Source of the DNA: a virus
Virus record (IMG/VR): IMGVR_UViG_3300048929_000756
Location: 1 to 21,385 of that record
Reading direction: 5' to 3' (one strand)
DNA: 21,385 bases
A program made the translations under genes and the position numbers. The notes beneath the pieces are model-generated. The model worked only from the letters and a program-made list of their open reading frames with translations, did no database searches and was not told the DNA's origin. Position 1 is the first letter of the stretch; each line of letters opens with the position of its first letter. Positions 1 to 21,385 of this stretch are shown one piece after another.

Positions 1-315
1 TCACCCCTGAAGTGCATACAGAAACGTGCGCCCGGTCGTCGCTGAATTGGCGTGCGTAATCGTGAAAGAGCCGTTGGTGACCGCCGAGATATAGATCGTG
101 CCGTTTCCTAATTCCGCCGCCGCGTTGGTGCTCGCGGGCGTGAGCAGCGGCACTGTGCCGGCGGCGCAGTTCGAATCAGAGACCACAGTGGTCGAAGCAC
201 CGGTCGCCAGCGTCACCGTGCCGGTTGCATTCGAGCGGCCGGCGGCGAGCTGCTGAAGTGCGAGAATTATCTTCTTCAGGTCGGTCTCGGTCGTACCGGG
301 AACGAACGCGGTCAT
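1..315 (-). CDS. small conserved phage structural-cluster protein
   Basis: This 104-aa protein is complete, with its TGA stop on the first three bases of the window. It has a short helical N-terminus (DLKKIILALQQLAAGR) followed by Thr/Ala/Ser/Gly-rich segments with alternating hydrophobics that look beta-structured, ending in an FTITHANSATTGRTFLYALQG-like edge. From memory, proteins of this build (FVPGT...LAAGRSNATGTVTLA) recur next to tail genes in many tailed phages, but I know no proven function. Its ATG overlaps the stop of the upstream gene as ATGA, so it is probably translationally coupled as the last visible member of the tail operon. A tail-associated or decoration role is inference. 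Confidence 0.8.
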   Translation of the reverse strand: MTAFVPGTTETDLKKIILALQQLAAGRSNATGTVTLATGASTTVVSDSNCAAGTVPLLTPASTNAAAELGNGTIYISAVTNGSFTITHANSATTGRTFLYALQG

Positions 316-596
316 GACGCACTCCGCCTGCTGATGTGCTCACGCCAATAGCTGTGATGCACGCCAAGCGAATCGAGCGCAGCGATGCGCCCCGGCGACA
401 GTCTGAACGGAAGCTGGCGGTAGCGTCCGTCACTCCAGTCGGTGATCAGCCGCACCTCGTTGTTGGTCCACCAGAAGCAGATGCCGGTCTCCTTCTGCCA
501 GCAGATCCAGTACGAGTTATCCGGCATGTCGATGCGCTCGGAACAGATCGCTTCGCCGAACGGCGTCAGCAGTTGACGATCGGGAAATATGCTCAC
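312..596 (-). CDS. hypothetical protein in tail operon
   Basis: This encodes 94 aa rich in Trp and Tyr (YWICWQKETGICFWW) with two nearby Cys residues. I do not recognise a family. The start is a GTG that overlaps the stop of the nozzle gene as GTGA, and its own stop overlaps the next ATG as ATGA, so it sits tightly between two neighbours. No signal peptide or membrane segment is apparent. The tight packing supports a real gene in the tail operon rather than chance. A tail or virion role is inferred from context only. Confidence 0.7.
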   Translation of the reverse strand: MSIFPDRQLLTPFGEAICSERIDMPDNSYWICWQKETGICFWWTNNEVRLITDWSDGRYRQLPFRLSPGRIAALDSLGVHHSYWREHISRRSAS

Positions 597-2071
597 AGCG
601 TGCCGCCCGTCACGAGGTCGGGCACCACGCCGGCAAAGAACGACCAGGACGTGCTTGCGGGAATGCGAACCTTGAAGCGCGAGTAGCGGGTGTCGCGCCG
701 CATGTCGCAGCGGCCTGTCCTCGCATTCACCGCGACTTCCGCGCCCGGCACAGGCGCGGCCGACGGCGTGTCGCGGTAGGACGCGGAGCCAAACAGCGTT
801 GCGGCATCGGTGACGGGGCGAAAGCCTCTGATGGTGATGCGGTTTTCGTCGGTGCCTTGTTCCGCACTCTCGATCGTGGCCTCGAGGTTGCTACCCCGAA
901 AGAAGCCGAGCCCGTGCGTGCCGTTGAACTGGCCGAGTTCCGGCTGCACAGCGGTGGCATAGGCATCGAGGCTCAGCGTCATCGCATCGAGCGAACCCCC
1001 AGGCGCGAGCGTATCGAGGTTTTCCAGCGTCAGGCCCGTTTGCGAAATGCCGAGCAGATATTCGCCACCCATCTCCACCGGGAAGAACCGATCGAGCAGG
1101 AAATCATAGCCGAGGATCTTGTCGTAGGCGCCGCTCGATCCCGCGACCGACTTGTAGGCCCAGTACACCCGCGTCGAGCGCGGATCGGCCGCGCCCATGA
1201 AGAGTTGCAGATTGCCCTTGTCGAGATCGGCGAGAAACGTGCGATCGACCCGCTCGCGGCCGATCGGTTCGGGCACGCCGCCGGGCTCGATCTTGTGAAA
1301 GCCCTGGCCTGCGTAAAAGAAGATCTTCTCCGCCGCGCGGATGATCGAATACGGCGCGAACAATCCCTTGTCCTGGGTGATGCGATCAATCTGAAAGATG
1401 ATCGGCGACCCCGGCACAAAGGACATGCGGCGGATCGCCTGGTCTTGAAAAATGATGCCGGCCTCGCCGCCGGCGACACCGCGCACGATGCCGCCATCCG
1501 GAAAATCCTGGAAGTCGGATGAGTTGATGCCACTGGTCCAGCTCGTCGACGCGTTGAAGCTGTCGAGCCCCGACCACTGGATGCGGTACGGCGTCGACAG
1601 CAGGCCGGAGAGCACGAGAAACTGCCCGACGACGCTGATATAGGCCGCCTGCGGCGGCGAGCCCAGTGCATTGGTGAAAGTGGTCGACGACGTCAGGTCG
1701 AACACCTGCAACACCGCGTTGGCTTGCGTCGCGAACACCAGATTTCCGGTCTGCGCAAACTGCCACTGAGCGGTGGTGGTCAAGGCGCCGTAGCTTCCGC
1801 CACTGAGCGATACATCGGTCCAGGTATAATTGGTGTTGTTCAGCACATAGAGCTTGTTGGAGGTCGCCGCAAACGTCACAACCGTGCCGTCGGACTTCAG
1901 CGCATAGAATGCGCCACGGCAGGCGGAAGGCAGCGCGGACGTATAGGCCGTGAACGAAGGAAACGGCCCATAGCCGTCTCCACGCGGCAACACGTTGAGA
2001 ATGTTCTGCGTCGCCTGCCCTTCATAGTCGCTGACGTCAGGGCGATAGTCGCCGGTCACAAGAAGCGGCAT
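593..2071 (-). CDS. tail nozzle / stub protein (SU10- and T7 gp12-like)
   Basis: This 492-aa protein has the pattern of podoviral nozzle proteins. The N-terminus is short (MPLLVTGDYRPDVSDYEGQ), followed by 'NVLPRGDGYGPFPSF', a pattern common at the front of these proteins. Successive blade-like segments of a beta-propeller follow (e.g. 'IIFQDQAIRRMSFV', 'GLFAPYSIIRAAEKIFFYAGQG'). In this family the protein forms the distal tube of the short tail below the adaptor ring and closes the DNA channel. The ATG at 2071 is chosen over an upstream in-frame start because it forms a TAATG overlap with the previous stop and begins at the conserved region. Downstream, its stop overlaps a GTG start. The family call is by recognition; the blade count was not checked. 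Confidence 0.85.
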   Translation of the reverse strand: MPLLVTGDYRPDVSDYEGQATQNILNVLPRGDGYGPFPSFTAYTSALPSACRGAFYALKSDGTVVTFAATSNKLYVLNNTNYTWTDVSLSGGSYGALTTTAQWQFAQTGNLVFATQANAVLQVFDLTSSTTFTNALGSPPQAAYISVVGQFLVLSGLLSTPYRIQWSGLDSFNASTSWTSGINSSDFQDFPDGGIVRGVAGGEAGIIFQDQAIRRMSFVPGSPIIFQIDRITQDKGLFAPYSIIRAAEKIFFYAGQGFHKIEPGGVPEPIGRERVDRTFLADLDKGNLQLFMGAADPRSTRVYWAYKSVAGSSGAYDKILGYDFLLDRFFPVEMGGEYLLGISQTGLTLENLDTLAPGGSLDAMTLSLDAYATAVQPELGQFNGTHGLGFFRGSNLEATIESAEQGTDENRITIRGFRPVTDAATLFGSASYRDTPSAAPVPGAEVAVNARTGRCDMRRDTRYSRFKVRIPASTSWSFFAGVVPDLVTGGTL

Positions 2072-2718
2072 TATTCGGTCACCGGAGGTAGGATCTGTTG
2101 CACGGGATCGATCGTCCAGGTCGAGGATGGCGGCACAAGCGGCGACCATGGCGGCGCGGCTGCTGTCTCTTCACGCCATGACGCGACCGGCGAATTTACT
2201 GTCACCCAGGCCGAAGACGGCGCGGCATCGCCATTCCAGGCGCCGCCTGCCGCCGGTCGCTTCAGCCAGTTGATGAAATCGCGCTGAAACACGGCCGTAT
2301 TGCCTGAGAAACCATAGACGCCATTCGGCAGCGCACTGTGGATGACTGCAAACGTAGTCGCGATTCCGCTCAGCGTAAAAGCACCCGGCGGGTTGACCGG
2401 CTCGCCGACGTTTTCTGCCGTCGCAATGCCGGTGAGAACATATCCGCCGGCGGAAACAACATCCGAAAAACGGAAGGCGGCCGATAGCCCGGCAAAGGCA
2501 AAGGAGCCTACGCTTGCGGTTGCCGACGTTTTGAAGGTCTCTGAAACGCCGGTCAAGGCGAAGGCCGCAAGAGCAGATGCTTCCGTGGTCGCAAATGCCT
2601 GGGCATTCGCAGCTTCCGAATAGGCCACGACGCTCGCCGCGAGCGTGAATGTGACGGCGCGCGACCCACCCGGGCCCGCCGCGACCGCAAGCGTGCCGAT
2701 CGGACCGAAACCAAGCAT
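2071..2718 (-). CDS. beta-repeat tail-associated protein
   Basis: This encodes 215 aa. Five tandem repeats of about 20 residues start near residues 51, 71, 91, 112 and 133, with consensus G-x-[FY]-x-[LF]-[TSA]-G-[ILVN]-x-x-x-[FE]. Examples are GSFAFAGLSAAF and GAFTLSGIATTF. The last ~65 residues are Pro/Trp-rich without repeats (FINWLKRP, SSAWVTVNS). Such repeats suggest a stacked beta structure, fitting a fibre, collar or decoration component, but I know no tested function. AAAGG lies 8 nt before the ATG, just inside the previous gene's end, and its TAA shares a base with the nozzle ATG. Confidence 0.8.
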   Translation of the reverse strand: MLGFGPIGTLAVAAGPGGSRAVTFTLAASVVAYSEAANAQAFATTEASALAAFALTGVSETFKTSATASVGSFAFAGLSAAFRFSDVVSAGGYVLTGIATAENVGEPVNPPGAFTLSGIATTFAVIHSALPNGVYGFSGNTAVFQRDFINWLKRPAAGGAWNGDAAPSSAWVTVNSPVASWREETAAAPPWSPLVPPSSTWTIDPVQQILPPVTE

Positions 2719-2723
2719 GCTGC

Positions 2724-2969
2724 TTACCTTTCAAGGCAGGTGGGCCAGACCTTCTTGAGATCGTCGATGGTTTGCGCGGCGTCGATGGCTGGATGTTGGG
2801 TGACGTCGCGTAACGCCTGCTTTTTGGCAACGATCGCCGAGATGTCTGAGCCTGCTTCCTGGGCGCGCATGATTTTCAGATCGAGATCTTTGAACAACGG
2901 TTCCCGCGCGTGACGCAGCTTGGCGCGATGGATGTCACGTGCCTTTGCCATGTTGACTTTAAGAGCCAT
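2724..2969 (-). CDS. small helical phage protein of tail-fibre cluster
   Basis: This 81-aa protein is charged and mostly helical, with the pattern 'AKARDIHRAKLRHAREPLFKDLDLKIMRA...IDAAQTIDDLKKVWP'. Similar small proteins commonly lie beside tail-fibre genes in proteobacterial prophages, usually paired with a short 'YxILDxxELP' protein as here. The function is unknown; assembly or chaperone-like help is only a guess. The ATG at 2969 follows a weak GGGCGG purine run; ATG 2951 (MAKARDIH) is an alternative. It lies 33 nt after the previous stop and 5 nt before the next start. Confidence 0.75.
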   Translation of the reverse strand: MALKVNMAKARDIHRAKLRHAREPLFKDLDLKIMRAQEAGSDISAIVAKKQALRDVTQHPAIDAAQTIDDLKKVWPTCLER

Positions 2970-3002
2970 GATCGCCGCCCTGCTTATTCTCTGCGCTTCT
3001 CT

Positions 3003-3257
3003 TCAGCATCGCGTCGAGGCCTTTTGCGCGAACCATTCTTCGGCGCCGACGCCAACACCGTGTGCCTGCGAGAAGTCTCCTTCCCATGCCGCGCTGTAAT
3101 CCCAATCGGGATGCGGCAGCTCGGTGTGATCCAGGATAAAATAGGGAACGCCGGGCGGCACATCCTTTCTGGCCACCTCCTCGACCGGTATCTCACCAGT
3201 CGGAACGATGATCGCGATCTCGCCGTTTTCTTGCGGATGAATGACGATCTGCACCAT
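3003..3257 (-). CDS. small conserved protein next to tail fibre
   Basis: This encodes 84 aa with the core 'GVPYFILDHTELPHPDWDYSAAWEGDFS'-type layout (quoted in parts: PYFILDHTELP, AAWEGDF). It is a familiar small phage protein found beside fibre genes, with no known activity. The open frame extends upstream to 3428, but that extension reads antisense-like through the fibre gene. The ATG at 3257 is preferred because it sits 4 nt after the fibre stop and starts a sensible beta-rich domain (MVQIVIHPQENGEIAIIV). There is no clear Shine-Dalgarno, so reinitiation after the fibre stop is likely. Confidence 0.75.
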   Translation of the reverse strand: MVQIVIHPQENGEIAIIVPTGEIPVEEVARKDVPPGVPYFILDHTELPHPDWDYSAAWEGDFSQAHGVGVGAEEWFAQKASTRC

Positions 3258-3261
3258 TGCG

Positions 3262-4194
3262 CTAGTCCATGACCATAAGAGTGATGTAACCGGAATCGAT
3301 GTTGCCGGTGGAAATGCTTCGGCTAACAGTGATCGGGCATCCCGACGTGGTCGGAACACGTCCCGAGCCGCCAACAAGGCCGATAGTGGTTTTAATGTTG
3401 CCGTCGTCGGGCGATCCATCCTTTGCAACGTCGCTCACAGCGCAATAAACCGCGTCAGCCAACGCGGTCGAGAAGTTGACAAAGTAGACGCCGGCTGAAG
3501 ATCGCGTGATCGAACTGACATTGAAGCTTTTCGATATCGTCGGGGTAGAGCCTGCGAACGTCACCCATGCCCTGGCAGTGTTCTTGGCCGCCAAAACACC
3601 CGCAGAAGTGGAAAGGCTGGTGCCAGAAAGATTGAAATTAGTACCGTCGAAATATAGATAGCTCGTTGCAGAATTGCCGAATACAACGATGCCGGAATTA
3701 TTGCCGCGGTGAACTAGAAGGTCTCCACCGGTTCCTCCTGATCCGGCCAGCGTCAACGCCGTGCTGAGCGCGCCGGAAATCGTAACCGAGGCGGTGAACG
3801 TATTCGCAGCGTTCTTCAGCGGGACGTTGCTCGACAGCCGCGCATCTGCAAGCGTGCCGGCAGAAAGCAACGAAGCGTTTTTCAAGTCGGCGGATGCCGC
3901 CGTGATAAAGACATTCGGCCCCGCACCGAAACTGATCGCCGACATCCCGCCGGACGAATTCGCTGTGATGGTCGATCGCGCAAGCGTGGTGCCGGATGAC
4001 GTGTAGGCTCCGAACCCCTCCTCCCACTGGCTCTTGTCGGCGCTTTCGGCGCGATATGAATAGACGTTGCCATTGACCGCGCCGGCAGCCGCCGGCGTCT
4101 GATATCCCTGCACCGCCGTAGAGACGACGAAATTGCCTGTTCCGCCCGACGACGGAATGAAGCCGCAGGCATCGACAAAATCATTCGCGCTCAT
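3262..4194 (-). CDS. tail-fibre-like / receptor-binding candidate
   Basis: This encodes 310 aa. The N-terminal part has the 'SYRAESADKSQWEEGFGAYTSS' style block followed by 'GTTLARSTI' and 'NVFITAASADL', a pattern frequent at the virion-attached end of phage fibres. The middle is low-complexity Ser/Gly/Thr/Ala with short beta repeats, and the C-terminal ~100 residues (from about WVTFAG) look like a compact beta domain that could be the tip. Binding to the host surface is the family role and is inferred here. The ATG overlaps the previous TGA as ATGA. No chaperone-type C-terminal peptidase motif was recognised. Confidence 0.75.
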   Translation of the reverse strand: MSANDFVDACGFIPSSGGTGNFVVSTAVQGYQTPAAAGAVNGNVYSYRAESADKSQWEEGFGAYTSSGTTLARSTITANSSGGMSAISFGAGPNVFITAASADLKNASLLSAGTLADARLSSNVPLKNAANTFTASVTISGALSTALTLAGSGGTGGDLLVHRGNNSGIVVFGNSATSYLYFDGTNFNLSGTSLSTSAGVLAAKNTARAWVTFAGSTPTISKSFNVSSITRSSAGVYFVNFSTALADAVYCAVSDVAKDGSPDDGNIKTTIGLVGGSGRVPTTSGCPITVSRSISTGNIDSGYITLMVMD

Positions 4195-4610
4195 TGCAGG
4201 GTCAGAACGCCGTTAGTCTGGTCGAGCGCGACGGTAAAGGTGTTGCCGTTGGTCAGGTTGACCTCGGCGCCGTAGTCCCACCAGCCGATCAGATTGCCAC
4301 TTGCCGCGGTCGCATTGTAAAGCACGGCATACCGGAATTGCGCGATCGCTCCGCCGGACGCCGTCCACGACACCGGCGACAGGACAAGCTTGTAGGTTCC
4401 GGAGGTGTCGTTGCCCGACACGAACGCGGCGGCGCCGCCACCCGCCGTGTAGCCGTTAGCCGCGGTAATCTCGCTGATGTTGCTCTTGATCGTGTTCGAA
4501 GCGACCGGCGCGGTGTCGCTCAACATCACTTTGAGCGTATCGGAATTGAGGTTGTGGATCTTTTGCGCGAGGTCGGAGACGAACGAATTAAACTTGTTGA
4601 AAGTCGCCAT
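4191..4610 (-). CDS. conserved phage virion-cluster protein
   Basis: This 139-aa protein starts 'MATFNKFNSFVSDLAQKIHNL' as two parts (MATFNKFNSF, DLAQKIHNLNSDTLKVML), then 'NGYTAGGGAAAF' and a beta-rich C-terminus. This arrangement is common in many phages between adaptor and fibre genes. No activity is known to me; a collar, decoration or fibre-attachment role is plausible from position. AGAGAG lies 8-9 nt before the ATG. It is 20 nt after the adaptor stop, and its own stop overlaps the fibre start. Confidence 0.8.
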   Translation of the reverse strand: MATFNKFNSFVSDLAQKIHNLNSDTLKVMLSDTAPVASNTIKSNISEITAANGYTAGGGAAAFVSGNDTSGTYKLVLSPVSWTASGGAIAQFRYAVLYNATAASGNLIGWWDYGAEVNLTNGNTFTVALDQTNGVLTLQ

Positions 4611-4630
4611 GCGATGATCTCTCTATTTGC

Positions 4631-5284
4631 CTAGATGGCTTGCCCGGCAATCCGCACCGTCATCGGTCCGGCATTGAAGGTCGAGGTCAGGCCGAGGTTG
4701 TTCAGATCGTTCAGCGCGCTGGTGAAGCCGAGACCCCAGGTCTGGATCCGCGCGTCTTCCTTGATGTAGGGCGCCGATTCCAGCAGCGAGCCGTAGAGAT
4801 AAAGATCCGGCGCCAGCGCCAGCAGCCAGTTGGTGGTGTTGGTGGCCAACGGCGGGACGTTGGCGCGGTAGATCATCTCGATCGTGTAAGCCTGGTCCGG
4901 CGTCGGCAGGAGTTCGATCTCGTTGCCGAACACGGTGAAGTAACGCGGCTGGCCGGCGACATCGGCGGTCTTGAAGCGGTACTCGTCCATTTGCGTGCCG
5001 GACTTGAACTCGAGCGCCGGCTTGCCGGTGACGCTGGCGAGCCGCGCCCTCCGCATCGACTGGAAGTCAGCCGGCAACGCAATGAATTCCGGCTCGCTCG
5101 AGGTCAGGTCGACGACCGCCGTGGCGCGGTTCTCCATCTGGCGAACGAAGAGCTGGCGGTTGAATTTCGCTTCCGCTAGCTGGACGAAGCTCGGAATCCG
5201 AGCGATCAGCGTCGTGTCCTGATCGCGCGCGAGATATTCCGTCACCGCGGTCTGGAGCGAAGCGTAGTCGGTGATTTCAGTCAT
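4631..5284 (-). CDS. SU10-type adaptor (head-to-tail connector)
   Basis: This encodes 217 aa. The N-terminal helical part 'YASLQTAVTEYLARD' is followed by 'IPSFVQLAEAKFNRQL' and then by 'LPADFQSMRRARL', the hallmark of phage adaptor proteins that ring the portal and receive the nozzle. The middle part (FGNEIELLPTPD, YTIEMIYRANVPPL) and the late 'LYLYGSLLESAPYIKED' block also fit the family. Length is normal (roughly 200 aa). The ATG overlaps the previous stop (ATGA). With the DUF5309-type capsid and nozzle, this makes the particle SU10-like in its neck. Confidence 0.88.
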   Translation of the reverse strand: MTEITDYASLQTAVTEYLARDQDTTLIARIPSFVQLAEAKFNRQLFVRQMENRATAVVDLTSSEPEFIALPADFQSMRRARLASVTGKPALEFKSGTQMDEYRFKTADVAGQPRYFTVFGNEIELLPTPDQAYTIEMIYRANVPPLATNTTNWLLALAPDLYLYGSLLESAPYIKEDARIQTWGLGFTSALNDLNNLGLTSTFNAGPMTVRIAGQAI

Positions 5285-5613
5285 GCGTCCTCCGCCGACC
5301 AGCCGGCCTGGAGTTTCGGCCGGTCGGTTCTCAGGTAGGCCCAGTCGGGATCGGCGAGCTTCTTCTGCACGACCTGGTCGAACTCCGGTGAAAACAGCCG
5401 CAGCGCGGTATTGCCGCTAGCGTGTTCTTCATGCAGCCACCGCACATAGATGACGTTCGGAATGCGCGCGACATGCCGCCCCCAGTCGCTGGGTTGCTCT
5501 TCGCGCCGCGCCTCGCGATTCCAGCGCAGCACCGGCTCAACGTCCTGAATGTGCTCGACCGCAAGATCTCGGCCGTTGCTGTCGAAATGCGGACGGATCA
5601 GAACGCCGTCCAT
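5281..5613 (-). CDS. conserved phage neck-cluster protein
   Basis: This encodes 110 aa with the pattern 'HIQDVEPVLRWNREARREEQ', 'RHVARIPNVIYVRWL' and 'LRLFSPEFDQVVQKKLADP'. I recognise it as a small protein often found just upstream of adaptor genes in podovirus-like prophages; its function is unknown. The ATG at 5613 shares its A with the previous gene's stop (TGATG) and its own stop overlaps the adaptor ATG, so three genes are coupled. The longer open frame reaching 5790 runs through the previous gene in another frame and is not used. Confidence 0.8.
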   Translation of the reverse strand: MDGVLIRPHFDSNGRDLAVEHIQDVEPVLRWNREARREEQPSDWGRHVARIPNVIYVRWLHEEHASGNTALRLFSPEFDQVVQKKLADPDWAYLRTDRPKLQAGWSAEDA

Positions 5614-5924
5614 CACGACATTTCCGTGACCCACAGCGTGCCCGCGGTGGCGGTGACGAGCCCGTTGGTTGCGGCCTTGATCGCAGAAATGCTCTGGCCG
5701 GGATTGACGGTGACATATTCGACCGTGTTCGCCGGCAGAAAGACATCGGCGACGGTCGCGGTCTGCGGGCCGTCGCCGATCCGGTAGCAACAGGCGGAAT
5801 TGGCGGCGAGCCGGATCTGGTAGGTCTCGGTGCCGAACTTGGTGCCGATCGCAGCACTGGAATCGAATGCGATCGTCTGCGTGGTGGCGACGCGCGAGGC
5901 GGACTGTTTGGGAAAGAACGACAT
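5613..5924 (-). CDS. small beta-rich virion-cluster protein
   Basis: This encodes 103 aa. Short beta-like stretches surround 'CCYRIGDGPQTATVADVFLP' and 'VEYVTVNPGQSISAI', a layout common to small phage proteins coded after the capsid. A decoration or head-completion role is possible but unproven. The start lies 1 nt after the previous TAA. Two adjacent Cys residues are a small oddity. No membrane segment is seen. Confidence 0.8.
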   Translation of the reverse strand: MSFFPKQSASRVATTQTIAFDSSAAIGTKFGTETYQIRLAANSACCYRIGDGPQTATVADVFLPANTVEYVTVNPGQSISAIKAATNGLVTATAGTLWVTEMS

Positions 5925-5925
5925 T

Positions 5926-6288
5926 TTAAGCTGCCCTCACCGCGACCGAGAAATGCATCGGGATCGAGGCGCCCGAGGCGCCGGACGGCGTCAGCGCGAT
6001 GACGTCGTCTTCATTGAGATAAACGGCCGACGCGGGCACCACCGAGAACAACTGCCCCGCGGCCGAGCCCGATTGCGTGACGGTGAAACTCGCAACCGAT
6101 GTGCCGTTCACCGTCACGGCGACAGTGGCGTTGGCGGTCGTAATGGTGCCGCCAAGAATGCCGGTCGCTTTCAATAGCCGCGAGCGGTAAGGCGCGCGGA
6201 CATAGGCCGGAACCGGCGACGCGCCGCAGGACGGCGTATAGGCCGTGAGGTCGGTGGTATTGAGCGTATGAACATTGGGTAACGGCAT
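5926..6288 (-). CDS. small beta-rich protein after capsid (decoration candidate)
   Basis: This encodes 120 aa. An Arg-rich turn (YVRAPYRSRLLKATG) is followed by beta-rich repeats of Thr/Ala/Val and 'LNEDDVIALTPSG'. The gene lies directly after the major capsid, where head-decoration genes are often found; that is position-based inference. The ATG at 6288 has GGAGA 7 nt upstream and begins a conserved-looking N-terminus (MPLPNVHTLNTTDLTAYTP); the longer open frame up to 6534 overlaps the capsid gene and is rejected. The 92 nt before it hold only a small GCCGG/CCGGC hairpin (6328-6341). Confidence 0.75.
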   Translation of the reverse strand: MPLPNVHTLNTTDLTAYTPSCGASPVPAYVRAPYRSRLLKATGILGGTITTANATVAVTVNGTSVASFTVTQSGSAAGQLFSVVPASAVYLNEDDVIALTPSGASGASIPMHFSVAVRAA

Positions 6289-6380
6289 TGGGAGGTCTCC
6301 AGGATGAGGTCGAGCAACAGCGTCACAGCCGGAGAACCGGCCATGACGTCGTTGACGAAAGCGCCGATCGGCGTGGCCGA

Positions 6381-7343
6381 TCAGGACGAGGTGTTGTCGA
6401 ACACGCCGCCGCTCGACTTTTCGTTGCGGGCGACGAGGGCGTATTCGGCCAGGATCTGCCGCCGCTCCGAATCGCCGGTCTTGGCGAGCGGGAGCGAGAT
6501 CATGTTGCGGCCGTTGAGGTAGGCGACCGCCCACTTGTCCATTTCCAGCACAAGCACGTCGCGCATGCGCTGGAAGCGGTTGGCGACGACCTTGAGCTTG
6601 CCGAAATCGGATTCGTAGGCATCGACGGACGCCACGATCTTTTTCGACTTCGCCTCCTCGATCGCGGTGGCGCGGCCGGTGAAGGTCGAGAACACCTGCT
6701 TGTTGAAGGCGCCGGTCATGATCACGCCGGGCTTGCCGCCGTTGGTCCAGATCGAGGACAACACGCTCTTCAGCCGCGCTTCGGTGAAGGCGATCGGAGC
6801 GCCGTCGGTGCGCGTGCCTGACCCGTCAACCGGCGACGGATCGGCAGGCGAACCGGCCGTGCTCTTCGACGTATTCGAGGCAATCCACGACAGGATCGAG
6901 GCCGTCTGCCGCGGCGTCGTCGAGTTGCCGGCGACCTTGGCCTGGTTGGTGCCGGCCAGGATGGTCTCGAGATCGCGCCGCAGCTCGAGGCCCTTGAGCA
7001 TCTCCTGATAGGCGAGCTCGTTGTCGCGGCCGGCGTGTTCGACCGCCTGCTGTGTGCCCGAGACCTGCGCGACCTTGTAGGAAATCTGGCACAAATTGCC
7101 GAGGCGCACGGTCGGCGTGGTCGTGTTGTTGGTGGGATCGTCGCCTTCGAGCTGGGCGTTCGAAGGATTGGCGGCCGCGAGCGCCTGCGTCTGCCATTCA
7201 TGATTGACGGCGGTCGCTTTTTCTTTCTCGGCGCCGCTCATGAACGGGGTATCGGTCGGGTCGATGCGATAGATCACGTCGGAGAGATCTTCGCGGTTGC
7301 CGACCGCGGTATAGGTCGTGAAGGTGGAAGCTGGCAAAGCCAT
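6381..7343 (-). CDS. major capsid protein (DUF5309 / SU10-type)
   Basis: This encodes 320 aa. The N-terminal signature 'TYTAVGNREDLSDVIYRIDP' and 'TDTPFMSGA' is followed by 'HEWQTQALAAANPSNAQLEG', the pattern of DUF5309 (SU10 major capsid, HK97-like fold). Further matches to the family layout are 'ELAYQEMLKGLELRRDLE', the 'GVIMTGAFNKQVFSTF' block and the C-terminal 'EYALVARNEKSSGGVFD'. Length is typical. AAGGAA lies 8 nt before the ATG. It is separated from upstream genes by a 382-nt noncoding stretch with a promoter/terminator-like element, so it may be transcribed under its own control. No scaffold gene is recognisable upstream. Confidence 0.92.
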   Translation of the reverse strand: MALPASTFTTYTAVGNREDLSDVIYRIDPTDTPFMSGAEKEKATAVNHEWQTQALAAANPSNAQLEGDDPTNNTTTPTVRLGNLCQISYKVAQVSGTQQAVEHAGRDNELAYQEMLKGLELRRDLETILAGTNQAKVAGNSTTPRQTASILSWIASNTSKSTAGSPADPSPVDGSGTRTDGAPIAFTEARLKSVLSSIWTNGGKPGVIMTGAFNKQVFSTFTGRATAIEEAKSKKIVASVDAYESDFGKLKVVANRFQRMRDVLVLEMDKWAVAYLNGRNMISLPLAKTGDSERRQILAEYALVARNEKSSGGVFDNTSS

Positions 7344-7576
7344 GTCGATGGTTCCTTGAAATAGACCGACCGCAAGCGGGCCGCGGATGCGCTTTGCATC
7401 GCGGATTGCCTTCGAATGCCGGTTGCCTCATGCGAGAGGCTCGAGTTGATGGTGACGTGTCCAAGAACCACGGGATCGTGCGATGGCGCGGAAAGCTTGA
7501 GCCTCCGGTTCGCTTCTCGTCGTGGTCACTTCGCCGGGCGCCTCGTCTATGCGGCGAGGGTCAGCTCTCTTTATTT
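7344..7576. other. noncoding leader upstream of capsid
   Basis: I see no credible gene here on either strand. The overlapping frames are Arg-rich and lack start signals. It holds the capsid ribosome binding site (AAGGAA, 7352-7357) and otherwise unremarkable GC-rich DNA. It would be the long 5' leader of the capsid mRNA if transcription begins at the promoter-like element near 7700. Confidence 0.5.
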
Positions 7577-7610
7577 GAGCATGATCTTTTCGGAAAACCG
7601 GATGATGCTC
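7577..7610. repeat. rhizobial-type intergenic palindrome
   Basis: GAGCATGATC (7577-7586) and GATGATGCTC (7601-7610) form a 10-bp inverted repeat with one mismatch around TTTTCGGAAAACCG. Palindromes of this wording are dispersed in intergenic DNA of Bradyrhizobium and relatives (recalled, not searched). It supports the host guess and could act as an mRNA hairpin in the capsid leader. Confidence 0.6.
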
Positions 7611-7640
7611 TGGCGCCGCGTGATAATCGCGGGCCGCATG

Positions 7641-7675
7641 AAAAACCCGCCGGCCGATTGCGATCGGCAGCGGGC
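7641..7675 (-). terminator. terminator-like hairpin, element copy 1
   Basis: On the minus strand a stem GCCCGCTGCCGAT/ATCGGCCGGCGGG closes and is followed by TTTTT (plus-strand AAAAA at 7641-7645). Outer stem pairs 7646-7650 with 7670-7674, inner stem pairs 7653-7658 with 7663-7668. It fits an intrinsic terminator for minus-strand transcription and lies between the Gly-rich gene and the capsid gene. Confidence 0.7.
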
Positions 7676-7700
7676 TTTCAAAACTCTTGCGACGATGCAC

Positions 7701-7729
7701 TTATGAAGGTGATTTGCCCGACGGGTCAA
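7701..7729 (-). promoter_or_regulatory. promoter-like box, element copy 1
   Basis: Minus-strand TTGACC (7729-7724), 17-nt spacer, TCATAA (7706-7701). The spacer CGTCGGGCAAATCACCT is nearly identical in the two other copies (8959-8987, 15480-15508). The TGA stop of the upstream gene lies inside the -35 box. Predicted RNA would run straight into the hairpin at 7641-7675. Confidence 0.5.
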
Positions 7730-8385
7730 GCGAGCTGAACGATGCGGCTTGCCAATCGCCTGATATCCGGCGAGGCATCGACCGCCACATCGGGATCAGA
7801 GCTTGCAGCCAGATCAGGAAAAAGCCGGGCCAGATCTTCCGATGATTGCGGCGAGCCCGCACCATATTTCAAAACACCGCCCGAGCTCTGTGCGCCGGGG
7901 AAGGGATTACCAATCTCGTCGGTGGTTGGCCTGAACGATTCAAAAAATTTGAGAACAGGGTTGGCACTGGCCGGGGGAATGTTTTGGTCTCCGGGATTGT
8001 TGCCTGGCGATAAAGCCGGCATTTCGCTTCCCGGAAATGGCTGACCGAATTCGTCTGTTCTCGGCCGAAAATCGAGAACGCTTTTCATCGGAATAGGACC
8101 AAAGCCGTAAGTAGCACCGCCTCCCGGCGTCCCAAATCCAAACCCCGTGGCACCCCCACTCGTTCCGACATTGGGCCCGACTTTTTTTAGCGGACCGAGC
8201 GTGCCGCCAACGGACAGGCCGGTGAGCAGGCCCTCGAGATCGTTGGAGTAGCCGCCGGAGACGCCCAGCCTGGACGAACCAACGTAAGCTTGAGGATAAA
8301 GATTTCCATCGCTATCGACGTACAATCCGCCTCCAAAACCATACGGACTCCCGTAGGTGAATCCGCCGTAGGATCCCTGCTTCAT
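7726..8385 (-). CDS. Gly-rich protein with duplicated FRPxTDExG motif
   Basis: This 219-aa protein starts with a Tyr/Gly-rich domain (FGGGLYVDSDGNLYPQAYVG, then GVSGGYSNDLEGLLTG), continues with a Gly-rich linker, then two copies of one motif: FRPRTDEFGQPFPG (106-119) and FRPTTDEIGNPFPG (151-164). The C-terminus ends in a short helix-like stretch (SPDIRRLASRIVQLA). I do not recognise a family. GGAGA lies 5 nt before the ATG, and the ATG overlaps the membrane-protein stop as ATGA, so the two are coupled. Placement between portal and capsid allows a virion-internal or accessory role; neither is shown. Confidence 0.75.
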   Translation of the reverse strand: MKQGSYGGFTYGSPYGFGGGLYVDSDGNLYPQAYVGSSRLGVSGGYSNDLEGLLTGLSVGGTLGPLKKVGPNVGTSGGATGFGFGTPGGGATYGFGPIPMKSVLDFRPRTDEFGQPFPGSEMPALSPGNNPGDQNIPPASANPVLKFFESFRPTTDEIGNPFPGAQSSGGVLKYGAGSPQSSEDLARLFPDLAASSDPDVAVDASPDIRRLASRIVQLA

Positions 8386-8762
8386 GATTTCTCCGTGTTA
8401 TCCGGCACCGCCCGACGGCTGCAATTTTCCTGGTAAATGACCCAGGACCTGAGCGTGAGAAGCAAATGGATTAGAGACCCACCCAAAACAAGCCAGCCGC
8501 CAAAAACTTCTCCTGCCGAAAAAAGCGACAGCGAGAAACAAAGCCCCGCGATAGTGAATGCCCAGAGAGCGTTCATAAAGTTTTTTTGGATCGGCAAGGG
8601 CGTCAAAGGACTCAGTCCCAGTCCGCCGAGAACGAATTTTTCGGTGAGGCCCTCTGTCAGCTCCTCCGGAATGAGCTTCTTCAAGGCAGAGTCAGCGATC
8701 TGATATTGACAGATGGCGTAGATAAAGATGGCCACACACGGAAAGGCAAACAGAACGGTCAA
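8382..8762 (-). CDS. three-helix membrane protein
   Basis: This encodes 126 aa from a TTG start at 8762. Membrane segments lie near residues 2-21, 63-83 and 88-108, with a charged loop between the first two (EELTEGLTEKF). The TTG is chosen because AGGAGG (8773-8768) sits 5 nt upstream; the longer frame starts at another TTG (8858) without such a site and adds a 32-residue non-hydrophobic lead. The stop overlaps the next ATG. No family recognised; a moron membrane protein (e.g. exclusion) or lysis accessory are possibilities from the size only. Confidence 0.65.
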   Translation of the reverse strand: MTVLFAFPCVAIFIYAICQYQIADSALKKLIPEELTEGLTEKFVLGGLGLSPLTPLPIQKNFMNALWAFTIAGLCFSLSLFSAGEVFGGWLVLGGSLIHLLLTLRSWVIYQENCSRRAVPDNTEKS

Positions 8763-8901
8763 ACTGGCCTCCTCGGGGCTTTTCGAGCCTGGATGGACCG
8801 CCAGTTTACGCCAAGGTTGTATCTCGGCAACATCGCGGCAGCGGAAATTCGATGTCAACGGAAGCCGCTGGCCTATATCGTGGGACGTCGCAGCGCATAA
8901 A

Positions 8902-8936
8902 AAAACCCGCCGCCATCATTACCGGAAGCGGGTTTT
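8902..8936 (-). terminator. terminator-like hairpin, element copy 2
   Basis: Minus-strand 9-bp perfect stem AAAACCCGC/GCGGGTTTT (8928-8936 with 8902-8910) runs directly into a T-rich stretch (plus-strand AAAAAAA at 8899-8905). This is a strong intrinsic-terminator shape between the helical protein gene (stop 9016) and the membrane-protein gene (start 8762). Confidence 0.75.
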
Positions 8937-8958
8937 CACAATTCTTGCGATGATGTGC

Positions 8959-8987
8959 TTATGAAGGCGATTTGCCCGACGTGTCAA
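8959..8987 (-). promoter_or_regulatory. promoter-like box, element copy 2
   Basis: Minus-strand TTGACA (8987-8982), 17-nt spacer CGTCGGGCAAATCGCCT, TCATAA (8964-8959). The -35 is a perfect consensus. It lies just upstream of the hairpin at 8902-8936, giving a possible ~50-nt terminated RNA or a leader with attenuator for the 8762 gene. Confidence 0.55.
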
Positions 8988-9015
8988 ATCGAAAACAATC
9001 GGAAAACGCGCCGCC

Positions 9016-9327
9016 TCACACAATCCCGAATCTCTTCCTCCGTTCTGCGGTGCGCGCCAGCTCCTTCAATTCGACCTGGGCCAGCCTGCCGCCGGCTACG
9101 ACCGACGTAAGATGATCTCGCACCTTGCCGACGATGTTGATCGCGAGGAACAGTTTTTCGCGCGCACCGACGTCGTCGATGGCGCTCGAGCGCCAGGCCG
9201 CCGTGTAACTGTCCTCCAGTCCTCTGAAGGCCTCGCTCAGCAGTTCGTTGTCGAGCAGCTCTTGCGCACGAATGGCCTTTGCGGCGGCTTCAGTAAGTTT
9301 GGTTTCGTCCATCGGTGCTTTTTCCAT
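9016..9327 (-). CDS. helical conserved phage protein after portal block
   Basis: This encodes 103 aa, acidic-to-basic and almost all helical: 'AAAKAIRAQELLDNELLSEAF', then 'REKLFLAINIVGKVRDHLTSV', ending in 'ELARTAERRKRFGIV' (each part under 20 residues as cited: AQELLDNELLSEAF, FLAINIVGKVRDHL, RRKRFGIV). Proteins of this style lie between portal and capsid genes in other proteobacterial prophages; I know no assigned function. The start could be ATG 9327 or ATG 9312 (GGA 10 nt upstream); the frame opens to a TTG at 9423 with a hydrophobic lead that I do not favour. Element copy 2 follows its stop. Confidence 0.7.
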   Translation of the reverse strand: MEKAPMDETKLTEAAAKAIRAQELLDNELLSEAFRGLEDSYTAAWRSSAIDDVGAREKLFLAINIVGKVRDHLTSVVAGGRLAQVELKELARTAERRKRFGIV

Positions 9328-9604
9328 GATGAGAGATCGAACTGGCGAGGCGCTGGCGTCAATCTGCGGCGCAACGGCAAGCGCGGCATCGACAAGCACT
9401 CCAAGCGCCATCCGCAACGCCAATGGCCCTCGCAGGAGTCGGGCGGGGGCTTCGTGCGTGCGGCACGCTCGGGTGCTGTCCTAATTAGGACACTCGGGAA
9501 GGCAGATTAGGACACAGCTTAGTGCGGGTTAGGAAAATTCACGTGTTCGTCGGGCCGCACGACTAGGCAGATATGCTCGACCGGACATGTGGCGGTGGAC
9601 GAAT
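9328..9604. other. intergenic stretch around phased repeats
   Basis: Apart from the repeat array at 9477-9537 and a possible hydrophobic N-terminal extension of the gene below 9327, I see no convincing gene here. The small plus-strand frame starting at 9587 has no recognisable content. Confidence 0.4.
9477..9537. repeat. 22-bp-phased ATTAGGACAC array with palindrome
   Basis: A perfect 16-bp palindrome TGTCCTAATTAGGACA occupies 9477-9492. ATTAGGACAC occurs at 9484-9493 and again at 9506-9515, and a weaker GTTAGGAAAA at 9528-9537. Start-to-start distance is exactly 22 bp both times, about two helical turns. It could be an operator array or the multi-repeat end of an IS21-type element; no transposase gene is present in the window. 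Confidence 0.6.
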
Positions 9605-9811
9605 TTAATTGCCTGCCGATCCAACTTTTACCGAGATCGGACCTCCGTTCGGGGGCTGACTGACAATCGCATAGGCGTTTCCTCGAATGTCGTGAGTAAT
9701 GAAGGAGGGCTTTCCGCCCTTAACGCCCGCGATCGCTTGGGTGCAGAATATCTGAATATGCCCCCTTATGTTACTGTCTAGTGCGCAAGTAAAATCAAGA
9801 ACCGAAGAAAG
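9605..9811 (-). pseudogene. open frame remnant without start codon
   Basis: A 68-codon minus-strand frame runs from just after a TAG (9814-9812) to TAA (9607-9605). It contains no ATG, GTG or TTG. It nevertheless reads as protein-like in its C-terminal part (HDIRGNAYAIVSQPPNGGP, ISVKVGSAGN). It follows the second PWAEE gene by a few bases. I read it as the 3' end of a gene whose front was lost, consistent with the rearranged neighbourhood; chance openness is the alternative. Confidence 0.3.
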
Positions 9812-9818
9812 CTAATGG

Positions 9819-10031
9819 TCAGGGGGACGGGGTTAGATGCCATGGTTTAGTTAGATCCTCGCCATTCACGGCGAGCTTTACCCGGCACCCAGTCCAAACC
9901 CATACGGTCAAATAGTTCGGCCCCGTCGACGTCTCCAGCGTACCTTCCCTGTCGCAATGAATCGTCAACAACAACGAAGACCCCGGCGAAAGAACTATTT
10001 CCTCGGCCCAAGGCTCTACAACCACCGTCAT
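9819..10031 (-). CDS. PWAEE-family small protein, second (N-truncated) copy
   Basis: This encodes 70 aa: MTVVVEPWAEEIVLSPGSS, a middle CDREG loop, then VWVWTGCRVKLAVNGEDL and PWHLTP. It aligns along its whole length with the 87-aa protein at 10403-10666 but lacks that protein's first ~17 residues. Its ATG occupies the same place, relative to the duplicated portal 3' end, as the start codon of the gene at 11436 in the parent locus, so the start context seems to have been captured from another gene. Function unknown; a small beta fold is likely. It may be expressed or be a relic. Confidence 0.6.
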   Translation of the reverse strand: MTVVVEPWAEEIVLSPGSSLLLTIHCDREGTLETSTGPNYLTVWVWTGCRVKLAVNGEDLTKPWHLTPSP

Positions 10032-10349
10032 GGTGGACGACCAGCAGATACTTGCCGGAACGTGCGGGATCGTCGACGTAGTGGTGGCCGTCCCCGGCTT
10101 TGCGCGCACTCGGCGGATGCGGACGCTTCGCCTCTTGCGCGATCTCGGCCTTCAGATGCGCATCAAGCACCGAAAGCTTCGGCGTCGAGGTCGGCCTTGA
10201 TTTTTGCAAGCGCGATTTCGCTCTACGTCTTCACTTGAAGATGGATCGCCTCGTTCTGCGCCTTTTGCGCTTGAAGCTGCGCCTCGTGCGCGGACGTCGC
10301 GGCATCGATCTGCGCTCTCGCCTGCGCGGCCAGAAGCCTCGGATCGGGC
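10029..10349 (-). pseudogene. decayed duplicate of portal 3' end
   Basis: This matches 11434-11760, the coding region for the portal's Gln/Ala-rich helix and C-terminal tail (DGHHYVDDPARSGKYLL). The first 65 bp (10029-10093 versus 11434-11498) are identical; the remainder is roughly 80% alike by eye. It cannot encode the portal tail properly: a TAG lies at 10225-10223 (in LQVKT*SEIALAK), and one extra base near 10181 shifts the frame before KLSVLDAHLKA. Similarity fades past the GGATCGGGC at 10341-10349. It is a partial tandem-type duplication whose parent lies 1.4 kb away. Confidence 0.85.
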
Positions 10350-10402
10350 CGCGGTAAGGGCAGGAGTTGTGGCAAGAGCAAGCTAGATCGCCGGCTCGCC
10401 CT

Positions 10403-10666
10403 CTACGGAAACGGTGTGAGAAGCCATGGCATCTTTAGTTCTTCGCCATTCAAAGCAAGTTTGACCCGGCACCCACCCCAAAGCCACACAACATAATATT
10501 TGGGGTTCGTTTCCACTTCCATTAAATCCTCTTTGTCGTAAGAGATTTTCAGAGACAATGAAGACCCCGGCGACAAGACAACCTCTTCAGCCCAAGGCTC
10601 GATGATCACGGTCAACGGCTCAGGGTTTTTATTATGTATGCGATACTCCAGAGCCTTGTCAGTCAT
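10403..10666 (-). CDS. PWAEE-family small protein, full copy
   Basis: This encodes 87 aa: a polar lead (MTDKALEYRIHNKNPEP), then 'VIIEPWAEEVVLSPGSSLSL', a charged loop, 'YVVWLWGGCRVKLALNGEEL' and 'PWLLTPFP'. Alternating hydrophobics point to a small beta barrel or sandwich. From memory, small proteins with an EPW[AG]EE signature occur in phage and bacterial genomes, but I know no function. The ATG overlaps the upstream stop as ATGA. A truncated paralogue lies at 9819-10031. Confidence 0.75.
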   Translation of the reverse strand: MTDKALEYRIHNKNPEPLTVIIEPWAEEVVLSPGSSLSLKISYDKEDLMEVETNPKYYVVWLWGGCRVKLALNGEELKMPWLLTPFP

Positions 10667-11436
10667 TCGAAGTTCCTCAAGATGTTTGCCAGCAGAGCTG
10701 CACGATGCGCCGCCGAAAGGTTAGATGGATTATCGCGTGCTACACCTTCATAAATTTTCTGGAATGCAGCAACCGATCGTGAGGTAATCCCGGCATCTTT
10801 GAGTTTGGATATTATGTCAGCGGTCGCTTCGGTGGAAGCCCGGCTCGATGCCGCTAGCCCTTGCGTGAAACCAGCAAGTTCACCAAACCTCTGCCGCGTT
10901 ATTCCCTCTGGCAAGGTACCTTCCGCATCGCTGATGGCCTGCCTAGCGGCACTACTTGCGGCAGCTCTGCCGCCATTCAGGAGCGCTGGGTTGGCGAGCC
11001 CATCAGCAACCGCACCCGCTCCAAACAAGCCGAGCGCCTGACCACCCGCAATTGCGAGCGGCGGCGCCAATGCTGAACCGAGACCGAGCGCTCCCACAAT
11101 CTTTGCCGCTGTGGGATGGTTTTGCACAAGATCTACTACCCCTTCCGATTCTGCGCGTTCAGGAGCGGCGAACTGATTGAAGAAATCGGCGAATGACGAA
11201 GGTGAACCACTTCCGATCGGCTCGACCGGCGGTGTGGGTTGGAGCGGACTTTGTGGCGGTGTTTGTGTTTGTTGGGGCTGCGCCGACAAGCCTTGTATCG
11301 GTGTCGCTTGCGCTTGCCCGTTCTGCGCAGGCGGACCCACGCCGCCCGCGGCAAACGGATCGTGCTCCACCGGCACGAGCGAGACGTTTTCAAAATCCGG
11401 CTGGTGATCCACCGGCACCAGCGAGTAGTCATCCAT
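10663..11436 (-). CDS. Pro/Gln-rich protein with duplicated SLVPV motif
   Basis: This encodes 257 aa. The N-terminus carries an imperfect duplication: YSLVPVDHQPDF (4-15) and VSLVPVEHDPF (18-28). Residues ~30-80 are Pro/Gln-rich and probably disordered, then SSFADFFNQFAA (80-91), a Gly/Ala-rich hydrophobic stretch (110-147) that could insert in a membrane, and a helical C-terminus ending AALLANILRNFE. A membrane-active virion-internal (ejection-type) protein is one reading; I recognise no family. The ATG lies 8 nt inside the portal-C end, so it is coupled to the portal. Confidence 0.75.
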   Translation of the reverse strand: MDDYSLVPVDHQPDFENVSLVPVEHDPFAAGGVGPPAQNGQAQATPIQGLSAQPQQTQTPPQSPLQPTPPVEPIGSGSPSSFADFFNQFAAPERAESEGVVDLVQNHPTAAKIVGALGLGSALAPPLAIAGGQALGLFGAGAVADGLANPALLNGGRAAASSAARQAISDAEGTLPEGITRQRFGELAGFTQGLAASSRASTEATADIISKLKDAGITSRSVAAFQKIYEGVARDNPSNLSAAHRAALLANILRNFE

Positions 11437-13087
11437 GGTGGACGACCAGCAGATACTTGCCGGAACGTGCGGGATCGTCGACGTAGTGGTGGCCGTCCTT
11501 GGCTCTACGTGCGCCGGGCGGATAGGTGCGCCGCGTCTTCTCCTGCGCGACCGCAGCTTTCAGATGCGCGTCGAGCACCGAGAGTTTTGCGTCGAGATCG
11601 GCCTTGATCTTCGCCAACGCGATCTCGCTTTGCGTCTTCACCTGAAGGTGGATTGCCTCGTTCTGCGCCTTTTGTGCCTGAAGCTGCGCCTGATGCGCCG
11701 AGGTGGCGGCATCGATCTGCGCTCTCGCCTGCGCGGCGAGCAGTTTCGGATCGGGCGGTGGTGATGGCGGCGCCGGCGGCGGATGCAGCAGCTGCCCGCT
11801 CTCGGGGTTGATCGCGGAGGGGTCGTTGAAGAACTGGCCCGCGTTCTTGTGGCCCATGATCCGCGTCAGTTCCGAGGCGGTATTGTAGAGCTGGAGATCG
11901 CCGACCAGGTTGGCCTTGCCGGCGGAGAGCAGCTCCTTCTGAACGTTGCCGATCGCCATGGTCTGCGCGAACTGCTGCGCCTTGCCGCCGGTGCCGAGCC
12001 CGACATTGACGGTCATATCGTCGCGCGTCTTCCAGTTGCGCGGATCGACATTGACCCAGGCATTGCGCAATCGCACGGTCTGGATCTGCTGGCCGTGCTT
12101 GCGGATCGTGCCATGCAGCAGCGCAAAGATGTCGCGTACACCCTCCGCCATGATCCGCGCGACCAGCTTGATGCGCATTTGCGAGGCCGAGAACACCTGC
12201 GCCACCGCGGTCGCCGACTGGTTCTGTAGCGCGTTGGCGTCCAACCCTTGCGTTTGCCTGGCAAGGCCAGTGCGGGTCTCGAGCTCAGCGTCGAGATATT
12301 GCAGCATCGGGTAGATCGAAGTCGTGATGTCCGGCACCGCCTGCCAGTTCAGCCCGCCCGGCGTCTTGGTGCGCACCACCCCGCCCGGTCGCGAAACCAG
12401 GAGATCGTCGAGCGTGTTGGGACCGGCATTGCTTTCGGCGACCTCGACGCGCGGATTGTTGTGCAAGTAAAGATTATCCAGCGCGCCGCGCTTGAGCGCG
12501 GTCTTTTCCCGCTGGAGCGGCATCACGAGATCAGCGATCGATCGGCCGAAGAAGCGATGCGTCACCGGCACCGGCGTCGTCGCCGCGAACGGGATCACGT
12601 CGAACGGCGTGATGCAAACCTCGCCATTCTGGCGCAGGATCTCGCCCTCGTCGCCGCCGGTGATGACCTGATAGAGGCTGGCGCGGCCATTGCCTTCGTA
12701 ATCCATCCGCACATAGTGCTCGGTGATGCGCACCAGCCGCGCGGCCTTGTTGACGTCGCCGCCGCCGGTACCGAAATGCTCTTCCACCGTATCGCGCGCC
12801 AGCGTCTCGATTTCGGAAGTGCCGGTGTAATCACCGAGCGAGCGAATCTGCTCGGCGTCGAAGCCTTCGTTGATCAGCTGGCTTTCGGTCTTGGTGACCA
12901 CTTCATGAAAACAGTAATTGCAATCGCGGATCGAACGCGCGCCGCGCTCGATGCCGAACTCTTCCGGCGGCACACCGAGCACGCGGGCCTGCGCGAGCTT
13001 CCGGGTGGTGACGATGGTGACGTCATGCGTCACGGTGGGCGCGGGAAGTTCTGACTGCGGGGGTGGCGCAAGCAAGGGAGTAGCCAT
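11429..13087 (-). CDS. portal protein, C-terminal half (P22-type)
   Basis: This encodes 552 aa, starting just before the core block 'THDVTIVTTRKLAQARVLGV', 'PPEEFGIERGARSIRD' and continuing with 'MDYEGNGRASLYQVI', 'HRFFGRSIADLVMPLQREKT' and 'NPRVEV', all typical of P22-type portals. A Pro-rich linker (HPPPAPPSPPPDP) leads to a Gln/Ala-rich helix that may be the barrel-like end, then DGHHYVDDPARSGKYL. Together with the 191-aa half upstream it totals 743 aa, close to P22 portal (725 aa), so neither half is complete alone. AGGAGG (13109-13104) lies 16 nt before ATG 13087; an in-frame CTG at 13096 would be better spaced. In the assembled portal this ring threads DNA. Confidence 0.85.
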   Translation of the reverse strand: MATPLLAPPPQSELPAPTVTHDVTIVTTRKLAQARVLGVPPEEFGIERGARSIRDCNYCFHEVVTKTESQLINEGFDAEQIRSLGDYTGTSEIETLARDTVEEHFGTGGGDVNKAARLVRITEHYVRMDYEGNGRASLYQVITGGDEGEILRQNGEVCITPFDVIPFAATTPVPVTHRFFGRSIADLVMPLQREKTALKRGALDNLYLHNNPRVEVAESNAGPNTLDDLLVSRPGGVVRTKTPGGLNWQAVPDITTSIYPMLQYLDAELETRTGLARQTQGLDANALQNQSATAVAQVFSASQMRIKLVARIMAEGVRDIFALLHGTIRKHGQQIQTVRLRNAWVNVDPRNWKTRDDMTVNVGLGTGGKAQQFAQTMAIGNVQKELLSAGKANLVGDLQLYNTASELTRIMGHKNAGQFFNDPSAINPESGQLLHPPPAPPSPPPDPKLLAAQARAQIDAATSAHQAQLQAQKAQNEAIHLQVKTQSEIALAKIKADLDAKLSVLDAHLKAAVAQEKTRRTYPPGARRAKDGHHYVDDPARSGKYLLVVHHG

Positions 13088-13128
13088 GATGTTCAGCTCA
13101 ATGCCTCCTGGACATGACGAGAGATCGC

Positions 13129-13145
13129 GCTCGCGCTTGGCGCGA
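13129..13145. other. perfect 7-bp hairpin before portal-C
   Basis: CTCGCGC TTG GCGCGAG folds with a 3-nt loop between the gene ending at 13214 and the portal-C start. It lacks a T tract on either strand, so a terminator call is not supported; an mRNA stabilising or processing role is possible. Confidence 0.4.
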
Positions 13146-13213
13146 GACGCCGTGATGGATCAGGGGTTGTCGTGGGATTTGTCGGGCGGCGGGGTTGCGC
13201 GCCCGTTAGCCGC

Positions 13214-14041
13214 TCAGCTGGCGTTGAGACGCCGCAGATATTCGAGATAGGCACCGTTGAGCGACAGCGATCCGTCGGGTGATGGTTGTAACGGCAGCGT
13301 CGTGAACGGCGAGCCTTGCGATGGGTCGTAGGTTCGCCGAGCTAGAAATCGCGTCGGCCCGTTGTCCGCAACATTCGATGCTTGATCCGGTTGCAGCGGC
13401 GGCGAAGTCATATCAGCGGCAAGCGGAGAGTTCGGGCCTGCGCTCAGCAATCGAGAGAAGAGAGACGCCGGCGCATTCGCATCAAGAGACGTAAAGGCTG
13501 ACACTGACGGCGATGCCGCTTGCGTCAGGATCGGTGCAGCGCCAACTGGGGGCTCGGAGCGTCGCGGATTTTGCGACGGGCTGGGAGACGGCGAAAGATC
13601 CAAGCCCGGGGTTTCTGGAGGGTTCGGCGCTTGCAACGTGATCGGACGTTCGTGAACGGCATTTGGGTCCGACGGCTCCCGAATAATTCTATCTCTATCA
13701 GTTGGATCCCTATCGCCCGCAACCTGATTGAGTTGATCGATAGTATCATCGACCAACCGGACGACGGAATCCAGGATATGACTGGGATCGTCCGCATATT
13801 GCTTTGAAGTGAGAACGGAAGCCTTGAAGTTCTTTAGATCCCGAACCGTACTGTCATATTCGGGTGCGTTGACCGGCGGCTTTCGCGGCCCATCCGGAGT
13901 GAACGATCCCGGTCCATTCAAATAAAAATCGATAACGTCATTTGCTTGAGCCATAAGTTCGGCTCTATCGGCTTCCGTTATCTTTGCGAGCTGCCCCACG
14001 AAACCTGGCGGCGGCAAGGGACTGCTTTCGATAGTTGCCAT
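13214..14041 (-). CDS. largely disordered Pro-rich protein inside portal gap
   Basis: This encodes 275 aa. Residues ~15-115 look helical (ADRAELMAQANDVIDFYL, then VRLVDDTIDQLNQVAG), followed by a long Pro/Ser/Asp-rich disordered part and a short C-terminal helix (LNGAYLEYLRRLNAS). Near the end it carries PTRFLARR, which resembles PPVRVLSRR in the M23 protein and PPIRRLA in the gene at 18229-18796, followed in all three by a Pro-rich stretch and a terminal helix. I recognise no family. It separates the portal halves. The ATG at 14041 has only a weak purine run (GGGGG) upstream. Confidence 0.7.
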   Translation of the reverse strand: MATIESSPLPPPGFVGQLAKITEADRAELMAQANDVIDFYLNGPGSFTPDGPRKPPVNAPEYDSTVRDLKNFKASVLTSKQYADDPSHILDSVVRLVDDTIDQLNQVAGDRDPTDRDRIIREPSDPNAVHERPITLQAPNPPETPGLDLSPSPSPSQNPRRSEPPVGAAPILTQAASPSVSAFTSLDANAPASLFSRLLSAGPNSPLAADMTSPPLQPDQASNVADNGPTRFLARRTYDPSQGSPFTTLPLQPSPDGSLSLNGAYLEYLRRLNAS

Positions 14042-14190
14042 GTTAGGCCCCCAATCGATCTACGTTACCAACTTGAGCGGCGGGACTATTGGACAAATAC
14101 GATTGCGATAGGAGGCGTCGCCAAGGGCAACGCCGCCGGCAGTAGGCCTTGATAGAAGCCGTACGAGCAATGGCTTTTGCTTTATCGTCG

Positions 14191-14643
14191 TTATAGCGGC
14201 TGCCCCAAGCCTCTCCTATCGTCCCGCCAATCCGGTGACAGGAGACGGAACTTCAGAAAGAGCGAGCCTATGCGCACGTTTTCAACAGTCATCCCGTCCC
14301 TGACTTTTTCGCCTTTAAATATGGGCTCTTGATGCAATGCTTCGCGTAGATCGAGGACTGTCACGTCGCGACCATACTCGAAGTAGCAGCAGTCGGGGTT
14401 GTGGCTACGCAGGTGCAACCTGACAATCCGGGACATCGCGCGGCGCAAATCAATATCGACTTGCAGCCCCAGCTCTTTCAGTTCTACGTGACACATCTGA
14501 TCGAACTGACAAATCGACAAGCTTGCGTCTTGGCCTGACTGGGTATCGGCACCGATTTGGACGACGTAATCAGCTGCACGCGCAACGCGGCCCGATAGAA
14601 GTAGGCCCACGACGGCGAGTACGGTGGTGAATTGAGTCTTCAT
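14191..14643 (-). CDS. exported Cys-containing protein inside portal gap
   Basis: This encodes 150 aa. MKTQFTTVLAVVGLLLSGRV then ARA-AD is a clear Sec signal peptide with cleavage after residue 23. The mature part has C45, C51 and a C85-C86 pair, plus beta/alpha segments with 'MSRIVRLHLRSHNPDCCYF'. I know no family. ATG 14643 is preferred over the longer frame because the signal peptide starts there, with GGGA about 7 nt upstream. A promoter-like sequence lies ~90 nt upstream, so it looks like a self-contained moron gene. Periplasmic location is inferred. Confidence 0.7.
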   Translation of the reverse strand: MKTQFTTVLAVVGLLLSGRVARAADYVVQIGADTQSGQDASLSICQFDQMCHVELKELGLQVDIDLRRAMSRIVRLHLRSHNPDCCYFEYGRDVTVLDLREALHQEPIFKGEKVRDGMTVENVRIGSLFLKFRLLSPDWRDDRRGLGQPL

Positions 14644-14728
14644 GCAAATTCCCATCACTCCAAGCTCATGGTTTCGCCGGCGGACACGACCCTGCGCGAC
14701 TGACCATGCAACCTCAGGGCGCCTGTCG

Positions 14729-14758
14729 ATGATAGAACATAACAGGAACGACAATCAA
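14729..14758 (-). promoter_or_regulatory. putative promoter of exported-protein gene
   Basis: Minus-strand TTGATT (14758-14753), 18-nt spacer, TATCAT (14734-14729). The DNA here is AT-richer than its surroundings and lies between the portal-N stop and the start at 14643. It would give independent expression of the inserted genes. Confidence 0.4.
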
Positions 14759-14812
14759 CACTGTTTTCGATCATCCCCCGCTAAGCGGCTTCCAGACACG
14801 ATAGAGCGCGCC

Positions 14813-15388
14813 TCAACTCGTCGCCTCGGTTTGCTCCGGCGCCTCGCCGATCTCATGCACAGTGTGCGCTACGATCTTTATCGCACCTTCGGATTCCGCG
14901 ACGGCCTGCGCGATCAGCGCGAACTGGTCGTCGGTGAGATCGTAATAGGTCTCGCGCTCTTCCTCCTCGCGCTCTTCCCACCACACTTTCACGATGCCGA
15001 CCTTGGAGAGCAGCGCGTCCTTGATGAAGGAATAGAGGATCATGAAGCCGCCGTTCTGCTGCATGAAGACATGATTGACGTAATCGGTTTCCTGCGCCGC
15101 AGCCGCTTCATCCTCCGGGCCGACCGGTTCGAAACGGACGACTTCGTCCGATCCCGCAAACACGTCCATCAGATGCGGCATCAAGCCTTCGATGGTGTCG
15201 GCGACATCGGTCGAGACCGCGCGCGAGCGGCCGTCCTGCGCCGGCATGTCCTTCTGCATGTGACCGAAATAGTAATCCATCGCGTCAGCCCGTTCTTCCG
15301 CAAGCTCGGCTGCGGAAACAGCGGCAAGCGCGTCGGATTTCTCGGCAGACAGCATTGCCTTGAGGTCGGTAGTGGACATTTTCGGCAT
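14813..15388 (-). CDS. portal protein, N-terminal half (P22-type)
   Basis: This encodes 191 aa. 'RADAMDYYFGHMQKDMPAQD' (read as DAMDYYFGHMQKDMP), 'GRSRAVSTDVADTIEGLMPHL', 'DVFAGSDEVVRFEPVGPEDE' and 'DYVNHVFMQQNGGFMILYSFIKDALL' blocks are the N-terminal half of P22-type portals, ending soon after 'VKVWWEE'. The stop comes in the acidic variable linker (GEAPEQTEATS), after which an intact portal would continue into the block that starts the gene at 13087. GAGAAG (15401-15396) lies 7 nt before ATG 15388; ATG 15379 is a second option. No frameshift or internal stop. It must partner the other half to be functional. Confidence 0.85.
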   Translation of the reverse strand: MPKMSTTDLKAMLSAEKSDALAAVSAAELAEERADAMDYYFGHMQKDMPAQDGRSRAVSTDVADTIEGLMPHLMDVFAGSDEVVRFEPVGPEDEAAAAQETDYVNHVFMQQNGGFMILYSFIKDALLSKVGIVKVWWEEREEEERETYYDLTDDQFALIAQAVAESEGAIKIVAHTVHEIGEAPEQTEATS

Positions 15389-15422
15389 GAAGGATCTTCT
15401 CATCTGAAGGGATGATCGAACG

Positions 15423-15458
15423 AAAAAAGCCCGCGTGGCTTTTCGGCCTGCGGGCTTT
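15423..15458 (-). terminator. terminator-like hairpin, element copy 3
   Basis: Minus-strand stem AAAGCCCGC/GCGGGCTTT (15450-15458 with 15426-15434) is followed by TTTTTT. It is a well-formed intrinsic-terminator shape between the small membrane gene (stop 15561) and portal-N (start 15388). Confidence 0.75.
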
Positions 15459-15479
15459 CGGATTTTGGCAAGGATGGAC

Positions 15480-15508
15480 TTATGGCGGTGATTTGCCCGA
15501 CGTGTCAA
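15480..15508 (-). promoter_or_regulatory. promoter-like box, element copy 3
   Basis: Minus-strand TTGACA (15508-15503), 17-nt spacer CGTCGGGCAAATCACCG, CCATAA (15485-15480). It has the same geometry as copies 1 and 2 and leads into the hairpin at 15423-15458, then portal-N. Confidence 0.55.
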
Positions 15509-15560
15509 ATCGACATTGGAGAACGATCGGAACGGGATTGAACAACTTCAGATTGCCGCA

Positions 15561-15728
15561 CTAAGATAATAACCGGTGGACCGCAAGCCACGCCAGAAGA
15601 GCGAGGCCAAAAGTCGCCACGATCGTGCCGGCCTGCGCGACGCGCGGCGTCGGGACCAGATTGACGGAGAGGATACCGCAGGCCAAGGCAACGAGACCGG
15701 CGGCGGCGAAGGTGCGATCGAGGTCCAT
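15561..15728 (-). CDS. 55-aa two-helix membrane protein
   Basis: MDLDRTFAAAGLVALACGIL opens the first helix, VPTPRV forms the turn, and TIVATFGLALLAWLAVHRLL is the second helix. Start chosen at 15728 because AGGAG (15738-15734) lies 5 nt upstream; the longer frame from 15764 would overlap the divergent DUF2235 start. The gap to that start is 34 nt. Function unknown; holin-like, accessory or immunity roles are all possible for so small a membrane protein. Confidence 0.65.
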   Translation of the reverse strand: MDLDRTFAAAGLVALACGILSVNLVPTPRVAQAGTIVATFGLALLAWLAVHRLLS

Positions 15729-15762
15729 CGGATCTCCTGATGGGTTGAAGGCGGGGGAAAGC

Positions 15763-16944
15763 ATGGCGGACGTATCAGTGGCAGCGTCGAAGAAGCGCCT
15801 GGCGCTCTATCTCGACGGCACCTGGAATCAGGTCAGCGACAACACCAATGTCTGGCGTTTCCGCGCGCTGTTCTCGCCCTCAAGCGCCGACGGCTGCGAG
15901 CAGCGCGCCTATTATTCGACCGGGCTTGGCACCAAGTTCGGCGAGAAGATCAGCGGCGGGCTGTTCGGCGCCGGCATCGATACGGCGATCACCAGCGCCT
16001 ATGAATGGTTGATCGACAATTACGCGCCGGGCGACGAGATCTTCATCTTCGGGTTCAGCCGCGGCGCCTATACCGCACGAAGCCTCTCCGGCTTCATCTC
16101 GAAATGCGGGCTCTTGCAAAGCGGCGCGCCGCTCGGCGTCAATCAGCTGTTCACGCGTTACCGGCAGGCAGGCCTGCGGACCATCCGCGAATTGATGGCG
16201 GCGCAAGCGGACGGGCAGACCGCCGATTTCAGCTTCGAGGAAAAATGGATGCTGGAATACGCGCTGGCCGTGCCGGTCAAATTCATCGGCGTGTTCGACA
16301 CCGTGGGCGAGCTCGGCGTGCCCTTCCCCTGGTGGCGGGAGTTGTTCGGGTCGGCCTATCAATTCCTCAACACCGGCCTGCGCCAGAACAACGAGTTCGC
16401 CTTTCACGCGATGGCGATCGACGAGCATCGCAAGGCGTTCGCGCCGACGCTGTGGAGCAACCAGGGCGCGACGAACGCCGCCCATCGGCCGATCGAGCGC
16501 ACCGAACAGCGATGGTTCATCGGCGCGCACGCCAATGTCGGCGGCGGATATTTCAACGACGCCCTGCCCCAGCTTCCGTTCAAGTGGCTGGAGCGCAAGG
16601 CGGCCAGCCTCGGGCTGTCGTTTCGCGGCGACTTCGACGTCGATCCCGCCGCAAGTACGGCTGCGGTCGCTGATTCCTACACGACGTTCATGTACGGGTT
16701 CTATCGGCTCTACACGCTCAATCGCCCTTATTATCGGCCGATCGGCGTTCTTCCCAAAAGCGAAGGCGACGGCGTCATCAATATCAACGAGACGATCGAT
16801 GCGTCGGTGTTCGAGCGCTGGCGCAGCGACCGCAGCTACCGGCCGCCGGGACTGCAAAACTGGGCAACGGCAAGATCCGTCGACCCCGCAAAGATCATCG
16901 CCTCCGTGCGCGCCGATGATCCGGCCGTGGTGGTCGCGGATTAG
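15763..16944 (+). CDS. DUF2235 alpha/beta-hydrolase-like protein
   Basis: This 393-aa protein has the DUF2235 layout: 'LALYLDGTWNQVSDNTNV' at the start, the nucleophile elbow GFSRGAYTARSLSGF (Ser99), 'FIGVFDTVGELGVP' with the acid residue, 'EHRKAFAPTLW' and 'RWFIGAHANVGGGYF' with the His. All triad-like residues are present. Relatives include Tle1-type phospholipase effectors and many proteins of unknown substrate. GGGGGA lies ~5 nt before ATG 15763; the frame opens further upstream but without such a site. It is the only large plus-strand gene here, against the phage operon, which marks it as cargo. No signal peptide or membrane segment seen. Confidence 0.88.
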   Translation: MADVSVAASKKRLALYLDGTWNQVSDNTNVWRFRALFSPSSADGCEQRAYYSTGLGTKFGEKISGGLFGAGIDTAITSAYEWLIDNYAPGDEIFIFGFSRGAYTARSLSGFISKCGLLQSGAPLGVNQLFTRYRQAGLRTIRELMAAQADGQTADFSFEEKWMLEYALAVPVKFIGVFDTVGELGVPFPWWRELFGSAYQFLNTGLRQNNEFAFHAMAIDEHRKAFAPTLWSNQGATNAAHRPIERTEQRWFIGAHANVGGGYFNDALPQLPFKWLERKAASLGLSFRGDFDVDPAASTAAVADSYTTFMYGFYRLYTLNRPYYRPIGVLPKSEGDGVININETIDASVFERWRSDRSYRPPGLQNWATARSVDPAKIIASVRADDPAVVVAD

Positions 16945-16948
16945 CTTG

Positions 16949-16971
16949 CGAAGGCGAGAACGGCGCCTTCG
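16949..16971. terminator. hairpin between convergent genes
   Basis: CGAAGGC (16949-16955) pairs with GCCTTCG (16965-16971) in the 33-nt gap between the DUF2235 stop and the end of the minus-strand membrane gene. The position suits a two-way terminator, but no T tract follows on either side. Confidence 0.4.
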
Positions 16972-16977
16972 GAGCAC

Positions 16978-17778
16978 TTAAGGAGAATGATTTCCCTTTT
17001 GCGGCCTGGTCGTGCCCGGCGGCGCGTTGCCGACGATGGCGCGCAATTCGACCAGCGCCCGCTCGAGCGCCTCGGCGCCCTTGTCGCTGGCTTTGATTTC
17101 GGGGCTGGGGTCGAACAGGATGTTGGCGATGTTCTTGGCGTCGATGAACAGATAGTCCCAATAAGCTCTCGTGTCCTGGTCAGCCCCGAACAACTTTTGC
17201 AGGTTCGTCGGCATCGGATCGTCGCCTTCCATTTTCATGAAAAAGCGCGAGCAATTCCTCAGGACGACGTAAGTCAGGCTTCCGTCGAGCGTCATGTAGA
17301 ATTCGGAGAGCGCGCCCTTGTACATCAGCACGCGGTCGTTCTCGACGGTGGTGGTCATGACAAAGGCGGTGACGATGCCATCGCGCATCGACTGATTGAC
17401 GGCCGTGATCCACTTGTGCCGGGACAGGCTGCGGAAATGCGAAGCCACGTAACCGCAAGCAAAGCCGAAAATGGCGATCACCACGGTATAGATGCCGCTG
17501 TTGACGACGATCGTGACGCCGGGTTTCAGCGTGGTCCATTTGTCGTAGGTCGAAAGCGGCCGCAGGAAATCGGCGAGGTCAAATCCGAAAAAGACCAGAA
17601 CGCCGTAGGCCAGGAGATGCAAAATCAGCGCGACGAGGATCGCCAGCCCGACCTCGCCGATCGCATTGCTGCGGATGACCTCGCGCGAAAATCTTTCGGT
17701 AAAGTACAGGCCGACGAAAAAGAAGACGCCTGGAAACAGCAGCGCTGTGATCAGTACGGTGGTCCACGCGATTGACAT
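16978..17778 (-). CDS. three-helix membrane protein (DUF6338-like?)
   Basis: This encodes 266 aa. Membrane segments lie near residues 6-25, 43-65 and 88-112, followed by a ~150-residue soluble domain ('NQSMRDGIVTAFVMTTTVEN', 'VLMYKGALSEFYMTLDGSLTYVVL', 'YLFIDAKNIANILFD') likely in the cytoplasm. The 'LLFPGVFFF' opening and overall build recall DUF6338 membrane proteins, a tentative call made from memory. It is convergent with the DUF2235 gene, and 22 nt after the 59-aa gene, without an obvious ribosome site, so it may be coupled to that gene. Cargo (moron) status is inferred. Confidence 0.7.
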   Translation of the reverse strand: MSIAWTTVLITALLFPGVFFFVGLYFTERFSREVIRSNAIGEVGLAILVALILHLLAYGVLVFFGFDLADFLRPLSTYDKWTTLKPGVTIVVNSGIYTVVIAIFGFACGYVASHFRSLSRHKWITAVNQSMRDGIVTAFVMTTTVENDRVLMYKGALSEFYMTLDGSLTYVVLRNCSRFFMKMEGDDPMPTNLQKLFGADQDTRAYWDYLFIDAKNIANILFDPSPEIKASDKGAEALERALVELRAIVGNAPPGTTRPQKGNHSP

Positions 17779-17800
17779 GAACCGTTACCGCCGCCTGTCG

Positions 17801-17980
17801 TCAGGCGGCCTTCATGCGCGCCTTGCGCTGGCTGACGATGAAGTCGACGACCCGTTCCAACTCAGCGGCTTTGCCGTCCTCGGAGCTTTCGCGAATGGCC
17901 AGCTGGACGAGATCGATATCGCCATCGGCGAGCGCCAGAAGCTTACCGACGAGCTCGGAATTCTGCATGGTCACCAGCAT
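17801..17980 (-). CDS. 59-aa helical protein upstream of membrane gene
   Basis: MLVTMQNSELVGKLLALADG opens the protein, then DIDLVQLAIRESSEDGKAAE and a basic tail (SQRKARMKAA). It is wholly helical in appearance. GGAG (17991-17988) lies 7 nt before ATG 17980; ATG 17968 is an alternative. It forms a probable two-gene unit with the membrane protein. No family recognised; partner or regulator is only a guess. Confidence 0.6.
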   Translation of the reverse strand: MLVTMQNSELVGKLLALADGDIDLVQLAIRESSEDGKAAELERVVDFIVSQRKARMKAA

Positions 17981-18228
17981 GGTCCAACTCCATCGCCCGC
18001 TTCGCGTCTCTCAAAACCCGGACCGGCGGCGATTTGTTTCGACAACAACGATGCCATCCAGCCGGAAGCTTCGCAAGCCTGCGAAGTGACGCGCCGATCT
18101 TCGGCGGCCCGCCTTTAGATAGGATTAAATTGCGGCGATTCCGCCCCCTGCGTCAAATATGACGGGAGGAAAATAGACCAGATACGTCAATATCTTGGCG
18201 TTTTTACCGGGCCTTCGTCCAACGGTCG
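17981..18228. other. noncoding gap with one hairpin
   Basis: No convincing gene. A perfect hairpin CTTCGCA-AGCC-TGCGAAG lies at 18069-18086, with no T tract. AT-richer DNA near 18120-18200 has two TTGACG-like boxes on the minus strand but no well-placed -10 partner, so I make no promoter call. Confidence 0.4.
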
Positions 18229-18796
18229 CTAAAGATCAAGTGCGGCCTTCCAGCGCCGGACGAGCTCATTATCTTCATCCTCGGCAGGCGACGGATCGGG
18301 GGTCTCGAAGATCGAAGGCCGCACCGGATAATCCCGAATCGGCTTGCCCGAGAAGATGCCGAGCAACGGCGGCGGGGCTGACGCGCCGGTCGGTGCGGGT
18401 GACGATAGGTTGGCAAGCCGACGAATCGGCGGGACGTCATCATTCGTCGTCGCCGGCGTCGCGCCACTCGAAATCTCCGATCGTTGGCCGCTATCCGGCC
18501 CCCAACGGAACGGAGGGAAAATATTGCGAAGGCGGCACGGGCCCGCCATGTGCGGCGTCAGGCGTGTGACTGTCTGAGAATTGCGGGTCGTCGCCATAGA
18601 TCTTGTGCCAGTATTCGGGATCGGCCTGATAGGCTGCCATCGCTTTTTGAAAATCTCCGAGATGAAGATCTCCGTTGATGCGTTGTGCGAAGGCTTCGTC
18701 GTTGTTTATAGTATCCGCTCCAAGGTGGTAATATCCGAGTTGCCTTCCGGTCAGGCCAGCAGCGAGTCTGAGAACAGATTGAGGTAACCACCACAT
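18229..18796 (-). pseudogene. frame-shifted gene with M23-type C-terminal tail
   Basis: Two overlapping frames make one gene. Frame A (18796 to a TAG at 18493) has AGGAG 6 nt before its ATG and encodes 101 aa: MWWLPQSVLRLAAGL, then 'FQKAMAAYQADPEYWHKIYG' and a Pro-rich end. Frame B (open to 18229) carries the tail SGKPIRDYPVRPSIF ... EDNELVRRW, nearly identical to the end of the M23 protein. Joining them needs a +1 shift; CCC followed by T at 18517-18514 is a suitable +1 slip site, and the join would yield 188 aa. It may be programmed frameshifting, a genuine mutation, or a sequencing error. The N-terminal part is not recognised. Confidence 0.6.
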
Positions 18797-18858
18797 ATAA
18801 TGCTCCTACGGGGTGAGATTATGGAGCCGGGCTGCGTCGTTACGGAAGGAACGCGAGC

Positions 18859-19026
18859 ATGACTTCGATATTTGTAAAATTTTCCATCGTGCTTGTTGGC
18901 CTAGCTCTCGTCAGCGCCTGGGTCTTTCCCCCGGCGCGCATCCGGCACGACGTGATCTATATTGGAATAGCAGTCCTGGCGGCGGTGCTCTTTGCAGCCA
19001 TCGATCATTTTCAACTGATGCCGTGA
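18859..19026 (+). CDS. 55-aa two-helix membrane protein (plus strand)
   Basis: MTSIFVKFSIVLVGLALVSA begins the first helix, FPPARIRHDV is the turn and IYIGIAVLAAVLFAAIDHF the second. AAGGA (18846-18850) lies 8 nt before the ATG. It points against the terminase operon and divergent to the tail-sharing gene (62 nt between starts). Same length and architecture as the protein at 15561-15728. Role unknown; holin-like or accessory membrane protein are options. Confidence 0.6.
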   Translation: MTSIFVKFSIVLVGLALVSAWVFPPARIRHDVIYIGIAVLAAVLFAAIDHFQLMP

Positions 19027-19078
19027 TTGCGCGACGCCGTGTCGGTGCGCCGTCAAAGGCCAGCAGCAAGATACTGGC

Positions 19079-20365
19079 TCATACCCACCCCTGCTCCTTG
19101 TACTGGATCACCCGGTTAAAGCTTGAGGTCCGGCCGGGCTGCTCGTAACACACCGCCATCAGGCCGAGCGCGTCGGCGGCATGTGACGACCAGTCGTGCT
19201 CGGGGCCGAGCCCGACCTGGCGGGTATCATCGCGCTTCTCGTGGTAGAAACCGAGCGCCTCGCGGCCACTTTCCGTGGTCGCTTCGTTGAACCAGAGTTG
19301 CGGCGACAGCCGGCGCAACGCCTCGATCCGCATCATCGCCGCGCCCCTGCCTTGGTTCTTCACCGGCGGCTCGACCGCAAAGCCGGCGTCACGCCAGTGT
19401 TCGGCATAGGTCTTGCCGGTGACCGCACTCGCATTCATCCCGTCATGCGGCAGGTAGTTGATTGTCTTGTCGTAGCCGCGCTCGCGCATCCAGTTGACGT
19501 GAAAGGCGAGCACCTGGCCCGAGGATTCGTAATAATCGAGCACGCGAATTTCCTGCCCGGCCCACTGCACGATCCAGATCGTATAGGCATCGGCCTGAGC
19601 GCCCGCGCCACCAATGTCGTGAAAAGCACGCAGCGGCAGTAGCGGATCGGCGGCGACCCTGCCGATGCGTCCCTGCGCTCGCGCCTGGGCCAGCAGCGGT
19701 GCAAAGTAAGCGCCTTCGAACGCTCTCACATAGTCCCCTTCCCAGATGTGGGCATAGCGATCGGGATAGAGCGCGAGATCGGTCCTGCGCTCGTCGTCCA
19801 GCACAGCCGGGAACCAGGGATTGTCGCGCCAGTTGGCGTGAACGAGGATCGTCCCTTCCGGCCTTCTGGCGCGAAAGAAGTCGTCGATCGCATCGCTCTT
19901 GCGCCTGGGATTCCACGATGCCCACAGCTCCGAGCCCGGCGCGCGAATGGTCGGGCGCAACAGCGCCAGCGAGCGAGCGCTCAGGGTTTGCGCCTCGTCG
20001 ACCCACGCGATGCGAAACCCTTCCAGAGATTTGATGGCCTCGGCGGTGTGATCGGCCATTCCCCGGAAGATGACAACGCCGTCGCCGGGCGTCGCGATGC
20101 GGTCGCTGTAGATCTTGAAACGATGCGCGAGGCCGAGCTTGTCGATCTTGCTTTCGATCAGCCGCTTGGAAGATTGCGCCAGCGTCTTCTGCGACTCGCG
20201 AATACAGACGGCCGATGTGCCGCGCTCGGCTTCGCAGAGTTCGACCAGCATCTCACCGAAGAAGTGCGACTTTCCCGAACCTCTCCCTCCGAACGCAGCC
20301 TTGTAGCGCGACGGCGCCAGCAGCGGTTCAAAGATTTTTGCGGTCGGGATTTTCAGTGTCGACAT
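19079..20365 (-). CDS. terminase large subunit (PBSX/XtmB type)
   Basis: This encodes 428 aa. Walker A GGRGSGKS is at residues 26-33 and Walker B 'IAWVDEAQTL' at 119-128, with the 'KSLEGFRIAWVDEA' arrangement of PBSX-type terminases. The nuclease half contains 'AFHDIGGAGAQADAYTIWI' with acidic residues and the late 'DWSSHAADALGLM' Asp. It would power DNA translocation through the portal and cut concatemers. Length is normal for the family. It follows the M23 gene by 27 nt. No small terminase is recognisable in the window; it may lie to the right. Confidence 0.93.
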   Translation of the reverse strand: MSTLKIPTAKIFEPLLAPSRYKAAFGGRGSGKSHFFGEMLVELCEAERGTSAVCIRESQKTLAQSSKRLIESKIDKLGLAHRFKIYSDRIATPGDGVVIFRGMADHTAEAIKSLEGFRIAWVDEAQTLSARSLALLRPTIRAPGSELWASWNPRRKSDAIDDFFRARRPEGTILVHANWRDNPWFPAVLDDERRTDLALYPDRYAHIWEGDYVRAFEGAYFAPLLAQARAQGRIGRVAADPLLPLRAFHDIGGAGAQADAYTIWIVQWAGQEIRVLDYYESSGQVLAFHVNWMRERGYDKTINYLPHDGMNASAVTGKTYAEHWRDAGFAVEPPVKNQGRGAAMMRIEALRRLSPQLWFNEATTESGREALGFYHEKRDDTRQVGLGPEHDWSSHAADALGLMAVCYEQPGRTSSFNRVIQYKEQGWV

Positions 20366-20392
20366 GTTCGGGCCATGGGATGGCGCATCTGC

Positions 20393-21385
20393 TCACGCAT
20401 CCACCCACCGCATCCAGCGCTGGAACAGCTCATTGTCGTCGGGCGAGGGTCGATCATCGGCCGTTGCGAAGATCGACGGCCGCACAGGATAGTCCCGCAT
20501 CGGTTTGCCACTGACGATGCCGAGCAAGGGCGGCGCCGCTTCAGGTGCTGGCGTCGGCGCGTCGCCGGCTGCGGGTGAGAGATCTGCGCGGCGCGAGAGA
20601 ACGCGAACCGGCGGATCGTCCGCCTCTGATCGTTTGCCTGGATCTGGCAGCTGTGGAGCCGGAGCACTGATGTTGCCGAGCGCCCCGGGAGCCGTCAGGT
20701 CCCAGCCATTAAATCGATCGGCAAAACTGGCGGGATCGTCGGAAGCAGTCGACCCATTGGGAAGCGGCGCAGAACCCCACTTTCCGAAGCGATCAGCGAA
20801 TGGATTTGGATCGGATACTGATTTACCGAAAGGACTGAAGAAGGGCTGAGCCGGCGTGTCAGGCGAAGAAATGCCGGAAGCCGAAGTGGCAGTGCCACCG
20901 GACATGATTTCTGCGGCGCGCTGTGATTGATCGAGATCGGCCGGCGGAGGCAGAACGTAATTCTGATATGTCGCGGGATCATAAGTATTGGTTTGATCCG
21001 GATGGAGTCCGATTGGACCGCCATCCCTCGGATGTGCAGCGTCGTATACTTTCCCGGCTTCTTTCGTGATTACGGAGTAATGCAGATGGGGACCAGTGGA
21101 CTCGCCGGTATTTCCGACCCGACCGATCATGTCGCCTTTCCAAAGGCGCTGGCCGGGCGTGACCTGATCGTCGCCTCGCATATGCGCGTAAAGACTATGG
21201 TCGCCCGTATCGTTCTTGACGATGACAGTGTTTCCATATCCGCCCTCGTTTTTGCCGGAATACACGACAACACCGGACGCAGCACTCGGGATGGGAGTCC
21301 CTTCGGGCGCGCTAAAATCCAACCCGGGATGAAGCTCGGGCTGATTGGTCTTTGGGTGAATACGCCAGCCGTAGCGCGAGCTCAT
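20393..21385 (-). CDS. M23 metallopeptidase with disordered tail (5' end cut)
   Basis: This encodes at least 330 aa and runs off the right edge; M23 domains usually have residues before SSRYGWRIHP, so the ATG at the edge may be internal. Zinc-site motifs are intact: H19-x3-D23 (LHPGLD), H68 (YAHM) and H100-x-H102 (HLHYSV). After ~130 residues comes a long Pro/Ser/Asp-rich part with a duplicated FADRF motif (NPFADRFGKW, ASFADRFNGW) and then a tail shared with the gene at 18229-18796 (SGKPMRDYPVRPSIF ... DDNELFQRW). It would cleave peptidoglycan cross-links; use during entry (virion lysin) or lysis is not settled. Confidence 0.88.
   Translation of the reverse strand: MSSRYGWRIHPKTNQPELHPGLDFSAPEGTPIPSAASGVVVYSGKNEGGYGNTVIVKNDTGDHSLYAHMRGDDQVTPGQRLWKGDMIGRVGNTGESTGPHLHYSVITKEAGKVYDAAHPRDGGPIGLHPDQTNTYDPATYQNYVLPPPADLDQSQRAAEIMSGGTATSASGISSPDTPAQPFFSPFGKSVSDPNPFADRFGKWGSAPLPNGSTASDDPASFADRFNGWDLTAPGALGNISAPAPQLPDPGKRSEADDPPVRVLSRRADLSPAAGDAPTPAPEAAPPLLGIVSGKPMRDYPVRPSIFATADDRPSPDDNELFQRWMRWVDA

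What the first reader, a model, noticed from the sequence alone, without database searches (positions are those of the whole stretch)
13087..15388. Portal protein split in its linker by a 1.7 kb insert
The 191-aa and 552-aa halves together give 743 aa, about the size of P22-type portals. The break falls in a variable, charged linker between the core blocks. Both halves keep full open frames with usable starts and no stops. The insert carries an exported protein and a disordered protein, with a promoter-like site. This looks like cargo inserted at a tolerated loop, leaving a two-chain portal, or else a recently broken gene that has not yet decayed. A natural split portal would be unusual.
Basis: partly seen in the sequence, partly recalled or inferred. 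Interest (0 to 1): 0.8.

Follow-up and report, generated by a model that had tools for sequence, protein, structure and literature searches.

The report
Two-piece phage portal hosting cargo genes
In a large family of Bradyrhizobium prophages the portal protein, the ring through which DNA enters and leaves the virus head, is made from two separate genes, and the gap between them serves as a slot for exchangeable antibacterial-looking genes.

Summary
The window holds one SU10/PaP3-type portal gene in two open frames: the N half (14813-15388) covers profile positions 2-167 and the C half (11429-13087) covers 172-580, so almost nothing is lost. The break is natural and old. Of 131 distinct related loci, 110 are split at the same place, 74 of them by more than 300 bp (up to 5.5 kb). 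Both halves are under strong purifying selection (median dN/dS about 0.12-0.13), and 74 of 80 complete split loci in the Bradyrhizobium clade keep both halves full length. An induced Bradyrhizobium elkanii podophage whose packaged DNA was sequenced (OP596614) carries the split form with TGATG-overlapping halves.

The break lies in the turn of a wing-domain beta-hairpin, so the chains probably pair there without a covalent link (inferred). Basal loci have overlapping or near-adjacent halves, so the split came first and the cargo later. A single clade of split portals is rejected (AU p=0.0006), and one locus has re-fused.

The cargo is mostly pairs of an exported or membrane protein and a protein with a variable head (M23 in some) and constant tail, resembling effector-immunity cassettes. 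Two-chain assembly and cargo function are untested.

The parts
14813..15388 (-). Portal N half (191 aa; SU10_portal profile 2-167)
11429..13087 (-). Portal C half (552 aa; SU10_portal profile 172-580)
13109..14812 (-). Insert (about 1.7 kb) between the N stop and 21 nt before the C start, defined against relatives with adjacent halves
14191..14643 (-). Cargo 1: small exported protein (150 aa, signal peptide, predicted all-beta, conserved Cys), immunity-like by position; relatives in L006, L038, L046, L055
13214..14041 (-). Cargo 2: 275 aa protein with variable head, disordered middle and conserved C-terminal tail, effector-like by architecture
13217..13405 (-). Conserved tail-coding block of cargo 2, contiguous with the C half as one conserved DNA block in L006 and L038
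13083..13108 (-). Residual copy of the stop/RBS/start junction in front of the C half (21 of 26 matches to the junction of adjacent-half relatives)

Best explanation
The portal of this phage group is genuinely two polypeptides. Ancestrally it was one gene. A stop and restart arose in the variable loop between two strands of a wing-domain beta-hairpin, leaving two overlapping, probably translationally coupled genes (TGATG with a Shine-Dalgarno sequence inside the last N codons). The N chain (about 190 aa) and C chain (about 550 aa) are inferred to re-pair through this hairpin and the rest of the interface, giving a 12-subunit portal of 24 chains. Once the coding sequence was interrupted at a neutral point, the junction became an insertion slot. 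Accessory cassettes entered and are exchanged by recombination; they are mostly an exported or membrane protein plus a protein with a variable head and constant tail, resembling immunity and peptidoglycan-attacking effector pairs. Shown here: the split, its conservation, selection on both halves, recurrence, one re-fusion, the loop position in a predicted model, and cargo diversity. Inferred: translational coupling, assembly of the two chains in particles, and cargo function.
For: Both halves together cover the portal profile with a 4-position gap. Among 131 distinct loci, 110 are split (16 adjacent or overlapping, 20 with gaps of 16-300, 74 over 300) and 21 fused. NG86 dN/dS medians are 0.12 (N) and 0.13 (C core), and 0.055/0.051 for window against L036. 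74 of 80 complete split loci in the Bradyrhizobium clade keep both halves full length. OP596614 (ppUSDA76Be-2), read from packaged phage DNA with a podophage seen by TEM, has TGATG-overlapping halves, one portal place in the record, and a C half unannotated in GenBank (PMC10127595). Careful tree: 6 changes, bootstrap 6-6; a single split clade is rejected, AU p=0.00056. L015 is fused but nested among split loci. AF2 model: strands 170-178 and 198-217 with the break in the loop 179-197; Foldseek and VIA match Pa223, PaP3 and SU10 portals. SD in 11 of 16 adjacent loci against 10% background. Cargo: 51 loci with constant-tail proteins, 41 also with an SP/TM ORF, M23 in 3 cargo proteins, Ivy next to one.
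Against: No proteomics or structure shows both chains in one portal. The phage with particle evidence has adjacent halves, not an insert, so function of insert-bearing forms rests on selection. SD is not enriched at C starts of insert-bearing loci (12 of 74), so their initiation is unexplained. N-C distance correlation is weaker in the insert-bearing main clade (0.51) than in fused (0.95) or adjacent (0.91) loci, from recombination or a narrow range. A few split loci are decayed.
Confidence: 0.78

Rival explanations
1. The gene is a recently broken pseudogene in a defective prophage that has not yet decayed.
For: Some loci are decayed (L035, L033, L034, L024), and prophages often degrade.
Against: Same split in 110 distinct loci, dN/dS about 0.12 in both halves over deep divergence, 74 of 80 complete loci intact, and an induced particle-forming phage has it (PMC10127595).
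Confidence: 0.06
2. The two pieces are rejoined into one chain by an intron, an intein, trans-splicing or programmed frameshifting.
For: [quoted passage not shown] Overlapping halves could in principle frameshift.
Against: No group I or II intron in the insert, no intein domain in either half or in the cargo set, the N half ends in a stop and the C half has its own start, and kilobase inserts cannot be bridged by frameshifting.
Confidence: 0.06
3. Only the C half works as the portal, and the N half has become a separate protein with another role.
For: The C half alone carries most of the profile (172-580) and is as long as T7-type portals.
Against: The N half stays about 80% identical, under similar constraint, aligned end to end with the portal N region; in the model it supplies one strand of the hairpin and several helices; re-fusion in L015 keeps it.
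Confidence: 0.07
4. The insert is an assembly artefact or chimera in this one contig.
For: The window is a single IMG/VR record.
Against: Independent genomes and contigs show the same arrangement with different cargo; L006 and L038 share the cargo tail contiguous with the C half.
Confidence: 0.01

Closest known systems
SU10/PaP3/Pa223-type portal proteins (PF23899; PDB 7z44, 7sxk, 9nwm)
   Same: Homologous along the full length; same fold in the model (VIA Z about 29-31); same neighbours TerL, SU10_MCP, SU10_adaptor.
   Different: Those are single chains; here the chain is two genes broken in the wing hairpin just before the strand that carries the KKKR motif in Pa223 (PMC13386823; alignment).
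Genes in pieces in phages: Aeh1 nrdA split by mobE, T4 topoisomerase genes split by mobA, Aeromonas phage gene 43A/43B (PMC2988022)
   Same: An essential gene split into two chains; split nrdA is functional and 43A/43B co-purify with activity.
   Different: Those are enzymes and mostly split by homing endonucleases. Here it is a structural ring protein, no endonuclease domain was found in the cargo set, the split recurs, and the gap holds exchangeable accessory genes.
Fragmented portal genes of Jug huge phages (PMC12363816)
   Same: Portal genes reported as fragmented and/or highly divergent.
   Different: There genes are commonly interrupted by group I introns, endonucleases and putative inteins; no such element was found here.
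Polymorphic toxin / effector-immunity cassettes (PMC3482391) and X-T4SS effectors with C-terminal recognition domains (PMC11253643)
   Same: Variable domains on a constant part, exported or membrane partner next door, tandem cassettes, orphan tails.
   Different: They sit inside a phage head operon, the constant part is a C-terminal tail of unknown role, and no activity is known.

Membership tests
SU10-type portal protein (PF23899) | Sequence match over the whole profile | tested here: met
   2-167 in the N half and 172-580 in the C half, above the gathering score
SU10-type portal protein (PF23899) | Portal fold | tested here: met
   Model of fused relative L015 matches PaP3, Pa223 and SU10 portals; moderate confidence, pLDDT 75
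SU10-type portal protein (PF23899) | Single polypeptide (usual form of solved members, not part of the sequence model) | tested here: not met
   Two frames 1.7 kb apart in the window; 110 of 131 distinct relatives split
Genes in pieces (functional split gene) | Both pieces conserved under selection | tested here: met
   dN/dS medians 0.12 and 0.13
Genes in pieces (functional split gene) | Pieces assemble into a working protein | not testable with these tools
   Indirect only: particle-forming phage with the split form (PMC10127595)
Homing-endonuclease-split gene | Endonuclease gene in or next to the break | tested here: not met
   No HNH, GIY-YIG or LAGLIDADG domain among 46 cargo proteins
Intron- or intein-interrupted gene | Group I/II intron RNA or intein domain at the break | tested here: not met
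   Rfam scan; Pfam
Effector-immunity (polymorphic toxin) cassette | Variable domains attached to a constant module | tested here: met
   Fam 0: different heads incl. M23 on one tail; 46 of 50 tail0 hits in the N|C slot
Effector-immunity (polymorphic toxin) cassette | Adjacent immunity protein | tested here: inconclusive
   41 of 51 loci with an effector-like protein also have an SP/TM ORF in the gap (crude hydrophobicity test); one partner is Ivy
Effector-immunity (polymorphic toxin) cassette | Toxicity and protection | not testable with these tools
   Needs expression assays

The most novel reading that the evidence does not exclude
Portal fission is maintained because the junction is a dedicated exchange slot: effector-immunity cassettes whose constant, slot-specific C-terminal tails tie them to the portal gene are swapped there, and the tails may load the effectors onto the virion at the portal vertex so that particles deliver antibacterial proteins.
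Probability: 0.1. Interest if true: 0.92.

Novelty: new variant of a known kind. Interest (0 to 1): 0.74.

Why it matters
Portals are usually treated as single-chain 12-mers whose wing loop changes shape during maturation. A natural two-chain portal, split more than once (or split and repeatedly re-fused) at the same turn, would show that this connection is dispensable and gives a natural split site for testing how the wing works. It shows how an essential late gene can become a safe insertion slot for accessory genes. It also explains why annotation misses these portals: the GenBank record of the particle-forming phage lists the N half as hypothetical and omits the C half.

Tried and rejected
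Intron, intein and homing endonuclease: none found. Promoter in the insert: chance level. Ribosome-binding site as the general rule for C starts: holds for adjacent loci only, not insert-bearing ones. Conserved duplicated junction as a general insertion signature: only 11 of 65 insert-bearing loci exceed the 99th percentile of shuffles, the window among the best. Defence-system database on cargo: no meaningful match. Fold of the exported cargo protein: confident beta-rich core but no convincing PDB match. Relatives by genome taxonomy: not available for a virus record. Literature on split portals: no paper found in the library describes a two-gene SU10-type portal.

Full report
OBSERVATION. On the minus strand, 15388-14813 encodes 191 aa and 13087-11429 encodes 552 aa. 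Pfam assigns both to one family, SU10_portal PF23899, with profile positions 2-167 in the first and 172-580 in the second; PHROG 1216 'portal protein' also matches both. Against an intact relative the halves align to residues 1-185 and 189-712, so the break removes almost nothing. Neighbours are the rest of an SU10-type head module: terminase large subunit 20365-19079, SU10_MCP 7343-6381, SU10_adaptor 5284-4631. Against a relative with adjacent halves (L040), homology ends at the N stop codon and resumes 21 nt before the C start, so the insert is 13109-14812, about 1.7 kb.

THE SPLIT IS NATURAL. Scans with the C half gave 34 genome and 80 viral loci, nearly all Bradyrhizobium where named; a scan with a fused Kaistia portal gave 51 more. 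After removing duplicates, 131 loci with both parts comprise 21 fused, 16 overlapping or adjacent (up to 15 nt), 20 with gaps of 16-300 and 74 with more than 300 bp, up to 5.5 kb. In the Bradyrhizobium clade, 74 of 80 split loci lying wholly inside their contig keep both halves full length. Pairwise dN/dS (Nei-Gojobori) has medians 0.12 for the N half and 0.13 for the C core, and 0.055 and 0.051 for the window against L036. That removes neutral decay as the explanation.

PARTICLE EVIDENCE. L116 is OP596614, prophage ppUSDA76Be-2 of Bradyrhizobium elkanii USDA 76. The mBio study PMC10127595 saw a short-tailed phage by TEM in that culture and found its genome strongly enriched in reads from DNase-treated phage concentrates. 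Its halves are at 14438-14992 and 14992-16653 of L116 and overlap by one base (TGATG). The record calls the N half a hypothetical protein, does not annotate the C half, and holds one portal place. So a split portal is compatible with packaged particles. The paper did not examine the portal.

ANATOMY OF THE BREAK. In adjacent-half members of the main clade the junction reads like TCGGAGGCAACGAGC-TGATG-AACATG: the last N codons (SEATS) carry the GGAGG, and the N stop overlaps the C start. A Shine-Dalgarno core precedes the C start in 11 of 16 adjacent loci against about 10% of internal ATGs, which suggests translational coupling (inferred). Among insert-bearing loci this is not enriched (12 of 74). 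Eleven of 65, including the window (21 of 26 matches), keep a recognisable copy of the junction before the C half. The AlphaFold model of the fused relative L015 (pLDDT 75) has strands 170-178 and 198-217 with a low-confidence loop 179-197 between; the break lies in this loop. Foldseek and VIA-align match Pa223, PaP3 and SU10 portals. In the alignment the break lies a few residues before the strand that carries KKKR in PaP3/Pa223. [quoted passage not shown] So the chains can plausibly pair by the same hairpin.

ORDER AND NUMBER OF EVENTS. In the N+C tree the Bradyrhizobium clade has 88 split rows and one fused row, L015, nested deep (100/98* and 99/95*). L015's linker keeps the proline-rich leader found at the start of split C halves, so it looks like a re-fusion; it is one MAG. 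Basal members (L027, L021, L113/L114, L028, L116) have overlapping halves or gaps of tens of bases and no cargo, while kilobase inserts are mostly in the nested main clade; so fission came first and insertion later. Across the wider set at least 6 changes are needed (bootstrap 6-6; at least 3 forced by well-supported branches), and forcing all split rows plus L015 into one clade is rejected (AU p=0.00056). Counts of changes cannot tell several splits from one old split with several re-fusions; recombination and long branches are caveats. Distant relatives (PaP3, SU10, L154, L158, L160) are fused, so single-chain is taken as ancestral.

CARGO. Inserts are diverse: 141 ORF families in 79 loci. 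The commonest, in 50 loci, has different heads on one tail (for example M23 peptidase heads) and is on the portal strand in all 72 members. It is usually next to a small exported or membrane protein; 41 of 51 loci with such a protein also have an SP/TM ORF, often in tandem arrays (crude hydrophobicity test). One neighbour is an Ivy lysozyme inhibitor. The window's insert follows this plan: an exported 150-aa protein (14643-14191), then a 275-aa protein (14041-13214) whose tail is shared with L006 and L038. In L006 and L038 the tail block and C half form one continuous conserved stretch, so tail and N half may be the anchors for cassette exchange (inferred). Tails are slot-specific: 46 of 50 hits of the main tail lie in the N|C gap, 10 of 11 of the M23-type tail before the N half. 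GC3 is 0.56-0.63 in the cargo, 0.76-0.81 in the portal halves and 0.87 in the capsid gene. The TerL-N and C-MCP gaps are also inflated in the main clade, so the portal junction is one of several slots.

MECHANISM. Shown: two conserved genes, loop position in a model, recurrence of the state on the tree, one re-fusion, selection, cargo turnover. Inferred: stop-restart with coupling created the split; the chains assemble through the hairpin; the junction is neutral ground for cassettes; the cassettes are effector-immunity pairs. Least supported: how the C half is started in insert-bearing loci, and any direct tie between cargo and portal function.

KNOWN KINDS. It works like genes in pieces (Aeh1 nrdA, gene 43A/B, T4 topoisomerase; PMC2988022), but without a detectable endonuclease and in a structural ring protein. 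An insertional fission with a multi-ORF insert is also known for wasp mitochondrial cox2 (PMC5374615). Jug phages have portal genes reported as fragmented and/or highly divergent, in genomes where genes are commonly interrupted by introns and endonucleases (PMC12363816); no intron or intein was found here. A search of the paper library found no description of a two-gene SU10-type portal; most subscription papers are not held, so this is not proof of absence.

Noticed in passing
window 10029-10361 (copy of 11434-11768): The 3' end of the portal C half is duplicated (84% over 336 bp) about 1.4 kb downstream, followed by a paralogue of the small gene 10403-10666; similar partial portal 3' copies lie behind the portal in many relatives, marking a second recombination hotspot.
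   Followed up: partly
window 15763-16944 (+) and 16978-17778 (-): A Tle1-like phospholipase domain gene (PF09994, 5e-70) on the opposite strand between terminase and portal, next to a membrane protein; looks like another effector/partner pair.
   Followed up: partly
window 20393-21385 (-) and 18229-18597 (-): An M23 peptidase gene with a disordered constant tail, and a separate orphan copy of the same tail nearer the portal, as in polymorphic toxin systems.
   Followed up: partly
window 7726-8385 and 8382-8858 (-): An effector-like tail protein and a membrane protein resembling a common cargo partner family (fam 2) lie between portal and capsid gene.
   Followed up: no
L116 14992-16653 (OP596614): The portal C half of the particle-forming phage ppUSDA76Be-2 is an open frame with no annotation in the GenBank record.
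   Followed up: yes
L009, L010, L075 and L038, upstream of the C half: Decayed copies of the start of the C half (L009, L010, L075) or of the end of the N half (L038) lie inside the insert, as expected from repeated recombination at the junction.
   Followed up: no
L033, L034, L035, L024: A few Bradyrhizobium loci have truncated or broken C halves and are probably dead prophages.
   Followed up: no

What the first reader, a model, noticed from the sequence alone, without database searches (positions are those of the whole stretch)
18229..21385. Shared C-terminal tail on unrelated proteins, a candidate cargo tag
The M23 protein (tail coded at about 20396-20533) and the gene at 18229-18796 (about 18232-18372) end in the same module: PPLLGI.SGKP.RDYPVRPSIF split as PPLLGI, SGKPxRDYPVRPSIF, then acidic D..DNEL..RW. 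Their other parts do not match. The disordered protein at 13214-14041 has a weaker version: PTRFLARR, Pro-rich stretch, terminal helix. A reused tail behind disordered linkers in genes around terminase and portal suggests a docking signal, for example for loading into the procapsid.
Basis: partly seen in the sequence, partly recalled or inferred. Interest (0 to 1): 0.75.

Follow-up and report, generated by a model that had tools for sequence, protein, structure and literature searches.

The report
Shared tail on phage-borne toxins
The same short protein tail is attached to many unrelated proteins, several of them toxin-like and paired with their own protective gene, beside the DNA-packaging genes of short-tailed phages of the soil bacterium Bradyrhizobium; it looks like an exchangeable delivery label for phage-borne weapons, though what it delivers them into is unproven.

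Summary
The tail is real and is not one recent duplication. A profile built from it finds 73 of 17,309 six-frame ORFs in related loci, against 0 in reversed and 0 in shuffled controls, and matches in 101 of 265 Bradyrhizobium genomes. The N-terminal parts of 80 tail proteins fall into 14 groups. In 83 viral loci all 64 tail ORFs lie on the portal strand, 33 between terminase and portal.

New here: these proteins look like the effector half of effector-immunity pairs. Imm11 lies in 47 of 47 regions with AHH-type nucleases; an Ivy lysozyme-inhibitor family precedes lysozyme-like effectors. Upstream gene families are class-specific (0.83 against 0.21 shuffled; the opposite direction shows nothing). 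Two candidate pairs lie in the window.

It works like MuF toxins or XVIPCD effectors, but without their domains. Particle loading is the best guess, not shown. Against it: 72 of 101 tail-bearing genomes lack strong matches to this clade's capsid or portal genes, and effector and tail stay under purifying selection in capsid-less remnants. For it: one effector ends in a scaffold-protein C-terminus.

In passing: the portal is split into two genes in 75 of 75 loci.

The parts
20396..20533 (-). C-terminal tail of the M23 protein (PPLLGIVSGKPMRDYPVRPSIF...DDNELFQRWMRWVDA)
20588..20614 (-). upstream box PPVRVLSRR of the same protein (part of the homologous region)
   Evidence: coordinates worked out
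20393..21385 (-). M23 peptidase effector candidate with linker and tail; 5' end cut by the contig end
   Evidence: PF01551 1.3e-27
18232..18372 (-). second copy of the tail
18229..18597 (-). ORF that carries the second tail, out of frame with the N-domain ORF
18491..18796 (-). N-terminal domain ORF of the same gene; frames differ, so the gene is interrupted in this record
   Evidence: relative L102:1497-2297 has both in one frame
13214..14041 (-). effector candidate with upstream box and an alternative end module; relatives of its N-domain carry the PLGI tail
14191..14754 (-). signal-peptide-like protein directly upstream of the 13214 gene; candidate periplasmic immunity
   Evidence: pairing in 7 of 9 loci (one a duplicate record), the other 2 cut off at a contig edge
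7726..8385 (-). effector candidate with a Gly-rich N-domain that carries the tail in relatives (L080, L085, L097)
8382..8858 (-). membrane-protein-like ORF overlapping the 7726 gene; candidate immunity
   Evidence: 10 relatives, 9 of them next to a 7726-type gene
19079..20365 (-). terminase large subunit
   Evidence: PF04466 4.9e-25
14813..15508 (-). portal, N-terminal gene (profile 2-167)
   Evidence: PF23899 2.3e-55
11429..13087 (-). portal, C-terminal gene (profile 172-580)
   Evidence: PF23899 1.6e-125
6381..7343 (-). major capsid protein
   Evidence: phrog_1328 1e-101

Best explanation
The tail is an exchangeable C-terminal sorting tag of a phage-borne polymorphic effector family of Bradyrhizobium podophages. 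SHOWN by sequence: one divergent module (box VRxLxRR, DRFGxW linker, PLGIxSGxPMPxYPxPPxI[FW], acidic stretch, end with Trp and basic residues) sits near the C-terminus of many unrelated N-terminal parts (M23 peptidase, AHH-type nuclease, lysozyme-like and others). Several effector classes have their own immunity-like gene family upstream. In viral loci the genes lie on the terminase/portal strand, mostly in the gaps terL-portN and portN-portC and before terL. The tail is under purifying selection. INFERRED: the effectors are made late with the head proteins, the tail docks them to the assembling head (portal, scaffold or coat), they are ejected with the DNA into the next cell, and the immunity gene protects producer and lysogen. 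Unrelated effectors can use the same route because the tail, not the enzyme, carries the address. I put about 0.9 on 'effector-immunity family with a shared C-terminal module' and about 0.5 on 'the module docks them to the virion'.
For: Family and controls: 73 of 17,309 ORFs against 0 and 0; 101 of 265 genomes of the genus. Diversity: 80 N-parts form 14 groups with no links at E<=1e-4. Immunity: Imm11 at 1e-42 to 1e-57 in 5 of 5 scanned; Imm11 somewhere in the region in 47 of 47 AHH regions against 3 of 52 others, class-X partner in 11 of 11 against 5 of 88 (4 of the 47 and 2 of the 11 supplied the query sequences); Ivy at 4.5e-14 and 2e-8, its 5 family members all within 900 nt upstream of a lysozyme-like gene; class agreement 0.83 against 0.21 shuffled, 0 of 2000 reaching it, opposite direction 0.22 against 0.19; signal- or TM-like ORF within 500 nt upstream of 26 of 64 tail genes against 126 of 1635 other ORFs. 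Phage context: 0 of 64 tail ORFs on the opposite strand, 33 of 64 between terL and portN; terL-derived sequence in 81 of 99 genome regions. Selection: tail dN/dS 0.17 to 0.59 in 18 of 18 pairs compared. Capsid hint: effector L065:5337-6581 ends in the scaffold C-terminus (4.9e-9). Precedent: MuF toxins sit in the same packaging module (PMC5576092, sections 5 and 13 read).
Against: 72 of 101 tail-bearing genomes have no strong match to this clade's capsid or portC gene (many assemblies are drafts). In two capsid-less remnants with a shared deletion junction (G006, G192) effector and tail still show dN/dS of 0.25 to 0.28. One such remnant (G192, L163) keeps genes I read as endolysin and holin, which suits lysis release as well. 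The related podophage with observed virions has no tail gene. Only 1 full tail-type effector has the scaffold-like end (plus one 48-aa fragment), and its N-part looks damaged. Ivy-like genes also occur in 5 regions without a lysozyme-like tail gene, and the one lysozyme-like region (L253) has none. No virion proteome, binding or toxicity data. Both AlphaFold models failed (pLDDT 44 and 36).
Confidence: 0.55

Rival explanations
1. Bacteriocin-like reading: the effectors are set free by lysis of the induced cell and the C-terminal module serves binding to or uptake by neighbouring cells, not packaging. The phage cluster only provides late expression and lysis.
For: A remnant that lost most of terminase, portal and capsid (L163) keeps effector, immunity-like gene, a tail-fibre gene and genes that look like endolysin and holin (endolysin and holin are my reading). 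Effector and tail remain under purifying selection there. Toxin, immunity and lysis genes together are the classical bacteriocin set (general knowledge).
Against: In viral loci the effectors are placed around terminase and portal; no receptor-binding domain was recognised; a C-terminal uptake region would be the reverse of colicin order (recalled).
Confidence: 0.22
2. The tail is a signal for a cell-encoded secretion system, as XVIPCD is for the killing type IV system of Xanthomonas, or for a type VI system.
For: Same architecture as X-Tfes: variable N-terminal effectors and a shared C-terminal domain (PMC6536674, passages); some tails end in Arg/Lys; a VirD4/TraG-type coupling protein in 16 of 20 tail genomes tested (20 of the 101).
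Against: No XVIPCD match among 55 tailed proteins. T6SS sheath gene (VipB) in only 14 of 101 tail genomes against 42 of 164 others (tallied by hand). 4 of 20 tail genomes have no coupling protein; three of these (G006, G158, G224) also lack VipB. The genes sit in phage clusters.
Confidence: 0.07
3. The tail has no delivery role: it is a homology patch and flexible linker end kept because recombination between tails exchanges effector domains, or a stabilising or chaperone-binding end.
For: Two AHH effectors 6 kb apart in one genome have diverged N-domains (dS 1.17) but nearly identical tails (dS 0.05); unrelated effectors of one locus have more similar tails than between loci (0.168 against 0.094, permutation p 0.009, only 14 within-locus pairs).
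Against: Protein-level constraint on the tail (dN/dS 0.17 to 0.59 in 18 pairs) and a conserved residue pattern across very divergent sequences; alternative end modules occupy the same place, which suits a functional end.
Confidence: 0.12
4. Ordinary phage enzymes: peptidoglycan hydrolases for entry or lysis with an anchoring tail; the nucleases are incidental.
For: In the viral set M23 is the commonest N-domain recognised (13 of 55 by Pfam; 27 of 80 N-parts).
Against: 49 of 115 tail ORFs in 99 genome regions are of the AHH-nuclease type; dedicated immunity genes for several classes are not expected for lysis enzymes; absent from the active relative ppUSDA76Be-2.
Confidence: 0.04

Closest known systems
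MuF polymorphic toxins of temperate phages (Jamet et al. 2017, PMC5576092; outline and sections 5 and 13 read)
   Same: Toxin-domain proteins in the DNA-packaging module next to portal, variable toxin domain, proposed loading into the head, immunity-like partners, temperate phages
   Different: There an N-terminal MuF domain and C-terminal toxin, toxins mostly in Firmicutes phages, small partner ORF downstream, as a rule one muf gene per phage; here effector N-terminal, a different C-terminal module, no MuF match, partner upstream, often several effectors per locus, Bradyrhizobium
X-T4SS effectors with C-terminal XVIPCD (PMC6536674, passages)
   Same: Variable N-terminal antibacterial effectors, one shared C-terminal address domain, immunity proteins
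   Different: XVIPCD is about 120 residues with a Gln-rich end and binds VirD4; no match here, and the genes lie in phage clusters, not dispersed through the genome
Polymorphic toxin systems, Tox-AHH with Imm11 (Zhang et al. 2012, PMC3482391, passages)
   Same: AHH-type nuclease motif and Imm11 partner, as listed in that paper's tables
   Different: There the toxin is C-terminal behind a trafficking domain; here it is N-terminal
Bxa of Bacteroides (PMC11699363, abstract read)
   Same: Prophage-encoded polymorphic toxin with cognate immunity proteins
   Different: The shared domain is N-terminal; other domains and host
Bradyrhizobium phage ppUSDA76Be-2 (OP596614)
   Same: Same podophage clade, portal C-part 78% identical, split portal
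   Different: No tail match and no cargo between terL and the two portal genes

Membership tests
MuF polymorphic toxins | MuF domain | tested here: not met
   Pfam scan of 55 tailed proteins at E<=0.01: only Peptidase_M23 (13), AHH (1), HNH_repeat (1)
MuF polymorphic toxins | toxin at the C-terminus behind the phage domain | tested here: not met
   effector domain is N-terminal, shared module C-terminal
MuF polymorphic toxins | gene in the packaging module beside portal or terminase | tested here: met
X-T4SS effectors (XVIPCD) | C-terminal XVIPCD | tested here: not met
   no match in Pfam (24,736 models) for 55 tailed proteins; that Pfam holds an XVIPCD model is recalled
X-T4SS effectors (XVIPCD) | VirD4 coupling protein in the producer | tested here: inconclusive
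   T4SS-DNA_transf family in 16 of 20 genomes; an X-type T4SS itself was not searched
Polymorphic toxin-immunity systems | one shared module joined to many unrelated effector domains | tested here: met
Polymorphic toxin-immunity systems | cognate immunity gene for each effector type | tested here: met
   for several classes; not found for every class
Polymorphic toxin-immunity systems | effector is toxic and immunity neutralises it | not testable with these tools
   needs the bench
Tox-AHH nucleases | [AG]HH, N, H, H, Y motif | tested here: inconclusive
   HH, N, H, H, Y nearly invariant (20 rows, 15 distinct genes, one of them cut at the N-end), but the residue before HH varies; Pfam AHH best E 0.0032; one of two AHH-class proteins matched (15.2 bits, cut-off 22.3) and one did not
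Tox-AHH nucleases | Imm11 partner | tested here: met
   PF07791 1e-42 to 1e-57 in 5 of 5 scanned; in 47 of 47 regions
Ejection / internal virion proteins | present in the virion and ejected | not testable with these tools
   no proteome of a tail-bearing phage seen

The most novel reading that the evidence does not exclude
Capsid-less prophage remnants in Bradyrhizobium are tamed toxin loci that ride on other phages. They keep immunity, tailed effector and a chimeric gene that joins the first ~110 residues of terminase to the scaffold C-terminus. That scaffold end (coat-binding in P22-type phages, recalled) and the tails would let the remnant load its toxin into the heads of an incoming or co-resident relative, poisoning or marking the progeny: a toxin satellite or an anti-phage device.
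Probability: 0.12. Interest if true: 0.92.

Novelty: new variant of a known kind. Interest (0 to 1): 0.77.

Why it matters
In the papers I saw, phage-borne toxins with a head-docking part are proposed for MuF proteins, toxins there mostly in Firmicutes phages, and delivery is a hypothesis. Here is an independent family, of reverse order, in a Gram-negative, nitrogen-fixing genus, with many effectors, dedicated immunity genes and a short tag that can be fused to a reporter. That makes 'do phage particles deliver effectors between bacteria?' directly testable. If the tag loads cargo, it is also a compact handle for putting proteins into phage heads. It bears on competition among soybean symbionts, whose prophages are produced spontaneously (PMC10127595, abstract and passages).

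Tried and rejected
Led nowhere: scans of viral contigs with the M23 protein or with the two window tails found no relatives; a genome-contig scan gave one locus (L004). The window tail in named phages gave only chance-level matches (E 1 or worse); three other tailed proteins against phages gave only peptidase-domain matches or none, and one against plasmids only peptidase-domain matches. A first tail model from 4 rows matched 19 of 265 genomes, the later one from 37 rows 101; both score only the best ~20 candidates per genome. AlphaFold of the class-X domain (pLDDT 44) and of the window M23 protein (pLDDT 36) was too poor for a fold search, so none was run. PDB profile searches of the AHH and X families found nothing useful. 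Viral scans with effector families found few loci, mostly ones already held.

Considered and rejected: recent duplication; chance or composition; T6SS signal; a lysis or entry enzyme only.

Weak points: class names lysozyme/SLT-like, NlpC-like, HELLHP and X are my reading of motifs, not database hits. The signal-peptide test is a home-made rule. Class tests count related loci more than once; the opposite-direction control shares that relatedness. The ORF set (747 ORFs) holds spurious ORFs. 34 of the 115 tail ORFs could not be classed. In one search pairs judged related were dropped, including proteins of L073 that share a long C-terminal stretch. In one search pairs under 62% identity were dropped. 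In one search I dropped 9 weak capsid matches and 2 weak portal matches before the cross-table. In some searches seven duplicate viral loci were left out; duplicates are counted. In one search one of 100 regions held no tail ORF and was left out. G001 (locus L004) was not among the 100.
Full report
WHERE IT IS. The window is a 21,385-base viral record. Its genes include those of a podophage: terminase, SU10-type portal, capsid, virion proteins and tail fibre. The closest named phage by portal C-part is Bradyrhizobium phage ppBeUSDA76-2, OP596614 (78% identical). The mBio 2023 paper lists it as a podophage (PMC10127595, passages).

DNA identity is 81% over 85 nt. The gene at 18229-18796 is interrupted by a frame change; a relative (L102:1497-2297) carries the same N-domain and the tail in one frame.

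THE TAIL IS A LARGE FAMILY. A scan with the portal N-gene gave 263 relatives, of which the best 80 loci were kept. An iterated tail profile finds 72 ORFs at E<=1e-3 in the 114 sources then held, overlapping loci included; a rerun gave 73 of 17,309 ORFs against 0 reversed and 0 shuffled. Consensus: box VRxLxRR, then DRFGxWxSS..AP..PYQP, then PLGI[VF][ST]G[EKQ]PMPDYPxPPxI[FW]GxPD, then an acidic end with Trp. The DRFGxW part alone occurs in 50 of 15,755 ORFs of the viral set, 0 reversed, all 50 on the portal strand. Other end modules occupy the same place in some proteins (GGLLGxxxxxLRxN; SLNDAYLEYRRRLDA; SIEKWIASLAxVDPDD). By genome search 101 of 265 Bradyrhizobium genomes match at E<=0.001 (a lower bound, since about 19 candidates per genome are scored). 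In 297 genomes drawn from the order, 3 match, and all three are among the Bradyrhizobium set. In named phages the window tail has no match better than E = 1.

WHAT CARRIES IT. 155 tail ORFs, 108 after removing identical ends, 80 with an N-part of 70 aa or more; these form 14 groups without mutual matches at E<=1e-4, the largest 27 (M23), 23, 11 (class X) and 6 (the 13214 type), seven of them single proteins. The group of 23 mixes AHH-type nucleases and the 7726 type, joined, it seems, through linker similarity. Pfam names only M23 (13 of 55) and, weakly, AHH and HNH_repeat. In an alignment of AHH-type proteins (20 rows, 15 distinct genes) the residues HH, N, H, H, Y are nearly invariant, which is the motif given for Tox-AHH in PMC3482391 (passages), except that the residue before HH varies.

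EFFECTOR-IMMUNITY PAIRS. Upstream of AHH effectors stands Imm11 (PF07791, 1e-42 to 1e-57, 5 of 5 scanned, one of them downstream) and further up DUF4261 (2.4e-8, one scanned); the 2012 survey lists Imm11 as partner of Tox-AHH. In 100 regions fetched around tail hits (one per genome) a tail ORF was found in 99. Imm11 is present somewhere in the region in 47 of 47 AHH regions and 3 of 52 others, DUF4261 likewise; the class-X partner is in 11 of 11 X regions and 5 of 88 others (4 of the 47 and 2 of the 11 supplied the queries). A family of 5 secreted-type proteins with Ivy lysozyme-inhibitor matches in the two scanned (4.5e-14, 2e-8) lies within 900 nt upstream of lysozyme-like effectors in 5 of 5. 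Against this, the single lysozyme-like region has no Ivy, and five other regions have Ivy without such a tail gene. A family of 29 lies within 900 nt upstream of M23 genes in 18 cases, of another class in 1, and has no classed gene next in 10. The 14191 family precedes the 13214 type in 7 of 9 loci, the other two being cut by a contig edge; one pair of loci is a duplicate, and one region has four copies; members also occur without it (8 loci). Over all families of three or more the downstream effector class agrees in 0.83 of within-family pairs against 0.21 shuffled (0 of 2000), while genes on the other side show 0.22 against 0.19. A signal- or membrane-type ORF lies within 500 nt upstream of 26 of 64 tail genes against 126 of 1635 other ORFs. 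The window holds two such candidate pairs: 14191/13214 and 8382/7726.

PHAGE CONTEXT. In 83 loci with the portal N-gene (80 viral, the window, OP596614 and L004), 65 also have terminase before it, and 29 of these have a tail gene between the two. Of 64 tail ORFs (duplicates included) 33 lie between terL and portN, 12 before terL, 7 between the portal halves, 9 before portN with terL off the contig, 3 after; none on the other strand. These loci were chosen by the portal; in the 99 genome regions, chosen by the tail, terL-derived sequence is present in 81.

EXCHANGE AND SELECTION. Tail dN/dS is 0.17 to 0.59 in 18 of 18 pairs compared. Two AHH effectors in one genome have N-domain dS 1.17 but tail dS 0.05. 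Unrelated effectors of one locus have more similar tails than those of different loci (0.168 against 0.094, p 0.009, 14 against 1891 pairs), a modest effect. Tails of M23, 7726-type, NlpC-like and other proteins reach similarity above 0.5 with tails of other N-classes.

EVIDENCE FOR AND AGAINST CAPSID LOADING. For: position, the MuF precedent (PMC5576092, sections 5 and 13), and one tail-type effector (L065:5337-6581) that ends in the C-terminus of the scaffolding protein (4.9e-9) although portN and portC follow it. Against: tail and capsid/portal genes are associated across genomes (29 of 101 tail genomes against 10 of 164 others, odds ratio 6.2, p 1e-6), yet 72 of 101 tail genomes lack strong matches to them. 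Several regions show terminase cut short and fused in frame to other sequence. In nine genomes the same junction joins terminase residues 1 to ~109 to the scaffold C-terminus; this chimera has dN/dS 0.03-0.21 in both halves over 36 pairs, and none of the nine is in the strong capsid/portC sets. Five of the nine share one chromosomal neighbourhood, with a class-X effector in two (L155, L163) and a 13214-type one in another (L239, the genome of L018). G006 and G192 share it and have no capsid or portC match, yet effector and tail there have dN/dS 0.25 to 0.28. Downstream in G192 (L163) are further effector-like genes, a tail-fibre gene and genes that I read as endolysin and holin. So either the tail works in trans with other phages, or it has a role outside the capsid.

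OTHER SECRETION ROUTES. VipB of T6SS occurs in 56 of 265 genomes, 14 of them among the 101 tail genomes (tallied by hand). A VirD4-type coupling protein is in 16 of 20 tail genomes tested. No XVIPCD match was seen.

COMPARISON. The system works like MuF toxins and like XVIPCD effectors but is a member of neither: their defining domains were tested and not found. It belongs to the broad kind 'polymorphic toxin-immunity system', with the order reversed and a C-terminal module that no library searched here names. Literature searches for Bradyrhizobium prophages with portal and terminase (9 papers), Bradyrhizobium with polymorphic toxin and prophage (60 papers hold the terms, 8 listed), Imm11 with AHH, prophage and capsid (2 papers) and split portal genes with Bradyrhizobium (0) listed no paper that, by title and abstract, describes it; bioRxiv and most subscription journals are not held.

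VERDICT. Observation confirmed and much extended; interpretation partly supported. Effector-immunity family with a shared C-terminal module about 0.9; virion docking about 0.5.

Noticed in passing
window 11429-13087 and 14813-15508; 75 loci: The portal is split into two genes in 75 of 75 loci that hold both halves (duplicates included), while three outgroup phages have the main portal as one ORF of over 700 aa. In 5 of 6 tight junctions looked at, stop and start overlap (TGATG, TAATG); elsewhere up to 7 kb of cargo sits in the gap.
   Followed up: partly
L155, L163, L239, L234, L238, L228, L231, L197, L212: Chimeric gene terL(1-~109)-scaffold C-terminus, same junction in nine genomes, strong purifying selection. 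Its function is unexplained.
   Followed up: partly
L004:11129-11428/12747-13046, 15433-15825/18444-18821; window 10029-10361/11434-11768: Pieces of terL, portN and the portC 3' end are duplicated (96-97% identical in L004, 86% in the window) around cargo insertions, as if cassettes insert with partial duplication of the structural gene.
   Followed up: partly
window 7712-7729, 8970-8987, 15491-15508: TTGACACGTCGGGCAAAT occurs three times on the minus strand with up to one mismatch (expected 0.02); its first 17 bases are also dense in Bradyrhizobium regions (73 sites in 400 kb, up to two mismatches). Possibly a promoter or an interspersed repeat.
   Followed up: partly
window 15625-16944, + strand: A 439-aa ORF against the direction of the phage genes, between terminase and portal; looks like a DUF2235-type hydrolase (from recall, no Pfam scan). 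No PHROG match.
   Followed up: no
window 16978-17778: Membrane-protein-like ORF of 266 aa with one close relative in the set (L035:2657-3430); not placed in any pair.
   Followed up: no
L148, L149, L147, L157, L158, L160: A DUF4261 protein accompanies Imm11 and the AHH effector in 47 of 47 AHH regions; role unknown.
   Followed up: partly
L163:10887-11780 and 12270-13238: Further effector-like genes (MSGNxVKLTNGxRWTAQxFLDHYF...), one of them (12270) behind a small membrane- or signal-type ORF, in the capsid-less remnant.
   Followed up: no
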